Shown here: positions 1-64,000 of the stretch, in pieces
How the letters are laid out: every line of letters starts with the position of its first letter
Position numbering within the stretch: the stretch's first letter is position 1
NCBI RefSeq assembly: GCF_002770725.1
Contig: NZ_NQVN01000001.1
Span: 682,001 to 746,000, forward strand
DNA: 64,000 bases
Reading direction: 5' to 3'
Origin: Pleomorphomonas carboxyditropha
GTDB lineage: Bacteria > Pseudomonadota > Alphaproteobacteria > Rhizobiales > Pleomorphomonadaceae
Made by a program: the position numbers and the translations under genes
The notes under the pieces: model-generated
Database searches by the model: none
The model's input: only the letters and a program-made list of their open reading frames with translations
What the model was told of the DNA's origin: nothing

Positions 1-1075
1 CGCTCCGGCCGAGACCGGGAATCGCCACCGCCAGCTCGCCCGCCGAAAGGCGCTGCATGGCGCGGGTGATCGAGACGATCGGCCGGGAAATGCCGCGACC
101 GAGCAATACGGCGAGCACGAGGCCGAGCACGAGGCCGCCGGCCGAGATGCCGCCCAGCATGGTTTCCGACGAGGCCAGCATCCGCTCGGACTTGGCCTGC
201 AGCGCCGCCTGGCTCTTGTTGGCGACGCCCATGAAGGCATTGAGCGTGTCGGTGATGGCGGCGACCTTGTCGCTCAGCGCCGCGACGTCCTTGATGTTCT
301 GAAGGCTGGAGGCCTGGATGACCGTGAAATCGGATTCGTACTGGCTGGCCTTGTCGCGCAACTCGGCGAAGGTCGAACGCAGGTCCTTGGGACCGGTCTT
401 GGCGGTGGAATCGATCCAGGTGTCGGCGGTGGTCAGCGTGTCGAGCGCCGCCTGCAGGGATTCGTCGTCGAGGTTGGCAAGGGCGACGTTGACCTGGTTC
501 TGCACCAGCAGCACCAGTCGCAGGATCTCGTTGACGGTGTCGCGCGTGCCGCCGTCGCTGGTGGCCAGCGCAATGGCGGCGATGTCTTCGAGGCCCTTCT
601 GCACGGCGGCGATGGCCGGTTCCATCGACTGGGTGCGCATGGTCGCCAGCTTGGCTTTTTCGGCGCCGATGCGCGTGAGCTCCGTCGCATAGGATTCGAA
701 CTCGAGGCTCAGTTCCTGCAGCGTGTCGCGCTGGCCGAAGTCGGAAATCTTGCCGATGCCGTCGGCGATGGCGGCCCGCAGCACCTCGGCCTGCTTTTCG
801 GTCGCCTGGGCCGTGCCGGGCAGCGAGGTGTAGATGAGTTCGCGGCTGAGGCGATGGTATTCGAGGAATTTCGCCTGGATGTCGTTGGCGATGCTGACTT
901 CCAGGTTGCGGACGGCGAGGTCGGTGACCACGCTGTTCGACTGGGAGAAGGTCCTGAGCGCGACGCCGGCGACGATAGCCATTAGCGTTAGCGCTACCAG
1001 GAAGCCGAAAACGATCTTTCCCGATATGCCGAGCCGCCAGACCTTTCCCTTGAGCTTGCCAATCGTCCAGCGCAT
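1..1075 (-). CDS. Methyl-accepting chemotaxis protein, N-terminal part (truncated by window edge)
   Basis: Reading from an ATG at 1075, the protein has a short basic cytoplasmic start, a first membrane segment at about residues 20-41, a long helical region of about 260 residues expected to be periplasmic, and a second membrane segment at about residues 303-328. It then enters a HAMP linker (SRPIVSITRAMQRLSAGEL) and runs off the left edge at residue 358. This is the layout of a transmembrane chemoreceptor. The methylation helices and signalling tip would lie outside the window. The ligand cannot be inferred; the helical sensor region has no recognisable Cache or PAS motif by eye. It is divergent from ugpB. 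A HAMP-containing histidine kinase or cyclase is possible but less likely. Confidence 0.72.
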   Translation of the reverse strand, partial: MRWTIGKLKGKVWRLGISGKIVFGFLVALTLMAIVAGVALRTFSQSNSVVTDLAVRNLEVSIANDIQAKFLEYHRLSRELIYTSLPGTAQATEKQAEVLRAAIADGIGKISDFGQRDTLQELSLEFESYATELTRIGAEKAKLATMRTQSMEPAIAAVQKGLEDIAAIALATSDGGTRDTVNEILRLVLLVQNQVNVALANLDDESLQAALDTLTTADTWIDSTAKTGPKDLRSTFAELRDKASQYESDFTVIQASSLQNIKDVAALSDKVAAITDTLNAFMGVANKSQAALQAKSERMLASSETMLGGISAGGLVLGLVLAVLLGRGISRPIVSITRAMQRLSAGELAVAIPGLGRS

Positions 1076-1795
1076 CTCTCTCTCCCAAAAATCCGTTCGG
1101 CCAAATGCCTTGTCTGGACCGCGCGTCCAGCGTGTGTCGGGCTCAATTCAGGACCGCACGGGTTAAGCCGCCGTTTATTCGATGGGCGAACTTGAACATC
1201 TGATCACGTCGTTTGCACAAATGAACAGGTAATTCTCAATGTAATCTATTTTGGATTGACACGAAACGATACATGGAAAGATTATTCTTTCTGATTTCTG
1301 CGTATTTTATTGCCGCAGCAAAGTATATTGTGGCATCGAGTGAAAGGGTGTCGTAATGCCGCTGTAAAGAAGGGGTCGCCTGGCAAACGAGGTACTTCTC
1401 GTCGGGCGGCAAGCTGATGTCGTCTGGAGATGCAGAGGGCAGATATTGGCCATAGCGGCCGGCGACAGGCGATCGCACCCCCGGTTTCTTCACCGGATTC
1501 TGACGCGAGCGTTGGCCCGCTATCCACTTGGGTGAAGATACGTATAGACCAAAGAACTAGGTGTTTCTGGCCGCCCGGCAACAGCCTGCGAGAGGCGTCG
1601 CAGGACACGGGATTCCGATAAGTCCGCCGATTCGACCATGATTTTTCCACCGTGCCGTCTCGTCTTGTGGGCGGATGGAGGAAGTTTCCGGCCCGGTGCC
1701 GGCCGTCGTCGAACCGTCACGGGGAAGCAATGCCCCTGTCATATGCCGCTCCTACTGCTTGCCGTCACCGACAACCTCGAAAGTAGGAAGACGCC
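1076..1795. other. Intergenic region between chemoreceptor and ugpB
   Basis: There are 720 bases between divergent genes. Several short open frames on both strands lack a convincing ribosome-binding site or a recognisable product, so none is called. The stretch around 1200-1360 is clearly richer in A and T than its surroundings and probably carries the chemoreceptor promoter. The end near ugpB carries the Pho-box-like motif listed separately. Confidence 0.6.
1714..1742 (+). promoter_or_regulatory. Candidate Pho box upstream of ugpB
   Basis: CCGTCAC (1714-1720) and CTGTCAT (1736-1742) lie exactly 22 bp apart, i.e. two 11-bp steps, with a weak middle unit AAGCAAT at 1725. PhoB boxes are direct repeats of a CTGTCAT-like unit every 11 bp. 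The motif ends 53 bp before the ugpB ATG. ugp operons are classical PhoB targets, so the placement fits. The weak middle unit keeps confidence moderate. Confidence 0.5.
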
Positions 1796-3118
1796 ATGCT
1801 GACGCGATCCCTCATCGCCGGGCTTGCCCTGACCTTTTTGTCCAGTTCCTCGTTCGCGGCCACCGAGATCACCTGGTGGCACGCCATGGGCGGCGAGCTT
1901 GGCAAGAAGCTCGACGAAATCGTCGCCAAGTATAACGCCTCGCAGGACGACTATAAGGTGACCGCGGTCTACAAGGGCTCCTATCCCGAGACCATGACGG
2001 CCGCCATCGCCGCCTTCCGCGCCAAGCAGCAGCCCGACATCGTCCAGGTGTTCGAGGTCGGCACCGGCACCATGATGGCCGCCAAGGGCGCCATCTATCC
2101 GGTCTACGAGCTGATGAAGGACACCGGCACCGCCTTCGATCCCAAGGCGTTCCTGTCGGCCGTGGTCGGCTACTATACCGACGCCGACGGCAACATGCTG
2201 TCGATGCCGTTCAACTCGTCGACGCCGATCCTCTACTACAACAAGGACGTCTTTCAGAAGGCCGGGCTCGATCCCGAGCAGCCGCCCAAGACCTGGGAGG
2301 ACGTCGAGGCCTATTCGAAGAAGATCATGTCGTCGGGCGCCGCCAAGTGCGGCTTCACCACCGGCTGGATCTCCTGGGTGCAGCTCGAGAACTTCTCGGC
2401 CTGGCACAACAAGCCGATCGGCACCCTCCAGAACGGCATTGGCGGCATGGACGCCGAGCTGACCGTCAACGGCGACCTGCAGGTCCGTCACTGGACCAAC
2501 CTCAAGACGTGGCAGGACGAGGGTCTGTTCCAGTACGGCGGCCCGGGCGGCGGCAACGACGCGCCGCCGAAGTTCTACAGCCAGGAATGCGCCATCTACA
2601 TGAACTCGTCGGCCTCGCTGGCCGGCGTGGTCGCCAACGCCAAGGACTTCAAGGTCGGCTTCGGCATGCTGCCCTACTACTCCGACGTCGAGGGCGCGCC
2701 GCAGAACTCGATCATCGGCGGCGCCACGCTCTGGGTGCTGAGGGGCCACGGCGAGGCCGAATACAAGGGCGTCGCCAACTTCTTCACCTTCCTGTCCTCG
2801 CCGGAAGTGCAGGCCGACTGGCATCAGTATTCGGGCTATCTGCCGATCACCGAGGCCGCCTACAAGCTCGGCCAGGAGCAGGGCTTCTACGCCAACAATC
2901 CCGGCACCGACGTCGCCATCAAGCAGATCACGCTCAATCCGCCGACCGACAACTCCAAGGGCCTGCGCTTCGGCAACTACGTGCAGATCCGCGACGTGAT
3001 CGACGAGGAGTTCCAGAACCTGCTGGCCGGCAAGAAGACGCCGAAGGATGCGCTCGACTCGGTGGTAACGCGCGGCAACAAGCTGATCGCCGACTTCCGC
3101 GCCGCCGCCAACGGCTGA
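1796..3118 (+). CDS. ugpB: sn-Glycerol-3-phosphate ABC transporter, substrate-binding protein
   Basis: This is a periplasmic binding protein of 440 residues with a Sec signal peptide (MLTRSLIAGLALTFLSSSSF, then Ala-Ala). It captures glycerol-3-phosphate and glycerophosphodiesters and delivers them to UgpAE. It follows E. coli UgpB closely by eye: ITWWHAMGGELGKK near the mature N-terminus, then YKGSYPETM, EVGTGTMMAAKGAIYPVY, MPFNSSTPILYYNKD, DPEQPPKTWED and IQLENFSAW-type blocks, and GGATLWV. The length matches the family. It is the first gene of ugpB-A-E-C, 117 bp ahead of ugpA. A Pho-box-like motif upstream suggests induction by phosphate starvation. Confidence 0.95.
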   Translation: MLTRSLIAGLALTFLSSSSFAATEITWWHAMGGELGKKLDEIVAKYNASQDDYKVTAVYKGSYPETMTAAIAAFRAKQQPDIVQVFEVGTGTMMAAKGAIYPVYELMKDTGTAFDPKAFLSAVVGYYTDADGNMLSMPFNSSTPILYYNKDVFQKAGLDPEQPPKTWEDVEAYSKKIMSSGAAKCGFTTGWISWVQLENFSAWHNKPIGTLQNGIGGMDAELTVNGDLQVRHWTNLKTWQDEGLFQYGGPGGGNDAPPKFYSQECAIYMNSSASLAGVVANAKDFKVGFGMLPYYSDVEGAPQNSIIGGATLWVLRGHGEAEYKGVANFFTFLSSPEVQADWHQYSGYLPITEAAYKLGQEQGFYANNPGTDVAIKQITLNPPTDNSKGLRFGNYVQIRDVIDEEFQNLLAGKKTPKDALDSVVTRGNKLIADFRAAANG

Positions 3119-3235
3119 GCCGCCTGCCTTTCACCGAAATCCGGCGCCGACGGGCCGCTCCCGTCCGGCGCCGGTGTTCATGCGGGCGAGGGCCGAACCC
3201 CCGGCTCCGCCACGCTCCTCGATCCGGTTTCCTCC

Positions 3236-4120
3236 ATGCAGACCAAGCGCACCGTCTTCGGCAACCGCCTGCTGCCCTACGCGCTCCTCCTGCCGCAGCT
3301 CGCGGTGACCGTCGTGTTCTTCCTGTGGCCGGCGGCGCAGGCGGTCCTCCAGTCCTTTCAGCGCGAGGATGCCTTCGGCCTCTCCACGACCTGGGTGGGC
3401 CTCGCCAACTACGCCGATCTCCTCGACGAGCCGACCTATCTCAATTCCTTGAAGGTGACGGCGATCTTCGCGCCGGCGGTGACGGCCCTGTCGGTCGGTC
3501 TCGGCCTGGTGTTCGCCGTCAGCCTCGACCGGCTCGTTCGCGGCAGCCGCATCTACGCGGCGCTCCTGGTCTGGCCCTACGCGGTGGCGCCGGCCGTCGC
3601 CGGCATCATGTGGTGGTTCCTGTTCAATCCCACCATCGGCCTTCTGCCCTATCTTCTCGCCGCGGTCGGCTATCGCTGGGACCATGCGCTGCAACCGACC
3701 GACGCCATGATCCTGGTGGTGATCGCCGCCAGCTGGAAGCAGGTTTCCTACAATTTCCTGTTCTTCATGGCCGGCCTGCAGGCGATTCCGAAGTCGATGA
3801 TCGAGGCGGCGGCCATCGACGGCGCCGGGCCGGTGAAGCGGTTCTTCACCATCGTCCTGCCGCTCCTGTCGCCCACCACCTTCTTCCTTGCCGTCATCAA
3901 CCTCGTCTACGCGATGTTCGACACCTTCCCGGTGATCCACGCCACCACCGGCGGCAACCCGGCCCAGTCGACCAACATCCTCGTCTACAAGGTGTTCGTC
4001 GACGGCTTCATCGGCCTCAACCTCGGCTCGTCGGCGGCGCAGTCGGTGGTGCTGATGGCCATCGTCGTGGCGCTGACGGTGATCCAGTTCAAATGGGTCG
4101 AGCGCAAGGTAACCTATTGA
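3236..4120 (+). CDS. ugpA: sn-Glycerol-3-phosphate ABC transporter, permease UgpA
   Basis: This is an inner-membrane permease of 294 residues with about six hydrophobic segments and the binding-protein-dependent transport EAA loop (EAAAIDGAG, near residue 190) that docks on the UgpC ATPase. It pairs with UgpE to form the translocation channel. The N-terminal region ([20 protein letters not shown]) is typical of the MalF/UgpA class. The start ATG at 3236 follows a 117-bp spacer after ugpB with no obvious strong ribosome-binding site. It lies 10 bp ahead of ugpE. UgpA is preferred over a generic sugar permease because of the adjacent UgpB. Confidence 0.93.
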
Positions 4121-4130
4121 GGAAACGGCC

Positions 4131-4979
4131 ATGATCGACCGCCATCCCTGGCTCGACGCGCTTGCCCATGCCGTGCTGATCGCCGGCGTGGTGCTCGTCG
4201 CCTTTCCGGTCTACGTCGCCTTCATCGCCTCGACGCACGGCCCCCACGACTTCATGTCCGGACTGGTTCCCTTGCTGCCGGGCAGCGAAATGGTCGCCAA
4301 CTATCGCGCGATGCTGACCGACGGCCTGTCCAGTTCGGGCGCCCCGCCGCTCGGCGGCATGCTGTGGAACTCGCTGATGATGGCGCTGATCATCGCCTTC
4401 GGCAAGATCGCCATCTCCATCCTGTCGGCCTATGCCATCGTCTACTTCCGCTTTCCCTTCCGGGCGGTCGCCTTCTGGATGATCTTCGTCACGCTGATGC
4501 TGCCGGTCGAGGTGCGCATCGTGCCGACCTTCAAGGTGGTGGCCGATCTCGGCCTGCTCGACAGCTACGCCGGCCTCACCGTGCCGCTGATCGCCTCGGC
4601 GACCGCCACCTTCCTGTTCCGCCAGTTCTTCCTGACGGTGCCGGACGAACTGATGGAGGCGGCGCGCATCGACGGCGCCGGGCCGCTCAAGTTCTTCCGC
4701 GACGTGCTGCTGCCGCTGAGCCGCACCAACATCGCCGCGCTGTTCGTCATCCTCTTCATCTACGGCTGGAACCAGTATCTCTGGCCGCTGATGGTCACCA
4801 CCACGTCCAGCCACTACACCATCGTCATGGGCATCAAGCGCATGTCGGACGTCGCCGACGCACTGCCTCAGTGGAACGTCGTCATGACCACCGTGGTGCT
4901 GGCCATGCTGCCGCCGGTGGTCGTTGTGGTCGGCATGCAGCGGCTGTTCGTCAAGGGCCTCATCGAAACGGAGAAGTGA
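4131..4979 (+). CDS. ugpE: sn-Glycerol-3-phosphate ABC transporter, permease UgpE
   Basis: This is the second permease subunit, 282 residues, with six predicted membrane segments and an EAA loop ([17 protein letters not shown], near residue 180). It is of the MalG/UgpE class and partners UgpA. The blocks [14 protein letters not shown] and [14 protein letters not shown] are characteristic. The start ATG follows a GAGGAAACGG sequence. It ends 2 bp before the ugpC ATG (TGAGCATG), consistent with translational coupling. Confidence 0.93.
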
Positions 4980-4981
4980 GC

Positions 4982-6034
4982 ATGTCCGCCATCGAAATCG
5001 CCGCCGTGAGCAAGGTCTACGCCGGTGGTGTCCGAGCCGTTTCCGATGTCAGCCTGTCGATCGCCGACGGCGAGTTCATCGTGCTGGTCGGTCCGTCCGG
5101 CTGCGGCAAGTCGACGCTGCTCCGGATGATCGCCGGCCTCGAGACCATCACTTCGGGAACCGTGGCGATCGGCGGCCGGGTGGTCAACGAGGTCGATCCG
5201 GCGGCGCGCAACATCGCCATGGTGTTCCAGAACTACGCCCTCTACCCGCACATGAGCGTCTACGACAATCTCGCCTATGGCCTCCGCAATCGCGGCGTGC
5301 CCAAGGCGGATATCGACGCCCGCGTCGCCGAGGCGGCGCGCATGCTGGAGATCGCGCCGTTCCTCGATCGCAAGCCGAGGCAGCTTTCCGGCGGCCAGCG
5401 GCAGCGCGTCGCCATGGGACGGGCCATCGTCCGCAAGCCCGATGCCTTCCTGTTCGACGAGCCGCTCTCCAATCTCGACGCCAAGCTGCGCGTTTCGATG
5501 CGCGGCGAGATCCGCCAGTTGCAGCGGCGGCTCGGCGTCACCTCGGTCTATGTGACGCATGACCAGCTCGAGGCGATGACGCTGGCCGACCGCATCGTCG
5601 TCCTGAACGGCGGCCGCATCGAGCAGGTCGGCCGGCCGCTCGACGTCTATCACAGCCCGGCTTCGACCTTCGTCGCCAGCTTCATCGGCTCGCCGGCGAT
5701 GAACCTCGCTGACGCCGAGGTGGCGGGCGGTGCCGTGGCGATCGGCGGGCAGGTGGTGGCAAGCGGCGTCGGCGGCATCGCCGACGGCAAGCTGACCGTC
5801 GGCCTCAGGGCCGAGGACATTCTGCCGACGCCAAACGGCGCCGGCGTGCCCTTTGCCGTCCGCTATATCGAAGAGCTCGGCGCCACGCGGCTCGTGCACG
5901 GCTCGGTCGAGGGGCGTCATCTCACCATGGCGCTGTCGCCCGATCTGCCGCTCGCCGACGAGATCAGGATAACGGTCGCCGCCGACCGGCTGCACTTTTT
6001 CGACGGCGAAAGCGGCCGCCGGGTGGGACGGTGA
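4982..6034 (+). CDS. ugpC: sn-Glycerol-3-phosphate ABC transporter, ATP-binding protein
   Basis: This is a cytoplasmic ATPase of 350 residues. It shows Walker A (GPSGCGKST, near residue 36), Q-loop ([13 protein letters not shown]), signature ([14 protein letters not shown]), Walker B ([16 protein letters not shown]) and H-loop ([16 protein letters not shown]). The roughly 115-residue C-terminal regulatory OB-type domain is typical of the MalK/UgpC subfamily. It energises UgpAE. The ORF ends 6 bp from the converging parE-like gene with no clear terminator between them. Confidence 0.94.
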
Positions 6035-6040
6035 GGAAGC

Positions 6041-6364
6041 CTACGACCGCGCCGCAGGTTTTCCGGAAGTGCTCCATTCGATCTGGCGAAGATCGCGGGC
6101 GCCGTCGACCACGCGAACGATCCGCACGAGCATTTCGTCGATGCAATAAAGGACGAGCCAGCGCTCGCTGACGAGAACGCGGGCGGCTTCGGCGATTTCC
6201 GGTCGTACAGGCCCCATTTCGGGATGGTTTGCGAGCATCGAGACACGCCGCTCGATACGCTCGATGAGAGTATCGGCCATGGTCGCGCCGCTGGTCTCGG
6301 CAATCCAAAGCCACACGTCGAGCATGTCGGCGCGGGCTTGCCGAGAATAGACGACTTCGGCCAT
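6041..6364 (-). CDS. ParE/RelE-family toxin
   Basis: This 107-residue protein is of the ParE/RelE toxin superfamily. It starts MAEVVYSRQARADM, has the helix block ADTLIERIERRVSMLANHPEMG and ends on the beta-strand block WLVLYCIDEMLVRIVRVVDGARD, which is the usual ParE order. Family members poison DNA gyrase (ParE) or cleave mRNA (RelE); the HPEMGP and R-V-DGARD blocks favour ParE. It lies 3 bp downstream of its antitoxin gene in the normal antitoxin-toxin order. It converges on ugpC with only 6 bp between stop codons. Confidence 0.85.
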   Translation of the reverse strand: MAEVVYSRQARADMLDVWLWIAETSGATMADTLIERIERRVSMLANHPEMGPVRPEIAEAARVLVSERWLVLYCIDEMLVRIVRVVDGARDLRQIEWSTSGKPAARS

Positions 6365-6367
6365 GTC

Positions 6368-6628
6368 TCAGGCTTTCGCCGCCAGCCGCTTGCGGCCCTC
6401 GGCCTTGACCGTCTCGATATCCAGCGGCCCAAAATCGCCACTGCTGATGCCTTCGGCCCACGCCTGTTGCAGCCAGCGGAGCTTGTCTTCGTGCTGGTCG
6501 TGTTCTTCCAGCAGGCGAAGCGCTTCCCGCACTACCTCGCTGGAAGACGTGTACTGCCCGGATTCCACCTTGGCCCTGACGAAGCTCGCCAATTCGTCGG
6601 TCAGTGACACGCTGAGATTCACGGCCAA
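6368..6628 (-). CDS. ParD-like ribbon-helix-helix antitoxin
   Basis: This 86-residue protein has an N-terminal ribbon-helix-helix fold (NLSVSLTDELASFVRAKVES, then SSEVVREALRLLEE). The C-terminal tail (GISSGDFGPLDIETVKAEGR) resembles the toxin-wrapping tail of ParD proteins. It neutralises the toxin encoded 3 bp downstream and should repress its own promoter. A 9-bp-arm inverted repeat 31 bp upstream of its start is a candidate operator. The start ATG at 6628 has AGGAGA a few bases before it. Confidence 0.87.
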   Translation of the reverse strand: MAVNLSVSLTDELASFVRAKVESGQYTSSSEVVREALRLLEEHDQHEDKLRWLQQAWAEGISSGDFGPLDIETVKAEGRKRLAAKA

Positions 6629-6658
6629 TCTCCTTTTGTTCCACTCTGGGGTCGGCCA

Positions 6659-6687
6659 CGGAAAATGTCAAACCGCGTCATTTTCCG
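6659..6687. promoter_or_regulatory. Inverted repeat upstream of the parD-like gene
   Basis: CGGAAAATG (6659-6667) and CATTTTCCG (6679-6687) form perfect 9-bp arms around an 11-base spacer. GGCC flanks both arms with slight offset. The element lies between the 3' end of the isochorismatase-fold gene and the antitoxin start. It could be the ParD operator or part of a terminator for the upstream gene. There is no T-tract after the stem in either direction, which favours an operator. Confidence 0.5.
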
Positions 6688-6742
6688 TCGGCCTTCAAAC
6701 GCGACCGGCAGCGCGGTTGGTTATCTCCTGAAATGACATTCT

Positions 6743-7435
6743 TCATCCCGGCAGGTAGCCGATTACCTCGTCGGTGCTCATCACCGAGCAGTAGATCATG
6801 TTCATGATCTCGAGCTCGCGGTCGTGCAGCTCCAGGGTGCCGGCGGCGCAGGCATCCTCGGCGACGATGACGTCGAAGCTCTCGTCGGCGAGGCTGCGCA
6901 CCGTCGAGGCGACGCACTGGTCGGTGAAGATGCCGCAGCAGATCACATGGGTGATGCCGAGATTGGCCAGCACCAGGCGCAGATTGGTGCCGGTGAGGGC
7001 GCTGTCGGTGGTCTTGGTGACGACGATCTCGTCGCCTTCGGGCGCGATGGCCGCAACGATCTGCGACGGCGCCTCGTCCTTCGGCAGCAGAAGATTGTTC
7101 CAGCCCGGCTTCTTCTGGCTGAGCGAGCGGTCGCGGCCGTCGTGGCGCAGCGCCGCGATGCGGGCATAGAGCACGTCGAGGCCGCGGCCGCGGAAGGCGG
7201 CGAGCAGCCTTTGGATCGACGGGATCACCGTGCCGTGCATGCGCTCGTGGAACGGCGTCCAGGCGTGATAGCGGCTGAGGTCGTCGCCGGTGAGCGTCGC
7301 GGGATCCGGGCGGTCGAGATAGACGTTCTGAACGTCGATGACGAGCAGCGCCACCTTGCCGGCGGTGAGCACGGGATCTTCCGGCTCGGGGGCGCCGTCA
7401 TAATAAAAGGAACGACGGGCGGTCTTCCAGGTCAT
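6743..7435 (-). CDS. Isochorismatase-family cysteine hydrolase (peptidase locus)
   Basis: This 230-residue cytoplasmic alpha/beta hydrolase of the isochorismatase superfamily keeps the Asp-Lys-Cys catalytic triad: Asp in LLVIDVQNVYLD, Lys in IVVTKTTDSAL and Cys in CGIFTDQCVASTVRSLAD. The family includes isochorismatases, nicotinamidases, N-carbamoyl amidases and other amide hydrolases, so the substrate cannot be named. It lies 28 bp downstream of a proline-iminopeptidase-like gene on the same strand and is probably co-transcribed with it. That suggests it acts on a small amide handled by this locus. This is inference from context. Confidence 0.85.
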   Translation of the reverse strand: MTWKTARRSFYYDGAPEPEDPVLTAGKVALLVIDVQNVYLDRPDPATLTGDDLSRYHAWTPFHERMHGTVIPSIQRLLAAFRGRGLDVLYARIAALRHDGRDRSLSQKKPGWNNLLLPKDEAPSQIVAAIAPEGDEIVVTKTTDSALTGTNLRLVLANLGITHVICCGIFTDQCVASTVRSLADESFDVIVAEDACAAGTLELHDRELEIMNMIYCSVMSTDEVIGYLPG

Positions 7436-7463
7436 TGTCGGTCCTCGGCTTTGGCGTTGCCCT

Positions 7464-8363
7464 CTATCCCTCGACAGATTTCAGGAAATCGGAAACGGTC
7501 GCAAGGCATCTTGCTTCCTCTTCGACATGCGGCATGTGGCTCGACTGCTCGAACAGCACCCAGCGGATGCCCGGCACCTTCTCGACGTAGGGGCGCACCA
7601 CTTCCGGCGTCGCCTCGTCGTATTTGCCGGAGATCAGCAGCGCCGGCACCTCGATCAGCGGCAGGCGATCCTCGATCGTCCAGTCCTTCATGGTGCCGAT
7701 GACGTGGAATTCGGTAGGGCCGTTCATGTTGATGTAGACGGTGTTGTCGAGGTCCATCAGCTCGAAGGTGCGGCTCACCTCCTTCGGCCAGGGATCGAGG
7801 CGGCAGACGTGACGGTTGTAGAACACCCGCGACGCGGCGACATAGTCGGGATGGGTGATGGTGCCGGCCGCCTCGTGCTTCAGGAGTGTCGCCTGCACCT
7901 CGGGCGGCAGGGCCTCGCGCAGGCGATTGGCCTCGCTGACCCAGGTGTGCATGTTGGCCGGCGAATTGGCGATGACCAGCGCTTTCAGCCCCTTCGGCCG
8001 GCGCACGGCGTGCTCGGCGCCGAGCATGCCGCCCCAGGACTGGCCGAGGTAGGCGTAGCGATCGCCGATGCCGAGATGCGAGAGGAGGGCGTCGAGCTGG
8101 TCGAGGAACAGCCCGATCGTCCAGAAGTCCTTGCCTTTGTCGGGCAGGTGCGTCGAATTGCCGGAGCCGAGCTGGTCGTAATGGATGACGGCGCGGCCGT
8201 CGAGGTCGGCGATGCGCTTGAAGCTGTCGACATAGTCGTGCGTGCAGCCCGGACCGCCGTGGGCGACGATCAGCGGCAGTCGGGGCGACGACAGCGAGCC
8301 GCTGATCCGGTACCAGGTTTCATAGGCGCCGAAGGGCGCAAATCCTTCCACGACGTCGACCAC
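7464..8363 (-). CDS. Proline iminopeptidase-like alpha/beta hydrolase (leftward arm)
   Basis: This 299-residue protein is of peptidase family S33. Visible features are the HGGPG oxyanion motif ([12 protein letters not shown], near residue 36), the nucleophile elbow GQSWGGMLG (near residue 109), a helical cap, the acidic residue in [10 protein letters not shown] and the catalytic His in SSHMPHVEE near the C-terminus. The family removes N-terminal proline or hydrolyses amino-acid amides. It lies downstream of the luxR-type gene on the same strand. The 68-bp gap plus the luxR stop region carries a copy of the 20-bp motif also found before the rightward peptidase. Such peptidase genes are the standard neighbours of plant-responsive LuxR solos. 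Confidence 0.88.
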
Positions 8364-8425
8364 CGTTCACTCTCCGCGCTGCATATGTGTTAGGCAAAAA
8401 CATAGCGCGGCGAAAAGCTGAGCAG

Positions 8426-8445
8426 CAGCTATCAGAAGTTATAGG
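8426..8445 (-). promoter_or_regulatory. Candidate LuxR operator upstream of the leftward peptidase gene
   Basis: On the minus strand the sequence is CCTATAACTTCTGATAGCTG. Its inner part is an imperfect dyad with half-sites CTATAA and TGATAG around CTTC. It ends 62 bp before the start of the peptidase gene at 8363 and overlaps the stop codon of the luxR-type gene. It matches the motif at 9278-9297 at 18 of 20 positions, in the same orientation relative to the gene it precedes. lux boxes are 18-20-bp dyads at this kind of distance. Confidence 0.65.
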
Positions 8446-9214
8446 TCGGGGGTTCGTCGAGCAGCCGATAGTGGATGGCCCGCACCACGGCCTGGGTGCG
8501 GTTGCGGGCGCCGAGCTTGCGGATCGCCGAGTTGAGGTGCATCACCACCGTCGGCACCGAACGGTCGATGATGCGCGAGATTTCCTTGGCCGACAGACCG
8601 TCGGCGGAGTGGCGCAGGCACTGGCGCTCGCGGTCGGTGAGGCGCGGCATGGCGCCGACGCGGGCCGGCGCGTCGAAGGCGGCATAGGCCGTTTCGTGGA
8701 ACAGGTGAGCGAGGAGCCCGAAGTCGGCGATGGAGCCCTCGGCCGTGCGCTGGAAGTCGGCGCCGGCGCCGAAGCGGACGCCGGTCACCGTCGCATAATC
8801 GCCGCGCGGCAGGTGCACCGGCACGGTGACGCCGGAGGTCAGGCCGCGATCGCGGAGATAGCTCTCCACCGGCCGGCTGTCGTCCGAGAGATAGCGGCGG
8901 ATCGCCGTATCGGCGTCCCGGTCGTAGTTCCAGAAGAAGGGCGTCGAGGTCCGCAGGGCGAGTTGCTGCACCGGGTCGAAACGGAAGTAGCCGCGGCCGC
9001 ACCAGTATTCGTGCATGTCCTCCGGCACGTTCCTGAGCTTCAGGAGCGAGGGGATGTTCATGCTGCCGTCGACGTCGTAGGGCACCGGCGTATAGTCGTA
9101 GATGAGCGCGTCGAAGCCGAAGCCCTTCACCATGTCGAAGGCCCGGTCGATGCATCCTTCCAGGCTGGTCTCGGTGGCGAGCCGCTGTTTGATGGCGGCG
9201 ATATCGACGGGCAT
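8432..9214 (-). CDS. LuxR-family regulator, plant-responsive LuxR-solo type
   Basis: This 260-residue regulator has an N-terminal autoinducer-binding domain (about residues 15-170) and a C-terminal LuxR helix-turn-helix (about 190-245: LTDRERQCLRHSADGLSAKE). At the ligand pocket, Met67 and Trp71 stand where TraR has Trp57 and Tyr61. Asp80, Pro81 and Trp95 match TraR Asp70, Pro71 and Trp85. The Met/Trp pair is the known signature of the OryR/PsoR/NesR/PipR subfamily, which responds to plant-derived compounds instead of acyl-homoserine lactones. No luxI-type synthase lies nearby. The ATG at 9214 has GGAGAA 8 bp upstream. It probably controls both flanking peptidase genes. Confidence 0.9.
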   Translation of the reverse strand: MPVDIAAIKQRLATETSLEGCIDRAFDMVKGFGFDALIYDYTPVPYDVDGSMNIPSLLKLRNVPEDMHEYWCGRGYFRFDPVQQLALRTSTPFFWNYDRDADTAIRRYLSDDSRPVESYLRDRGLTSGVTVPVHLPRGDYATVTGVRFGAGADFQRTAEGSIADFGLLAHLFHETAYAAFDAPARVGAMPRLTDRERQCLRHSADGLSAKEISRIIDRSVPTVVMHLNSAIRKLGARNRTQAVVRAIHYRLLDEPPTYNF

Positions 9215-9277
9215 CTATAGCTTCTCCGGAGTGGAAAACCCCGCGGACGGTGGCTCGTGCTCCTCCATCTCCCGAAC

Positions 9278-9297
9278 CCTATCACTTCTAATAGCTG
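9278..9297 (+). promoter_or_regulatory. Candidate LuxR operator upstream of the rightward peptidase gene
   Basis: CCTATCACTTCTAATAGCTG is a dyad: CTATCA and TAATAG around CTTC. It ends 75 bp before the ATG at 9373 and lies in the 158-bp divergent promoter region between the luxR-type gene and the rightward peptidase/ABC operon. It matches the motif at 8426-8445 (minus strand) at 18 of 20 positions. Two near-identical sites at similar distance before the two peptidase genes are hard to explain by chance. Confidence 0.7.
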
Positions 9298-9372
9298 GTG
9301 TTGAGCGACAATTCATCCAAAATTTGGTCACGCTCAAATCGTGAGCTTTGACTCGGATTGCGGAGAACGGCC

Positions 9373-10263
9373 ATGTGGCGGGAAATCGCCCCTGATGCCA
9401 GGCATGTGGTGAAGGTCGACGGCTACAACGTCGTCGCCTACGAGTTCGGCACGGGCGACGAGGTGGTGTTGCTGGCCAACGGCGGCCCGGGTCTTCCCTG
9501 CGATTATCTGCGCGAGGCCCATTCCTGCCTGATCGATCAAGGCTATCGCGTCATCGCCTTCGACCAGCTCGGCACCGGCGCTTCCGATCGCCCAACCGAT
9601 CCGGCGCTCTGGACGATCGGCCGCTATGTCGAGGAGACCGAGACGGTGCGGCGGGCGCTCGGCCTCGGCAAGGTGCATTTCCTCGGCCATTCCTGGGGCG
9701 GCTGGCTCGCCATCGACTATGCGCTGACCTATCCGGAAGCGCTCAGGACGCTGATCCTCGAGGACACCGTCGCCGACATGCCGCACCTCATCGGCGAGCT
9801 CGAACGGTTGCGCGGCGCGCTCGGCGCCGAGACGGTGGCGATGATGCAGGCGCACGAGGCGGCCGGCACCATCGACCATCCCGAATACCTGGCGGCGATC
9901 ATGCTGCTCAACTACCGCCACGTCTGCCGCCTGAAGGAATGGCCGGCGCCGGTCAACCGCTCGCTGTCGGACTGGAACATGGGCCCCTACGGCACCATGC
10001 AAGGCCCCAACGAGTTCCTCTACATCGGCAATCTCAAGGATTGGAACCGAGTGCCCGATCTTCACAGGATCGCCGTGCCGACGCTGATCACCTGCGGCGA
10101 GCACGACGAACTGACGCCGGCCTGCGCATTGCGCATGAAGCTCAATCTGCCGGACGCCGAGCTCAGGGTTTTCGCCAATTCGAGCCATATGCCATTCTAC
10201 GAGAACCCGGGGGATTACTACCCGGCGCTCCTTGCCTTCCTCGGGAAACACAGCCAGCGATGA
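9373..10263 (+). CDS. Proline iminopeptidase-like alpha/beta hydrolase (rightward arm)
   Basis: This is a second S33-family hydrolase, 296 residues, paralogous to the leftward one. It shows NGGPGLPCDY (His of the usual HGGPG replaced by Asn), nucleophile elbow GHSWGGWLA, acidic residue in CGEHDELTP and catalytic His in SSHMPFYEN. The ATG at 9373 is chosen because GGAG lies 7 bp upstream; an in-frame TTG 15 bases earlier has no such support. It heads the operon with the peptide ABC transporter genes (next start 45 bp on). It likely processes imported peptides or amides in the cytoplasm. Confidence 0.88.
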   Translation: MWREIAPDARHVVKVDGYNVVAYEFGTGDEVVLLANGGPGLPCDYLREAHSCLIDQGYRVIAFDQLGTGASDRPTDPALWTIGRYVEETETVRRALGLGKVHFLGHSWGGWLAIDYALTYPEALRTLILEDTVADMPHLIGELERLRGALGAETVAMMQAHEAAGTIDHPEYLAAIMLLNYRHVCRLKEWPAPVNRSLSDWNMGPYGTMQGPNEFLYIGNLKDWNRVPDLHRIAVPTLITCGEHDELTPACALRMKLNLPDAELRVFANSSHMPFYENPGDYYPALLAFLGKHSQR

Positions 10264-10308
10264 CGTTCGCCCCAGCCATGACGGTCGTCGCCAAGTCCGG
10301 AAGCCACG

Positions 10309-11247
10309 ATGCACCGGTATAAGTTCGTCCTCTATCGCCCCTTGCAGTTCCTGCCGGTGCTGTTCGGCATCAGCCTGATCACGTTCATCCTGGTCCGCCT
10401 CATTCCCGGCGATCCGGCGCGGGTGCTGCTCGGCACGCGCTCCACGCCGTCGGCCATCGCCGCCATCCGCGCCCAATACGGCCTCGACCAGCCGATCTGG
10501 CTGCAATATTTCTATTTTCTCCAGAACCTCGCCCAGGGCGAGATGGGCAAGTCGATCCTCTACAAGATCGATGTGCTGAGGCTGATCGCCACCCGCATCG
10601 AGCCGACGCTGGCGCTGGTGCTCTCGGCGGTGCTGCTGTCGCTCGTCATCGCCGTGCCGCTCGCCTCGCTGGCGGCGCGCTCGAACGGCGGGCCGGCCGA
10701 CCATATCGTCCGCTTCGTCTCGACGTTCGGCATCGGCTTCCCGCCCTTCTGGCTGGCGCTGATGCTGATCATCTTCTTCTCGGTGCGGCTCGACCTGTTC
10801 CCGGTCTCCGGCTACGGCGAGACCGTCGCCGACAAGCTCTATCACCTGATCCTGCCGGCGCTGACCATCGCGCTGTCGCTGTCGACCGTGCTGATCCGCT
10901 CGCTCAGGACGGCGATGATCGCCGAACTGAAGGGCGACCTCGCCACCGCGGCCCGGGCGCGCGGCATGCCGGAAAGCATCGTCTTCTGGCGGCACGTGAT
11001 GCCCAACTCGCTGGTGCCGACCATCAACCTGCTGGCCGTCAACATCGGCTGGCTGATCGGCGGCACGGTCGTGGTGGAAAGCGTGTTCGCGCTGCCGGGC
11101 ATGGGCCAACTGCTGGTCCGCGCCATCTTCTCGCGCGATTACATGGTGGTGCAGGGCGTCGCCATGGTGTTCGCCTGCGCGACGGTGCTGGTGAACTTCA
11201 TCGCCGACATCGTCACCGTCGCCATCGACCCGAGGGTGAAGCAATGA
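10309..11247 (+). CDS. Dipeptide/oligopeptide ABC transporter permease (DppB type)
   Basis: This 312-residue inner-membrane permease has about six membrane segments, an N-terminal block typical of DppB/OppB (RPLQFLPVLFGISLITFILV, then RLIPGDP) and the EAA-type loop TAARARGMPESIVFWRHVMPN. It pairs with the next gene product to form the channel for di- or oligopeptides. The start ATG at 10309 has GGAAG about 6 bp upstream. Its last 4 bases overlap the next start (ATGA). Confidence 0.92.
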   Translation: MHRYKFVLYRPLQFLPVLFGISLITFILVRLIPGDPARVLLGTRSTPSAIAAIRAQYGLDQPIWLQYFYFLQNLAQGEMGKSILYKIDVLRLIATRIEPTLALVLSAVLLSLVIAVPLASLAARSNGGPADHIVRFVSTFGIGFPPFWLALMLIIFFSVRLDLFPVSGYGETVADKLYHLILPALTIALSLSTVLIRSLRTAMIAELKGDLATAARARGMPESIVFWRHVMPNSLVPTINLLAVNIGWLIGGTVVVESVFALPGMGQLLVRAIFSRDYMVVQGVAMVFACATVLVNFIADIVTVAIDPRVKQ

Positions 11248-12080
11248 CCGCCGCGCTCGCTCCGGCCTGGAAGGCTGTCCGGCGGCGGCCGACGCTGCTC
11301 GCCGGGCTGATCCTGCTCGCCATCTTCCTCTTCGTCGCTCTCATGGCGCCGGTGATCGCGCCCTACGATCCGATCCTGCAGAACGGCGACCTGCGCCTTC
11401 AGCCGCCGTCCTGGTCGCATCCCTTCGGCACCGACAACTTCGGCCGCGACATCTTCTCGCGCGTCATCTGGGGCACCCGCGTCGATTTGCAGATCGCGGT
11501 GATCGGCGTCGTCTTTCCCTTCCTGATCGGCACGGTGGTCGGCACGCTGGCCGGCTATCTCGGCGGCAAGGTCGACATCGTCTTCATGCGCGTCATCGAC
11601 ATCATCCTGGCCTTTCCCTTCCTGGTGCTGATGCTGTCGATCATCGCCATCCTCGGGCCGGGGCTCCAGAGCTTCTACATCGCCATGGCGCTGGTCGGCT
11701 GGGTGTCCTACGCCCGGCTGATCCGGGCGCAGATGCTGGTCTTGAAGACGGCCGATTATGCGACGGCGGCGCTCAGCCTGGGCTTTTCCGGCCCGCGCAT
11801 CATGTTCCGCCATCTGCTGCCCAACGCCATCGCCGGCTCGGTGGTGTTCTCGATGTCGGATTGCGTGCTGGTGCTGCTGTCGGGCGCCGCCATCAGCTAT
11901 CTCGGCCTCGGCGTGCAGCCGCCGGTCGCCGAGTGGGGCGTGATGGTGGCGGAGGGCCAGAGCTTCATCACCACCGCCTGGTGGATCACGCTGTTTCCCG
12001 GCCTGTCCATCGTGACGTTGGCCTTCGGCTTCTCGCTGACCGGCGACGGCCTCGGCGATCTCCTGGGGGTGCGCGAATGA
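11244..12080 (+). CDS. Dipeptide/oligopeptide ABC transporter permease (DppC type)
   Basis: This is the second permease, 278 residues. It has the DppC/OppC N-terminal membrane helix followed by HPFGTDNFGRDIFSRVIWGT, the EAA loop (YATAALSLGFSGPRIMFRHL) and the C-terminal LSYLGLG-type block (ISYLGLGVQPPVAEWG). It overlaps the preceding and following genes by 4 bases each, indicating tight translational coupling in the operon. Confidence 0.92.
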   Translation: MTAALAPAWKAVRRRPTLLAGLILLAIFLFVALMAPVIAPYDPILQNGDLRLQPPSWSHPFGTDNFGRDIFSRVIWGTRVDLQIAVIGVVFPFLIGTVVGTLAGYLGGKVDIVFMRVIDIILAFPFLVLMLSIIAILGPGLQSFYIAMALVGWVSYARLIRAQMLVLKTADYATAALSLGFSGPRIMFRHLLPNAIAGSVVFSMSDCVLVLLSGAAISYLGLGVQPPVAEWGVMVAEGQSFITTAWWITLFPGLSIVTLAFGFSLTGDGLGDLLGVRE

Positions 12081-13786
12081 GCGAGACGCTGCTCTCCGTC
12101 CGCAACCTCAGCGTCGTCTTCGCCGGCGAGGACGGTCCGCGCACGCTGATCGACGACCTGTCCTTCGACCTCGGCAAGGGCGAGATCCTCGGCCTGGTCG
12201 GCGAAAGCGGCTCGGGCAAGAGCCTCACCTGCCGTTCGCTGGTGCGGCTGATGCCGTCGCCCAACCTCACGATCGCCTCCGGCTCGGTGATGCTCGATGG
12301 CCGGGACCTCACCAAGGCGCCGGACAGCGACATCCGCGCGGTGCGCGGCCGCGACATCGGCATGATCTTCCAGAACCCGACCAGCCACCTCGACCCCCTG
12401 ATGCGCATCGGCGACCAGATCGCCGAGGGCATCCGCATCCATCGCGGCGTCGATGGCAAGGCGGCGAGGGCGGCGGCGCTGGACATCCTGGCGCAGGTGG
12501 GCTTCCCGCACCCGGCGCGGCAATACAACGGCTATCCGCACGAATTCTCCGGCGGCATGCGGCAGCGGGCGATGATCGGCGTCGCGCTTAGTTGCGACCC
12601 GCGCATCCTGATCGCCGACGAGCCGACGACGGCGCTCGACGTCACCATCCAGGCGCAGATCCTCCGGCTGCTGATGGACCTGAGGGAGAGCCGCGGCCTG
12701 TCGGTGATCCTGATCACCCACGACCTCGGCATCGTCGCCCAGACCTGTGACCGCATCGCCGTGCTCCGGCAGGGCCGGCTGCTGGAGATCGGCGACAAGC
12801 GCGACGTGCTCGGCCGGCCGCAACATCCCTACACGCGGAACCTGATCGCCTCGCATCCGTCGATGCCGGAACGGCAGGCGGCCTTCGTGCCGGCCCGCGA
12901 ACCGGCCATCCCGAAGGCGCGGCCGCTCGTCGAGATCGACGATCTTCACGTCCGCTTCCCGGTGACCGGCCGCAGCCTGTTCTCCGGCGGGCCGCGCGAG
13001 TTCTCGGCGGTGAAGGGCGTCAGCCTGCAGGTGATGCCCGGCGAGACGGTGGGCATCGTCGGCGAAAGCGGCTCGGGCAAGTCGACGCTGGCCCGGGCGC
13101 TGCTCGGCCTGACGCCGATCTCCGAGGGGCACGTCGCCTTCGACGGCGCCGACATCGTCACCGAGCGGGCGAAGGCGCTGAGAAAACTCCGCCGCGAGGC
13201 GGCGATGGTGTTCCAGGATCCCTACAACGCGCTCAATCCGCGCCTCACCATCGGCGCCATGCTGGCCGAGGTGCTCGCCGTGCAGGAAAGCGTGCCGAAG
13301 GAGCGGATACCGGCGCGCATCGGCGAGCTCCTCGATCTCGTCGGCCTCGAGCGCGAATTTGCCGGCCGCAAGCCGCTTTCCATGTCCGGCGGCCAATGCC
13401 AGCGCGCCGGCATCGCCCGGGCGCTCGCCGTCAATCCCAAGCTGATCGTCGCCGACGAGTGCGTCGCCGCGCTCGACGTCACCATCCAGGCGCAGATCGT
13501 CGATCTCTTCCGCGACCTCAAGCAGCGGCTCAACCTGACGCTGCTGTTCATCGCCCACGACCTCGCCATCGTCCGCAACCTCTGCGAACGGGTGGTGGTG
13601 ATGTACCACGGCGAGATCGTCGAGGAAGGACCGACCGACAAGGTGTTCGCCGCGCCGCGCGAGGCCTACACGCAAGCCTTGATCGGCGCCATTCCGGACA
13701 TTGATCCGGACAGGCCGCTTCTGTCTCCGAGAGGTGGAGACGATTTCGTCGAAGAAACGTCCGGGCTCGTCACGGGCGAAGCATGA
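12077..13786 (+). CDS. Dipeptide/oligopeptide ABC transporter, fused tandem ATP-binding protein
   Basis: This 569-residue protein carries two nucleotide-binding domains corresponding to DppD and DppF in one chain (GsiA/YejF arrangement). Domain 1 shows Walker A GESGSGKSLT, signature FSGGMRQRAMIGVAL and Walker B IADEPTTALD. Domain 2 (from about residue 280) shows Walker A GESGSGKSTLA, signature MSGGQCQRAGIARAL and Walker B IVADECVAALD. In domain 2 the usual Pro after the catalytic Glu is Cys, while the Glu itself is kept. It starts by a 4-base overlap with the DppC-type gene. Confidence 0.92.
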   Translation: MSETLLSVRNLSVVFAGEDGPRTLIDDLSFDLGKGEILGLVGESGSGKSLTCRSLVRLMPSPNLTIASGSVMLDGRDLTKAPDSDIRAVRGRDIGMIFQNPTSHLDPLMRIGDQIAEGIRIHRGVDGKAARAAALDILAQVGFPHPARQYNGYPHEFSGGMRQRAMIGVALSCDPRILIADEPTTALDVTIQAQILRLLMDLRESRGLSVILITHDLGIVAQTCDRIAVLRQGRLLEIGDKRDVLGRPQHPYTRNLIASHPSMPERQAAFVPAREPAIPKARPLVEIDDLHVRFPVTGRSLFSGGPREFSAVKGVSLQVMPGETVGIVGESGSGKSTLARALLGLTPISEGHVAFDGADIVTERAKALRKLRREAAMVFQDPYNALNPRLTIGAMLAEVLAVQESVPKERIPARIGELLDLVGLEREFAGRKPLSMSGGQCQRAGIARALAVNPKLIVADECVAALDVTIQAQIVDLFRDLKQRLNLTLLFIAHDLAIVRNLCERVVVMYHGEIVEEGPTDKVFAAPREAYTQALIGAIPDIDPDRPLLSPRGGDDFVEETSGLVTGEA

Positions 13787-13806
13787 TAACCAGAAGGGAA
13801 CTCGAC

Positions 13807-15321
13807 ATGACCGCAAAGTGGACCAAACTCAGCGTGGCGACCGTTCTCGCCACCCTCGTCTTCGGGGCCTCGATCGCCGAGGCCGCCGGCGTGCTGACCA
13901 TCGGCCGCCGCGAGGACGGCACGACCTTCGATCCGATCAAGACCGCCCAGAACGTCGACAACTGGGTGTTCTCCAACGTGTTCGACGTGCTGGTGCGCGT
14001 CGACAAGTCCGGCACCAAGCTGATCCCCGGCCTCGCCGAAAGCTGGACCGTTTCCGACGACGGGCTGACCTATACCTTCAAGCTGCGCGACGCCAAGTTC
14101 TCCAACGGCGATCCGGTGACCGCCGACGATGCCGCCTTCTCCATCCTGCGCATCCGCGACAACCCGGGCTCGCTGTGGGCCGACAGCTACAAGATCGTCG
14201 ACACGGCCACCGCCGCCGATCCGAAGACGCTGGTCATCAAGCTGACCGGCCCGTCGGCGCCCTTCCTGTCGTCGCTGGCGCTGCCCAACGTGTCGGTGCT
14301 GCCCAAGAAGGTGGTCGAGGACATGGGCGAGGATGCCTTCGGCGAGGCGCCGATCGGCTCCGGCGCCTTCGCCGTCAAGGAGTGGCGGCGTGGCGACCGC
14401 GTCATCCTGGTCAAGAATCCCGAATACTGGGATGCCGCCAGCGTCAGCCTCGACGGCGTCGAGTGGATCTCCATTCCCGACGACAACACCCGCATGCTGA
14501 AGGTGCAGGCCGGCGAGATCGACACCGCCATCTTCGTGCCGTTCTCGCGCATCGCCGAGCTCCAGAAGGATCCCAACCTCAAGATCCACCTGGACACCTC
14601 GACGCGCGAGGATCACCTGCTGATCAACCACGAGCACGGCGCGCTCGCCAAGAAGGAAGTGCGCCAGGCCCTCGACATGGCGGTCGACAAGAAGGCGATT
14701 GTTGACGCGGTGACCTTCGGCCTCGGCGAGGTCGCCTATTCCTACATTCCGAAGGGTGCCCTCTACCACTACGCCGACAACCTGCAGCGGCCCTATGACC
14801 CGGAGAAGGCCAAGGCCATGCTGGCGGAGGCCGGCGCCGCCGACCTCAAGCTCAACTATGTGGTCAATGCCGGCGACGAGGTCGACGAGCAGATCGCCGT
14901 CCTGTTGCAACAGCAGCTCGCCAAGGCCGGCGTCACCGTCGATCTCCAGAAGGTCGACCCCAGCCAGAGTTGGGACATGCTGATCGCCGGCGACTACGAC
15001 ATATCCGTGATGTACTGGACCAACGACGTGCTGGATCCGGACCAGAAGACCACCTTCGTCCTCGGCCACGACAGCAACATGAACTACATGACCCGCTACA
15101 ACAATCCGGCGGTCAAGGATCTGGTCGCCGCGGCGCGCGTCGAGATGGATCCCGTGAAGCGCGAGCAGATGTACGTCGACCTCCAGAAGATGGCCAAGGA
15201 CGACGTCAACTGGATCGACCTCTACTACAGCCCCTACCGCAACGTGTCGCGGGCCAACATCGAGAATTTCGACCAGAACCCGCTCGGCCGCTTCTTCCTG
15301 GAAGAAACCAAGAAGAACTGA
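13807..15321 (+). CDS. Peptide ABC transporter substrate-binding protein (family 5)
   Basis: This 504-residue periplasmic binding protein of the DppA/OppA type has a signal peptide (KLSVATVLATLVFGASIAEA). Family hallmarks are LIPGLAESWTVSDDGLTYTF, LRDAKFSNGDPVTADD, NPEYWDA and VRQALDMAVDKKAI. The ATG at 13807 is chosen because it has AGAAGGGA 6-7 bp upstream and gives a clean signal peptide; an in-frame ATG at 13783 would add eight polar residues. It is the last gene of the peptidase-transporter operon, followed by a strong terminator. Confidence 0.9.
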   Translation: MTAKWTKLSVATVLATLVFGASIAEAAGVLTIGRREDGTTFDPIKTAQNVDNWVFSNVFDVLVRVDKSGTKLIPGLAESWTVSDDGLTYTFKLRDAKFSNGDPVTADDAAFSILRIRDNPGSLWADSYKIVDTATAADPKTLVIKLTGPSAPFLSSLALPNVSVLPKKVVEDMGEDAFGEAPIGSGAFAVKEWRRGDRVILVKNPEYWDAASVSLDGVEWISIPDDNTRMLKVQAGEIDTAIFVPFSRIAELQKDPNLKIHLDTSTREDHLLINHEHGALAKKEVRQALDMAVDKKAIVDAVTFGLGEVAYSYIPKGALYHYADNLQRPYDPEKAKAMLAEAGAADLKLNYVVNAGDEVDEQIAVLLQQQLAKAGVTVDLQKVDPSQSWDMLIAGDYDISVMYWTNDVLDPDQKTTFVLGHDSNMNYMTRYNNPAVKDLVAAARVEMDPVKREQMYVDLQKMAKDDVNWIDLYYSPYRNVSRANIENFDQNPLGRFFLEETKKN

Positions 15322-15350
15322 GCCGTCTCAGGTCGGTTCGCCGAACAATC

Positions 15351-15380
15351 GCCCCGGCAACAAGCTTGCCGGGGCTTTTC
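15351..15380 (+). terminator. Rho-independent terminator of the peptide transporter operon
   Basis: A perfect 10-bp stem, GCCCCGGCAA (15351-15360) with TTGCCGGGGC (15366-15375), encloses a 5-base loop and is followed by TTTTC. It lies 30 bp after the binding-protein stop codon. It separates this operon from the phytase-like gene. Confidence 0.9.
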
Positions 15381-15409
15381 TTCGGAGAACCATATTCCGC
15401 ATCACCGAA

Positions 15410-15438
15410 CCGTCACGGAGGTGTCAATCCACTGACAC
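15410..15438 (+). promoter_or_regulatory. Candidate Pho box upstream of the phytase-like gene
   Basis: CCGTCAC (15410), GTGTCAA (15421) and CTGACAC (15432) repeat at exact 11-bp intervals, as in PhoB boxes. The third unit deviates from CTGTCAT. The motif ends 52 bp before the ATG at 15491, almost the same distance as the similar motif before ugpB. Both share GAACCGTCACGG. Confidence 0.6.
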
Positions 15439-15490
15439 CCGCGCTTTCTACCAAGGTCGGGCTTTCTCCATTGCTTTTCAGGTGAGCCCG

Positions 15491-16846
15491 ATGAAGACTT
15501 TGCTGTTGGCGTCCGTCGCCCTCGTCGTTTCCTCCGCCGTCGTCCTGGCCGACGAAACCGCCTTCAAGGCGACGCTGGTATCGCAGGCCGTGCTGCCGGC
15601 CAACACCATCATCGCCGCTCCGGCCGACGCGCCGGAGTTCCTCAAGCAGGCCGGCAAGTTCTCGACGCCCGACCGCAAGCGTGCCACGGCGCTCGGCTCG
15701 GTGCCCGGCCTCGACGGCGTCCGCAACACCGGCCTCGGCCTGCCGTTCGACGGCCAGGCGGTGCAGGGCTTTTCCGGCATCAAGACCATGGCCGACGGCA
15801 CGTTCTGGACGCTCAACGACAACGGCTTCGGCAGCAAGTCCAACTCCAGCGACGCCATGCTGATGCTGCATCACATCAAGTTCGACTGGCAGGCCGGCAC
15901 GGTCGAGCGCCTCGACACGGTGTTCCTCAGCGATCCCGACAAGGTGGCGCCGTTCCCGATCGTCATGGAAGGCGCCGACACGCGCTACCTCACCGGCGCC
16001 GATTTCGACATCGAGTCGATCCAGCCGGTCGGCGACGGCTTCTGGATCGGTGAGGAGCTCGGTCCCTATCTGATCCACGTCGCCGCCGACGGCAAGCTGA
16101 CCGACGTCGTGCCGACGCTCGTCGACGGCAAGCCGGTGCTGTCGCCCGACAATCCGACGCTCAGCCTGCCGGCCGATCCCAGCAAGCCGCTGCCGGCGTT
16201 CAATCTTCGCCGGTCCAACGGCTTCGAGGGGCTGGCGCAGTCGAAGGACGGCAGCAAGCTCTATGGGCTGCTGGAAGGTCCGCTCTACCTCGGCGACGGC
16301 AAGTTCGAGCAGGCCGACGGCGCGACCGCCATCCGCATCATCGAGTTCGATGTTGCGCAGAAGGCCTGGACCGGCCGCTCCTGGCTCTATCCGTTCTCGG
16401 GCGCCGGCACCAACATCGGCGATTTCAACATGATCGACGAGAGCACGGCGCTGGTGATCGAGCGCGACGGCGGCGCCGGCCTTGCCGACAAGGCCTGCGC
16501 CGACCCGGCCAAACCGGAGCCGACCTGCTTCGACAAGCCGGCCGGGCACAAGCGCGTCTACAAGATCGTTCTCGATGACGACAACGTCGGCAAGGCCGTG
16601 CGCAAGATCGGCTACATCGATCTCCTGAACATCGCCGACCCCGACGGCAAGGCCAAGCAGGGCACGGTGAACGGCGTCTACACCATGCCCTTCGTCACCA
16701 TCGAGAACGTCGACGTGGTCGACGCCACGCATATCGTGGTCGGCAACGACAACAACCTGCCGTATTCGGCCGGCCGCGTCGTCGACAAGGCCGACGACAA
16801 CGAGTTCGTGCTGCTCGAAGTGGGCGACTTCCTCGCCGCCAAATGA
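15491..16846 (+). CDS. Secreted esterase-like-activity-of-phytase family protein
   Basis: This 451-residue exported protein starts with a signal peptide (MKTLLLASVALVVSSAVVLA). The body fits the phytase-esterase-like beta-propeller family: GFSGIKTMADGTFWTLNDNG, FDIESIQPVGDGFWIGEELGPYL, NGFEGLAQSKDGSKLYGLLE and the late block NIGDFNMIDESTALVIERD. Members are assigned phytase or phosphodiesterase activity mostly by homology, so the exact substrate is open. The ATG at 15491 is preferred over a GTG at 15482 because AGGTGA lies just upstream and the signal peptide then starts cleanly. A Pho-box-like motif suggests phosphate-starvation control. Confidence 0.83.
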   Translation: MKTLLLASVALVVSSAVVLADETAFKATLVSQAVLPANTIIAAPADAPEFLKQAGKFSTPDRKRATALGSVPGLDGVRNTGLGLPFDGQAVQGFSGIKTMADGTFWTLNDNGFGSKSNSSDAMLMLHHIKFDWQAGTVERLDTVFLSDPDKVAPFPIVMEGADTRYLTGADFDIESIQPVGDGFWIGEELGPYLIHVAADGKLTDVVPTLVDGKPVLSPDNPTLSLPADPSKPLPAFNLRRSNGFEGLAQSKDGSKLYGLLEGPLYLGDGKFEQADGATAIRIIEFDVAQKAWTGRSWLYPFSGAGTNIGDFNMIDESTALVIERDGGAGLADKACADPAKPEPTCFDKPAGHKRVYKIVLDDDNVGKAVRKIGYIDLLNIADPDGKAKQGTVNGVYTMPFVTIENVDVVDATHIVVGNDNNLPYSAGRVVDKADDNEFVLLEVGDFLAAK

Positions 16847-16865
16847 GCTGAAGACGACTTGAACG

Positions 16866-16897
16866 AAAAAGCCCCGGCCGCTTCGCGCTGCCGGGGC
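16866..16897. terminator. Bidirectional terminator between phytase-like gene and dnaB
   Basis: GCCCCGGC (16871-16878) pairs with GCCGGGGC (16890-16897). AAAAA at 16866-16870 supplies the U-tract for leftward transcripts (dnaB). On the plus strand the stem is followed by TTGGCATTT, a weaker tail. The two genes converge here. Confidence 0.8.
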
Positions 16898-16919
16898 TTG
16901 GCATTTCAGAAAGTGCCTT

Positions 16920-18407
16920 TTACTCGAAGCGCTCGGGCAGGTAGTCGTCCTTGGCGAGATCCGAGAAGCGGGTGACGGAGGCGTCGAAGGCGAGTTGCAC
17001 GGTGCCGGTGGGGCCGTGGCGCTGCTTGCCGATGATCACCTCGGCCTTGCCGGTGACGCGGTCCATCTCGGCCTGCCACTTGAAGAACTCCTCGGTGCCT
17101 TCCTTGGGCATGCGCGACTGCAGATAATATTCGTCGCGATAGATGAACATCACCACGTCGGCGTCCTGCTCGATCGAGCCGGATTCGCGCAGGTCGGAGA
17201 GCTGCGGCCGCTTGTCGTCGCGGCTTTCGACCTGACGCGACAGCTGGGAGAGAGCGATGATCGGCACCGCCAGTTCCTTGGCCAGCGCCTTGAGGCCGGT
17301 GGTGATCTCGGTGATCTCCTGCACGCGGCCGTTCTGGGCCGCCTTCGACGAGCCCGACAGCAGTTGCAGATAGTCGACGATGACCAGGTCGAGGCCGCGC
17401 TGGCGCTTCAGGCGGCGGGCGCGGGCGGCCAGCTGGGCGATGGAGATGCCGCCTGTATGGTCGATGTACAGCGGCAGCGTCTGCATGCGCTGGGCGACGG
17501 CGGCCAGCTTGGCGAACTGGTTCTCGTCGATGTTGCCGCGGCGGATGTCGGACGACGACACCTCCGACTGCTCGGCGAGGATACGCGTCGCCAACTGCTC
17601 GGACGACATTTCGAGCGAGAAGAAGCCGACGATGCCGCCGTTGACCGTCTTCAGCGAGCCATCCGGCTGCTCGGCCGCTTCATAAGCATTGGCGACGTTG
17701 AAGGCGATGTTGGTGACCAGCGACGTCTTGCCCATGGCAGGGCGGGCGGCGAGGATGACGAGGTCGGAGCGCTGCAGGCCGCCCATGGTCCGGTCGAGGT
17801 CGGAGAGGCCGGTGGCGATGCCGGACAGGTGGCCGTCGCGCTGGTAGGCGGCGGCGGCCATGTCGATCGCCTCGCGCAGCGCGTCGGAGAAGGTATGGAA
17901 GCCGCCTTCGTAGCGGCCGCTCTCGGCAATGCCGAAGAGGCGCCGCTCGGCATCCTCGATCTGGGCGCGGGGCGGCATGTCGATCGGCGCGTCATAGGCG
18001 ATGTTGACCATGTCCTCGCCGATGCGGATCAGGTCGCGGCGGACGGCGAGGTCGTGGATGATGCGGCCGTAGTCCTCGGCGTTGATGATGGTGGTCGCCT
18101 CGGAGGCGAGGCGCAGCAGATACTGCGTCACCGGCATCTCGGCGATCTGATAGTCGGCCGGGTAGAAGGTCTTCAGCGTGATCGGCGAGGCGACCTTGCC
18201 GCCACGGATGAGCTGGCCGATCTTCTCGTAGATCGCCTTGTGCTGCTCGATGAAGAAATGCGGCGGCTCAAGGAAATCGGAGACGCGGAAGAACGTCTCG
18301 TTGTTCATCAGCATGGCGCCGAGCAATTGCCGTTCCGCCTCGACATTATGCGGCGCACTGCGGGTGAGCGCGGCGGCCTGATCTTCGACGCGGCGGATGA
18401 TGGACAT
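16920..18407 (-). CDS. dnaB: Replicative DNA helicase
   Basis: This 495-residue hexameric fork helicase has an N-terminal DnaG-interacting domain (NVEAERQLLGAMLMNNETF) and a RecA-type C-terminal domain. That domain shows Walker A ARPAMGKTSLVTNIAF (near residue 225), the FFSLEMSSEQLATRIL block, Walker B VIVDYLQLLSG and AVPIIALSQLSRQVESR. Length is normal for alphaproteobacterial DnaB. No intein or insertion is seen. It lies downstream of rplI on the same strand, separated by a terminator. Confidence 0.97.
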   Translation of the reverse strand: MSIIRRVEDQAAALTRSAPHNVEAERQLLGAMLMNNETFFRVSDFLEPPHFFIEQHKAIYEKIGQLIRGGKVASPITLKTFYPADYQIAEMPVTQYLLRLASEATTIINAEDYGRIIHDLAVRRDLIRIGEDMVNIAYDAPIDMPPRAQIEDAERRLFGIAESGRYEGGFHTFSDALREAIDMAAAAYQRDGHLSGIATGLSDLDRTMGGLQRSDLVILAARPAMGKTSLVTNIAFNVANAYEAAEQPDGSLKTVNGGIVGFFSLEMSSEQLATRILAEQSEVSSSDIRRGNIDENQFAKLAAVAQRMQTLPLYIDHTGGISIAQLAARARRLKRQRGLDLVIVDYLQLLSGSSKAAQNGRVQEITEITTGLKALAKELAVPIIALSQLSRQVESRDDKRPQLSDLRESGSIEQDADVVMFIYRDEYYLQSRMPKEGTEEFFKWQAEMDRVTGKAEVIIGKQRHGPTGTVQLAFDASVTRFSDLAKDDYLPERFE

Positions 18408-18592
18408 GGGACGGACGGGTTCCTGCTGGCGGATGAAGACGGGACAGTATCAAGCCCTGTCCTGACAGGACGCGGCAGTTGTCATCGACTCCCGCAATCC
18501 ACACAGGAGTCGGATTTCCCGACAATGAGCATTGACTCTGGCGACCGAACAATGCCCACACAGAAGAATCGGCAGCCTGTTGTTTCGACAAG

Positions 18593-18619
18593 AAAAACCC
18601 CGGGATTTGAGTCCCGGGG
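18593..18619 (-). terminator. Rho-independent terminator of the rpsF-rpsR-rplI operon
   Basis: CCCCGGGA (18598-18605) pairs with TCCCGGGG (18612-18619) around a 6-base loop. AAAAA at 18593-18597 gives the U-tract on the minus strand. It lies 37 bp after the rplI stop. Confidence 0.88.
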
Positions 18620-18655
18620 TCGATCCTTTGCGCTGGTCTCGGAACCGAAGCCGGC

Positions 18656-19219
18656 TCAGAGTTCTTCGCGGTCCATGCCCTCTTCGTCGAGCACCGAGCC
18701 GACTTCGCGCACGAAGGTCTCCTCGCGGGCGCCGGCGGTGACGTCCTCGCCCTTGGCCTGGCGCTGGGCCTCTTCCTCGGAGCGGGCGATATTGAGGGTG
18801 ATGGTGGCGTGAACGTCGGCGTGCAGGATGATCTCGACGTTGTGGACGCCGAGGTTCTTGATCGGCGCGTTGATGTTCACCTGCGAGCGGGTGACGGTCT
18901 CGCCGGCGGCGGCCAGGATGTCGACGATGTCGCGGGCGGCGACGGAGCCGTAGAGCTGGCCGGTCTCGGCCGCCTGGCGGACCACGACGAAGGAGCGCTG
19001 GTCGAGGCCGATCTTGATCTGCTCGGCCGACGACTTGCGCTCGGCGTTGCGGGCCTCGAGGGCGGCGCGCTCGCGATCGAAGCGGGCCTGGTTCTCCTTG
19101 GTGGCGCGCAGCGCCTTGCCCTGCGGCAACAGGTAGTTGCGGGCGAAGCCGTCGCGGACCTTGATGGTCTCGCCGAGGGTGCCGTGCTTGCCGATGCGCT
19201 CGAGAAGGATGACCTTCAT
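18656..19219 (-). CDS. rplI: 50S ribosomal protein L9
   Basis: This 187-residue protein has the L9 N-terminal RNA-binding domain ([20 protein letters not shown], then [15 protein letters not shown]), a connecting helix and the C-terminal domain ([12 protein letters not shown]). It ends in the extended acidic tail common in Rhizobiales (about 40 residues longer than E. coli L9). It is the last gene of rpsF-rpsR-DUF2232-rplI. Confidence 0.97.
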
Positions 19220-19276
19220 TTTCTATACTCCAGTCTGTCTGTCGTGGCGTCGCCGCCGTTTACGGGGACGGGGCCG

Positions 19277-20218
19277 TCAGGCGCCCGGTCGTTTATTGAG
19301 CCGCTTGGCCCTGAGGCCGAGCGGACCGTCGAGAATGCCGGCGATGGCCAGCGGAATGAGCGGGATGGAGAGGACGAACGTGGCGCCGTAGGTGACGCCG
19401 AGGATCAGCGGGGCGGCCGGGTTGCCGCGCACGAAGACGTGGAGGACGGCAAATCCCACCATGGCAAAGCCCATGCCGGCCGCGCCGGCGACGACGCCGG
19501 CAATGAGGCCGAACGAATTGTCGAGGCCGGCAAGCAGCGCCGCGACCACGAACACGCCGGCCATCCACAGCGGCAGCGAAAGCGTCTCGGCGATGGCGTC
19601 GTCGCCGCGCTTCAGCCGTCCGGAGAGGCGCACGACGCGGCTGCCCAGCCAGAGATTGAACGCCGTCAGCACCAGCCAGAACATGGCGAGCGCGAAAGGC
19701 ATCAGACGCATGTAGACGAGCAGGGCGGGCAGCAGGTCCTCACGCGTCGGCGCGCCCGGTTCGCCGGAGGTCTGCCCCATGGCGACCAGCATGTCGGCGA
19801 CGTCGCTGGCCGTTGCCTGGATGTCGAAGCCGATGATCATGCCGACGCCGACGATGGTGGCGGCGGTGATCAGCACCATGGCCAGAAATACGCGGCCGAG
19901 CGGATACCACTCGAAGGTCCGGCCCTCGGCGTCGAGCGGCCGGCCGAGGCCGACGAGATAGCCGTAGAAGGCCATGGGGCCGGCGACCACCAGGGCATGC
20001 AGCAGCGCCGCCTTCCAGGATATGAAAACCCACAGGCCGACGAGGCCGGCAAGCACGGCGGCGACGCCGGCCAGCGTGCCCCAGCCGATGGTGACGATGG
20101 CGATGGGAAGCGCGGACATGAAGAACAGCGGCGTGCCGAGGGCACCGCCACTTGTGACGGCCGCGAAAAGCAGGGCGGAGGCGGCACCCGCTGCGATGCC
20201 GAGAAGAAGTCCGTTCAC
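19277..20218 (-). CDS. DUF2232 multi-pass membrane protein
   Basis: This strongly hydrophobic protein of about 313 residues with eight or so membrane segments matches the DUF2232 family. The family usually sits between rpsR and rplI in Rhizobiales, as here. Its function is unknown; relatives resemble membrane-embedded transport components. A GTG at 20218 (VNGLLLGIAAGAASALLF) is chosen as the start because it directly precedes the first hydrophobic helix. A TTG at 20251 would add eleven polar residues. Confidence 0.8.
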   Translation of the reverse strand: MNGLLLGIAAGAASALLFAAVTSGGALGTPLFFMSALPIAIVTIGWGTLAGVAAVLAGLVGLWVFISWKAALLHALVVAGPMAFYGYLVGLGRPLDAEGRTFEWYPLGRVFLAMVLITAATIVGVGMIIGFDIQATASDVADMLVAMGQTSGEPGAPTREDLLPALLVYMRLMPFALAMFWLVLTAFNLWLGSRVVRLSGRLKRGDDAIAETLSLPLWMAGVFVVAALLAGLDNSFGLIAGVVAGAAGMGFAMVGFAVLHVFVRGNPAAPLILGVTYGATFVLSIPLIPLAIAGILDGPLGLRAKRLNKRPGA

Positions 20219-20398
20219 GTTTATCTCGCTGTCCCGCGCGATCGCCGGCAAGGGCGACCGATGCTGTGATCGACGGCCGATGCCGCCGGGCGGTTAGGGG
20301 TGCCGAGCCTGATGGCCGCATCCCAACTTTGCAGGAACGGCGCCGCGACCACAATCGCGACGCCGAAAATCTTATACTGCGCCCTCAGGCGCCCGTCA

Positions 20399-20647
20399 TC
20401 ACTTGATGATGAACGGCAGCAGGCCGAGGATGCGGGCGCGCTTGATCGCCTGGGCGAGCTCGCGCTGCTTCTTGGCCGACACCGCGGTGATGCGGGAGGG
20501 AACGATCTTGCCGCGCTCGGAGATGTAGCGCTGCAGCAGACGCACGTCCTTGTAGTCGATCTTCGGGGCGTTGGCGCCGGAGAACGGGCAGGTCTTCCGG
20601 CGGCGGAAGAACGGACGGCGAGCGGCGGGGAGGGAGGTGATTTCCAT
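20399..20647 (-). CDS. rpsR: 30S ribosomal protein S18
   Basis: This 82-residue protein carries the S18 core ([58 protein letters not shown]). It binds S6 and 16S rRNA in the platform of the small subunit. It starts 2 bp after rpsF stops. Confidence 0.97.
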
Positions 20648-20649
20648 GA

Positions 20650-21096
20650 TTATTCCATATCCCCAGCTTCGGTTTCACGACGGGGCGCACGATCACGGCG
20701 CGGGCCACGATCGCCACCACGGAAGCCGCCACGATCGCCGCGGCCGGCGGGGACGCCGTCGCGCTCGTCACGATCGCGCTTCTGGAGCATGGCCGACGGG
20801 CCTTCCTCGAGCTCGTCGACGCGAATGGTCATCGTGCGGAGGATGTCTTCGCTGAGGCTCTCCTGACGCTCCAGTTCGGCGACGGCGGCGTGCGGCGCGT
20901 CGAGGTTGAACAGGACGTAGTGGGCCTTGCGGTTCTTCTTGACGCGGTAGGCGAGGGCGCGCAGGCCCCAGTTCTCCACCTTCTTCACCGCGCCGCCATT
21001 GCCTTCAACAAGGGCCTTGTACTGGTCAGCGATCGCTTCCACCTGCTGGGCGGAAACGTCCTGGCGGACCAGGAACACGTGCTCGTAGAGCGCCAT
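20650..21096 (-). CDS. rpsF: 30S ribosomal protein S6
   Basis: This 148-residue protein has the S6 fold ([40 protein letters not shown]). The long basic Arg/Gly/Asp-rich C-terminal tail (about residues 105-148, RDRDERDG through [15 protein letters not shown]) is typical of Rhizobiales S6 proteins. It is the first gene of the ribosomal operon. Confidence 0.97.
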
Positions 21097-21447
21097 GTCG
21101 GTACTGCCTTTCTCGGTTCATTGACCACCCGGCGCCAAGCCTCTGCGAACCCTCCGAAAGGCTCCACAGATACGAGATCGAGAGCGGAGACACGGGAAGA
21201 CGATCCTTGTTCCGGGATCAGAGACCTCGCCTCGCGACGCGGCCACCTTCCGTTCAGCCCCCAGCCGGGTATCGTACGTTTTGCACGATGGCGGGCTCAT
21301 ACAGGAAACGGGCAGGTGCGGCAAGCAAAATCGGGCTTTTCGTCCTGCTTCCAGTCGCCGGCTCGGCAAGACCGGATATGGACGTGGACCATAGCCAAAC
21401 AATGGGTGAAGATGATCCCGTCCGAACTTTTTCAAGCGGCCGTGCCC
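21097..21447. other. Divergent intergenic region between rpsF and a conserved hypothetical gene
   Basis: There are 351 bases. It should hold the rpsF promoter and leader (minus strand), with AGAAAGGCAG before the rpsF ATG. No S6:S18 leader hairpin could be drawn with confidence. An open frame continuous with the rightward gene runs through this region but overlaps rpsF antisense and has no start signal, so it is not included. Confidence 0.5.
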
Positions 21448-22584
21448 ATGAGCGAATATCAGTATTACGAATTCCAGGCTATCGACCGGCCGCTCTCCGC
21501 CGCCGACCGTGAGGCTTTGCGGGCCTTGTCGACGCGGGCGCGGATTACGACCAGCAGCTTCGTCAACGCGTATGAATGGGGCGACTTCAAGGGCGATCCG
21601 GCCAGATTGATGGAGGCTTGGTTCGACCTGCACCTCTATCTGTCAAACTGGGGTTCGCGGCGGCTGATGATCCGATGGCCGGCGCGCACGGTTGATCGCC
21701 GTCTGCTCAATGCTTTCCTGGGCGAGGTCGATACCGCCGAGTTGCGCCTTGTCGGCGAAAACCTGATTCTGGATATTGCTTTCGAGGAAATGGATCTCGA
21801 GGATTGCGACGATGGCTCGGGCTGGCTCGCGGCGCTGGCGCCCTTGCGCGCCGATGTCCTCAGCGGCGACTTGCGGCTGTTCTATCTGATCTGGCTGAGC
21901 GCGGTCGGAGCAGAGGTGTTCGACCCCGATGAGTTGGAACCCATGCCCGGCATCGGGCCGATGACCGCTGCTCTCGACGCCTTCGCCGAATTTTTCAATA
22001 TCGACGCCGACCTGGTCGCCGCCGCCGCCGAGCGCCCGTTCAATCCTCATGCCGCCATGCCGTTGTCATCCGAGGCCGTCAGAACGACGATTTCCTCGAT
22101 TCAGGACGAGGAAAAAGCCGACTTGCTGTTACGCCTGTTCGAGGGCGATCCGACTGTAACGGCCGATTTGCGCGCCCGCGTCCACCGGCACCTGCGCTCC
22201 GAAGCCGAAGTCCAGCCGGTCGAGGCCCGCACGGTCGGCGAATTGCAGACCCGCGCCAGCGCGATCCGCCACGCCCGCGAGCGGGCTTTGGCGGAGGCTG
22301 CGGCAGCCGCGGACCGGAAGCGGGAGGCGGAAGCCAAGCGCCTTCGCCGTCGTCGCCTCGATGCCCTCGCCAAGCGTGGCGAAAACGTCTGGCGGGAGAT
22401 CGAGGCCGAGATCGAACGCGGCAACGCATCCGGCTACGACAAAGCCGCCGCTCTTCTCCTTGATCTCAGAGCAATCGCCGACGAAAAAAATACGAGCGAG
22501 GATTTCGCCCGGCGCCTGAGAGCCGTCCGAGAGCGCCATTCCCGAAAAGGGCGCTTTATCGAACGATTGAATAAACTCGGATAA
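21448..22584 (+). CDS. Conserved protein of unknown function (YQYYEFQAIDRPLS type)
   Basis: This 378-residue soluble protein starts MSEYQYYEFQAIDRPLSAAD and continues ALSTRARITTSSFVNAYEWGDFKGDPARLM, split here only by its start helix. The N-terminal block recurs in many bacteria in proteins without an assigned function. The central part is acidic and helical. The last 130 residues form a charged Arg/Glu/Ala-rich helical region, probably coiled coil (residues about 265-330), ending in a basic tail. The ATG at 21448 is chosen by the conserved N-terminus; no strong ribosome-binding site is visible, and an in-frame ATG at 21412 is the alternative. No catalytic motif was recognised. Confidence 0.7.
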   Translation: MSEYQYYEFQAIDRPLSAADREALRALSTRARITTSSFVNAYEWGDFKGDPARLMEAWFDLHLYLSNWGSRRLMIRWPARTVDRRLLNAFLGEVDTAELRLVGENLILDIAFEEMDLEDCDDGSGWLAALAPLRADVLSGDLRLFYLIWLSAVGAEVFDPDELEPMPGIGPMTAALDAFAEFFNIDADLVAAAAERPFNPHAAMPLSSEAVRTTISSIQDEEKADLLLRLFEGDPTVTADLRARVHRHLRSEAEVQPVEARTVGELQTRASAIRHARERALAEAAAAADRKREAEAKRLRRRRLDALAKRGENVWREIEAEIERGNASGYDKAAALLLDLRAIADEKNTSEDFARRLRAVRERHSRKGRFIERLNKLG

Positions 22585-22731
22585 GCTTCTCGATGACGAT
22601 ACGCAGGCGCGCAAACTACGATGCGCTCGGTATCGATGCTGCCTCGACCCTCGGGTCGGGACGTTCTTTCAGCGCCTTGCGGCATGCAATGCTGTTGCCC
22701 GATGGGCGACCGAACCGGCCGCTTGAACCAT

Positions 22732-23145
22732 TCAGTTTGGTCCACTTGTCCAGTCGTCTGTCTTCAGAGGCGCGGAAACGCGAGCGAATGCCTTGTCGCG
22801 CGTGACAAGGGTTGCATCGGCTGCAACCGCATGCGCCGCTATCATCATATCCAGGGGAGCGAGGGTAATGCCCTTGGCTTCGCAGGCTGCTCGCAGATCG
22901 CCATATGCTTGCGCCACATCATGATCCCAAGGCAGAATATCGACGCGAAGAAGGAATTGCCTGACCCGTTCCGACAGGGCCTTGGGATAGCCCCGCTTGG
23001 CGAGACCGTAAAGCAATTCCCCTTCGGTGACGGATGAAATGACGATATCTGCCATGGGAAGCGAGACAAGGCGATCGATGATTTCGGGACGGTCGCCCTT
23101 GATGACATGGCTGGCGATGTTGGTGTCGAGCATCCAGGCCGTCAT
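22732..23145 (-). CDS. vapC: VapC-type PIN-domain toxin
   Basis: This 137-residue PIN-domain ribonuclease has the acidic active-site residues in place: Asp in [15 protein letters not shown], Glu in [16 protein letters not shown], Asp in [14 protein letters not shown] and a final Asp in TLVTRDKAF. It resembles the FitB/VapC group that cleaves tRNA or rRNA. It overlaps the antitoxin gene by 4 bases (ATGA), the usual coupling. Confidence 0.92.
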
Positions 23146-23405
23146 TCCTGCCAGCCCTCGAACGGATCGCGATCTTGGGAATTCTGGTTGCGATCAGCCG
23201 CGCCCATGAAATCTTCCGGCACCTGATCCTTGCCATAGAGTTCGAAGAGGCCGTCCCATGAATCCGGCTTGTACGACAGGATGACGTCGCCGGTTGCGGG
23301 ATCGCGACGCACGAATACCTCTTTTCCTTCGAAGCGGAATTCCGCGGGGAGCCTGACGGCCTGGCTGCGGCCTGTCGTGAAAATCTTGGCTGTTCTCGTT
23401 GGCAT
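23142..23405 (-). CDS. vapB: VapB-type AbrB-fold antitoxin
   Basis: This 87-residue antitoxin has an N-terminal swapped-hairpin AbrB DNA-binding fold ([36 protein letters not shown]) and a C-terminal toxin-binding tail ([10 protein letters not shown]). The ATG at 23405 is chosen because GGAGG lies just upstream; an in-frame ATG at 23435 would fall within the operator. It should bind the palindromic sites upstream to repress vapBC. Confidence 0.9.
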
Positions 23406-23422
23406 AGCGGCCTCCGGCTTTC

Positions 23423-23462
23423 TGATAGCTATCACGATATATACCTCATCTGATATCTATCA
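23423..23462. promoter_or_regulatory. Tandem palindromic operator of vapBC
   Basis: TGATAGCTATCA (23423-23434) is a perfect 12-bp palindrome. TGATATCTATCA (23451-23462) is a near-perfect second copy 28 bp away. The stretch is AT-rich, unlike its surroundings, and lies immediately upstream of vapB. Paired palindromes fit binding of a VapBC hetero-octamer with two DNA-binding dimers. Confidence 0.7.
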
Positions 23463-23674
23463 AGAGAGATATCATGCGGATTCGCCACCCTTTCGCCTTG
23501 CTGGCCGTCACGGACCTGGCACCATCGCCGCGTCGACCACGCAATCGTACCATTCGTCCGCATGCGGGATCATGTGGGCTCGCAACGCCTGTCGATAGCG
23601 CGTCAGTCCACCCTCTGAGCGACGGGGCGATCTGCGGGAAGGTCGGGCTTTATCGTAGTTGGCGTAAAGTGGCG

Positions 23675-23764
23675 CGGCTGACGGAATGAGATTCGAACTC
23701 ACGGAGGGCTTGCACCCTCGGCGGTTTTCAAGACCGCTGCCTTAAGCCACTCGATCAATCGTCT
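23675..23764 (-). pseudogene. Degenerate tRNA-Ser(TGA) copy
   Basis: The minus strand aligns without gaps to the intact tRNA-Ser at 28915-29004. From the D-loop GAGTGG through the acceptor 3' strand (about 72 bases) there are only two differences, and the anticodon loop CTTGAAA is kept. The 5' part has diverged: acceptor pairs 1-72, 6-67 and 7-66 mismatch, the D-stem is broken and CCA reads CCG. It cannot fold as a normal tRNA. Retention of the 3' part is typical of attachment-site duplications made by tRNA-targeting elements. Confidence 0.8.
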
Positions 23765-23881
23765 TGAGCCTTGCGCTGCCGGAAAATGCGGCAGGGGACC
23801 GGGATTTGCCCGGATGGTCAAGGCCGCCGCGCCATGATTGGCTGGCCTTCTTTTATGAAGCAAGCGGCAGGGAGGGCCGAC

Positions 23882-24418
23882 ATGGACGTGATGCTCGTCG
23901 TCGACATGCAGGTCGGCCTTAGGGAGGGGGCGCCGAAATACGATCTTCTGGGCGTCGTCGGCCGCATCAACGCCCTCGGTGTCGCCATCCGCAAGCGGGG
24001 TGGGCGGGTGATATTCATCCAGCATGCCGGCGCGGCGGGCGACAGGTTCGAGCCGGGCACGCCGGGCTGGCGCTTCCTGCCGGAGCTCAGGCGGGCGCCC
24101 GACGACCTGGTGGTCACCAAGACGCTCAACGATCCGTTCCATGAAACCCCGCTGTCGGAAATCCTCGACAACCTCGGGGCGAAGCGCCTGTTCGTCACCG
24201 GCTGGGCAACCGATTTCTGCGTCGACGCCACGGTGCGCCGGGCGGTGACGCTCGGCCGCCCCGTCGTGCCGGTTGCCGACGCGCATACGGTATCCGACCG
24301 GCCGCACCTGCCGGCGAAGGCCGTTATCGAGCACCACAACGCCATCTGGAGCGGCTTGATTGCGCCCGGCGGCGTCGAGGTCCTGCCGGCGCACGCCATC
24401 CTGAACGGCGGCGTTTGA
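23882..24418 (+). CDS. Isochorismatase-family cysteine hydrolase
   Basis: This 178-residue protein keeps the family triad: Asp in MLVVDMQVGLRE, Lys in DLVVTKTLNDPF and Cys in GWATDFCVDATVRRAVTLG. The compact length fits the nicotinamidase/YcaC-like single-domain group; the substrate is unknown. The ATG at 23882 has GGGAGG about 7 bp upstream. It converges with a small gene 7 bp beyond its stop. It is only distantly similar to the other isochorismatase-fold protein at 6743-7435. Confidence 0.85.
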   Translation: MDVMLVVDMQVGLREGAPKYDLLGVVGRINALGVAIRKRGGRVIFIQHAGAAGDRFEPGTPGWRFLPELRRAPDDLVVTKTLNDPFHETPLSEILDNLGAKRLFVTGWATDFCVDATVRRAVTLGRPVVPVADAHTVSDRPHLPAKAVIEHHNAIWSGLIAPGGVEVLPAHAILNGGV

Positions 24419-24425
24419 CCGGCCA

Positions 24426-24623
24426 TCAGGCCGCGAAATCGTCGCCCAGTTTCGGCAGGACTTCCTCGCGCCAGAGCCGCCTTTCCTCGTCCGACAACGC
24501 CGCCTCGCCTTCGCTGACCACTTTCTGGGCGGCGAGGTAAGCGTCCGAGCCTTCCCGCAGATCCCCGCGGTCGACCAGCACCAGCAGCGCTTCCGACAAG
24601 ACGAGATTGGAGTGTTCGACCAT
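24426..24623 (-). CDS. Small acidic hypothetical protein
   Basis: This 65-residue helical protein (MVEHSNLVLSEALLVLVDRG through WREEVLPKLGDDFAA) has no membrane segment or known motif. It is supported by GGAGGA 8 bp before the ATG and by codon use like its neighbours. It converges with the isochorismatase-fold gene. No function can be given. Confidence 0.55.
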   Translation of the reverse strand: MVEHSNLVLSEALLVLVDRGDLREGSDAYLAAQKVVSEGEAALSDEERRLWREEVLPKLGDDFAA

Positions 24624-24763
24624 GGGAAATATCCTCCGCTATTGATGAGGCGGAGGCATAACGCTTTGCAGGCACGAAAGTTCCAGACGGGGCGAAACCC
24701 TTCTAAAGTCAAATATGAGAAGCATCGCGCAACGCAATGATTTCAAATTGATTTTGGAAGAAG

Positions 24764-24840
24764 TGGCGGGAGTGACGGGGCTCGAACCCGCGACCTCCGG
24801 CGTGACAGGCCGGCACTCTAACCAACTGAGCTACACCCCC
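24764..24840 (-). tRNA. tRNA-Asp(GTC)
   Basis: The minus strand folds as a 77-nt tRNA including encoded CCA. It has acceptor GGGGGTG with CACTCCC (one G-U pair), D-arm GCTCAGTTGGTTAGAGT, anticodon stem-loop CCGGC-CTGTCAC-GCCGG with anticodon GTC, and T-arm GGGTTCGAGCCC. Discriminator base is G. Confidence 0.96.
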
Positions 24841-25228
24841 GCTGGGCCGTATCGTACCGCTCGCTGTCTTGCCGGCAGCGCCGCGTTCCGTGTTGGTGAG
24901 CGGTGAATTAGGGGATGCCTCCGGGGAAGTCAAGCGGCCTTTTTCGACTTTTTGGCGGGTCGGCACGGCACTCCCGTGAATGTGGCGGAATCCTCCTGAA
25001 TTCCCTTGGAAATTTCCTTTGGTGGTTGCCGCTGGGGCCGCTGTCCGGGGCGTCGTGACGCCGTCGCGGGGCTTTGCCGGCGAATCCGGTCCGCCTTGCC
25101 GCGCCCCTTCAAGGAGATAAGCCGGCTCGTAGCCGCAGCCCGGGCGAAACGCGCCTTTCCACTTCGTCGGCGATCGCTTCGTGGGGAGCACGGAAATGAT
25201 AACCAACAGTGCCAGGACGATGTGCGTC
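24841..25228. other. Intergenic region between tRNA-Asp and the lytic transglycosylase gene
   Basis: There are 388 bases. It should hold the tRNA-Asp promoter (minus strand) and the 3' end of the transglycosylase transcript. Short open frames here have no start signals or recognisable product. No clear terminator hairpin with a T-tract was seen. Confidence 0.5.
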
Positions 25229-27241
25229 TCAGCCGCCGCGCCTCAGGTCGTTGGCGATGGCCAGCCGGGCGCCATCGAGACGCTCGCGATAGACCTGGAT
25301 ATTCTCCAGCACGCGCTGCACGTAGTTGCGCGTCTCGCCGTAGGGGATGCTCTCGATCCAGTCGACCGGATCGACGCCGGGATTGCGCGGGTCGCCGAAG
25401 CGCTGCACCCATTCCCGGACCCGGCTCTTGCCGGCGTTATAGGCGGCAAACGTCAGGATATAAGAACCACTGAACTCGTCCAGCAGCTCGCGCAGGTGGG
25501 CGGCGCCCAGCGTGGCGTTGTAGCCGGGGTCGCTGGTCAGCCGGTCCTTGGAGAATTTGACGCCGATCGTCTTCGCCGTGTTGGCGGCCGTGGTCGGGAT
25601 CAACTGGAGAAGGCCGAGGGCGCCGGCCGACGAGCGGGCGCGCGGATCGAAGGCGCTCTCCTGACGGGCGATGCCGTAGACCATCGCCGTTTCGACCAGC
25701 TTCTGGTGGCGGGCGCTTTCGGGAATGGCGTCGAGCGGGAAGGCGAGCCGCTCGGCGCCAAGCCCGCGATCGGCCGCGAGCTTGCCGATTTGCAGCGCGA
25801 GGCGGTGATCGCCCTGGCTCTCGGCGAAATTCGCCAGCAACGCCACCTGGCCGCCGGTGGGTAGCGTCTTCGCCAGTTCGAGATAAAGAAGGTTGGCGTC
25901 GCTTTCCCGGCCGGACCTCAGCAATTGCACCAGCACGCGGGCGAGATCGGTGCGGGCAAAGGCGGCGCGGTCGGCGTCGGTGGGCTTCGGCGCCGGCGGC
26001 AGGCCGAGGGTCGGCAGGCCGAGCTTCACCCGCGACAACTGGCCGTAGAAGGTGAAGGCGTCGGCCGCGGCGCGACCGTAGCGGGTGCGCGCGTTGCCGG
26101 CGTTGCCGGCCGCCTCCTCGGCGCGGGCGATCCAGTAGTTGGCGCGGGCGCGGGAAATCGGCTTCTGCGACACCTTCTCGAGTTCGCCGAAATGCCTGAG
26201 CGCCGCCTGCGGATCCTTCAGGAAGCGCAGCGCGTACCAGCCGGCATGGAAATGGGCTTCCTGCAGCGTCGTCTCGTTGCCGCCCGCCTGGCTGGCCACT
26301 ACCCTGTAGGCAAGGCGAGTGCTGTTCTTCTCCATGAGGTCGCGCGAGACGATGCGCCGTTCCACCCACCAGTCGTTGCCGTGCAGCACGGTGGCCTTGG
26401 CATCGACGGACAGGATGGCCTTGGCCGCCTCTTCCGGCCGGTCGGCGCGGCGATGCCATTCGGCCACCGTGAAGGCGTAAAGCGGATCCTTGCGCGCGGC
26501 TTTCGGCACGGCGTCGAGCTTGCGGCCGGCGTCGGCACCGCCGCGCAGCACGGCGGTGCGGGCCGCCGCGAGGGCGGCATAGCCGTCCGGCAGGTAAGGG
26601 GTCAGCGCCGACGCCTGGGTGACACGATCGGCATACATCAGCATGTCGTAGCGCGCCTTGTGCTGGGCGCGGGTCAGCACCTTGCCGAACTCGGCGATCA
26701 CCGCCTTGTCGTCGGCCGGCGACAGCGGCTCCCGCGCCCACCAGGCGCCGAGCAGCGCCGAGGCGTCGGAGGTGCGGCCGACGGCGATCAGCGCGCGGGC
26801 CAGCGACTTGATCCCCTTGTCGGAGATCGGCACGGAACCGGCATAGGCGGCGATCTCCTCGGCCGGGGCGAGGTTCATGTCCGAGAGGGCCTGCTCGGCG
26901 CGCCGGCGCATCAGCTCCACCGAGGGCCAGTCGGGCCGGCGGCGGGCGAAATCGGTGATGGTGGCCGGCGTCAGCCCTTGCGCGCCGCGCCGGATGGCCA
27001 TCCAGGTGACGATGTCGCGGTCGAGCTCGGGCAGGCCGGCGGCGATCGACAGGGCGCCGGCGAGGTTTCTGGAATCGAGGGCGTCAAGGGCCGAACGCAA
27101 CCCGTCGACGCTGCTTTGCGACAGGTTCGGCAGCGCGCCGGTGATGTCGGCGGCGGGGGCGGCAAGGATCGGCGACGCTTCCGACAACACGGCCGGCAGG
27201 GCGATCAGCAGTGCGGCAACGAGCGAAGGCGTCTTGAGCAT
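25229..27241 (-). CDS. slt: Soluble lytic murein transglycosylase (Slt70 type)
   Basis: This 670-residue periplasmic peptidoglycan-cleaving enzyme has a signal peptide (LVAALLIALPAVLSEASPIL), a long superhelical domain of alpha-helical repeats (about residues 60-480) and a C-terminal goose-lysozyme-like SLT domain. The catalytic Glu is in ARQESAFDPRARSSAGALGL, followed by LLQLIPTTA and FAAYNAGKSRVREW. The ATG at 27241 has GAGGG about 8 bp upstream; an ATG 12 bases earlier is possible. It is divergent from dapA, as in many Rhizobiales. Confidence 0.92.
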   Translation of the reverse strand: MLKTPSLVAALLIALPAVLSEASPILAAPAADITGALPNLSQSSVDGLRSALDALDSRNLAGALSIAAGLPELDRDIVTWMAIRRGAQGLTPATITDFARRRPDWPSVELMRRRAEQALSDMNLAPAEEIAAYAGSVPISDKGIKSLARALIAVGRTSDASALLGAWWAREPLSPADDKAVIAEFGKVLTRAQHKARYDMLMYADRVTQASALTPYLPDGYAALAAARTAVLRGGADAGRKLDAVPKAARKDPLYAFTVAEWHRRADRPEEAAKAILSVDAKATVLHGNDWWVERRIVSRDLMEKNSTRLAYRVVASQAGGNETTLQEAHFHAGWYALRFLKDPQAALRHFGELEKVSQKPISRARANYWIARAEEAAGNAGNARTRYGRAAADAFTFYGQLSRVKLGLPTLGLPPAPKPTDADRAAFARTDLARVLVQLLRSGRESDANLLYLELAKTLPTGGQVALLANFAESQGDHRLALQIGKLAADRGLGAERLAFPLDAIPESARHQKLVETAMVYGIARQESAFDPRARSSAGALGLLQLIPTTAANTAKTIGVKFSKDRLTSDPGYNATLGAAHLRELLDEFSGSYILTFAAYNAGKSRVREWVQRFGDPRNPGVDPVDWIESIPYGETRNYVQRVLENIQVYRERLDGARLAIANDLRRGG

Positions 27242-27470
27242 GGCAACCCTCATCAATTGAAAATTAACTTCAAGATGTCGCCATTTTGTTGAGGAAACCT
27301 TGACGCCGCCGACGGAGGGAAAGCGGGCGGAGTCTGTGACACGTCTTTGTGGCAAATTTCCACAAAGGCGGGCGGAGCTGTTGTCCTGCGCCCGTCCTCG
27401 CCTTATTGTCCGCCGGCTGCGGACCGGGGTGCACTTTCGCATCCTGCGCAGTCCATCATGAAGAGGGATC

Positions 27471-28346
27471 ATGTTCAAGGGATCGATCACCGCGCTCGTC
27501 ACGCCTTTCCGCGACGGCGCCATCGATTGGGAGGCCTTCGAGGCTTTCGTCGACTGGCAGATCACGGAAGGCAGCCACGGCCTGGTTCCGGTGGGAACCA
27601 CGGGCGAGAGCCCGACGCTCAGCCATGACGAGCACAAACGGGTGGTCGAGGCCTGCATCAAGGTGACGGCCGGCCGCGTGCCGGTGATCGCCGGCGCCGG
27701 CTCCAACAACACGGCCGAGGCCATCGATCTCGCCCAGTTCGCCGAGAAGGCGGGGGCGAACGCGCTTCTGGTCGTCACGCCCTATTACAACAAGCCGAAC
27801 CAGGAGGGCCTCTACCGGCACTTCAAGGCGATCAACGACGCCGTCGGCCTGCCGATCTTCATCTACAACATCCCCGGCCGGTCGGTGATCGACATGTCGG
27901 TGGAGACGATGGCCCGGCTCAACGAGCTCAGGAACATCGTCGGCGTCAAGGACGCCACGGCGAAGCTGGAGCGTGTGTCCGCCCAGCGGCAGGCGATGGG
28001 CCCCGGCTTCATCCAGCTATCGGGCGAGGACGGCACGGCGCTGGCCTTCATGGCGCACGGCGGCCACGGCTGCATTTCGGTGACCGCCAACGTCGCGCCG
28101 CGGCTTTGCGCCGAGTTCCAGAACGCCTGTCTGGCGGGCGACTTCGGGCAAGCGCTGTCGATCCAGGACAAGCTGTTCCCGCTGCATCATGCGCTGTTCA
28201 TCGAGCCCAACCCGCAGGGCGCCAAATACGCCCTGTCGCTGATCGACAAGATGCGCAACGAGCTGCGCCTGCCGCTGGTGCCGGTGGCGCCGTCGACGGA
28301 AGCGGCGCTGCGCAAGGCGCTCGAGCACGCCGGCCTCCTGAGCTGA
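27471..28346 (+). CDS. dapA: 4-Hydroxy-tetrahydrodipicolinate synthase
   Basis: This 291-residue TIM-barrel aldolase makes the first committed lysine/diaminopimelate intermediate from pyruvate and aspartate semialdehyde. It shows [24 protein letters not shown] (catalytic Tyr), YNIPGRS and the Schiff-base Lys in VGVKDAT (near residue 161). Length is normal. It is followed after 13 bp by smpB, a conserved rhizobial arrangement. Confidence 0.96.
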
Positions 28347-28359
28347 CGGACGACAGGTG

Positions 28360-28842
28360 ATGGCGCAGAAGAAGAAAAAGGCCGATCCCAACCGGAAGAT
28401 CGTCGCCGACAACCGGGCGGCGCGCTATCACTATGCGCTCGGCGAGAAGCTCGAGGCGGGCATCATGCTGGTCGGCACGGAGGTGAAGAGCCTCAGGGCC
28501 GGCCGCATCAACCTCGGCGAGGCCTACGTCGGCGTCGCCGGCAGCGAGGTCTACCTCTACAACGCCCATATTCCCGAATATCTCCAGGGCAACCGCTTCA
28601 ACCACGAGCTGAGGCGGCCGCGCAAGCTGCTGCTGCATCGCAAGCAGATCGACCGGCTGATCACTTCGATCCAGCGCCAGGGCATGACCATCGTGCCGCT
28701 CAGGCTCTATTTCAACGAGCGCGGCATGGCCAAGTGCGAGATATCCGTGGCCGAAGGCAAGAAGCTGCACGACAAGCGGCAGGCGACCAAGGAACGCGAC
28801 TGGAACCGCGAAAAGGCGCGGCTCCTCCGCTTGCGCGAGTGA
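28360..28842 (+). CDS. smpB: SsrA-binding protein SmpB
   Basis: This 160-residue tmRNA partner is needed for trans-translation on stalled ribosomes. It has the OB-fold core ([46 protein letters not shown]) and the basic C-terminal tail ([21 protein letters not shown]). The ATG at 28360 is used rather than the GTG just before it. The tmRNA gene itself is not in the window. Confidence 0.96.
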
Positions 28843-28914
28843 GCGCCGGCCTGGAGCGAATCCCTTGCAAAGCACCCGAAAAGCCGACATGGTCGCGGCG
28901 CGCCGGCAAGCGCA

Positions 28915-29004
28915 GGACGGATGGCCGAGTGGTTTAAGGCAGCGGTCTTGAAAACCGCCGAGGGTGCAAGCCCTCCGTGAGTTCGAATCTCACTCCGTCC
29001 GCCA
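28915..29004 (+). tRNA. tRNA-Ser(TGA), integration target
   Basis: This 90-nt class II tRNA with encoded CCA has acceptor GGACGGA/TCCGTCC, anticodon stem-loop GCGGT-CTTGAAA-ACCGC with anticodon TGA, a long variable arm (CGAGGGTGCAAGCCCTCC) and T-arm GTGAGTTCGAATCTCAC. Discriminator base is G. Its 3' 15 bases overlap the end of the recombinase frame on the opposite strand. It is the left boundary of the mobile element. Confidence 0.97.
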
Positions 29005-30624
29005 TTTCAGTCCGCCTCTGGGCACGCCACTCGCCGCCGATTGCCGCCCTTGACCAGCAATAAGCGTCCTCAGCAGCTCCGATTTTGATCCCACGATGCG
29101 AATTGCGTCGTCTGCGACCTCGACGCGCTGCGCCAGCGCGCGCAGGTGATCCCGCCGATAGCCGCCCTCGTGGCCGCGAATGCGCTCCCGCGCGCGGTGG
29201 GCAAACCCTTCGATCATTGCGGGGCTGAGGGTGCTGTGGCCGGGATTTTCGAGCAGGGCCTGCGCCCGATCGGCGTCGGCCCGCGCCTGATCGCGGAGAA
29301 CCTTCAGGCCAGCGATCCGCTCCTTCAGCGCCGGGTCGTCCAGATCGGCAACGCCCGCCTCGATGGCGTCATAGAGCCGCTTGAGACGCGATTCCGATTC
29401 GGTCGCCTGCCGCTGTAGAGAGGCAATGTGTTCGCGGCGCCGCTCGGCCTGATCCTCGCGGCGTCCAAGAATGCTGCCAAGCAGCTTTTCCAGACGGTCG
29501 GGATCGAGCAAGCGGTTCTCGATATGATTGATCACCATGTCGTCGAGCTTGTCCATGGGGATCGCGCGGCCCTTGCAGCCGGTTTCGCCCTGCCGCGCCT
29601 TGATCGAGCAGGCGTAGTAGCGGTAGCGGCCGCCCTTGCCGGTGCGGATGGTCATCGCGCCACCGCAATTGCCGCAGTAGCAGATGCCGGTTAGCAGGGT
29701 CGGCCCGATGACGACGCGGGCAGGCAGCTCGGTTTTCGGGTTGCGGGCCTGTAGGAGCTTCTGCACCGCGTCGAACGTCTCGCGGTCGATGATTGGAGGA
29801 ACCGGGACGACAACAATGTCGTCGGGCGATTGCGCGTCATTGTGCTTGCTGCGCCGTCCCCACTCGTGTTCGCCGATGTAGGTGCGGCGGGTCAGGACGC
29901 GATGGACCTGACCGATGCCCCAACGCCCACCGTCGCGGGTGAAGATGCCCTTGCCGTTAAGATGCTTGACGATCGCCTTAACTCCCATCTGGCCGGATGA
30001 GCCTTCGCCCTCCAGCGCGAGGCGGAAGATCAGGCGAATGGTGTCCGCATGCAGTGGGTCGAGTTCCAGCTTCTTCTTGGTCTTCGTTCCGCGTTGCTCC
30101 GCTGCCACGACACGGTAGCCGACAGGCGGTAGCGCGCCATTCCAGAAGCCCTGCCTCGCATTCTCCTTCAGCGCGCGCGTGACGTGCTTGCCGTTTTCCT
30201 TCGACTGATATTCGTCGAACAGCGCCATGATCCGCCGCATCATGTCGTGGATCGGATCGTCTCCCAACTCTTGCGTGATCGAAATGAGCCGGACGCCGTT
30301 CTTGGCGAGCTTCCGGTAGTAATATTCCATGTCGAAAGCATCGCGGAAGAAGCGCGAGAAGCTGTGAACCAGCACGACGTCGAACGGCGCGGGCTTCGAG
30401 GTGCCTTCCTCGATCATGCGTTGAAACTCGGGCCGGCGATCGTTCGTCGCGGTGTTGCCCGGCTCGACAAACACGTCAACGAGCTGGTAGCCGCGCGCCG
30501 CGCAATAGGCTTCACCCTGCTTGCGCTGGTCGGGGATGGACACGTCATGCTCGGCCTGACGGGCAGTCGAGACGCGCAGGTAAAGGGCCGCCCGCACGGC
30601 GACGTTGGGCGATTGTGCGTTCAT
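28990..30624 (-). CDS. Large serine recombinase (integrase of the element)
   Basis: This 544-residue site-specific recombinase has an N-terminal resolvase catalytic domain (catalytic Ser in LYLRVSTARQAEHDVSI; about residues 10-160) and a recombinase domain (PPVGYRV onward). A zinc ribbon follows (Cys pairs in GICYCGNCGG and ACSIKARQGETGC, about residues 315-360), then a long coiled-coil segment (about 395-450). Such enzymes integrate elements directionally. The frame ends KWRTE with its stop inside the tRNA-Ser T-stem, so its last codons come from the target tRNA. It starts with a 4-base overlap with the upstream HTH gene. It is presumably the ICE integrase. Confidence 0.92.
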   Translation of the reverse strand: MNAQSPNVAVRAALYLRVSTARQAEHDVSIPDQRKQGEAYCAARGYQLVDVFVEPGNTATNDRRPEFQRMIEEGTSKPAPFDVVLVHSFSRFFRDAFDMEYYYRKLAKNGVRLISITQELGDDPIHDMMRRIMALFDEYQSKENGKHVTRALKENARQGFWNGALPPVGYRVVAAEQRGTKTKKKLELDPLHADTIRLIFRLALEGEGSSGQMGVKAIVKHLNGKGIFTRDGGRWGIGQVHRVLTRRTYIGEHEWGRRSKHNDAQSPDDIVVVPVPPIIDRETFDAVQKLLQARNPKTELPARVVIGPTLLTGICYCGNCGGAMTIRTGKGGRYRYYACSIKARQGETGCKGRAIPMDKLDDMVINHIENRLLDPDRLEKLLGSILGRREDQAERRREHIASLQRQATESESRLKRLYDAIEAGVADLDDPALKERIAGLKVLRDQARADADRAQALLENPGHSTLSPAMIEGFAHRARERIRGHEGGYRRDHLRALAQRVEVADDAIRIVGSKSELLRTLIAGQGRQSAASGVPRGGLKWRTE

Positions 30625-31010
30625 TTGCGGGTTCCTTTCGACTTGCGAGGCTCGATCAGGGGCAAGACCAGCTCCACGCGGTCATGAATGACCTTGGGGA
30701 CCAGCTTGAGTCCCTGGCCCTTCTCCATGCGGACAAGGCCGAAACTCTCCATCTTCTTGAGGGTGCGCGAGACATTGGGGGTGGCGCGTCCTGTGATCCG
30801 CGCCAGTTCGTCCAGCGAGCCAGGCTTCTGTTCATGGATGATGCGCAGCAGCTCTCGATTGCTCGCCGAGAGAAGCCGGGCGAAGGACTCGGTGGATGCG
30901 AACCAGACGGTCGGCTCGCCGGGCGCCGGCTTTTCCTCGCCGCGCCCGATCCGCATGGAGCGGGCCTTCATTTCTTCTGGTTCGGCGATCCCAACTTTCA
31001 GAGTCGTCAC
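30621..31010 (-). CDS. Winged-helix DNA-binding protein (MarR/HVO_A0114-like)
   Basis: This 129-residue protein has a central helix-turn-helix (SLDELARITGRATPNVSRTL, about residues 64-84) followed by a wing (ESFGLVRMEKGQGLKLVPKV). It overlaps the recombinase start by 4 bases, so the two are co-translated. That suggests it regulates excision or is a recombination accessory factor. Members of this group are also found as antitoxins; no obvious toxin lies next to it. Confidence 0.75.
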   Translation of the reverse strand: MTTLKVGIAEPEEMKARSMRIGRGEEKPAPGEPTVWFASTESFARLLSASNRELLRIIHEQKPGSLDELARITGRATPNVSRTLKKMESFGLVRMEKGQGLKLVPKVIHDRVELVLPLIEPRKSKGTRK

Positions 31011-31030
31011 GGCAATTGACCCTGTTTACG

Positions 31031-31345
31031 TCAGGGTTTATCATTATCATCACGAGATAATATGTTCAAGCCTTTTGGAAGTTCGAGCGCCCCGAACATC
31101 TCGTCGAAAACATCGGCGAACCAGCGCTCAAACACTTGAATCTCGGCCTCGGTGATCGGCACTTCATCGGGCCAGTCGTCTATGACCGGCAGCTTCTCGA
31201 CATCGAAGACATGCGGTGGGCTTCCACGCGGCGGGCTGATGCGCGGCGCGGGATCGTCACTATAATCGTAAAGATCGTCAGGTAGCATTCTGGGGTCCGG
31301 CTGGTGTGGGCGGCCCCGTTGGGTGCGGCGGCGTTCTGCACACAT
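31031..31345 (-). CDS. Small acidic hypothetical protein at the recombinase end
   Basis: This protein of about 104 residues begins at the ATG near 31345 (MCAERRRTQRGRPHQP). It has a proline-rich first half and a strongly acidic second half (PVIDDWPDEVPITEAEIQVF, ERWFADVFDEMFGALELP). It lies 20 bp ahead of the HTH gene in the same direction, so HTH and recombinase probably form one operon with it. An internal ATG (MLPDDLYDYSDDP) is an alternative start. No known domain was recognised. Confidence 0.55.
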   Translation of the reverse strand: MCAERRRTQRGRPHQPDPRMLPDDLYDYSDDPAPRISPPRGSPPHVFDVEKLPVIDDWPDEVPITEAEIQVFERWFADVFDEMFGALELPKGLNILSRDDNDKP

Positions 31346-31995
31346 GGAATCCTCCGTGGTCCGCTGGAATCCGGTGGCTGGAAGCCCCGGAATTATGCGG
31401 ACCATGGAGGGGGATCGGTGGTGTGTAGCGTGCCGCATTTACACCTGTGCGCTGGCGGCACCCCACGCACTGTTCAGATTTTTTGCTGAACCGGCGCCGC
31501 GAACATAACAAAAAGAATCAGACCAAGAATGCTCCCCGAGCGGCACAGGCTTGCGCGCGGCCTAATATCGCTGCCCAAGGTGTCAATGCCGACACGGATA
31601 TCCAAGCTGGTGTATTGTTCAGGGGCTTCATCGTCAATTTCCTTTGCAGATTGATGCTTGCTCGCTACCCTCAACCGGAGAACCGAGAGTAAGCGTGATG
31701 CGGCTGTCAAAGCATGCACTTGGTCTTATGTAGGGCGACGATGCGATCTGCCTGCGACCGTTGAACCTGCGGCCATGCAACTCCCGTCTGCTTGATCGCC
31801 CGCGTGCCTATCGGGATTGCCGCGCAAAATCTCGATCGCATGAGGGGGAAACAGGTGCGCGCCCCGTATAAGGTGCAAGAGCCGGGAAAAGCGAGCAACG
31901 CACATGCGGGCACAGGAATTGGCAGGCCATGGCGGGAGATGGAATTCGAATGGGACGCGCTCGCGCTGCTGATCAAGTGGAATTTGGGCGCGGGC
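31346..31995. other. Intergenic region between recombinase operon and ECF sigma gene
   Basis: There are about 650 bases with lower GC than the surrounding genes. Short open frames on both strands have no ribosome-binding sites or recognisable products. The divergent promoters of the recombinase operon and the sigma factor operon must lie here. GGAAAC at 31847 and CGTATA at 31865 resemble ECF promoter halves but are only 12 bases apart. Confidence 0.5.
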
Positions 31996-32568
31996 ATGGT
32001 CGAACCCCGGGCTTATAACAAGGCTACTGATGACGAGCTCCTGTTCTGGTCGGCGCAAGGAGACCGGAGAGCCTTCGATGAAATCGTTGTTCGTCACGGT
32101 TCGTTTGTTCTAAGCGTTGCAAGCCGCCTAATCCCAAATTTTCGCGATGCTGAGGACATCGCCCAGGATGCAATGGTCAAGGTGTGGCATCAAGCTGACC
32201 GCTTTAACCCAAAGCGCGCTCAGTTTAGAACTTGGATTTACCAGATCGTCGTCAATCTCTGTATTGATAGCCGCCGCCGTAAAAAGCCGGAATCCCTTCC
32301 AGAGAACTTCGACGCTGTTGACCCGGGAGCCGCAGCAGACGAGATTTTGTCGAATGCCGAGCGCGATGCCGCCCTGGTTGCAGCTATACGGGCATTGCCT
32401 GCCAGCCAGCAGGCCGCGATGATACTCGTCTACGAGGAAGGTGTATCCGGCGCTGAGGCGGGACGTATTCTTGGCCTGTCTGCCAAAGCAATAGAGCGTC
32501 TGCTTGCCCGTGCTAGAACCACACTTCGTGAACGATTGCTGGCACAGCATGATAAACAGGGAGAATAG
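31996..32568 (+). CDS. ECF-type RNA polymerase sigma factor
   Basis: This 190-residue sigma factor has region 2 (ELLFWSAQGDRRAFDEIVVR, DAEDIAQDAMVKVW, FRTWIYQIVVNLCIDSRRR) and region 4 (LPASQQAAMILVYEEGVSGA, EAGRILGLSAKAIERLLARA). The start at ATG 31996 (MVEPRAYNKATDDELL) is chosen by family alignment; the frame is open far upstream but has no conserved sequence there. Next are a single-span putative anti-sigma factor and a periplasmic sensor-like protein, the layout of CnrH/CnrY/CnrX systems. Confidence 0.9.
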   Translation: MVEPRAYNKATDDELLFWSAQGDRRAFDEIVVRHGSFVLSVASRLIPNFRDAEDIAQDAMVKVWHQADRFNPKRAQFRTWIYQIVVNLCIDSRRRKKPESLPENFDAVDPGAAADEILSNAERDAALVAAIRALPASQQAAMILVYEEGVSGAEAGRILGLSAKAIERLLARARTTLRERLLAQHDKQGE

Positions 32569-32570
32569 CT

Positions 32571-33038
32571 ATGAAGATCGAACGCTTTACGTCGCTGGCG
32601 CGAAGTTACGGAGCGAACATCGATCTGTGGCCCGTCGAGGAGCGGAGCGATGCGCTGGCTCTGCTGGGCAGCTCGAAAGTGGCGCGCGCCGTTCTTGCGG
32701 AGGAGCGCTTGATGGATGATGCGCTCGCGGCGGCGCGCAGGCATCAAGAGATCTCCCTGTGGCCGCCGGGCGAACGCAATGCCGCCTTGGTGCGCCTGAG
32801 AACGAACGTCGCTGCGCGAATAGCGCCGGCACCATCCGGACCTTCCCGGTTCGGTGCACGGCTTTTTGCGCATGTTCGCGGACTATGGCCCGATCTGAAT
32901 TGGATCGGTCTTTCCTCCAGCGGCGGAATCGCGGTGGCGGCAGGTCTTTTCATCGGGATGCATTTCCCGAGCTTACCCGCCTCCGGTGACCTGCTCTCTA
33001 CACTTCAGATCGCATCGATCCCAATTTTCATGGAATGA
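32571..33038 (+). CDS. Putative anti-sigma factor, single membrane span
   Basis: This 155-residue protein has a cytoplasmic N-terminal part of about 115 residues (MKIERFTSLARSYGANIDLW, with two Trp-Pro motifs, LWPVEERS and LWPPGERN), one membrane segment (GGIAVAAGLFIGMHF) and a short periplasmic tail. It starts 2 bp after the sigma gene and overlaps the sensor gene by 4 bases. Position and topology make it the likely anti-sigma factor. No zinc-binding HxxxCxxC motif is present. Confidence 0.7.
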   Translation: MKIERFTSLARSYGANIDLWPVEERSDALALLGSSKVARAVLAEERLMDDALAAARRHQEISLWPPGERNAALVRLRTNVAARIAPAPSGPSRFGARLFAHVRGLWPDLNWIGLSSSGGIAVAAGLFIGMHFPSLPASGDLLSTLQIASIPIFME

Positions 33039-33517
33039 ACAGCAATATGGTTCAAACACAGGATGGCACAAGAAAATGGTTGCGAATTGCTCTTCCCGTC
33101 TCGCTCGTGTTGAACATGTTCCTTCTCGCTTTCCTGGGGGGGCAAATGCTGCGTGTGACACCGGAGGTTCAAAGAGGTGATGATCCTCTGGCTCGCATTC
33201 TGGCTGTTGCGGAAGCGACTCTTCCTGCTTCAGACGCCAGGTTGTTCCGTCAGAGTCTTCTCAAGGAAGAACCGCGATATGCGCGAGCCGTGAGGAAAGT
33301 TACCGAGGCTCGGCAAGAAATGCTGAAACAGATGTCTGCTGATCCGTATGATCCTGTCGCAACCCTGGCGGCCCTCAGTGCAACGCAGTCCGCCTGGACG
33401 GAGTTCATGGACGCAATCGGCGGTCCATTGGTGGATGCGATTGGTCAAATCTCCCCCGAAGGAAGGCGCACGGTGGTTGCCGACCAAAAGGCAAAGGGAA
33501 TACTGCGCGTTCCGTAA
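33035..33517 (+). CDS. Periplasmic sensor-like protein (CnrX/heavy-metal-sensor fold)
   Basis: This 160-residue protein has an N-terminal membrane anchor (IALPVSLVLNMFLLAFLGGQ) and a helical periplasmic domain with the paired-helix pattern of the CpxP/CnrX/ZraP group (SDARLFRQSLLKEEPRYARA, VRKVTEARQEMLKQM, GQISPEGRRTVVADQ). In CnrX, metal is bound by His and Met residues. Here the domain contains no His and no Cys, so metal sensing in the CnrX manner is unlikely. It is co-translated with the anti-sigma gene and probably controls release of the sigma factor. Confidence 0.72.
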   Translation: MNSNMVQTQDGTRKWLRIALPVSLVLNMFLLAFLGGQMLRVTPEVQRGDDPLARILAVAEATLPASDARLFRQSLLKEEPRYARAVRKVTEARQEMLKQMSADPYDPVATLAALSATQSAWTEFMDAIGGPLVDAIGQISPEGRRTVVADQKAKGILRVP

Positions 33518-33638
33518 CAGTCGCCGATCCAGCGTGGGCCAGACCGATCAGTTATCGCACGATCGCCTGCCGCGTGTCCGACGGCTTCATCGCACCGGTC
33601 TTGACCACCACCGAAAGGGTCTCCTGTAGAAGAGCCAT

Positions 33639-33754
33639 TGTCCTTCCCTGACTGCCGCTCACCATAAGATCTCAGATATGAATGGCGCTCCGAAAAAATC
33701 CAGCCGGAATGTCGCATCGGGCGGTGCACTTCGTATCAGTAGCAATTCATCCAT
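33639..33754. repeat. Diverged direct repeat, copy 1
   Basis: About 116 bp, highly similar (a few substitutions and short indels) to 34838-34956. The two copies share AATCCAGCCGGAATGTCGCA and CACTTCGTATCAGTAGCAAT exactly. On the minus strand it precedes a 28-codon frame with a GGAAGGA ribosome-binding site (start at 33638), suggesting a duplicated 5' region of a small gene. Confidence 0.8.
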
Positions 33755-33785
33755 CTGCGGGTTTTGCGATACTGGACGGAATAAT

Positions 33786-34556
33786 ATGACTGCTGATCAA
33801 CAGCCCGTTTTGTTGGAATTGGGAGAGCAGAAAACTCTCGAACTGTTTGTTGCTCGGCCCGCTTCTGACAGTTCATTGCGAGGTGCTATTCTCTTTGTCC
33901 ACGGCCATCAGGATAGCCCTCGCATAGGTGGCCGCGGCATGGCCGAAGATGGAACGTTGGCACGTCTGGCAACCTGGCGTTCGATCATCGCGGCCTCTGT
34001 GTCACAACCCGGCTATGGAGGTTCCAGCGGGCCTCCGGACTTCTGCGGCCCCAAGACACAATTCGCAATCCGGATGGTACTCGATCATTTTGAACAGGAA
34101 CATGATGTCGGGCGCTCGGCAACCATACTCTATGGGGTCAGCCGTGGCGCGATAGCGGGGGCGATGGTCGCCTCTCAGGAACCAACACTCGGTGGAGTTA
34201 TCCTCGTAGCGGGCATCTATGATCTGGAATCGGCTTATGGAAAAACTATTCCGGGTATCCGCGCAAATATCGAGGCCGAGGCAGGCACTACGCCAGAAGC
34301 ATTTTCAGCTCGTTCAGCATTTCTCCACGCTGACAAAATTCGAACGGAAACCCGCATTCTGCATGGGCGGCACGATGACCGTGCGCCTGTGGACCAAGCG
34401 ATTAGATTCGCAGAGATCGTGAAGCGGAACGCCCCTGTTAACGTGGCCTTGTTCGACTGTGGACACTTCGTGCCATTTCCGTTGAGAAGATCGACGGTAC
34501 TCCCCCTCTACGACAGAGTTTTCGGAGAAACGCCACAGCAACTGCCCAAGCTCTGA
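33786..34556 (+). CDS. Alpha/beta hydrolase, prolyl-oligopeptidase-like
   Basis: This 256-residue cytoplasmic hydrolase shows FVHGHQDSPRIGGRG near residue 37, nucleophile elbow YGVSRGAIAG (near 118), an acidic residue in LHGRHDDRAPVDQA and a C-terminal His in DCGHFVPFPL. No signal peptide is seen. The ATG at 33786 has GGA about 6 bp upstream; the frame is open further upstream but runs through the repeat. It lies between two diverged direct repeats, so it may have moved as a unit. The substrate is unknown. Confidence 0.78.
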   Translation: MTADQQPVLLELGEQKTLELFVARPASDSSLRGAILFVHGHQDSPRIGGRGMAEDGTLARLATWRSIIAASVSQPGYGGSSGPPDFCGPKTQFAIRMVLDHFEQEHDVGRSATILYGVSRGAIAGAMVASQEPTLGGVILVAGIYDLESAYGKTIPGIRANIEAEAGTTPEAFSARSAFLHADKIRTETRILHGRHDDRAPVDQAIRFAEIVKRNAPVNVALFDCGHFVPFPLRRSTVLPLYDRVFGETPQQLPKL

Positions 34557-35199
34557 ACCGTCCTAAAATCCTTGAGGTGAGTCTTGATCAAGTGACGCGT
34601 GGTATTGCCGCCAGATCATCAATCATCCGCATCAAGAGTTTTTAGACGGTCTGACGGACTGTCGTGGTAGCGGACGCAAACCCCATCATCCGACAAGTTG
34701 AATGTATGCTTGCCAGCCCTGCCATCAGCCGGGTCGGCAGCGGCTGCATACCTGATCCATCCTGAGAGACCTCGCCAACACGCTCTTCCAGAAACGGCCG
34801 GACGATCATCTGCGCCAACTGGACCAGCTCTTTTGCATGTCCTTCCACGGCTGCTGCTCACTATGAGATCTCAGATCTGAATGGCAGCCCCGAAAAAAAA
34901 TCCAGCCGGAATGTCGCATCGGGCGGCGCACTTCGTATCAGTAGCAATTCATCCATTCGGGGAAGCTGCTGATGATTGAAAAATACCGACCGAAACCCAC
35001 CGCAGCGCTGGCGCGGCCAAGGACCCTTTGCCTCAGCGCCAACCAGTTATGGAATAGGTCAATCTTTCAGAATGCCCCGTTGCCTCGAACCCTTGGCAAC
35101 AGGCCGGATGGCGATTGCTGATAATTGTCTTTCGCACCGTGGCAAGAAAGAAACTGCCTCGGACATCGACCCTCTATTCAGGATTACAAGCGAGGGACA
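34557..35199. other. Intergenic region carrying repeat copy 2
   Basis: There are 643 bases between the hydrolase gene and a small secreted-protein gene. A minus-strand frame at 34642-34848 (MEGHAKELVQLAQMIVRPFL) has a ribosome-binding-site-like GGAAGGA overlapping its start but no recognisable family, and may be a decayed gene. The right part is repeat copy 2 and presumably the promoter of the downstream genes. Confidence 0.5.
34838..34956. repeat. Diverged direct repeat, copy 2
   Basis: About 119 bp, in the same orientation as 33639-33754 and about 1.2 kb away. Differences are scattered substitutions plus small length changes in the A-run. One base is lost next to the putative minus-strand start relative to copy 1, which shifts its reading frame. 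The copies bracket the alpha/beta hydrolase gene. Confidence 0.8.
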
Positions 35200-35589
35200 A
35201 TGGATAAGAGGAGCGGTTTTACCTTCTTTGCGTTGATGCTGCTTGCCGGCATTTCCGTCTCTGTTAGCGCGGCTGCCCGCGAGCGGACCGTCACTATCCC
35301 ATGGGCGAACGAATCCACCGAGGCGCTCTGCTTCCCGATGGAAAACGGAATGCCGAATACCGTTTGCGTCACTCTGTATGCCGACGAGGACGGATACGAG
35401 CTGTGCGTCGCCGACATGATGGCTTCGAGGGAGAGATGCATCAGCAATTATCGCTCTGCCGATCCCGATGACAGCCCGGAGGAAAATCGTTGGAGCGTAT
35501 TCGATCCTGTAAACGCCCGGACAAATTTCACCGGTGTGGCCGAATGCCCAACGCACGGGATTGATCACTTCAAAAGGAGAAAGGCATGA
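35200..35589 (+). CDS. Small secreted cysteine-containing protein
   Basis: This 129-residue protein has a signal peptide (FTFFALMLLAGISVSVSAAA) and an acidic mature part with five Cys (ALCFPMENG, NTVCVTLY, YELCVADM, ERCISNYR, AECPTHG), suggesting disulfides. No known domain was recognised. The ATG at 35200 has GAGGG 4-8 bp upstream. It overlaps the next gene by 4 bases (ATGA), so the two are co-translated. Confidence 0.65.
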   Translation: MDKRSGFTFFALMLLAGISVSVSAAARERTVTIPWANESTEALCFPMENGMPNTVCVTLYADEDGYELCVADMMASRERCISNYRSADPDDSPEENRWSVFDPVNARTNFTGVAECPTHGIDHFKRRKA

Positions 35590-36200
35590 ACAGAAAAATG
35601 TGGCCCACGCGCCGCTATGTGCTTGGCGCATTTGCGGCAGTGTTGGTGGCCGTGATGTCCGGCCCCGCGTTGGCGGCAACGCGAGGCGCGACAGTTTCCA
35701 GCGTCAACCTAAGGGCCGGACCGGGGACATGGTATCCGATCGTCATGACAATGCCGCCCAGTGCAGCTCTGACCATCTATGGATGTCTCGACGCGGCCTC
35801 CTGGTGCGACGTCTCATGGGGAGGGGCACGCGGCTGGGTCTCTTCCAACTATGTCAGCATCTACTATCAGGGCCAAACAGTAGCTCTTTCGCCGGCGCTC
35901 ATTCCGATGATCGGATTGACCGTTGTCGCCTTCAACCAGGCTTACTGGAATAACCACTATGGCGGCCAGCCGTGGTACGGACAATGGAACACCTATTATC
36001 GCAGCGGCCCGGGTTACGGCGGTGTTGCGCGAGGTGGCTGCGTTGGAGCTGCATGCGGCGGTTCTGCCGTTGTTCGCGGCCCTTACGGCGGCGGCGCCGC
36101 AGCACGAGGAGCATGCGGCCCAGACCGTTGCGCCGGTGGCGCGATCTTGCGGCGGCCTGGTGGCGGCCTCGAATTCCGTAGGGGCGTCGTGGAGCGTTAA
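35586..36200 (+). CDS. Secreted SH3-domain protein with glycine-rich tail
   Basis: This 204-residue protein has a signal peptide (LGAFAAVLVAVMSGPALAAT) and a bacterial SH3 domain at about residues 35-92 (VNLRAGPGTWYPIVMTMPPS, GCLDAASWCDVSW, GARGWVSSNYVS). A hydrophobic stretch (ALIPMIGLTVVAF) and a Tyr/Gly/Ala-rich tail with Cys residues follow. SH3b domains often bind cell-wall peptides. It is co-translated with the preceding secreted protein. Confidence 0.78.
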   Translation: MNRKMWPTRRYVLGAFAAVLVAVMSGPALAATRGATVSSVNLRAGPGTWYPIVMTMPPSAALTIYGCLDAASWCDVSWGGARGWVSSNYVSIYYQGQTVALSPALIPMIGLTVVAFNQAYWNNHYGGQPWYGQWNTYYRSGPGYGGVARGGCVGAACGGSAVVRGPYGGGAAARGACGPDRCAGGAILRRPGGGLEFRRGVVER

Positions 36201-36376
36201 GACGTACCGCAAGCCGGAGATGAGCACACGCCGTCCCCGTTCATATCCGGATCGTTAGCCATGACGCAGGCCAGGCCGAGGCGGATCACCGCCTCGGGAT
36301 TTTCGTTCAAAAGCTGAGGACCATTCTGCCGGTGAAGAAAACACCGTGACAGCGGGCCATGCACATGAGGTGAACT

Positions 36377-37102
36377 TTGGATAATCGCGCAAATAGTCCA
36401 ACTCCGATTTCCGGTCCGTCCCAGGCACCTCGGAGGCGGCCTTCCAATATTTGGGTGCGTGGCCTGGCGACTTGCGCGATGGCACTCGCCCTCGCCGCCT
36501 GTGCGACAACGCCGCCACCGTCTGTAGCGCTGTCTTCGTCGGCGTTTCTGCGCCCGACCTCGGACAAGACGAGGCCTTATGCCTACCGTCGGCCGGATGC
36601 GAATTTCGCAGCCTATAGAAGTGTCATTATCCCACCCACAGCGATCTACGCCGGGCCGGACGCACAATTCGGCAAGATGTCGGCCACCGACCAACAGGCA
36701 CTCGCCAGCTACATGCATCAGGAATTTTCCAAGGTCCTCGGCCGGCGCCTTCAACTCGTTGCACAGCCCGGACCGGGTACGTTGCGCGCCAAGCTGACAC
36801 TGACCGGTGCAGAAGCAAGCACACCGGTGCTGTCCACCGTTTCGCATGTTCTGCCGGTCGGCCTCGTCGTCAATGCGGGCGCCCAGGCCACTGGCGGTCG
36901 CGGCACATTCTCCGGCTGGGTGTCCTATGCCGTCGAGATTGAGGATGCCCAGACCGGCACCCTGCTCTACGCCCACGTTGCGAGCAGGAGCGCCAACGCG
37001 CTCGACATCACCGCCAATTTCGGGGGGCTCGACGCGGCAAAGGCCGGGGTGCGCTCGGCGGCGGACCAACTGGACAAAGAGTTGGCCCGCGAAGCCAGAT
37101 AG
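36377..37102 (+). CDS. DUF3313-like lipoprotein
   Basis: This 241-residue protein has a lipobox (ALALAACATT, Cys near residue 42) after a hydrophobic helix. The body (YRSVIIPPTAIYAGPDAQFG, EFSKVLGRRLQLV, GWVSYAVEIEDAQTGTLLY) resembles DUF3313 outer-membrane lipoproteins of unknown function. The start is taken as TTG at 36377, which has GAGGTGA 5 bp upstream; no in-frame ATG gives a full signal peptide. It precedes the efflux genes on the same strand. Confidence 0.7.
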   Translation: MDNRANSPTPISGPSQAPRRRPSNIWVRGLATCAMALALAACATTPPPSVALSSSAFLRPTSDKTRPYAYRRPDANFAAYRSVIIPPTAIYAGPDAQFGKMSATDQQALASYMHQEFSKVLGRRLQLVAQPGPGTLRAKLTLTGAEASTPVLSTVSHVLPVGLVVNAGAQATGGRGTFSGWVSYAVEIEDAQTGTLLYAHVASRSANALDITANFGGLDAAKAGVRSAADQLDKELAREAR

Positions 37103-37249
37103 CTGAGGACGTCCATTGCGCCAGCCGCTTCACTCACAGCGGCTGAAAGCGTCCTGTCGTCAAGACATGAGAAACGCGGAGGGCCAGAAATCTGTAGGCG
37201 CCCAGCCGCGCAACCGATCGCAGGAGATCATACTCTGACCGGAAATTAT

Positions 37250-38374
37250 TTGAAGAAGCAAGAGCGACATAGTGCCGGCAGGTATAAGCATCACGTTCGC
37301 CTTTCCACCATTCCGTTCCGCATGATTGGTCTCAGTCTGCTCGGCCTGTTGCTTGCCGCATGCGACGACAATGCCAAGACAACAGCCGCACCACCGCAAT
37401 CGGTACGCGTGATTCACGCAGCAATGATCGAGCATCAGCGCAGCACGGGCGTCACAGGCGAGATACGAGCACGCATACAGACCGACCTCGCGTTCCGCTC
37501 CGCCGGCAAGGTCATAGAGCGGCGGGTGGATATCGGTTCACATGTGCACGCCGGAGATGTTCTTGCGCGGATCGACGACACCGAGCAGCGCGCGGACGTG
37601 GAGTCGGCTGAGGCTGGTCTTCTGGCGGCGCAAGCGACACTCAATCAAAAGAACCTCGCGTTTCGGCGCTCTCAGACATTGGTGGAGACACGCGCAATCG
37701 CCCAGTCGACCTACGACCAGGCGAAGGAGGAGCTGGCAACGGCAGAGGGGTCGCTCGAATCCGCCAAAGCGTCCCTGGCGATCGCTCGCGATGCACTCTC
37801 TTACACCGAACTCAAAGCCAATGCCGACGGCATCATCACTGCGCGCAGCGTCGAGGTCGGGCAGGTCGTATCAGCCGCACAACCTGCCTTAACGCTCGCC
37901 CATGACGGTCCCCGTGATGCGGTCTTCGATGTCTTCGAGGCATTTTTCCTGGCGGGGTCACCGGGCGACAAGGCGACCGTGGTGCCGGTCTCGAATCCTG
38001 GCGGTGGTATCCCTGCAAAGGTGAGAGAGGTCGCGCCGGTCATCGATACGACGACCGGAACGATTCGCGTGAAACTGGCGCTTCCCGATAATGTCCAATG
38101 GTCCCTTGGAACGTCCGTGATCGGCGCTTTTCACACGCCTCCAGACACTGCAATCACACTGCCATGGAGCGCGATGACGTCGGACGGCGGGAAGCCCGCA
38201 GTTTGGATCGTGGATGCAGCAACGCGAACCGTCGCGCTTCGCCTCATCACTGTCGCAAGTTACCGGGCAGGCGAGTTCACCGCTGCAAAGGGGATCTCCG
38301 CACAGGAACTGGTCGTTACGGAAGGCGGCAAGTTTCTGCGACCCGAGCAGGTCGTGAGTTGGGAGGGCAACTGA
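37250..38374 (+). CDS. RND efflux periplasmic adaptor, lipoprotein (first adaptor)
   Basis: This membrane-fusion protein of about 374 residues has a lipobox (LLGLLLAAC). It has the adaptor order barrel-sandwich, helical hairpin, barrel: VIERRVDIGSHVHAGDVLAR, LAAQATLNQKNLAFRRSQTL, SYTELKANADGIITARSVEV, GQVVSAAQP and a C-terminal beta-barrel. It links the inner-membrane pump to an outer-membrane channel. TTG at 37250 is a possible start (GGAAA upstream); ATG 37322 would still include the lipobox. It ends 1 bp before the second adaptor. Confidence 0.9.
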   Translation: MKKQERHSAGRYKHHVRLSTIPFRMIGLSLLGLLLAACDDNAKTTAAPPQSVRVIHAAMIEHQRSTGVTGEIRARIQTDLAFRSAGKVIERRVDIGSHVHAGDVLARIDDTEQRADVESAEAGLLAAQATLNQKNLAFRRSQTLVETRAIAQSTYDQAKEELATAEGSLESAKASLAIARDALSYTELKANADGIITARSVEVGQVVSAAQPALTLAHDGPRDAVFDVFEAFFLAGSPGDKATVVPVSNPGGGIPAKVREVAPVIDTTTGTIRVKLALPDNVQWSLGTSVIGAFHTPPDTAITLPWSAMTSDGGKPAVWIVDAATRTVALRLITVASYRAGEFTAAKGISAQELVVTEGGKFLRPEQVVSWEGN

Positions 38375-38375
38375 C

Positions 38376-39467
38376 ATGAAGCACCCCTCCTCGGCCATGC
38401 TGCTCGTCATTGTAACGGTCTGCGCCTCCTTCCTACCCTATCATTCCGCTGCTGCGGAAAACGCACCGCCACGACCCGTAATCTGGATGAACGTCGCCGC
38501 CGATCGTTCCGAGGCCCTGGATTTTGCCGGTGTCGTTCAGCCGCGCGTCGAGACTGAACTCGCCTTCCGGGCTCTTGGCCGTGTCATCGCGCGGCAGGTT
38601 GAGATAGGCGACGTCGTCAGGAAGGGCGACATTCTCGCGGAGATCGACCCGCTCACGCTGAAACTCGCCGTGCTTAGCGCCCAGGCTGATCTCAGAAATG
38701 CAAATGCCCAACTGGAGAATGCCGCGATCAACGAGCGACGCAAGCGCATGCTCGCCGCAACCAACACGGCCAGCGCGGCCGATCTCGAACTTGCCGAGCA
38801 GGGCCTCAAATCGGCAGAGGCGAATGTCACGAAAGCGCAAGCCAATCTGGCCAAGACCAACGAGCAGCTTGGCTATGCTCGGATAGAGGCCGAGTTCGAC
38901 GGCGTGATCACCTCGACCTCCGTTGAGGTGGGTCAGACCGTAACAGCCGGACAGTCCGTCCTGAAACTTGCACGCCTCGACCAGCGCGATGTCGTCATCG
39001 ACGTTCCTGAGGCGCAGGTTTCGTCTATCGGTTCGTCTACTCGTGTCGACATTGCGCTGCAACTCGACGACCGCTTGCGGACGTCTGGACGAGTACGCGA
39101 AATCGCTCCGCAGGCCGATACGGACACCCGAACCTACAGGGTGAAGATCGCCCTGGACACGGCGCCTGACGTCTTCCGCTTCGGTGCGGTCGTAACCGCC
39201 ACATTCACAGACGGCCGGCAGGCTCACGACGTCGTGCTGCCCCGCTCGGCTATCGTCGAGAAGGACGGCGTCCCCGCCGTCTGGGTTATCGATCCGCATG
39301 CCCTGACGGTGTCGGCCCGCGCCATTCTCCTAAATCAACCCGGGCCGGAAGACCCGCTGGTGCGGGTCTCTTCGGGTCTGAACACAAACGAAAGTGTTGT
39401 GGTCGCGGGTGTCAGTGAACTTCAGGAGGGACAAAAGATCAGGCTTGGACAGGAGTTGCGCCAATGA
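38376..39467 (+). CDS. RND efflux periplasmic adaptor (second adaptor)
   Basis: This 363-residue membrane-fusion protein has a cleavable signal peptide (LLVIVTVCASFLPYHSAAAE), not a lipobox. Blocks are ALGRVIARQVEIGDVVRKGD, a long helical hairpin (about residues 95-165), YARIEAEFDGVITSTSVEVG and barrel segments. It is paralogous to the first adaptor. Two adaptors with one pump is the TriA/TriB arrangement. It overlaps the pump gene by 4 bases. Confidence 0.92.
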   Translation: MKHPSSAMLLVIVTVCASFLPYHSAAAENAPPRPVIWMNVAADRSEALDFAGVVQPRVETELAFRALGRVIARQVEIGDVVRKGDILAEIDPLTLKLAVLSAQADLRNANAQLENAAINERRKRMLAATNTASAADLELAEQGLKSAEANVTKAQANLAKTNEQLGYARIEAEFDGVITSTSVEVGQTVTAGQSVLKLARLDQRDVVIDVPEAQVSSIGSSTRVDIALQLDDRLRTSGRVREIAPQADTDTRTYRVKIALDTAPDVFRFGAVVTATFTDGRQAHDVVLPRSAIVEKDGVPAVWVIDPHALTVSARAILLNQPGPEDPLVRVSSGLNTNESVVVAGVSELQEGQKIRLGQELRQ

Positions 39468-42400
39468 AGAATTTCAATCTTTCGGAGTGGGCGCTCGAAC
39501 ATCGTTCCTTCGTCTGGTATTTCATGATCGCTTTCGCGGTCGCCGGCATGTACGCCTATCTCAACCTCGGACGCGAGGAGGATCCGTCCTTTACCATCAA
39601 GACGATGGTGATCCAGGCACAGTGGCCTGGGGCCTCGGCCGAAGAGGTCACCCAGCAGGTCACCGATCGTATCGAGAAAAAGCTCCAGGAGCTCGACAGC
39701 CTCGATCGGACGCGGAGCCTCACGACCGCCGGCAAGACCACGATCTTCGTTGATCTTCTGACGACCACCCAGGCACGCAATGTCCCGGCGACATGGCAAC
39801 GCGTCCGCAACATGATCGGCGATATCCAGCAGCAGTTTCCGTCAGGCATCGTCGGACCGTTTTTCAACGATCAATTCGGCGATGTTTACGGAAACATCTT
39901 TGCCTTCACCGCCGACGGCTTGAATCAGAGGCAGTTGCGCGATCTCGTCGAGGATGCCCGCACCAAGGTCCTTACAGTGCCGAATGTCGGCAAGGTCGAT
40001 ATCATTGGCGCCCAGGACGAGGTAATCTATCTCGAATTCTCCACCCGCAAAATCGCCGGACTCGGCATCAATCAATCCGACATCGTCGAGACACTGAGCG
40101 AACAGAACGCTGTCACGCAGTCGGGTGTCATCCAGGCCGGTCCGGAACGGATTGCGTTGCGGGTTGGCGGCCGTTTCTTCTCTGAAGAAAACCTCCGTGC
40201 GATCAATCTGCGGATCAACGATCGCTTCTTTCCGCTGACCGACGTCGCAACGATAACGCGCGGTTATGTCGACCCCCCATCGTCGCTGTTTCGCTTCAAT
40301 GGCAAGCCGGCGATCGGGCTGGCGATCGGTATGAAGGCGGGGGGCAATCTGCTCGAGTTCGGCGAGGCGTTGGACGACATGATGTCTCATGTCGTTCAAG
40401 ACTTACCCATAGGAGTCTCGGTTGGCCACGTGTCCGACCAGCCAGCGGTAGTCGACCAGGCCGTCTCGGGTTTTACGAAGGCCCTCTTCGAAGCCGTGGC
40501 TATCGTGCTCGCCATCAGCTTCATCAGTCTTGGTCTGCGAGCGGGGCTCGTGGTTGCGATCTCCATACCGCTCGTGCTGGCCATCACCTTCATGGTGATG
40601 CAGTATTGCGGCATCTCTCTCCAGCGCATCTCGCTCGGTGCGCTCATCATCGCGCTCGGCCTTCTGGTCGACGACGCCATGATCGCCGTCGAGATGATGG
40701 TTGCCCGCCTGGAGGCCGGCGACAATCTGCGAAACGCCGCGACCTTCGTCTACACGTCGACCGCCTTCCCCATGCTGACCGGAACGCTCGTCACCGTAGC
40801 GGGCTTTCTGCCGATCGGATTCAACAACAGCAATGCCGGCGAGTTCACCTTCACACTCTTCGTCGTGCTTGCGGTTTCCCTCACCGTGTCCTGGATCGTT
40901 GCCGTCCTGTTCACGCCGCTCCTCGGCGTGACGATCCTGCCAAAGACGATGAAGAAGCACGAGGATCATAAGAGCCGCTTCGGCGCGCTCTTCTCCTGGC
41001 TGCTCCAGCTTTGCCTACGTTTCCGCTGGATCACCATCATCGCGACGGTTGCCGCCTTCGGCCTTTCGGTCGCTGGCATGTCCCTGGTGCAACAGCAATT
41101 CTTTCCTGCCTCCGATCGTCCGGAACTGATCGTCGACTGGAACCTGCCGCAAAACAGCTCGATTGCCGAGACCAACCGGCAGATCGCGCAGTTCGAACGC
41201 GAAAAGCTCATCGGAAATCCCGACATCGATCACTGGTCGAGCTATATCGGTCGCGGTGCACCGCGCTTCATTCTCTCCTTCGACGTGCAGTCCGACGACC
41301 CGACCTTCGGCCAAATCGTCATCGTGTCGAAGAGCCTCGACGTTCGCGACCAGCTCAAGGCCGACCTGCAGGCTTATTTACACAAGACCTTCCCAGGCAC
41401 CGATGCCTTCGTAAAAACGCTGGATATCGGTCCACCGGTCGGAAGGCCGATTCAATACCGCATCTCCGGGCCGGACATCCAAAAGGTCCGCGAACTCGCG
41501 CAGAAAACAGCCGGTATCGTCATGTTGCATCCGTCGCTGACCGGCCTCGTATTCGACTGGAACGAGCCGGCGCGTGTCGTCAAAATCGACGTGCTTCAGG
41601 ATAAGGCGCGGCAACTTGGCGTTTCGTCGGAGGACATCGCAACCGCTCTCAATGGCGTTGTCCAGGGTGGGACCGTGACCCAGGTGCGCGATGCGGTCTA
41701 CCTGATCAACGTTGTCGGGCGGGCACAAGCAAAGGAACGCGCCTCCATCGACAACCTGCTCGACCTTCAGTTGCCGAGCGCCAGCGGTAAATCCATCCCA
41801 CTCTCTTCTGTTGCGAGATTCGATTACGAGCTCGAGCAGCCGACGATCTGGCGGCGCGACCGCATTCCCACGATTACGATCAAGGCCGGTATAAACGACA
41901 GCACCCAGCCTGCAACGGTCGTCAACCAACTCGAAGCAAAGATCGACGAGCTGAAGGCCTCGTTGCCGCCGGGATACGACGTCGCGGTCGGCGGAACGGT
42001 GGAGGAAAGCGCCAAGTCGCAAGCGCCGATCATCATGGTGGTCCCGGTGATGATCTTCGTCATGACCACGCTGCTGATGATCCAGCTCCAGAGTTTCCAC
42101 CGGCTGTTCCTGGTGTTTTCGGTTGCTCCGCTGGCCCTAATCGGCGTCGTCGGAGCTTTGCTGCTTAGCCGCGCGCCGCTCGGCTTTGTCGCGATCCTTG
42201 GTGTTCTTGCTCTGATCGGCATCCTTATCCGCAACTCGGTCATTCTGATCGTCCAGATCGAAGACCTGCGGAAGACGGGAGTTCCTACCTGGAAGGCGGT
42301 CATCGAGGCGACCGAGCACCGGATGCGGCCGATCATGTTGACGGCAGCAGCGGCAACCCTGGCATTGATCCCTATTTCTCATGAAGTGTTTTGGGGGCCT

Positions 42401-42514
42401 ATGGCTTACGCCATGATGGGCGGCATCGTCGTCGGAACTGTCCTGACCCTGCTCTTCCTTCCCGCTCTCTACGTGACCTGGTTCAGGATTCCCCGCGATG
42501 TCGAAAACAATTGA
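39464..42514 (+). CDS. RND efflux pump, inner-membrane permease (TriC-like)
   Basis: This 1016-residue proton-driven pump of the AcrB/HAE family has twelve membrane segments and two large periplasmic loops. The paired Asp of TM4 that carry protons are present (GLLVDDAMIAVEMMV, near residue 405). TM10-12 blocks (FVAILGVLALIGILIRNSVI, RPIMLTAAAATLALIP) are typical. No gene for the outer-membrane channel is in the cluster, so it probably uses a host TolC-type protein. The substrate cannot be inferred; the HAE-type sequence favours organic compounds over metals. Confidence 0.94.
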   Translation: MKNFNLSEWALEHRSFVWYFMIAFAVAGMYAYLNLGREEDPSFTIKTMVIQAQWPGASAEEVTQQVTDRIEKKLQELDSLDRTRSLTTAGKTTIFVDLLTTTQARNVPATWQRVRNMIGDIQQQFPSGIVGPFFNDQFGDVYGNIFAFTADGLNQRQLRDLVEDARTKVLTVPNVGKVDIIGAQDEVIYLEFSTRKIAGLGINQSDIVETLSEQNAVTQSGVIQAGPERIALRVGGRFFSEENLRAINLRINDRFFPLTDVATITRGYVDPPSSLFRFNGKPAIGLAIGMKAGGNLLEFGEALDDMMSHVVQDLPIGVSVGHVSDQPAVVDQAVSGFTKALFEAVAIVLAISFISLGLRAGLVVAISIPLVLAITFMVMQYCGISLQRISLGALIIALGLLVDDAMIAVEMMVARLEAGDNLRNAATFVYTSTAFPMLTGTLVTVAGFLPIGFNNSNAGEFTFTLFVVLAVSLTVSWIVAVLFTPLLGVTILPKTMKKHEDHKSRFGALFSWLLQLCLRFRWITIIATVAAFGLSVAGMSLVQQQFFPASDRPELIVDWNLPQNSSIAETNRQIAQFEREKLIGNPDIDHWSSYIGRGAPRFILSFDVQSDDPTFGQIVIVSKSLDVRDQLKADLQAYLHKTFPGTDAFVKTLDIGPPVGRPIQYRISGPDIQKVRELAQKTAGIVMLHPSLTGLVFDWNEPARVVKIDVLQDKARQLGVSSEDIATALNGVVQGGTVTQVRDAVYLINVVGRAQAKERASIDNLLDLQLPSASGKSIPLSSVARFDYELEQPTIWRRDRIPTITIKAGINDSTQPATVVNQLEAKIDELKASLPPGYDVAVGGTVEESAKSQAPIIMVVPVMIFVMTTLLMIQLQSFHRLFLVFSVAPLALIGVVGALLLSRAPLGFVAILGVLALIGILIRNSVILIVQIEDLRKTGVPTWKAVIEATEHRMRPIMLTAAAATLALIPISHEVFWGPMAYAMMGGIVVGTVLTLLFLPALYVTWFRIPRDVENN

Positions 42515-43805
42515 TTTTACGACCCCGCGGCAGCGGCCCTCGTCGCGGGATGTCGTTGCGGCACCCAAAGCCTGCCCGCTCAGTTCGCGCGCATGGGAAA
42601 GGCGCATCTTGGTGTTTCCGCTACTTATTTCCCTGCTCGGCGGCTGCGCCGGCCGGCCGGAGAATGTCCTTCAGCCCGTGGCGGTGACGACCAACGATAT
42701 AAGCCGCGTCGACATGCTGGTCGCAACCACCCGAAAACCCGCTGCTGATCCCGGCGAGCTTTATTCCGGCGAGCGCGGAACGGCGATCTCGCTGAACAAC
42801 CTTACCGTTTCCATCCCGCCGGATGAGAATAGAAAGGTCGGGGAGGTCCAGTGGCCGAAGCGCGTGCCCCCGAACCCTGAGAAAGAGTTCGCCGTGCTCA
42901 AGGACGAGAAGGTCAGCTCAGAGCAGCAGGCGCTCAACTGGTTTCGCAAGAACCGTAATGCAAAGCGACAGGTGATCATCTTCGTGCATGGGTTCAACAA
43001 CACCTATGCCGATGCTGTCTTTCGTTTTGCCCAGATCACCCACGACGCGGGAACCGATGCCGCGCCGATCCTGTTCACCTGGCCCTCCCGTGCCAGCGTT
43101 CTCGGCTATCTCTACGACAAGGAAAGCACGAACTATTCACGCCGTGCCCTGGAGGATTTGATCATCCAGGCTGCCCGCAGCCCTGACGTCGGCGATATCA
43201 CGATCCTTGCCCATTCCATGGGGACATGGCTGACAGCGGAGGCTCTGCGTGGGATCGCGATGCGCGAAAAGACGATCCCGGCGAAGGTCCGCAACGTCGT
43301 GCTGGCGTCGCCCGATATCGATGTCGACGTCTTCCGCCGTCAGCTCATAGAGATGGGACCGAAGCGGCCGCAGTTCACCATTTTTGCCTCGACGCGCGAT
43401 CGTGCCCTGGAGGTTTCGAGATGGATCTCTGGTGGCGTCAACCGTGTCGGCGGTATCGATACCACCGCTTATACCGACGTGCTGAAAAGCCTTGGGATCA
43501 CAGTGATCGATACCAGCACCGTGCGTTCCAAGGACGCCCTCGGTCACAACGCCTTTGCCGATAGTCCGGAAATTATTGGGCTCCTTGGGAAACGTCTGGC
43601 TGGGCAATCCCTCGAGGGCGGCCAGGTGACATTGGCCGACCACGTCGGGATGGCGGCAATCGGCACCGTCAATCTGGCCGGGTCCGCAGCGAGGACGGTC
43701 GTTGCGGCGCCGATGTCGGTGGTTAGCCCCGAAGCGCGAAAGATCTTCCAGCGGGAACTGTCCGGGGCGTCTGGAGGCCTAGTCAATGGCGAGATCGCCT
43801 ACTGA
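42498..43805 (+). CDS. Alpha/beta hydrolase lipoprotein (DUF900 family)
   Basis: This 435-residue protein has a hydrophobic N-terminal helix ending in a lipobox-like LLGGCAG near residue 50. A DUF900-type hydrolase domain follows: VIIFVHGFNNTYADAVFRFA, LFTWPSRASVLGYLYDKEST, nucleophile elbow ILAHSMGTWL, and a late His in DALGHNAFADSPEI. It overlaps the pump gene by 17 bp. Its position at the end of the efflux operon suggests a linked role, perhaps modifying a pumped ester or envelope lipid; that is inference. Confidence 0.85.
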   Translation: MSKTIDFTTPRQRPSSRDVVAAPKACPLSSRAWERRILVFPLLISLLGGCAGRPENVLQPVAVTTNDISRVDMLVATTRKPAADPGELYSGERGTAISLNNLTVSIPPDENRKVGEVQWPKRVPPNPEKEFAVLKDEKVSSEQQALNWFRKNRNAKRQVIIFVHGFNNTYADAVFRFAQITHDAGTDAAPILFTWPSRASVLGYLYDKESTNYSRRALEDLIIQAARSPDVGDITILAHSMGTWLTAEALRGIAMREKTIPAKVRNVVLASPDIDVDVFRRQLIEMGPKRPQFTIFASTRDRALEVSRWISGGVNRVGGIDTTAYTDVLKSLGITVIDTSTVRSKDALGHNAFADSPEIIGLLGKRLAGQSLEGGQVTLADHVGMAAIGTVNLAGSAARTVVAAPMSVVSPEARKIFQRELSGASGGLVNGEIAY

Positions 43806-43855
43806 CCGTAAGCGAGGTTTTGTCCTTCGCTTTTTACGATAAAGGGAAATCGGCA

Positions 43856-44047
43856 ATGAACGTCACTTATGATTTTTCCGGTTATATTGTACGCTTTACT
43901 GGCGCTGCCAGCGGTATCGGGCTAGGCGTCGCCCAGGGAGGAAGCGCCGAGTTCGTTCATCTCGATGTGGCCTCACAACGAGAGATGGATGACATCGTCA
44001 CCAATCTTCTGCCAAGACCGGCGCTCGACCATGGAGCGCCGGAATGA
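43856..44047 (+). pseudogene. Short-chain dehydrogenase remnant
   Basis: This 63-residue frame begins like a short-chain dehydrogenase (MNVTYDFSGYIVRFTGAASG, then IGLGVAQ, the glycine-rich NAD-binding turn). It jumps directly to the later segment EFVHLDVASQREMDDIV and stops. A functional enzyme needs about 250 residues. It appears to be an internally deleted and truncated remnant. Its stop overlaps the LysR start by 4 bases. Confidence 0.7.
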
Positions 44048-45006
44048 GGCGGCGGCCATGCAGAAAACTGTCGAAGATCGATGACAAACATACCCGACAG
44101 CATCAGGTGCTCGGCACGCGGATTCCTCTTGCGGCATTGATTCATGCCGTAGCCGTTGGGGAGCACCTGAACTTTCGCCATGCCGCCGTCGCTCTTGGCG
44201 TCAGCCAATCCTCGGTCAGCGAGCGTATTCGCGCATTGGAGGAAACGCTGGGCGTGCGGTTGTTTGAGCGAGGACATCGAGGGGTGCGGCTCACTGAGGC
44301 TGGACGCTTCTTTCTCGTGCATGTCGCCGATGGAATCGAGCAGCTCGACTATGCGGTAAAGACCGCCGGCATGATCGGCGGCGGAGCGTGCGGACGCATC
44401 CGCATGGGCGTGCCCACGACAATCGCTACCGGCTTTCTGGCGGAGTTGCTGCACCGCTACCGGAAACAGTGGCCAGGCGTGGAGTTGGAACTGTTCGACG
44501 GTCGAGCCCGAGACGCGATCTTTCTGGTGCGCGACGGACGGCTCGACGTGGCCTTTGTGGCGGCGATAACCGAAGTCCCCGATTGCCACTCGCGGCCGCT
44601 TTGGACAGAATCCCTGTTCGTCGCCATGTCGGACAACGACCCTCGCGCGGATGCGAAAGGCCTGTTCTGGCGCGATCTGTGCGATGATCTCTTCCTGGTT
44701 CGCTATGATGGGACCGGACCGCAGGAGCATGACCACATCGCGCGCAGGTTCGCCGAACGGGGCCTTCATCCGAAGGTGCAGCGATGCGACGTGGATCGCT
44801 GCATGCTCTTGTCGATGATTGCCGCCGATTATGGGGTTACGCTGGCCAGTGAGGCTACCAGCCGGATCACCATGTCTGGTATCACCTTCATCCCCATTAT
44901 GGACGAACCGGAGCCGATCACATTCGGGGCCGTATGGTCGCCACACAATAACGGCAAGGCGCTTCGAGGGCTTCTGGACATCGCGCGCAAGCAAGCCACG
45001 ATCTAG
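44044..45006 (+). CDS. LysR-family transcriptional regulator (left of trb operon)
   Basis: This 320-residue regulator has an N-terminal winged HTH (NFRHAAVALGVSQSSVSERI, RALEETLGVRLFERGHRGVR) and a C-terminal periplasmic-binding-type effector domain. It is clearly paralogous to the LysR protein at 57235-58146, whose start (MLGSRI) aligns to VLGTRI here. A GTG start at 44107 is therefore a real alternative to the ATG at 44044. It converges on the end of the trb operon, the two stop codons sharing CTAG. Confidence 0.88.
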   Translation: MRRRPCRKLSKIDDKHTRQHQVLGTRIPLAALIHAVAVGEHLNFRHAAVALGVSQSSVSERIRALEETLGVRLFERGHRGVRLTEAGRFFLVHVADGIEQLDYAVKTAGMIGGGACGRIRMGVPTTIATGFLAELLHRYRKQWPGVELELFDGRARDAIFLVRDGRLDVAFVAAITEVPDCHSRPLWTESLFVAMSDNDPRADAKGLFWRDLCDDLFLVRYDGTGPQEHDHIARRFAERGLHPKVQRCDVDRCMLLSMIAADYGVTLASEATSRITMSGITFIPIMDEPEPITFGAVWSPHNNGKALRGLLDIARKQATI

Positions 45007-45230
45007 GCTGAAGCGGTCCGCCGCGCCTTGGCGAAACCGCGATCCGTGGCGATGAACCGCTCCAGCATCGGCACAATCAGCTTCACGGGATCGGTCACAG
45101 GTTGACCGGTCTCGCGGGCCAGCACCTCGGCATAGTCGGCAAGGCTGCGATGGAGTTCGGCAGGCAACTCCACCGTGATCTTCACGGGCTTGTCGTCGGG
45201 CAATGGCCCCAGCTTCAGTTTCGTCATCAT
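45003..45230 (-). CDS. DUF2274 protein at the end of the trb operon
   Basis: This 75-residue protein (KLKLGPLPDDKPVKITVELP, AELHRSLADYAEVLARETG) is of the DUF2274 family, a ribbon-helix-helix-like group found after trbI in alphaproteobacterial conjugative elements. AGGAGG lies a few bases before its start. It is the last gene of the operon and overlaps trbI by one base. It may be a local regulator; this is not shown. Confidence 0.83.
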   Translation of the reverse strand: MMTKLKLGPLPDDKPVKITVELPAELHRSLADYAEVLARETGQPVTDPVKLIVPMLERFIATDRGFAKARRTASA

Positions 45231-46369
45231 CAACCTCCTGTATTCTCGAATATCAGGTCGCGTGTCACAATGACCCTGACTGGGAAACCCGGCCGGATGG
45301 TCAACGTCGGTGCGACCTGCAACTGGCGCTGGATGATCTGCTGACCGGCCTGATTGATGGTGTCCTGCGCGCCGTCGCGAATGGCCCGGATCAGGCGGTC
45401 CTCGTCGTCGGTCGCCAGCTCCGTGCCGACGGAAAGCAAGGTCGAAAGCCCAGCCGCTTTCATCAGATCCCACCAGTGATAATCGACGCCATCCTCAAGC
45501 CCGGCATAGCCGGACGCATCCGCGCCAGGCTGGCGCTCGAGAACGATGGAGCGGCCGCCCGGCAGGATCAGGCGATTCCAGACCAGCAGCACCCTGCGCT
45601 GGCCGAAGGTCACGCCGTCATCGTATTGGCCGATGATGCGCGTGCCCTGCGGGATAAGGAGAAGGCTGCCGGTCGGACTGTCGTAGACATTCTCCGTGAC
45701 CTGGGCCGTGATCTGCCCCGGCAGGTCCGAGCGGATGCCGGTGATAAGCGCGGCCGGTATGACGGCCCCAGCCTGAAGGATATAGGGCGATGCCGGCGGC
45801 ACGACGCGATCGGGCGCGACAGTGCGCCGATCGACGGGGCCATTGAGGAAGGTCGCGTGCCGGTTCTGCGTGCCGGTCGCGCCGGTCTGCCCGGAGAGAC
45901 CCAGGTCGGCCATGCCGGGTGGAGCGGCGCTAGCAGGGGTCCCCGTGCCTGGTGCGGTCTGGAAGAAGACACGGCTTACGCGCGCGGCTTCTTCCTCGGC
46001 GAGACGGCGCTGCTCCTCGGGATCGACGGCTGGCGTCGTCATGACGGGCGGCGCAACCGGCTGTCCCCTGTTCTGCGCGTCGAGGATCGGTCGGCCGAGG
46101 TCGCCGGGCAACGCGGGGCCGAGTATTGGCCCGGTATAGTCGCGCGGCAGACCGGCGAGGCCGTCCGCCGTGGGCCGGTTCTCGGTCGAATAGAGTTCTT
46201 TGCCGCCCGGTCCCGCATCGCGGGTCTGGAGCGCGTAGATCAGCGTCCCACCGATGCCGAGAAACGCGACCGCGCCGACGCCAGCGAGCATCTTGCGGGA
46301 CAGGCGCGTGACGCGCGGGGCTTCCGCGCGAAGCCGCATCGGTGCGGCATTGGTTTCAGTGTCGGTCAT
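45230..46369 (-). CDS. trbI: Conjugal transfer protein TrbI (VirB10 homologue)
   Basis: This 379-residue inner-membrane-anchored protein spans the envelope as part of the T4SS core. It has a cytoplasmic N-terminus, one membrane segment (MLAGVGAVAFLGIGGTLIYA), a proline-rich linker and the VirB10 beta-barrel domain (ILQAGAVIPAALITGIRSDL, LLIPQGTRIIGQYDDG, LPGGRSIVLERQPGAD). Its ATG overlaps the trbG stop (TAATG). Confidence 0.94.
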   Translation of the reverse strand: MTDTETNAAPMRLRAEAPRVTRLSRKMLAGVGAVAFLGIGGTLIYALQTRDAGPGGKELYSTENRPTADGLAGLPRDYTGPILGPALPGDLGRPILDAQNRGQPVAPPVMTTPAVDPEEQRRLAEEEAARVSRVFFQTAPGTGTPASAAPPGMADLGLSGQTGATGTQNRHATFLNGPVDRRTVAPDRVVPPASPYILQAGAVIPAALITGIRSDLPGQITAQVTENVYDSPTGSLLLIPQGTRIIGQYDDGVTFGQRRVLLVWNRLILPGGRSIVLERQPGADASGYAGLEDGVDYHWWDLMKAAGLSTLLSVGTELATDDEDRLIRAIRDGAQDTINQAGQQIIQRQLQVAPTLTIRPGFPVRVIVTRDLIFENTGG

Positions 46370-47322
46370 TACGATGGCCTCCCGTCCGTGCGGACAATCC
46401 TGACGGTCTGTTGCTGCTTGCCGCCGCCAAGGCGCAGCTCGGCCGCGCCGAACAGACGGTCCACGATCAGGACGTTTTGATGGATGCGGCTGTTGGCGAT
46501 CTGCGCCTCGCCGTCCGCGCCAAGCACGAAGATCGGCGGCATTTCGCCCTGCACGATGCCGCGCGGAAACTCGACATAGACCCTGCGGCCGTCGTCATAG
46601 ACCGCGACGGGCTTCCACGGCGGATTGTCGCCGGTCAGGCCATAGCGGTAGTCGCGCGTTGCGACGGCCGGAATGATCGGCGTGGTGGGCACGGCCTGGC
46701 GCTGGCTGGCCGGTGGCTGCGGATAGGCCCAGGCGACGGAAGGCATATAAGGCTTCTCGCCGGATCGCAGCTCGAGCAAGTAGGTGCGTCGGTCGGTCGT
46801 CACGACAAGATTGGTCGTAATGTCCGGCCGGCTCGGCTTCACGAGGATATGGACGCGGCGCGTGACACCAGAACCGGATTCCGTGTCGCCGATAATCCAG
46901 CGGGCCGTGTCGCCGGCCGCAATCGGCCCCGCGCCGGTCAGACTCTCGCCCGGCTCAAGCGCAATGTCGGTGATCTGGCCGGGCGCGGCATAGACCTGAT
47001 AGAGCGCGCCTTCGCTCCACGGATAAATCTGGATGGCGTTGTAATAGCCTTCACGGCGCGGCTGCACGCGGGCGGCGGCATTGGCGTTCTCGACGCGGCC
47101 TGTCGCGGTGCTGGCGGTCTGGCCACCGCGCGCAACGGTCCAGGCGGGCGGAATATGGATCGGCCGCGGCCGGTCGTCGGTAACGGCCGCGGGGATAGCC
47201 GGCAGCGGCGGCACGTTGGCGTCATAGCTGATCTGCGGCGGCTTGTAGGTCGCGCAACCGGCCAGTGCGGTCGCGGACAGCATGACGGCGGCAAGCGCGG
47301 GTTTATGGAAAGCCTTGCTCAT
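46369..47322 (-). CDS. trbG: Conjugal transfer protein TrbG (VirB9 homologue)
   Basis: This 317-residue lipoprotein (lipobox SATALAGCATY) has a VirB9-type C-terminal domain (PVAVYDDGRRVYVEFPRG, IFVLGADGEAQIANSRIH, VDRLFGAAELRLGGGKQQ). It is the outer-membrane-complex component of the transfer apparatus. The ATG at 47322 overlaps the trbF stop by 4 bases. Confidence 0.93.
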   Translation of the reverse strand: MSKAFHKPALAAVMLSATALAGCATYKPPQISYDANVPPLPAIPAAVTDDRPRPIHIPPAWTVARGGQTASTATGRVENANAAARVQPRREGYYNAIQIYPWSEGALYQVYAAPGQITDIALEPGESLTGAGPIAAGDTARWIIGDTESGSGVTRRVHILVKPSRPDITTNLVVTTDRRTYLLELRSGEKPYMPSVAWAYPQPPASQRQAVPTTPIIPAVATRDYRYGLTGDNPPWKPVAVYDDGRRVYVEFPRGIVQGEMPPIFVLGADGEAQIANSRIHQNVLIVDRLFGAAELRLGGGKQQQTVRIVRTDGRPS

Positions 47323-48008
47323 TGGCTCATTTCCCGCGACCACGAAATTGCGTTGACGTAGATTCCGAGCGGATTGCTCTTGAGCCGGTCGACGTCGCGA
47401 GGCGGCTGGAGTACGATGGTCAGGATCGCGGTCCATCGCTCTGTCGAGGCGAGCTTGCCGTCTTCATAGTGCTGTTCGGTCCAGGCGATGCGGAAGCTGT
47501 CGGGCGAGGCGCGAATGACGCTCGACACCTCGACGGAAATCTGTTGTTTGCCGACTTTCGTGAACGGGTCGTTTGCCCTCGCGTAGTCATTGAGCGCCGC
47601 CGCGCCGCGATCCGTCGTCCACTCATAGGCGCGAAGCCAGTTCTGACGGACAATGATGGGGTCGGACGGAATGCTTCTGACCTGCTCGATAAAGCGGGCA
47701 AGGTGCCACGCCACTTGCGGGTCGGTCGGGCGATAGTCGGCCGTTGCCGGCGCGATGGCCTGCGCCTGGCCGAGCCGGTCAACCTGCACAACCCAAGGCA
47801 CGACGGTTCCCCGCGCGGTCTGCCAGACAAGCGCGGACGCGAGGCCAGCCGAAAGGATGAGAGAGCCGAACGCCATATAGCGCCAGTTACGCGCCTGGAC
47901 GCGGGCCGAGCCGATACGCTCGTCCCAAACCTGCGCGGCCTTCTGATAAGGCGTTTCGGATTGCGGGGTCTTGCCGTAATGCACGGCGGGTCGCTTGAAG
48001 ATGCTCAT
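47319..48008 (-). CDS. trbF: Conjugal transfer protein TrbF (VirB8 homologue)
   Basis: This 229-residue bitopic inner-membrane protein has a membrane segment (MAFGSLILSAGLASALVWQT) followed by the VirB8-like periplasmic domain (QVAWHLARFIEQVRSIPSDP, SFRIAWTEQHYEDG). It nucleates assembly of the T4SS. Both ends overlap neighbours by 4 bases. Confidence 0.93.
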   Translation of the reverse strand: MSIFKRPAVHYGKTPQSETPYQKAAQVWDERIGSARVQARNWRYMAFGSLILSAGLASALVWQTARGTVVPWVVQVDRLGQAQAIAPATADYRPTDPQVAWHLARFIEQVRSIPSDPIIVRQNWLRAYEWTTDRGAAALNDYARANDPFTKVGKQQISVEVSSVIRASPDSFRIAWTEQHYEDGKLASTERWTAILTIVLQPPRDVDRLKSNPLGIYVNAISWSREMSQ

Positions 48009-49318
48009 GTGCGGTCGCTTTCAGAGAGGTTGACGGAAGAACCGGAGGCGTGGCTGTCGCCGGAGCGGACGGCGTGCGCGGCGGTCTGAACGGCATGGGC
48101 TGTCTGGCCGCCCTGTCGCATCCGCTGCGCCCAGCCAGGCGATGCGCCAGCGGCCGGCGCGGATGCCGACGTGCTGCCGGCTGATCCTGCGGGCGGCGTG
48201 CCGCCCGTCGCGCCGAATCCGGCCTTCACGCCTTCGGAGAAACTGGATTTGACGCTTGCTGCCGCCCGGCGAAGCGGTGACGTGGCCGCGCTGCCTGCGG
48301 CACGTGCGACGCCGCCCAGGCCGGATGCGACGCCTGCCGCGCCGGACTGACCGAACGAACCAAGGCTATAGGCTGCGGATGCTGCGCCGGCTGCGGTTGC
48401 GCCGCCGCGCACGGCGGCTGCGCCTGCCTTCGCGGCAAGTCCGGCCGCGCCGCCTGTGGCAAGTGCTGCGCCGCCAACAGCAAGTCCGGTGCCGACTGCT
48501 GCGCCCGCGCCAAGCTGCGGACCTCCGCTGACAAGGCCGGAAGCAATGCCGGGGCCGAAGATGCCCAGGCCGACGAGCGACAATGCAGCGAGCACGACGG
48601 CCATGGCGTCGTCGATGCTCGGCGTCTGGCCGCCGAAACCAGCCGTGAATTGCGAGAACAGCGTCGAGCCGATGCCGACAATGACGGCGAGCACCAGAAC
48701 CTTGATGCCGCTGGAAATCACGTTGCCAAGCACGCGCTCGGCCACGAAGGCGGTCTTGCCGAACAGGCCGAACGGGATCAGCACAAAGCCCGCCAGCGTG
48801 CTCAATTTGAACTCGATCAGCGTCACGAAAAGCTGGATGGCGAGGATGAAGAAGGCGAGGATGACGAGCGCCCAGGCGAACAGCAGGCACGCGATCTGAA
48901 TGAAGTTCTCGAAGAACGCAACCCAGCCCATAAGATCGGAAATGGAATCGAGCAGAGGCCGTGCGGCATCGAGGCCGGTTTGCGCGACCTTGCCCGGCCG
49001 CATCAAATCCTGCGCGGTGAAGCCCGTGCCGGATGCTTTCAGGCCCAGGCCGGCAAAGCTGTCGAAAACGATCTTCGCAAGGTTGTTCCAGTTGCCGATG
49101 AGATAGGCGAAGACGCCGACGAACAGCGTCTTCTTCACCAGCCGCGCAATAATGTCGTCGTCCGCGCTCCAGCTCCAGAACAGAGCCGCTAAGGTCACGT
49201 CGATGACGATGAGCGTGGTCGCGATGAACGCGACCTCGCCGCCGAGCAACCCAAAACCGGAGTCGATGTAGCGGGTGAAGGTGCCGAGGAAATTGTCGAT
49301 GACGCCAGCGCCGCCCAT
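48005..49318 (-). CDS. trbL: Conjugal transfer protein TrbL (VirB6 homologue)
   Basis: This 437-residue polytopic inner-membrane protein has a hydrophobic N-terminal two-thirds with five or more membrane segments (GGEVAFIATTLIVIDVTLAA, LFVGVFAYLIGNWNNLAKIV). The low-complexity Ala/Gly/Ser-rich C-terminus (about residues 275-437) is usual for TrbL. It forms part of the substrate path through the inner membrane. Confidence 0.93.
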   Translation of the reverse strand: MGGAGVIDNFLGTFTRYIDSGFGLLGGEVAFIATTLIVIDVTLAALFWSWSADDDIIARLVKKTLFVGVFAYLIGNWNNLAKIVFDSFAGLGLKASGTGFTAQDLMRPGKVAQTGLDAARPLLDSISDLMGWVAFFENFIQIACLLFAWALVILAFFILAIQLFVTLIEFKLSTLAGFVLIPFGLFGKTAFVAERVLGNVISSGIKVLVLAVIVGIGSTLFSQFTAGFGGQTPSIDDAMAVVLAALSLVGLGIFGPGIASGLVSGGPQLGAGAAVGTGLAVGGAALATGGAAGLAAKAGAAAVRGGATAAGAASAAYSLGSFGQSGAAGVASGLGGVARAAGSAATSPLRRAAASVKSSFSEGVKAGFGATGGTPPAGSAGSTSASAPAAGASPGWAQRMRQGGQTAHAVQTAAHAVRSGDSHASGSSVNLSESDRT

Positions 49319-49321
49319 GCG

Positions 49322-49612
49322 TCACCGCCCTTCGCTGGTGTTGGAAGCGGGCGCGGCCGGCGCGCGCGTGCGGCCGAGAAAGCGGTCGCGAGTTTCGGCC
49401 CATACGCGCAGGCATTCCGCGTCGCTGGCGGCCGTTGCCCCAAGCTGCTGGCACCGGCGCCGCCCTTCGCGCAGCGGGTCGCGGTCGGGCTGGAGAAGAC
49501 GCGGCGGCGATGCCGGCGCGTCCTCCTTGCGGGTCATTTCGATGGCCGTCGCCGTGATCGCGATGGCCACGAATACGATAGCGCCCAGCCGGGCCAGCAT
49601 CTTGCCGTCCAT
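49322..49612 (-). CDS. trbK: Putative entry exclusion protein TrbK
   Basis: This 96-residue protein has an N-terminal membrane helix (LARLGAIVFVAIAITATAIE) and a short periplasmic part with two Cys (RRRCQQLGATAASDAECLRV). Sequence and position between trbJ and trbL fit the TrbK-alt exclusion protein, which limits transfer into cells already carrying the element. It lies 10 bp after trbJ and 3 bp before trbL. Confidence 0.85.
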   Translation of the reverse strand: MDGKMLARLGAIVFVAIAITATAIEMTRKEDAPASPPRLLQPDRDPLREGRRRCQQLGATAASDAECLRVWAETRDRFLGRTRAPAAPASNTSEGR

Positions 49613-49622
49613 GGCTGCGCCC

Positions 49623-50387
49623 TCAATTGCCGTTATTGAACATCTGCGCGTTGCCGGGCGTGTAGCCGCTGCCGGGCGTAAGGAAGCGGCGGCGTTGCTC
49701 GCGGCCCTGTTCGGCCGCCGCCGTCCGTTCGGCTTCGGTCAGCGCGCCCGCCCGGCCGTTGGCTGCAAGAAGCGCCACAAGGTCGGAAAGCTGCTGCGAT
49801 TGCAGGGCAAGGATTTGATTGCCCGCTTGCGTTGCCTGGAGAGCGCCGGTTGCCGACTGGCTGCGGCCGACAAGCTCCGACATTTGCGTGCGGTTGCTGT
49901 CGATGTTGCCAACGACACCGGCCTGAACGCGCATGGCGTCCTGCAAGCCGCCGACCGTGTTTTTCCAGCGGGCGCGGGCGTCAGCGACGAGTTGCTGGTT
50001 GCTCGCCGACATGGATACGTTGCCGTATTGCTGCTGGAACGCCTGGTCGATCTGCTGGACGTTGAAGGCGATGTTCTGCGCCTGGTTCAAAAGCTGCTGC
50101 GTCTTCTGAACCGATTGCTGAATCTGCTGGAGCGCCGAATATGGCAGGCTCGCCAGATTGCGCGCCTGGTTGATGAGCATCTGCGCTTCGTTCTGGAGGC
50201 TGGTGATCTGGTGGGTGATTTGCTCCAGCGAGCGCGCGGCGGTCAGCACGTTTTGCGCATAATTCGACGGGTCGAACACGATGATGGCGTGCGCGGGCGT
50301 CGCGATCATCGACGACACGACTAGCGGCGCGGCGAGCATGGTCGCGGCCATGAAGACGGCGCGCGAGCTGAAAGGGCGAATGGTCAT
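49623..50387 (-). CDS. trbJ: Conjugal transfer protein TrbJ (VirB5 homologue)
   Basis: This 254-residue exported protein has a signal peptide (AVFMAATMLAAPLVVSSMIA) and a largely helical Gln-rich body (SLEQITHQITSLQNEAQMLI, LQQIQQSVQKTQQLLNQAQN), as in VirB5-type pilus-associated proteins. The ATG at 50387 overlaps the trbE stop by 4 bases. Confidence 0.93.
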   Translation of the reverse strand: MTIRPFSSRAVFMAATMLAAPLVVSSMIATPAHAIIVFDPSNYAQNVLTAARSLEQITHQITSLQNEAQMLINQARNLASLPYSALQQIQQSVQKTQQLLNQAQNIAFNVQQIDQAFQQQYGNVSMSASNQQLVADARARWKNTVGGLQDAMRVQAGVVGNIDSNRTQMSELVGRSQSATGALQATQAGNQILALQSQQLSDLVALLAANGRAGALTEAERTAAAEQGREQRRRFLTPGSGYTPGNAQMFNNGN

Positions 50388-52840
50388 GATTGGGTCTCCT
50401 TTTCGGTTTGGGGGATGAGCGTCGGGAAGCCGGGGAGAAGATCGACGGCCCAGCCCACTTCGCGGGCCGCGAGCCACGCGGCGAGGAAACCGTCGCGGCC
50501 GTGATCGGCCACGATCTGCGCAATGAGCGTCTGGTCGGTTTTCGAGGATGCGGCGCAGAGCGAGAGGCCGACTTCGGACAGGCCCAGTTCGAAGAGGCGA
50601 TTACCCCTGCGGCTTTGGCAGTAGTAATCCCGCTTCGGCGTCGCCCTTGCGAGGATTTCTATCTGCCGGTCATTCAGGCCAAATCGCCGATAGATGGTCG
50701 TGATCTGCGGCTCGATGGCGCGTTCGTTCGGCAAGAGCAGCCGCGTCGGGCAGCTTTCGATGATGGCCGGCGCGATAGCTGAATTGTCGATGTCGGACAG
50801 GCTTTGCGTGGCGAAGATAACGCTGGCGTTCTTCTTGCGCAGCGTTTTGAGCCATTCGCGGAGCTGGCCGGCGAACCCCTCGTCGTCGAGCGCAAGCCAG
50901 CCTTCATCTATGATGAGAAGCGTCGGCCGCCCGTCGAGCCTGTCGCCGATGCGGTGAAACAGATAAGCCAGCACGGCGGGCGCAGCCCCGGTGCCGACAA
51001 GCCCCTCGATCTCGAACGCCTGCACGTCGGCCGCGCCCAGGTGCTCGGCCTCGGCGTCGAGCAGCCGGCCATAAGGACCGCCGACGCAATACGGGCGAAG
51101 GGCTTGTTTGAGGTCGTTGGATTGCAACAGCACCGCAAGGCCGGTGATGGTGCGTTCTCCGACCGGCGCGGAGGCAAGCGATGTCAGCGCCGTCCAGATG
51201 TGTTCCTTCACCTCCGGGGTGATCGTGACGCCTTCGCGCATGAGGATGGCCACGATCCAGTCGGTCGCCCAGGCGCGTTCATAGGTATCGTCGATCCGGG
51301 CAAGCGGCTGGAGCGATACGGAAACGTCCGAACCTTCGGTCAACCCGCCGCCCAGGTCGTGCCAGTCGCCGCCCATGGCGAGCGACGCGGCACGGATGCT
51401 GCCGCCGAAATCGAAGGCGAACACTTGGCTGCGGTCGTAACGGCGGAACTGCAAGGCCATGAGCGCGAGCAACACGCTCTTGCCTGCGCCTGTGGGACCG
51501 ACGACGAGGGTGTGGCCCACGTCGCCGACATGAAGGGAAAACCGGAACGGGGTGGAGCCTTCGGTCTTTGCATAAAGCAGAGGGGGCGCACCGAAATGCT
51601 CGTCCCGTTCCGGCCCCGCCCACACCGCTGAAAGCGGGATCATGTGGGCGAGATTCAAGGTGCTGATAGGTGGCTGCCGGACGTTCGCGTAGGCGTGGCC
51701 AGGAAGCGAACCAAGCCATGCGTCAACCGCGTTGACCGTCTCCACCATGGCGGTGAAGTCGCGGCCCTGGATGACCTTTTCGGCCATCCGCAATTTCTCG
51801 TCGGCAATCCGGGGATCGGCGTCCCATACCGTGATGGTGGCCGTGACGTAGGCCATGCCCGCCACGTCGGCCCCCAGCTCCTGCAAGGCCATGTCGGCGT
51901 CGGCTGCCTTGTTGGCGGCATCCGTATCGACGAGAACGGACGCCTCATTCGTCATGACCTCCTTCAAGATCGCGGCGATGCTCTTGCGCTTGGCGAACCA
52001 TTGGCGGCGGATGCGGGTCAGCAGCTTGGTCGCGTCGGTCTTGTCGAGCAGGACCGCGCGCGTGCTCCAGCGATACGGGAAGGCCAGCCGGTTCAAATCG
52101 TCGAGCAGGCCGGGCGTCGTCGCGGTCGGAAATCCGATGACGGTCAGGACGCGGAGATTCTGGTCGCCCAAGCGCGGCTCCAGCCCTCCGGTCAACGGCT
52201 GGTCGGCGAGCAGCGCGTCGAGATAGATCGGCGTTTCGGGAACGCGGACGCGATGCTGGTTGGTCGAAACTGTTGAGTGCAAATAAGTCAGCGTGGCGCT
52301 GTCGCTCAACCAACCGCACTCCGGCATGAAGCCGTCGAGCAGCGCCAGCACGCGGTCGGTGCGGTCGATGAAACCGCGCATGACTTCATGGGGGTCGACG
52401 CCCGATTGCTCGCGGCCCTCGTAAAGCCACGTCTCGGCGCGGGCGGCTTCCTCGGCCGGGGGCATGTAGAGAAAGGTCAAGAAATAGCCCGACACGAAAT
52501 GCGCGCCGGCTTCCTCGAACGCGGCCTTGCGCTCGGCGTCGAGCAGCCCGGATGCCGGATCGGGAAAGGTGCTGTCGGGATAGGTCGCGGCTTCGCTGCG
52601 CTGCGCCTCCACGAAAATCGCCCAGCCCGATCCGAGACGGCGGAAGGCGTTGTTGATACGGCCGGCGACGGCGACCAGTTCGGCCGCGACGGCGGAATCC
52701 AGATCGGGACCGCGAAACTTCGCCGTCCTCTGAAAACTCCCATCCTTGTTCAAGACGACGCCAGGGCCGACAAGCGCGGCCCAGGGCAGATAGTCGGCAA
52801 GGCGACTGGCGGTGCGGCGATATTCGGCGAGGTTCATCAT
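50384..52840 (-). CDS. trbE: Conjugal transfer ATPase TrbE (VirB4 homologue)
   Basis: This 818-residue T4SS ATPase has Walker A VVGPTGAGKSVLLALM (near residue 450), Walker B LLIIDEGWLALDD, and downstream FATQSLSDIDNSAIA and CPTRLLLPNERA. It energises pilus biogenesis. Length matches TrbE. It begins 10 bp after trbD. Confidence 0.95.
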   Translation of the reverse strand: MMNLAEYRRTASRLADYLPWAALVGPGVVLNKDGSFQRTAKFRGPDLDSAVAAELVAVAGRINNAFRRLGSGWAIFVEAQRSEAATYPDSTFPDPASGLLDAERKAAFEEAGAHFVSGYFLTFLYMPPAEEAARAETWLYEGREQSGVDPHEVMRGFIDRTDRVLALLDGFMPECGWLSDSATLTYLHSTVSTNQHRVRVPETPIYLDALLADQPLTGGLEPRLGDQNLRVLTVIGFPTATTPGLLDDLNRLAFPYRWSTRAVLLDKTDATKLLTRIRRQWFAKRKSIAAILKEVMTNEASVLVDTDAANKAADADMALQELGADVAGMAYVTATITVWDADPRIADEKLRMAEKVIQGRDFTAMVETVNAVDAWLGSLPGHAYANVRQPPISTLNLAHMIPLSAVWAGPERDEHFGAPPLLYAKTEGSTPFRFSLHVGDVGHTLVVGPTGAGKSVLLALMALQFRRYDRSQVFAFDFGGSIRAASLAMGGDWHDLGGGLTEGSDVSVSLQPLARIDDTYERAWATDWIVAILMREGVTITPEVKEHIWTALTSLASAPVGERTITGLAVLLQSNDLKQALRPYCVGGPYGRLLDAEAEHLGAADVQAFEIEGLVGTGAAPAVLAYLFHRIGDRLDGRPTLLIIDEGWLALDDEGFAGQLREWLKTLRKKNASVIFATQSLSDIDNSAIAPAIIESCPTRLLLPNERAIEPQITTIYRRFGLNDRQIEILARATPKRDYYCQSRRGNRLFELGLSEVGLSLCAASSKTDQTLIAQIVADHGRDGFLAAWLAAREVGWAVDLLPGFPTLIPQTEKETQS

Positions 52841-52850
52841 GGACGCGCCC

Positions 52851-53132
52851 TCACGCTGAAAGGTTCGCGGGGATGCGAAGATGCCGCCGCCCGACTTCGA
52901 CGAATTGGGGATCGCGCTTCGCCGCCCATACGGACGCGAAATGACCGACCGCCCATATGGCGAGGCCGACCAGCCAGAGGCGCAGGCCGAGGCCCACGGC
53001 CCCGGCCAGCGTCCCGTTCATGATGGCGATGGAGCGCGGTGCGCCGCCGAGCAGAATATGCTCGGTCAGCGCCCGGTGGACCGGGACAGTGAAGCCCGGC
53101 ACCGCGTCGAGCTGTTCGAAACCGCCCGCCAT
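52851..53132 (-). CDS. trbD: Conjugal transfer protein TrbD (VirB3 homologue)
   Basis: This 93-residue inner-membrane protein has FTVPVHRALTEHILLGGAPR near the N-terminus followed by two hydrophobic segments, which is the TrbD/VirB3 pattern. Its ATG overlaps the trbC stop (TGATG). Confidence 0.92.
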   Translation of the reverse strand: MAGGFEQLDAVPGFTVPVHRALTEHILLGGAPRSIAIMNGTLAGAVGLGLRLWLVGLAIWAVGHFASVWAAKRDPQFVEVGRRHLRIPANLSA

Positions 53133-53464
53133 CAGACGAGCGCCCCGCCGCCGAACGAGAAGAACGACAGGAAGAAGCTCGATGCCGCGAAGGCGATGGA
53201 CAGACCGAAGACGATCTGGATGAGTCGGCGAAAGCCGCCCGAGGTATCGCCGAAGGCCAGTGCGAGGCCGGTTGCGATGATAACGATTACGGCGATGATT
53301 TTTGCGACCGGCCCCTCGATGGATTCGAGGATGGATTGCAGCGGTGCTTCCCACGGCATTGAGGAGCCGGACGCATGGGCGGCCGGTGCGAACATGGTGC
53401 TGATGGTGAGCGTGGTTACGGCGGTCGCAACGAGGCGATAGCCGCGCGAAAGCGTGTGGATCAT
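53132..53464 (-). CDS. trbC: Conjugal transfer pilin TrbC (VirB2 homologue)
   Basis: This 110-residue pilin precursor has a long signal peptide (LVATAVTTLTISTMFAPAAH, then ASG) and two membrane helices (GPVAKIIAVIVIIATGLALA, LIQIVFGLSIAFAASSFFLS). TrbC pilins of RP4 type are trimmed and cyclised by TraF; a TraF-type peptidase is encoded at 63628. It overlaps trbB by 4 bases. Confidence 0.93.
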   Translation of the reverse strand: MIHTLSRGYRLVATAVTTLTISTMFAPAAHASGSSMPWEAPLQSILESIEGPVAKIIAVIVIIATGLALAFGDTSGGFRRLIQIVFGLSIAFAASSFFLSFFSFGGGALV

Positions 53465-54444
53465 GAAGGGTCTCCTGTGCTGGGGTTGGTGGCTGGGGTG
53501 ATGCGGTAGTCGCCGTCCGGGCCGAGCCCTTCGACGCGGGCGAGTTCGGCCAGCCGGCGCGCGGAACCGCGCCCGGAGAGGACGGCAACAAGGTCGATGG
53601 TCTCCGCGATCAGGGCGCGCGGGACCGTGACGACGGCCTCTTGAATGAGCTGTTCAAGGCGGCGGAGCGCGCCGATGCCGGAGCCGGCGTGAATGGTGCC
53701 AAGCCCGCCCGGATGGCCGGTGCCCCACGCTTTCAGAAGGTCGAGGGCTTCCGCGCCGCGCACCTCACCGATGGGAATGCGGTCGGGGCGCAGGCGCAGC
53801 GAAGACCGGACCAAATCCGATAGCGTCGCCACGCCGTCTTTCGTCCGCATGGAGACGAGGTTTTCGGCGCGGCATTGCAGCTCGCGCGTATCCTCGATGA
53901 TGACGACGCGATCCGACCCCTTCGCCACCTCGGCGAGCAGCGCGTTGGTGAGCGTGGTCTTGCCGGTCGATGTCCCGCCCGCCACGAGGATGTTGGCGCG
54001 GGACGCGACGGCCGCGCGCAGCGTCGCGGCCTGGTCGGCGGTCATGATGCCTGCGGCCACATAGTCGTCGAGCGTGAACACCGCGACGGCGGGCTTGCGG
54101 ATGGCGAAGGTCGGGCCGATGACCACGGGCGGCAATAGCCCCTCGAACCGCTCGCCGCTCTCGGGCAGCTCGGCCGAGACGCGAGGGCTGCGGGCATGAA
54201 CCTCCGCGCCGACATGGTGGGCGACCAGGCGCACGATGCGTTCGCCATCAGCGGCGGACATCATCTCACCCGTATCGGCCAGCCCTTCGGACAGCCGGTC
54301 CACCCAAATCCGGCCGTCTGGATTCAGCATGACCTCGACCACGGCCGGGTCTTCGAGATACCGCGCGATGGCCGCGCCGAGCGCGGTGCGCAGCATCCGC
54401 GCGCCGCGCTGGATCGCTTCCGGTTTGTGGTGAGTGGCAGTCAT
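53461..54444 (-). CDS. trbB: Conjugal transfer ATPase TrbB (VirB11 homologue)
   Basis: This 327-residue secretion ATPase has Walker [18 protein letters not shown] (about residues 154-170), an Asp box ([11 protein letters not shown]), Walker B region ([20 protein letters not shown]) and a His box ([12 protein letters not shown]). It is the first gene of the trbB-trbI block. Two GC hairpins lie just upstream, one presenting its ribosome-binding site in the loop. Confidence 0.95.
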
Positions 54445-54448
54445 ATCG

Positions 54449-54493
54449 GCCCCGTTTCCTGACGGGGCGCAACAGATGGTCCCCGCAACGGGG
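54449..54493 (-). promoter_or_regulatory. Two GC hairpins at the trbB translation start
   Basis: On the minus strand, GCCCCGT and ACGGGGC (54449-54468) form a 7-bp stem whose loop contains CAGGAA, the likely trbB ribosome-binding site. A second stem CCCCG/CGGGG with a 3-base loop lies at 54481-54493. The ATG is at 54444. The structures could tune trbB translation or act as a weak attenuator. Confidence 0.4.
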
Positions 54494-54589
54494 TCGATTA
54501 AAAGAGCCTGAAATCGGGCCTATTCAACAACTATCGAAGAGGGTGCGGTGATCGGCGGCCATCGGCGGCGAATAGGATGGATTGAATAT

Positions 54590-55051
54590 TCAGGTATGGT
54601 CTCGATCCGTCTCGCACTGATCTTGCGATGGACGATCTTGAAGCGAATCGACATCGCGCGACAGCTCTTTGAGGAATCTGTCGCCGGTCGCCAGACGCCG
54701 GCCGAGCGACTGCATGAAGCCCTCGAACCGTTCGGCTCCCTTCGCGCGGGCGGAGGCTTGCGCGCTCTCCGGCAGCGGCGGCGTGGAGGCAAGCCAGATG
54801 CGGATGAACAGCGAGACGGTCTCGCCGAGCACGGCGAGATCTTCGTCGAGCGTGTCGATCTGACGGCCGAGCTTGTCGAGGCGGCGCGACATGGCCGCTT
54901 CCAGCCGATCCGACGTGTCGCCGGACAGGAAGGATGCGACGGCGGCCTCGACGATGGCGGACTTGGACACTTGCCGGCGCAGCGCCAGCGCCTCGACCTG
55001 GGCGAGCAAGTCCGGGTCGAAATAGACGTTCATGCGGGTTCGGCTGGTCAT
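54590..55051 (-). CDS. CopG-family ribbon-helix-helix protein between traG and trbB
   Basis: This 153-residue protein has an N-terminal ribbon-helix-helix (RTRMNVYFDPDLLAQVEALA, LRRQVSKSAIVEAAVASFLS), a coiled-coil segment (SRRLDKLGRQIDTLDEDLAV) and a hydrophobic stretch (ETVSLFIRIWLASTPPLP). This gene regularly sits between traG and trbB in such elements and probably regulates transfer genes or acts at oriT. The ATG at 55051 has AGGA 7 bp upstream. Confidence 0.85.
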   Translation of the reverse strand: MTSRTRMNVYFDPDLLAQVEALALRRQVSKSAIVEAAVASFLSGDTSDRLEAAMSRRLDKLGRQIDTLDEDLAVLGETVSLFIRIWLASTPPLPESAQASARAKGAERFEGFMQSLGRRLATGDRFLKELSRDVDSLQDRPSQDQCETDRDHT

Positions 55052-55062
55052 CGGCGTGTCCT

Positions 55063-57069
55063 TCAAAGCTCGATGCCGTCGCCGGGGTCGAGCGAGGCTT
55101 GCCGCGCCACCGTCCGCATACGCGAACGCATGGCGCGAGCCTTGGCCGCGTCAACGTCCGGTTCGTCGTCCAGCAAATCGAACTCCTGGTCGGGCGGGTG
55201 TGGCAGCGCAACGATTTCCTCATGCTCGGGCAATTCCGGCTCGCGGCGGATGCCGGCATTGTCAGGATCGCCCTCGCTCCCACTGTTTGCGGTCGTGTGC
55301 GTGGCCTTTGCTGCCGTCACTACGCGGCTCGACCAGTCGTCGGATGATGGGTTTGGCGCGGACGGAACGGATGCCAGATCGGGCGGCGGTAGGAGGCGTT
55401 CCTGAAACCGTGCGTCCTCGAAGTAGCGCGCCTTCTTTGCCCGGATCGGCGGCGTGCCGGCGACCATGACGATTTCCTCGGTCGGCGGAAGCTGCATGAT
55501 CTCTCCGGGCGTCATGAGCGGCCGGGCAGTCTCCTGTCGCGAGACCATGAGATGCCCTAACCACGGCGCGAGTCGGTGCCCAGCGTAGTTGGTGGAATCT
55601 CGTAGCTCGGTCGCGGTGCCGAGCGCATCGCTGATCCGTTTCGCCGTGCGCTCATCGTTGGTGGCGAAGGCGACGCGGACATGGCAGTTGTCGAGGATCG
55701 AGTTATTCGGCCCATAAGCGCGTTCGATCTGGTTGAGCGACTGCGCGATCAAAAAGCTCTTGAGGCCGTAACCGGCCATGAAGGCCAGCGCGGATTCAAA
55801 GAAGTCGAGACGACCGAGCGTCGGAAACTCGTCGAGCATCAAGAGCAGGCGATGACGCTTGCCGGACGTATGCAATTCCTCGGTCAGCCTGCGCCCGATC
55901 TGGTTGAGGATGAGCCGGATGAGAGGCTTGGTGCGGTTGATGTCGGAGGGCGGCACAACGAGGTAGAGCGTGACCGGCTCCAGGGTGCCGACCAGATCGG
56001 CGATGCGCCAGTCGCAGCGTGCCGTTACACGGGCCACGACAGGATCGCGATATAAGCCCAGGAACGACATGGCCGTGCTCAACACGCCCGACCGCTCGTT
56101 CTCGGACTTGTTCAGCAGTTCTCGCGCCGACGACGCGATGACGGGATGGACGCCGGCTTCTCCGAGATGCGGCGTGTCCATCATCGCGCGTAAGGTGGCT
56201 TCCACCGGACGGCGTGGATCGGACAGGAAGTTGGCGACGCCTGCCAGCGTCTTGTCCTTCTCCGCGTAGAGGACATGCAGGATCGCGCCGACAAGCAGCG
56301 AATGCGATGTCTTTTCCCAGTGGTTTCGTTTGTCGAGGCTGCCTTCGGGATCGACCAATATGTCTGCGATATTCTGCACGTCGCGGACTTCCCATTCACC
56401 CTGCCGCACCTCCAGCAGCGGGTTGTAGGCCGAGGATTTGGCGTTGGTCGGATCGAACAACAGGACGCGGCCGTGCTTCGCCCGGAAGCCTGCTGTCAGA
56501 GTCCAGTTCTCGCCCTTGATGTCGTGGACGATGGCCGAGCCCGGCCATGTCAATAAGGTGGGAACGACCAAGCCGACACCCTTGCCGCTGCGCGTCGGCG
56601 CGAAACATAGGACGTGTTCCGGCCCGTCGTGGCGCAGGTAGTCGCAGTCGTAGCGGCCGAGCACGATGCCATCGGGGCCGAGCAATCCGGCGGTGCGGAT
56701 TTCCCTGTCCTCCGCCCATCGCGCCGAACCATAGGTCGCGACGTTTCGGGCTTCCCGCGCCCGAATGATCGACATGAGGATGGCGGCGGCTATGGCCGTG
56801 AGGCCGCCCGACGCCGCGATGCCGCCGCCCTCGACAAAGATCGAAGGCGCATAGGCGTCGAAAGCATACCACCACCAGAACAGTGCAGGCGGATAGTAGA
56901 TCGGCCAGCCGGCCAACTCGAACCATGGATTGCCGAGTTGGGATTGAAAGCCGAGCCGCCAGGCGGTCCATTGCGTCGCCGCCCACGTCGTCACCACAAC
57001 GATGGTGAAAACCACGGCGATCTGACCCCATAGGATTCGGCCTCCGCGCATACGGACTCCAGTCGGCAA
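55063..57069 (-). CDS. traG: Type IV coupling protein TraG (VirD4 homologue)
   Basis: This 668-residue coupling ATPase brings the relaxosome to the T4SS channel. It has N-terminal membrane segments (WGQIAVVFTIVVVTTWAATQ and two further helices), Walker A CFAPTRSGKGVGLVVPTLL (near residue 160), Walker B region LLLMLDEFPTLGRLDFFESA and QSLNQIERAYG. Length fits TraG. It is the first gene of the transfer operon. Confidence 0.95.
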   Translation of the reverse strand: MPTGVRMRGGRILWGQIAVVFTIVVVTTWAATQWTAWRLGFQSQLGNPWFELAGWPIYYPPALFWWWYAFDAYAPSIFVEGGGIAASGGLTAIAAAILMSIIRAREARNVATYGSARWAEDREIRTAGLLGPDGIVLGRYDCDYLRHDGPEHVLCFAPTRSGKGVGLVVPTLLTWPGSAIVHDIKGENWTLTAGFRAKHGRVLLFDPTNAKSSAYNPLLEVRQGEWEVRDVQNIADILVDPEGSLDKRNHWEKTSHSLLVGAILHVLYAEKDKTLAGVANFLSDPRRPVEATLRAMMDTPHLGEAGVHPVIASSARELLNKSENERSGVLSTAMSFLGLYRDPVVARVTARCDWRIADLVGTLEPVTLYLVVPPSDINRTKPLIRLILNQIGRRLTEELHTSGKRHRLLLMLDEFPTLGRLDFFESALAFMAGYGLKSFLIAQSLNQIERAYGPNNSILDNCHVRVAFATNDERTAKRISDALGTATELRDSTNYAGHRLAPWLGHLMVSRQETARPLMTPGEIMQLPPTEEIVMVAGTPPIRAKKARYFEDARFQERLLPPPDLASVPSAPNPSSDDWSSRVVTAAKATHTTANSGSEGDPDNAGIRREPELPEHEEIVALPHPPDQEFDLLDDEPDVDAAKARAMRSRMRTVARQASLDPGDGIEL

Positions 57070-57234
57070 AAGAGACGGAGCCGATCAGAGAGTAGGCAAA
57101 ATCGGGACAGGCAACAGGAAAGATGATGCGGGAGGGCTGCCGGATACTATCGGCGGCAAATAGGACGGGTTGCGTCAGGGCAGCCGCCCGCGCTGGTGTC
57201 TTACAAGGATGGTCGAAACGAATCGCGGAGAAAT

Positions 57235-58146
57235 TCAGCCGGTGCGGACTTGCCGGGCCATTTCGCTGGCAAGGGTGAGCAGGTTTCGGAGGGCCGCGCC
57301 TTGATTGAACGGCGACCAGATGGCCGAGAATGCAACTGGCTCGGGCTCATCCGTGATGGACAAGAAAACAACGCCTGATGTTTGCAGAAGCGACGTTGCC
57401 GCACCCGTGACGGTGATGCCGAAGCCTTGTCCGACCATCGACAGCAGCGTGCCGCGCTCGACATCGAAACGAAGGATCGACGGCGCCGACCAGCGCCCGG
57501 CGAGGCGCAGCACGATATGGTCATGCACCTGCGGCCCGGTGCCGCCATAGCGGACGAGGAAGGTCTCACCTGCAAGGTCGGCCCATGTGACGGTGGACTG
57601 TCCGGCGAGTGGATGCCGCTCCGGCAGCGCGGCCAGAAGCGGTTCGGTCCAGATTCGCCGGGCATGGCAATCGGGCAGTTCGGGCCTGCCGGCTACGAAC
57701 ACGATGTCCAGCCGGTCGGCGCGAAGCTGCATGACGGCATCGCGGGCCGTGCCTTCCGTGATCTCGACTTCGATGCCTGGATGCTCGGTGCGGTATCGCT
57801 CGATCAACTCTGCGAGGAAGCTACCGGGGATGAAGGCATGAACGCCGAGGCGCAGGCGGCCGCACTCCCCCGATGCCGCCATGCCAGCCGTTTTCACGGC
57901 ATGGTCGATTTGATCGACGCCCACCGCTACATGCTCGACGAAGCGGCGACCGGCTTCCGTCAGCCGGACGCCTCGCGCATGGCGCTCGAACAACAGGACA
58001 CCAAGGTCTTCCTCCAGCGCCTTTACGCGGGTGCTGACGCTCGACAGGCTGACGCCGAGCGCATGGGCCGCATGGCGAAAATTCAAATGCTCGGCGACGG
58101 CGAGCGTCTGTATCAGCGATGGCAGGTTGATGCGTGAGCCGAGCAT
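57235..58146 (-). CDS. LysR-family transcriptional regulator (right of trb operon)
   Basis: This 303-residue regulator has a winged HTH (NFRHAAHALGVSLSSVSTRV, KALEEDLGVLLFERHARGVR) and an effector-binding domain (FLVRYGGTGPQVHDHIVLRL). It is paralogous to the LysR protein at 44044-45006 along its whole length. It lies upstream of traG on the same strand, 165 bp away, and so is placed to regulate transfer. The ATG at 58146 is chosen by alignment with the paralogue. Confidence 0.88.
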   Translation of the reverse strand: MLGSRINLPSLIQTLAVAEHLNFRHAAHALGVSLSSVSTRVKALEEDLGVLLFERHARGVRLTEAGRRFVEHVAVGVDQIDHAVKTAGMAASGECGRLRLGVHAFIPGSFLAELIERYRTEHPGIEVEITEGTARDAVMQLRADRLDIVFVAGRPELPDCHARRIWTEPLLAALPERHPLAGQSTVTWADLAGETFLVRYGGTGPQVHDHIVLRLAGRWSAPSILRFDVERGTLLSMVGQGFGITVTGAATSLLQTSGVVFLSITDEPEPVAFSAIWSPFNQGAALRNLLTLASEMARQVRTG

Positions 58147-58254
58147 AGATGCCCGACCAGTTGTGCGAAGATGACGGGGTTGCTGAGAGCCGATGACCAA
58201 CTCTTCCGAACTCCCTCATCTCAAGACACTGAGGTTGGCCATCGGCACACTCGC

Positions 58255-59151
58255 CTAGCGCTTCTTGCCGCGTTGGACCGTGGCGGCAATGCAGTCGGCA
58301 ATGCGACCCGCTAACGCGGCGGGAAAATCATGGGCCATACCCTCAAAGAGCACGAGTTCAGCGCCGGGAATCGCCGCAGCAGTAGCTTGGCCTCCACTCA
58401 CGTCGCATATCGTGTCCTTTGTTCCGTGAATGACAAGAGTCGGGACAGCTACGCCACGCAGCATTTCAGTTCGATCCCCGGATGCGACAGTTGCAACCGA
58501 TTGGCGTGCAGTGGCGAGTATGTCATGGTCACGATCCCATGCCTGCCCTGTGATATTTGCAATCTCCTGCGGCGGGGTCGGATAAGCTGGCGATCTAACC
58601 TTAGGCGCCCTACGAATAGCCTGTTCGATAGCTTCTTCCCGAGTGGTTGGCGGCGAGTCGGTAAAAAGGGCCTGTGCTTCAGGATGCATCAGACCGACAC
58701 CTTTGCCTCCCGTGCTGAACATCATCGAAGTAAGTGTGCGAACACGAGCTGGATGCTCGATGGCCATGGTCTGTGCAATTGCTGCGCCCATGGATGCTCC
58801 GACTACGTGCGCCGCTTCTATGCCAAGAAAATCGAGTAGTCCGACAGCATCGGCAGCCATATCGGATAGCGTGTAGGAGACAGAGGAAAGGTCTCCGGCA
58901 AACGCCGCTGCGAGATCGGGCTTCGGCGCGTCGTGCAGATGAGTCGAATGACCGGAGTCCCGATTGTCAAAACGGATGACATGAAATCCACGGGAGACCA
59001 ATTCATCTAGAAATCTGGTGGGCCAGTGCACAAGCTGTCCGGCAAGTCCCATGATGAGTAGAACCGCAGGGTCGCCTGCGTTTCCTCGCTGCTCATAGGC
59101 GATGTCTATGTGCGCCGGGCCTACAGCCTTAGCAATCTGTTCGTTCAACAT
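58255..59151 (-). CDS. Alpha/beta hydrolase controlled by the adjacent MerR regulator
   Basis: This 298-residue alpha/beta hydrolase shows LIMGLAGQLVHWPTRFLDEL, FDNRDSGHSTHL, nucleophile elbow VVGASMGAAIAQTMA, an acidic residue in IHGTKDTICDVSGG and a C-terminal His in EGMAHDFPAALAGR. It resembles the esterase/RdmC-like group. It lies 12 bp downstream of the MerR gene and is co-transcribed with it, suggesting a stress- or drug-induced hydrolase. The substrate is unknown. Confidence 0.85.
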   Translation of the reverse strand: MLNEQIAKAVGPAHIDIAYEQRGNAGDPAVLLIMGLAGQLVHWPTRFLDELVSRGFHVIRFDNRDSGHSTHLHDAPKPDLAAAFAGDLSSVSYTLSDMAADAVGLLDFLGIEAAHVVGASMGAAIAQTMAIEHPARVRTLTSMMFSTGGKGVGLMHPEAQALFTDSPPTTREEAIEQAIRRAPKVRSPAYPTPPQEIANITGQAWDRDHDILATARQSVATVASGDRTEMLRGVAVPTLVIHGTKDTICDVSGGQATAAAIPGAELVLFEGMAHDFPAALAGRIADCIAATVQRGKKR

Positions 59152-59163
59152 TCCTCATTAGTC

Positions 59164-59877
59164 CTACGGTTCGAGTTTAGTGGTGAGATGCTTATCCAAG
59201 GCCGCCAAGGCGCGATCTAGATAGCGAATGAGATCGGGGGTCCAACCCGCAAGGTCTCTAGGAGGGTCGGCTATTCGTAACCGTGCTAGAGCGCTAAGAA
59301 CCTCTGCATCACCGTCCGCGAAAGACTTCATCAGCGAACGCGCCTGCGAAGCGAGCGCGATTGTTCGCTTACTCGACGGACGCTCACCGCCGCTCATGCA
59401 GGCGCGGAGTTGGTCTGCTAGAATCCGCCACTGCGATTCGACATCGCTATCGTTCGCTTTCTTCTTCCGTCGGCGTGCATGGACATGCCTCTCTACGCAA
59501 GACATCGCGTCTAATGTTGCGAGCAAGTCGTCAGCGCTAACTTGCTTCCCCGACTGTGTGATGCTGCGAAGTCGATCACGCAGGCGTACAATGCGATCGA
59601 CTTCCAACTCTACTCGGTTCAAGTGTGTTCGCAGGAGATCGGCAAGTATGGAGCCGTCCTCAATCGCCTTCTTGATTTCTTCAAGCGACATTCCGAGCCC
59701 GCGAAGTGCACGGATTCGGTAAAGTCGCTCGACACCGGCTTCGTCGTATAGGCGATGATCGCCGCTGGTGCGCTCGGCTGCGGCAAGCAGTCCGGCTTCC
59801 TCATAGTGATGCAAGGCGCGGACGGTCGTGCCCGTGGCGCTTGCCAATTCGCCAACGCGCCATCGACGACTCCGCAT
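59164..59877 (-). CDS. MerR-family transcriptional regulator (TipA-like)
   Basis: This 237-residue regulator has an N-terminal MerR winged HTH (WRVGELASATGTTVRALHHY, EEAGLLAAAERTSGDHRLYD), a dimerisation coiled coil (about residues 80-115) and a C-terminal helical domain (residues 140-237) that could bind a drug-like ligand, as in TipA-type proteins. The C-terminal part lacks Cys pairs, so metal or redox sensing is unlikely. It sits under a MerR-type promoter with a 19-bp spacer. Confidence 0.9.
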   Translation of the reverse strand: MRSRRWRVGELASATGTTVRALHHYEEAGLLAAAERTSGDHRLYDEAGVERLYRIRALRGLGMSLEEIKKAIEDGSILADLLRTHLNRVELEVDRIVRLRDRLRSITQSGKQVSADDLLATLDAMSCVERHVHARRRKKKANDSDVESQWRILADQLRACMSGGERPSSKRTIALASQARSLMKSFADGDAEVLSALARLRIADPPRDLAGWTPDLIRYLDRALAALDKHLTTKLEP

Positions 59878-59908
59878 GCATGCCCTCCAATCGCTTTGGA
59901 CGTTGGGC

Positions 59909-59939
59909 AGGATACAACCTCACGTCACGTGAGGTTCAA
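59909..59939 (-). promoter_or_regulatory. MerR-type promoter with palindromic operator in a 19-bp spacer
   Basis: On the minus strand, TTGAAC (-35; plus 59934-59939) and TATCCT (-10; plus 59909-59914) are separated by exactly 19 bp, the stretched spacing of MerR-regulated promoters. The spacer carries a perfect palindrome with 10-bp arms AACCTCACGT and ACGTGAGGTT around one central base (59916-59936). The merR ATG is about 31 bp downstream. Confidence 0.85.
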
Positions 59940-59977
59940 GCCTTTTTTTGAGTGGCTAGGGAGGGGCAAGTCTCTAC

Positions 59978-62041
59978 CTAAAGTGCCAAGCCCCGAGCTT
60001 TCCCGAGCTGCCAGGACACTGATCCGCCCTGCACGACGCCCATGACCTCCCGGCCAAGCTGGCGGTCGATGACCGGCCGCCACGGGATAAGGGTGAACTC
60101 GTGGCTCTTCTCCACGACGGCGAACTTGCCGCTGGATAGCTGCACGGTGCCGGTGAACTTGCCGCTCACGCTCTCGCCGTCCGTGGCGGCACGGAACGGC
60201 AGCGCCTTGCTCGCGGCGATCTCCGCGCCGACGCTTGCAACCTCGCGCTCGCGCAGGGTGGCGAGAAGATTGCGTCGGTAGAAGATGCGGCCGTCTCGAC
60301 TGCGGGTCGCGTCGCCCTGTTCGATATGATGTTCCCGGCGCTGGTTCATGGCCTCGCGCACCTGTTGCCCGAAGCCGGCGGGAGCGAGATCCGATGCGTC
60401 AGGCGTAACCAGCCGCCGGTCGAGCCAGGTCGCACCATCGGACCCGATCTGGCTTTCCAGATTGAATGTCGAGATGACGCGAATGCTGGCCTGCCGATTG
60501 CGACCGGCATCATATGCGGCGGCGCGGCTCTCAAAATCTTCGGGGATACGCCACTGGTCGGCGTCGATCCGTTCGACGATCCCGGCCCGACGCAGCGCCT
60601 CCAGCCGGCGGACATGGGCATCGACAAAGCCCTCATAGTCGCCGCCCGGAACGCGCCCCTCGAACTTCGCATGCTCCAGATGGCGGCTCGGGCGATAGAC
60701 GCCATCCTCGACAATGGCGGCAATGGTCCGGTCGGACGGGCGCTGCGTGGTGTCGGCCGGGCCGATCTCAACGATGCTGCCGATCCGCGCGTCTTCGACG
60801 CGGGCCGGGTCGATGCCGGCGAAATGATGCGTGCGGCCGTCGATCCCATCCACCACGACGGTCAGGTTCTCGCCCAATTCGTCAGTCAGATACTTATCCA
60901 CGACGCGGCCCACGATTGGCGTCTGGGGCGACCCGTCATGGATATGGAAGGTCATGGGATCGCGCTCCAGGCCATCGGCCTTCAACGCCTTGTGCATGTT
61001 GCGGATGATGTCGCCGCGCTCGCCCAGTCCGCGCAGGGTCGATTCCATCTGTTCGCTCAACTCCCAGACGCCGGGCGCGTGTTCCGTGGCGAGGCCCATC
61101 TGCTCCAGCTTGCCCAGGCGGCGCAGTCGCAGCGTCCGGTCGAACTGGCGGCGTGGGTCCTCGGGTTCGCGGCGCAGATCGAGGAAGCGGTCTTCGGCTT
61201 CCTCGGTCATCGCCCGGTCGATGCGGGTGAAACGGTCCTGATCGATCTCGGCCGAGAGTTTGCGGGTCTGCTCGATCTCGGTCACTGGGCCGAGCTCGAG
61301 CGTCGCAAGCTCGCTCGCGCGCTCGCGGATGCCGTTGGCGAGATAGTCGCCGTTGACGACAAGGTTCTCGCCGAGGTCGTCCTTGCCGCGCACGATGACA
61401 TGCACATGGGGATGGCCGGTGTTGTAGTGGTTGACCGCGATCCAATCGAGCTTCGTACCAAGGTCGGCCTCGATCTGGCGCATGAGATCGCGGGTGTGCG
61501 CGGTCAGATCGGTCAGGTCCGCGCCGTCCTCCGGCGAGACGATGAACCGGAACTGGTGCCGGTCCTCCTTGCCGCGATCGAGGAAGGCGTCGCCATCGGC
61601 GCGGTCCTCGGTCGCCGAATAAAGCTGGCCGCGCTCGCCGTCGCGCGAGGTGCCGTCGCGCTGAATGTAGCGCAGATGGGCGGCAGCCTTGCCGTTCTTC
61701 CCAGCCTGCTGGACGTAGCGGGTTTTGACGACGACGCGGCGTATTCCCGGCGCGCTGTGCCGCCAGCCGCCCGACAAGGTGCGGGCGCGAACGAAGGCCG
61801 CGCCACGGCCTCGCCGGACGCCAGGACCGCCGGACGCTTGCGCGGCCTTGCCACCCTTGGCGGTGGATTTCGCGGCCGTGCGTGAGCCGAGACGCGGCGC
61901 GTATTCGGGATGGGTATTGCTGTGCTGGCGCGCGAGCTTCTTCGCCTGGGTCAGGAAGCTCTTGGCCTTGCCCGCCTTCGGCGTGTCGGATCGGATGCGA
62001 CCGGGCTTGGGCCGGAAGCGGTTCTCGTCGTCGGCGTTCAT
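59978..62041 (-). CDS. rlxS: Conjugative relaxase, RlxS/VirD2-type with DUF3363
   Basis: This 687-residue relaxase nicks oriT and leads the strand into the recipient. It has a basic N-terminus (RFRPKPGRIRSDTPKAGKAK), RHL-type DNA-binding blocks (VVVKTRYVQQAGKNGKAAAH, LRYIQRDGTSRDGERG) and the three-histidine motif NHYNTGHPHVHVIVRG (near residue 210). A long DUF3363 C-terminal region follows. The ATG at 62041 is chosen because the frame upstream has no conserved sequence. Candidate catalytic Tyr is in KTRYVQQ, not proven. Confidence 0.92.
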   Translation of the reverse strand: MNADDENRFRPKPGRIRSDTPKAGKAKSFLTQAKKLARQHSNTHPEYAPRLGSRTAAKSTAKGGKAAQASGGPGVRRGRGAAFVRARTLSGGWRHSAPGIRRVVVKTRYVQQAGKNGKAAAHLRYIQRDGTSRDGERGQLYSATEDRADGDAFLDRGKEDRHQFRFIVSPEDGADLTDLTAHTRDLMRQIEADLGTKLDWIAVNHYNTGHPHVHVIVRGKDDLGENLVVNGDYLANGIRERASELATLELGPVTEIEQTRKLSAEIDQDRFTRIDRAMTEEAEDRFLDLRREPEDPRRQFDRTLRLRRLGKLEQMGLATEHAPGVWELSEQMESTLRGLGERGDIIRNMHKALKADGLERDPMTFHIHDGSPQTPIVGRVVDKYLTDELGENLTVVVDGIDGRTHHFAGIDPARVEDARIGSIVEIGPADTTQRPSDRTIAAIVEDGVYRPSRHLEHAKFEGRVPGGDYEGFVDAHVRRLEALRRAGIVERIDADQWRIPEDFESRAAAYDAGRNRQASIRVISTFNLESQIGSDGATWLDRRLVTPDASDLAPAGFGQQVREAMNQRREHHIEQGDATRSRDGRIFYRRNLLATLREREVASVGAEIAASKALPFRAATDGESVSGKFTGTVQLSSGKFAVVEKSHEFTLIPWRPVIDRQLGREVMGVVQGGSVSWQLGKARGLAL

Positions 62042-62354
62042 GGCTGCGCCTCCGGCCAAAACCCCGGGAAATCGCGCGATCGGCGGCCATGGTGCCAGTA
62101 TAAACCAAGCAAAGCCAAGGCTTTGCGCAAGATCACGGCTCGCGCCATCCAAAAACAGGGTGCCGCTCGCGGCTCCCCTAACCAGTGTGCAGACAACAAC
62201 AATTTCGAGAACATTGGCGACGTGGTGCCATGTTCCTTTATCTTGCCCTCCGCTCCTTCGATCCCTTCTGCCCTTTCGGCCCGGTATGCCGCTAAGCGCA
62301 AACCTGCCTGCCTGCACACCGGAACGAGCGCCGCCGAACGCGGGAACGCCACCT
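62042..62354. promoter_or_regulatory. Intergenic region, candidate oriT
   Basis: There are 313 bases between the relaxase start and the transglycosylase gene, with no supported gene. It contains an inverted repeat CAAAGCC-AA-GGCTTTG (62110-62125) overlapping a TTGCGCAA palindrome (62123-62130), and is locally AT-richer than its surroundings. oriT commonly lies next to the relaxase gene. The nic site could not be identified. Confidence 0.4.
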
Positions 62355-63257
62355 TCATGGCGTATCCCCGACGCTCGCGCGGGCAACAAAAATGCTGCCG
62401 TCTTGCGGCTCCGTAGCGGTCTGATCGCGCACCGGAACGGTCGCGCGAGCATCACCGGATTGCGTCTCGGACAACGGCATGATGGCGGCCCAGCTGTCAT
62501 TCGGGCGCACGATAAAGAGCGGTGCTTCGCGCCAGTCGGGCGGCGGTGCAGCCTGGCGAGCTGGTGCATCGGACGCCGCCACGCCGCCAAGGATCGGCGC
62601 AAGCGTCGCGACATAGGCGCGGGTTTCGGCGGGCAGCGGGCGGCCGGTCGAACGGTGCTCGTCATAACGGCCGGGACCAGCGTTATAAGCGGCGAGCATG
62701 GCCGGGACGTTGCCGTAGCGATCCCACATTTCACGCATGTAGGCCGTGCCTGCTAGGATGTTGTCACGCGGTTGGTAGGGATCGCGGCCGAGCCGATAGC
62801 GGACGCGCAAGCTGGCCCATGTGTCGGGCATAACCTGCATCAATCCCATCGCCCCGGCTGACGAAACCGCGCGCACGTCGCCCGCGCTCTCGGCGCGCAG
62901 CACGGCGCGAATCCAGCGTTCGGGGATGCCGAACCGCTGCGACGCCTCCGCGATGTGGTCCGCATGGGGATCGGCGGCAATCAGGAGCGCGACCGACGCG
63001 GATTGCGCGACCACGACGCCCGATCCCATGCAGACGAAAAGCGCCCCGGCGAGCAACAGAAAGGCACAACGCCATGCCGCCCTGTCTCCACCACGACGCC
63101 AGCCTGCCAGCGTGCTCGCTTCGGTAAAGGGTGCGCGCGAAGCGCCGGCCGGGGGCCGCCCTTGACCTTCGCTGCGCGCGCCGGCCGTCTGGTCGTCGAG
63201 CGGGACGAAGGGATGAGACGGATTTCCCGCGAACAAAGGGATGGGAGGAACGCGCAC
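62355..63257 (-). CDS. Lytic transglycosylase of the transfer region (VirB1-like)
   Basis: This protein of about 300 residues has a membrane/signal segment (CAFLLLAGALFVCMGSGVVV, near residue 65) and an SLT domain: catalytic Glu in LRAESAGDVRAVSSAGAMGL, then MQVMPDTWASLRVRY, GTAYMREMWDRYGNVPAMLA and AYNAGPGRYDEH. It likely opens peptidoglycan for T4SS assembly. The start is a GTG at 63257, just after the DUF736 gene. The long N-terminal extension before the signal segment makes the start uncertain. Confidence 0.85.
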   Translation of the reverse strand: MRVPPIPLFAGNPSHPFVPLDDQTAGARSEGQGRPPAGASRAPFTEASTLAGWRRGGDRAAWRCAFLLLAGALFVCMGSGVVVAQSASVALLIAADPHADHIAEASQRFGIPERWIRAVLRAESAGDVRAVSSAGAMGLMQVMPDTWASLRVRYRLGRDPYQPRDNILAGTAYMREMWDRYGNVPAMLAAYNAGPGRYDEHRSTGRPLPAETRAYVATLAPILGGVAASDAPARQAAPPPDWREAPLFIVRPNDSWAAIMPLSETQSGDARATVPVRDQTATEPQDGSIFVARASVGDTP

Positions 63258-63260
63258 CGA

Positions 63261-63593
63261 TCAGCTCCGGTCCTCGCGCGCCTTCGGTCGTTTCCACGCC
63301 AGCCGGAAGGTGCGCCCCTCGTCGTCGGCCTGGAACAGCGCCGGGCGAAACAGCGCGGGGAAAAGTGGGCTGTCGATCTCCAGGGCGATGTAGTCTCCGG
63401 CGCGTTCGCCGACACGTTTCCACGCGCCGCCAATGTCGGGGCCGTCCTCGTCGTCGAGGTGGATGCGATAGGCCGGCGCATTGTCGGCGTCGCTCGGTTC
63501 GGTTTCGACAAGCGTGATTGCCTCGTCGATTCCGAACAGCCTGACGCGGCCGGCGTAGCCGTTGGCGGTAGGTTCAAAGATATTGGCAGGCAT
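63261..63593 (-). CDS. DUF736 family protein
   Basis: This 110-residue protein (MPANIFEPTANGYAGRVRLF, then IEIDSPLFPALFRPALF-like block YIALEIDSPLFPALFRPALF) matches DUF736, a small beta-rich family found in alphaproteobacterial plasmids and ICEs near tra genes. Function is unknown. The ATG at 63593 has AAGGAGA 7 bp upstream. Confidence 0.9.
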   Translation of the reverse strand: MPANIFEPTANGYAGRVRLFGIDEAITLVETEPSDADNAPAYRIHLDDEDGPDIGGAWKRVGERAGDYIALEIDSPLFPALFRPALFQADDEGRTFRLAWKRPKAREDRS

Positions 63594-63627
63594 TGTCAGT
63601 CTCCTTGTTGGTGGGGGAAGCGCGAAG

Positions 63628-64000
63628 TCAGTGCGTCGGCGCGCGCCACTCGTAGCGGCCGACGCCTTCCTCATCGGTCCAGAGCGGGACTGCCCGACCG
63701 ATGACGGAAGCTGTGGGGATGGGTCCGAAGTAGCGGCCGTCGAGGCTGTCGCGGACCTCCCAATTCAGGAGGAAAATTTCGCCGGGAGCGACGGTGCGGC
63801 AGCCCTGCCAGACGGGCAGATCGCGGCCGATCCGGTCGCGCTCCAGCGCCTCGGCCATCTCGATCCCGTCAACCGTGATCGCGCGGCCGGCGCGGCAAAC
63901 CCGCTGCCCTGGCAGGCCGACGACGCGCTTCAACAGAGGCACACCGCGCCCGACATAGCCGCGCCCGACCATAAAGGTGGCGAGCGGGCCGGGTGGCATG
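63628..64000 (-). CDS. traF: TraF-type S26 signal peptidase, C-terminal part (truncated by window edge)
   Basis: At least 123 residues of an S26 peptidase are visible, including the catalytic Lys in VPLLKRVVGLPGQRVCRAG and the late block NWEVRDSLDGRYFGPIPTAS. The visible MPPG normally follows the catalytic Ser directly, so that Ser falls just beyond the right edge. TraF trims and cyclises the TrbC pilin in RP4-type systems, matching the trbC gene at 53132-53464. Confidence 0.88.
   Translation of the reverse strand, partial: MPPGPLATFMVGRGYVGRGVPLLKRVVGLPGQRVCRAGRAITVDGIEMAEALERDRIGRDLPVWQGCRTVAPGEIFLLNWEVRDSLDGRYFGPIPTASVIGRAVPLWTDEEGVGRYEWRAPTH

Follow-up and report, generated by a model that had tools for sequence, protein, structure and literature searches.

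In Pseudomonas sp. GM79, the LuxR regulator PipR is encoded between one peptidase gene (pipA) and a group made up of a second peptidase gene and ABC transporter genes (aapA-F). The available text of the report on this system gives two dyad sites, at -71.5 of pipA and at -91.5 of aapA, and mutation of the pipA dyad at -71.5 showed that it is needed for PipR-dependent activation (PMC4981722). In Xanthomonas, the available sections of the work on OryR, XccR and XocR describe a 20-bp inverted repeat in the pip promoter and activation of pip (PMC4399327, PMC4471428, PMC7683790). NesR of Sinorhizobium meliloti is flanked by peptidase genes (PMC10134790), and the published NesR work, in its available portions, deals with stress and nodulation competition and describes no box (PMC5977203, PMC10134790).

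The locus analysed here lies in a 64-kb stretch of Pleomorphomonas DNA (the window), and its genes stand in the same order as in GM79: a peptidase gene with an ABC transporter, luxR, and a peptidase gene. GM79 was compared by its published description and the Xanthomonas systems were likened by theirs. The two boxes of the window match the GM79 sites in position, whereas the available text for GM79 reports that the aapA site overlaps the 5' end of pipR (PMC4981722) and the right box of the window is intergenic. The window luxR has a peptidase gene on each side, as nesR does, and the S. meliloti locus in our set (L086) carries both boxes. The substrate-binding protein of the window is of the AapF type, as in the PipR-AapF module, and an Opp/Nik-type transporter and an aapA-like peptidase gene are present with it. 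The ligand of the PipR-AapF module is HEHEAA, an ethanolamine derivative.

The window module is a LuxR system of the PipR/OryR/NesR type. The system was already known, and pip boxes have been published for Pseudomonas and Xanthomonas, as far as the available texts go; what the present analysis adds is the breadth and strictness of the conservation, the pattern of two boxes, and the overlap of one box with the luxR stop codon. We read the two motifs as paired operators (pip boxes, a subtype of lux box) of the LuxR encoded between them, and we put the probability of this reading, with the scheme set out below, at about 0.9. The computations establish where the boxes are, how they are conserved and spaced, that they are linked to luxR as well as to the target operons, and to which families the proteins belong.

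Genes of the module

The luxR gene (8432..9214, minus strand) encodes a LuxR solo of the type found in plant-associated bacteria. The protein has an Autoind_bind domain (PF03472, 102.5 bits) followed by a GerE domain (PF00196, 51.4 bits), both above the Pfam cut-offs. Its M67 and W71, which we placed by eye from their distance to a D-P pair, stand at the positions of TraR W57 and Y61. M and W in place of these two residues are given as the mark of plant-associated LuxR solos in the available text of two papers (PMC10134790, PMC4399327), and the same changes, W57M and Y61W, are described for XocR in the Xanthomonas work (PMC4399327, PMC4471428, PMC7683790). All 86 of the loci that we aligned have this M/W signature.

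There is no cognate luxI beside luxR, and the only LuxI-family match of the genome is on another contig (G000:C7:57991-58536, locus L186). This gene adjoins a gene for a TrbB-like ATPase (recognized as TrbB by eye) and therefore looks like a plasmid-transfer synthase, which suggests a conjugative plasmid under quorum-sensing control.

Both neighbours of luxR encode hydrolases of the proline iminopeptidase family, with profile scores of 260.6 and 262.3 bits against a TIGR01250 (NCBIfam) cut-off of 167.65 bits. The left one is pipA-like (7464..8363, minus strand) and the right one aapA-like (9373..10263, plus strand); they are the presumed left and right targets. Four other loci (L181, L182, L187 and L193) carry two tandem copies of the right peptidase gene, one 73-82% and the other 53-57% identical to that of the window.

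Downstream of the left peptidase gene, and probably on the same transcript, is a gene for an isochorismatase-family amidohydrolase (6743..7435, minus strand), which might degrade an amide signal. It is found in nine of 100 loci, some of which are incomplete, and in one of ten loci added later (L194). With a gene this rare, the system in general is unlikely to include a dedicated amidase partner.

On the plus strand, the right peptidase gene is followed by genes for the permeases B (10309..11247) and C (11244..12080) of a peptide/nickel-type ABC transporter, a fused double ATPase of the same transporter (12077..13786, starting at an in-frame ATG), and a substrate-binding protein (13783..15321). 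Among solved structures the last of these best matches AapF (7kz8), the substrate-binding protein of the PipR system, with a score of 794.8 bits across residues 33-512; the runner-up has 170 bits.

Two other groups of genes lie just to the left of the module, both recognized by eye. Two short adjoining open reading frames (6041-6671, minus strand) resemble a toxin-antitoxin pair of the RelE/ParE-ParD type, and a second ABC transporter, of the sugar or glycerol-3-phosphate type, is encoded at 1796-6034 on the plus strand, just outside the module.

Two boxes and their conservation

The first-pass annotation had pointed to two operator-like 20-mers, CCTATAACTTCTGATAGCTG (8426-8445, minus strand) and CCTATCACTTCTAATAGCTG (9278-9297, plus strand). 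We found both exactly at these coordinates, agreeing at 18 of 20 positions as it had said. Its other measurements were reproduced too: 62 bases separate the left 20-mer from the GTG start of the left peptidase gene (8363, minus strand) and 75 bases separate the right one from the ATG of the right peptidase gene (9373), the inner part is a dyad, CTAT-N-A-N4-T-N-ATAG, present in both 20-mers, and the TGA stop of luxR (8434-8432, minus strand) falls within the left 20-mer. When the whole 64 kb was scanned with up to three mismatches, the two 20-mers were the sole matches, and 100 dinucleotide shuffles gave none, which puts the pair far outside what chance would produce. A search of positions 6000-12000 for direct repeats only did not include the pair among the repeats listed, because the copies are on opposite strands.

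We searched genome contigs with the LuxR protein and used the best 80 of 136 loci of relatives. Eight of these 80, from Pleomorphomonas and two MAGs, encode LuxR proteins that are 88-95% identical to that of the window, and the rest, from rhizobia, are 65-70% identical. Every one of the best 80 of the 136 has exactly two perfect dyads (80/80), and none has a further one with a single mismatch. For the alignments below we used a set of 86 rows, consisting of the window, these best 80 of 136 and five more loci (L110-L113 and L118); L112 repeats L098, so the 86 rows hold 85 distinct stretches. The set has 23 distinct 22-nt boxes, and since the rows are related, counts over them are not counts of independent events.

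Across the 86 loci conservation extends beyond the 20 bp. The columns CCTAT.A.T..T.ATAG.T are invariant in both copies in all 86 rows. The unit is asymmetric, with a downstream end that hardly varies (CTGC in 85 left copies out of 86, CTGG in 84 right ones out of 86) and an upstream end that differs from it and is less strictly kept. Because of this asymmetry each box has a polarity. The earlier statement that each motif is oriented toward its own peptidase gene holds well beyond the window, as the polarity points that way in all 86 rows.

We therefore give the boxes as 22 nt. The left operator, ACCTATAACTTCTGATAGCTGC (8425..8446, minus strand), overlaps the final codons and the stop of luxR and faces the left peptidase gene, and the right operator, CCCTATCACTTCTAATAGCTGG (9277..9298, plus strand), is in the divergent intergenic region and faces the right peptidase gene. 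The motif rule for lux and pip boxes, in the available text of one source, is a dyad of about 20 bp with CT(N12)AG (PMC4338825). Both boxes follow it upstream of their target genes, as CT-ATAACTTCTGAT-AG and CT-ATCACTTCTAAT-AG.

Spacing, predicted promoters and the luxR stop codon

In the window the dyad centres are 73.5 nt (left) and 86.5 nt (right) before the start codons of the peptidase genes, and these distances are close to fixed across the 86 rows. From the centre of the right box to residue 1 of the right peptidase there are 86-88 nt (rounded) in 76 of 86 rows, with a range of 76-90. From the centre of the left box to residue 1 of the left peptidase there are 72-78 nt in 82 of 86, and the others have 68, 80, 90 and 146. 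Three loci are particularly informative on the left side (L097, L111 and L113): luxR ends 28 to 130 nt before the centre of the left box, yet the distance from the box to the peptidase gene remains at 74-80 nt. By comparison, residue 1 of LuxR lies anywhere from 32 to 74 nt away from the centre of the right box in the 86 loci. The near-fixed spacing to the peptidase genes and the variable spacing to luxR tie the boxes to the peptidase promoters.

This bears on a different use of the same operators, in which the boxes belong to this LuxR but the right one serves mainly to regulate luxR itself, the left peptidase gene is reached by read-through, and the left box is minor. The arrangement of the genes would allow it: the right box stands in the region that separates luxR from the right peptidase gene. 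In addition, luxR and the left peptidase gene run in the same direction, and a scan found no terminator-like site in the short gap between them. However, it is the distance to the peptidase gene and not the distance to luxR that is held nearly constant, and in 37 of 86 rows the box centre is 38-40 nt before residue 1 of LuxR, which is too close for a class II site that serves luxR. Read-through also fits poorly with a left box that has its own conserved -10 (below) and that is absent in the three intact loci without a left peptidase gene. We consider this use of the boxes improbable, and autoregulation of luxR as their main role is rejected on the spacing.

The first-pass annotation had argued that the leftward arm should have a promoter of its own. 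This is borne out by a conserved -10-like element at a fixed distance from the left box, together with the loss of that box in the three loci that lack the left peptidase gene. In the left arm, 82 of 86 rows have a TANNNT that starts at core +40, and its first three positions, TAT, are invariant; in the window the candidate -10 is TATGTT (8399..8404, minus strand), 40-45 nt after the start of the box core, proposed from this conservation. In six more distant loci, TANNNT was found at +39 to +41 in 10 of 12 promoters that we picked by hand with a weight matrix, or in 9 of 10 once L183 is dropped as a repeat of L113 in the 86-row set.

The right arm has a conserved A-rich block at the same offset, with TANNNT at +39 to +41 in two of 86 rows and at +34 in 37, and the putative -10 region of the window there, CAAAATT (9318..9324, plus strand), is more tentative. 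A scan for consensus sigma-70 promoters found no site at either predicted promoter. We keep the -10 elements despite this result because they rest on conservation.

The CTGC/CTGG end of the boxes sits where a -35 would be, and the conserved left -10-like element implies a box centre at about -44. From this placement the asymmetric end is probably a portion of the -35. Activation from a site that overlaps the -35 is described, for lux boxes with their centre at -42.5, in the available text of one paper (PMC4471428).

Taken as paired operators of the LuxR between them, the boxes may work as follows. The ABC transporter encoded in the right arm would bring in a small plant-derived compound that binds LuxR, and a LuxR dimer would then bind the 16-bp dyad of each box. 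Each box would overlap the -35 of a promoter in which the -10 starts 40 nt downstream of the first base of the core, so that LuxR could recruit RNA polymerase from near -44, as in class II activation. The left box would drive the left peptidase gene, and the right box would drive the right peptidase gene and the ABC transporter. Feedback, both positive and negative, would then arise from import of the signal and from its turnover by the peptidases and the amidase.

Of the 86 loci, 83 have a left operator that overlaps the luxR stop codon, and the overlap in the window is therefore not a chance feature of this genome. The first base of the stop is about 2 nt beyond the box centre in 79 of the 86 rows and about 4 nt ahead of it in four others. 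The commonest reading frame across the left box is ..TAT AAC TT(C/G) TGA TAG. At core position 11, all 86 left copies have G or A, which keeps the stop in frame, and 74 of the 86 noncoding right copies have T.

A recurrent overlap of this kind could mean that the left copy is kept mainly because it encodes the C-terminus of LuxR, with its likeness to the right copy being secondary. The overlap with the last codons and the stop is the point in its favour. Against it, the right copy is noncoding and yet equally conserved, and in the three loci where luxR ends upstream the box is intact at its usual distance from the peptidase gene. The encoded tail varies (YNF, YNL, YYL, YHL or YKL, that is N, Y, H or K and then F or L) while the dyad stays, and nearly all of the more distant LuxR homologues end before this tail, with L117 an exception in length. 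We conclude from the variable tail, the constant dyad and the earlier ends that it is the DNA site that dictates the end of the protein and not the reverse. We give next to no credence to the idea that coding constraint accounts for the left box, and reject it on the three loci with the earlier luxR end and on the variable tail residues.

We did not find the overlap with the luxR stop described in the available text of the literature that we searched, in which supplementary tables may already list the rhizobial box. A figure legend for GM79 gives the pipA dyad with the pipR stop marked by a box, and the available text of that paper states no overlap between them (PMC4981722); another paper, in its available part, excludes LuxR solos (PMC13133039). 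For the window type of locus, it is conceivable, if rather unlikely, that the overlap does more than pack the genes compactly: bound LuxR may block or slow the polymerase that is finishing luxR, transcription of luxR may displace LuxR from the promoter of the peptidase gene, and the overlap would then act as a feedback timer.

Linkage to luxR and reach of the boxes

We looked for the 20-mer pattern, with one mismatch allowed and a reversed pattern as control, in a sample of 120 genomes of relatives. The pattern was present in 13 genomes with 26 matches, two per genome with one on each strand and all beside luxR, and the control had 0 matches. luxR itself was found in 14 of the genomes, including all 13 with the pattern (Fisher 1.6e-16, which ignores relatedness), and none of the 106 genomes of this sample without luxR had the pattern. 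A second sample consisted of 151 genomes of family f4, which we take to be Rhizobiaceae (one f4 locus is identical to a contig of Rhizobium sp. CF122). Here 13 genomes had the pattern, with 21 matches, all beside luxR, and the reversed control had two matches; luxR was present in 18 genomes, including all 13 (Fisher 4.3e-15, again ignoring relatedness), and absent together with the pattern in the remaining 133. Two genomes, G043 and the luxR-less G051, are common to both samples, so that 45 of the 47 pattern matches are distinct.

The luxR genomes without the pattern had diverged boxes. The fourteenth relative (G1141) has two diverged boxes at its locus (L174), and the five f4 genomes have a diverged box before the peptidase operon (L187-L189) or before the transporter operon (L190 and L191). 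The ten loci added later, these five f4 loci among them, all have a box-like site before a peptidase or transporter operon with a weight-matrix score above 15, and no position in 62.5 kb of background from the window scores as high. L192 and L194-L196 have a weaker second box, and L193 has none. In L182 the left box is poor, in L117 (Nitratireductor, LuxR 40% identical) there is only a weak candidate box, and in L119 the boxes were missed by the weight matrix and seen by eye.

The box at the 3' end of luxR is lost together with the left peptidase gene. All three intact loci without that gene (L187, L189 and L193) also lack this box; L188 was left out of the count, as its locus ends at a contig end. 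The boxes of L190 and L191 precede the transporter operon; before the divergent peptidase gene there is only a weak box in L191 and none that exceeds the threshold in L190. These two and L117 have a second layout, with a substrate-binding or permease operon 3' of luxR and the peptidase gene on the other side.

It could be that the boxes are bound by another regulator, such as a paralogous LuxR or some other dyad-binding factor, and not by the LuxR encoded between them. Cross-recognition is conceivable, as LasR can activate a Xanthomonas pip promoter in E. coli according to the available text of one report (PMC4471428). A separate regulator is difficult to reconcile with the complete absence of the pattern from the luxR-less genomes of both samples. 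It is also difficult to reconcile with the luxR entries, where 27 of 32 have boxes by pattern or weight matrix (13/14, 13/18 and G1141, with G043 counted twice) and the other five have diverged ones. We regard it as highly improbable. The boxes are almost certainly operators of the neighbouring LuxR, each with its own promoter, to judge from these comparisons. The operator reading of the first-pass annotation is thus upheld on comparative grounds, by co-occurrence with luxR, near-fixed spacing to the peptidase genes, the left -10, and loss of the left box with the left peptidase gene.

We also examined loci of family f35 and genus g83, which we take to be Pseudomonadaceae and Pseudomonas, and plasmids of Klebsiella and Rahnella. 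The gene order is the same in the f35/g83 loci and on the Klebsiella plasmid. On the Rahnella plasmid (L116) it is kept as well, except that the right peptidase gene is missing, and the box there stands before the permease operon. At the equivalent places all of them have dyads (those of Klebsiella seen by eye) in which one arm or both contain CTAG, whereas the arms in the window are CTAT..ATAG. In the f35/g83 loci the left box lies past the luxR stop, unlike the overlap in the window-type loci.

The g83 LuxR proteins (L175, L176, L177 and L185) have W and not M at the TraR-57 position (W/W), and the HLN of the DNA-binding domain reads HLA in two aligned examples. Four LuxR homologues without pip neighbours (L178, L179, L180 and L184) have no box, and in ten f35/g412 luxR loci, four of which were inspected for the absence of pip, we found no dyad with up to two mismatches in about 3.7 kb. 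The same four homologues (g412, family f35) keep the M/W signature though pip neighbours and pip box are absent.

Many copies at unrelated sites of the genome had been named beforehand as an outcome that would speak against operators. This was not what we saw: a scan of the genome (5,884,991 bases in 80 contigs) gave fewer matches than its control. The dyad CTATNANNNNTNATAG is perfect only at the two boxes, and ten more sites have one mismatch, for 24 strand-hits against 62 for the reversed control. With the full 16-mer, which is more specific, there were 28 matches (two exact, one with two mismatches and 25 with three) against 65 for the reversed control. We thus looked for a regulon beyond the locus with both the dyad and the 16-mer across the genome and found none, with match counts below control. 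XocR, as the available text has it, has been proposed to act also on unlinked genes, whereas this genome has only the two perfect dyads.

The 22-nt consensus and the pattern of two boxes per genome predict a strictly local regulon. This bears on the question of whether such regulators directly control distant virulence or symbiosis genes. The left box is a clean natural case of a single stretch of DNA that codes for the end of a regulator and also holds the presumed binding site of that regulator. Pleomorphomonas are plant-associated nitrogen fixers, and the finding places a plant-sensing circuit of the PipR/OryR type, with an explicit operator and promoter architecture, in Pleomorphomonas and across the rhizobia.
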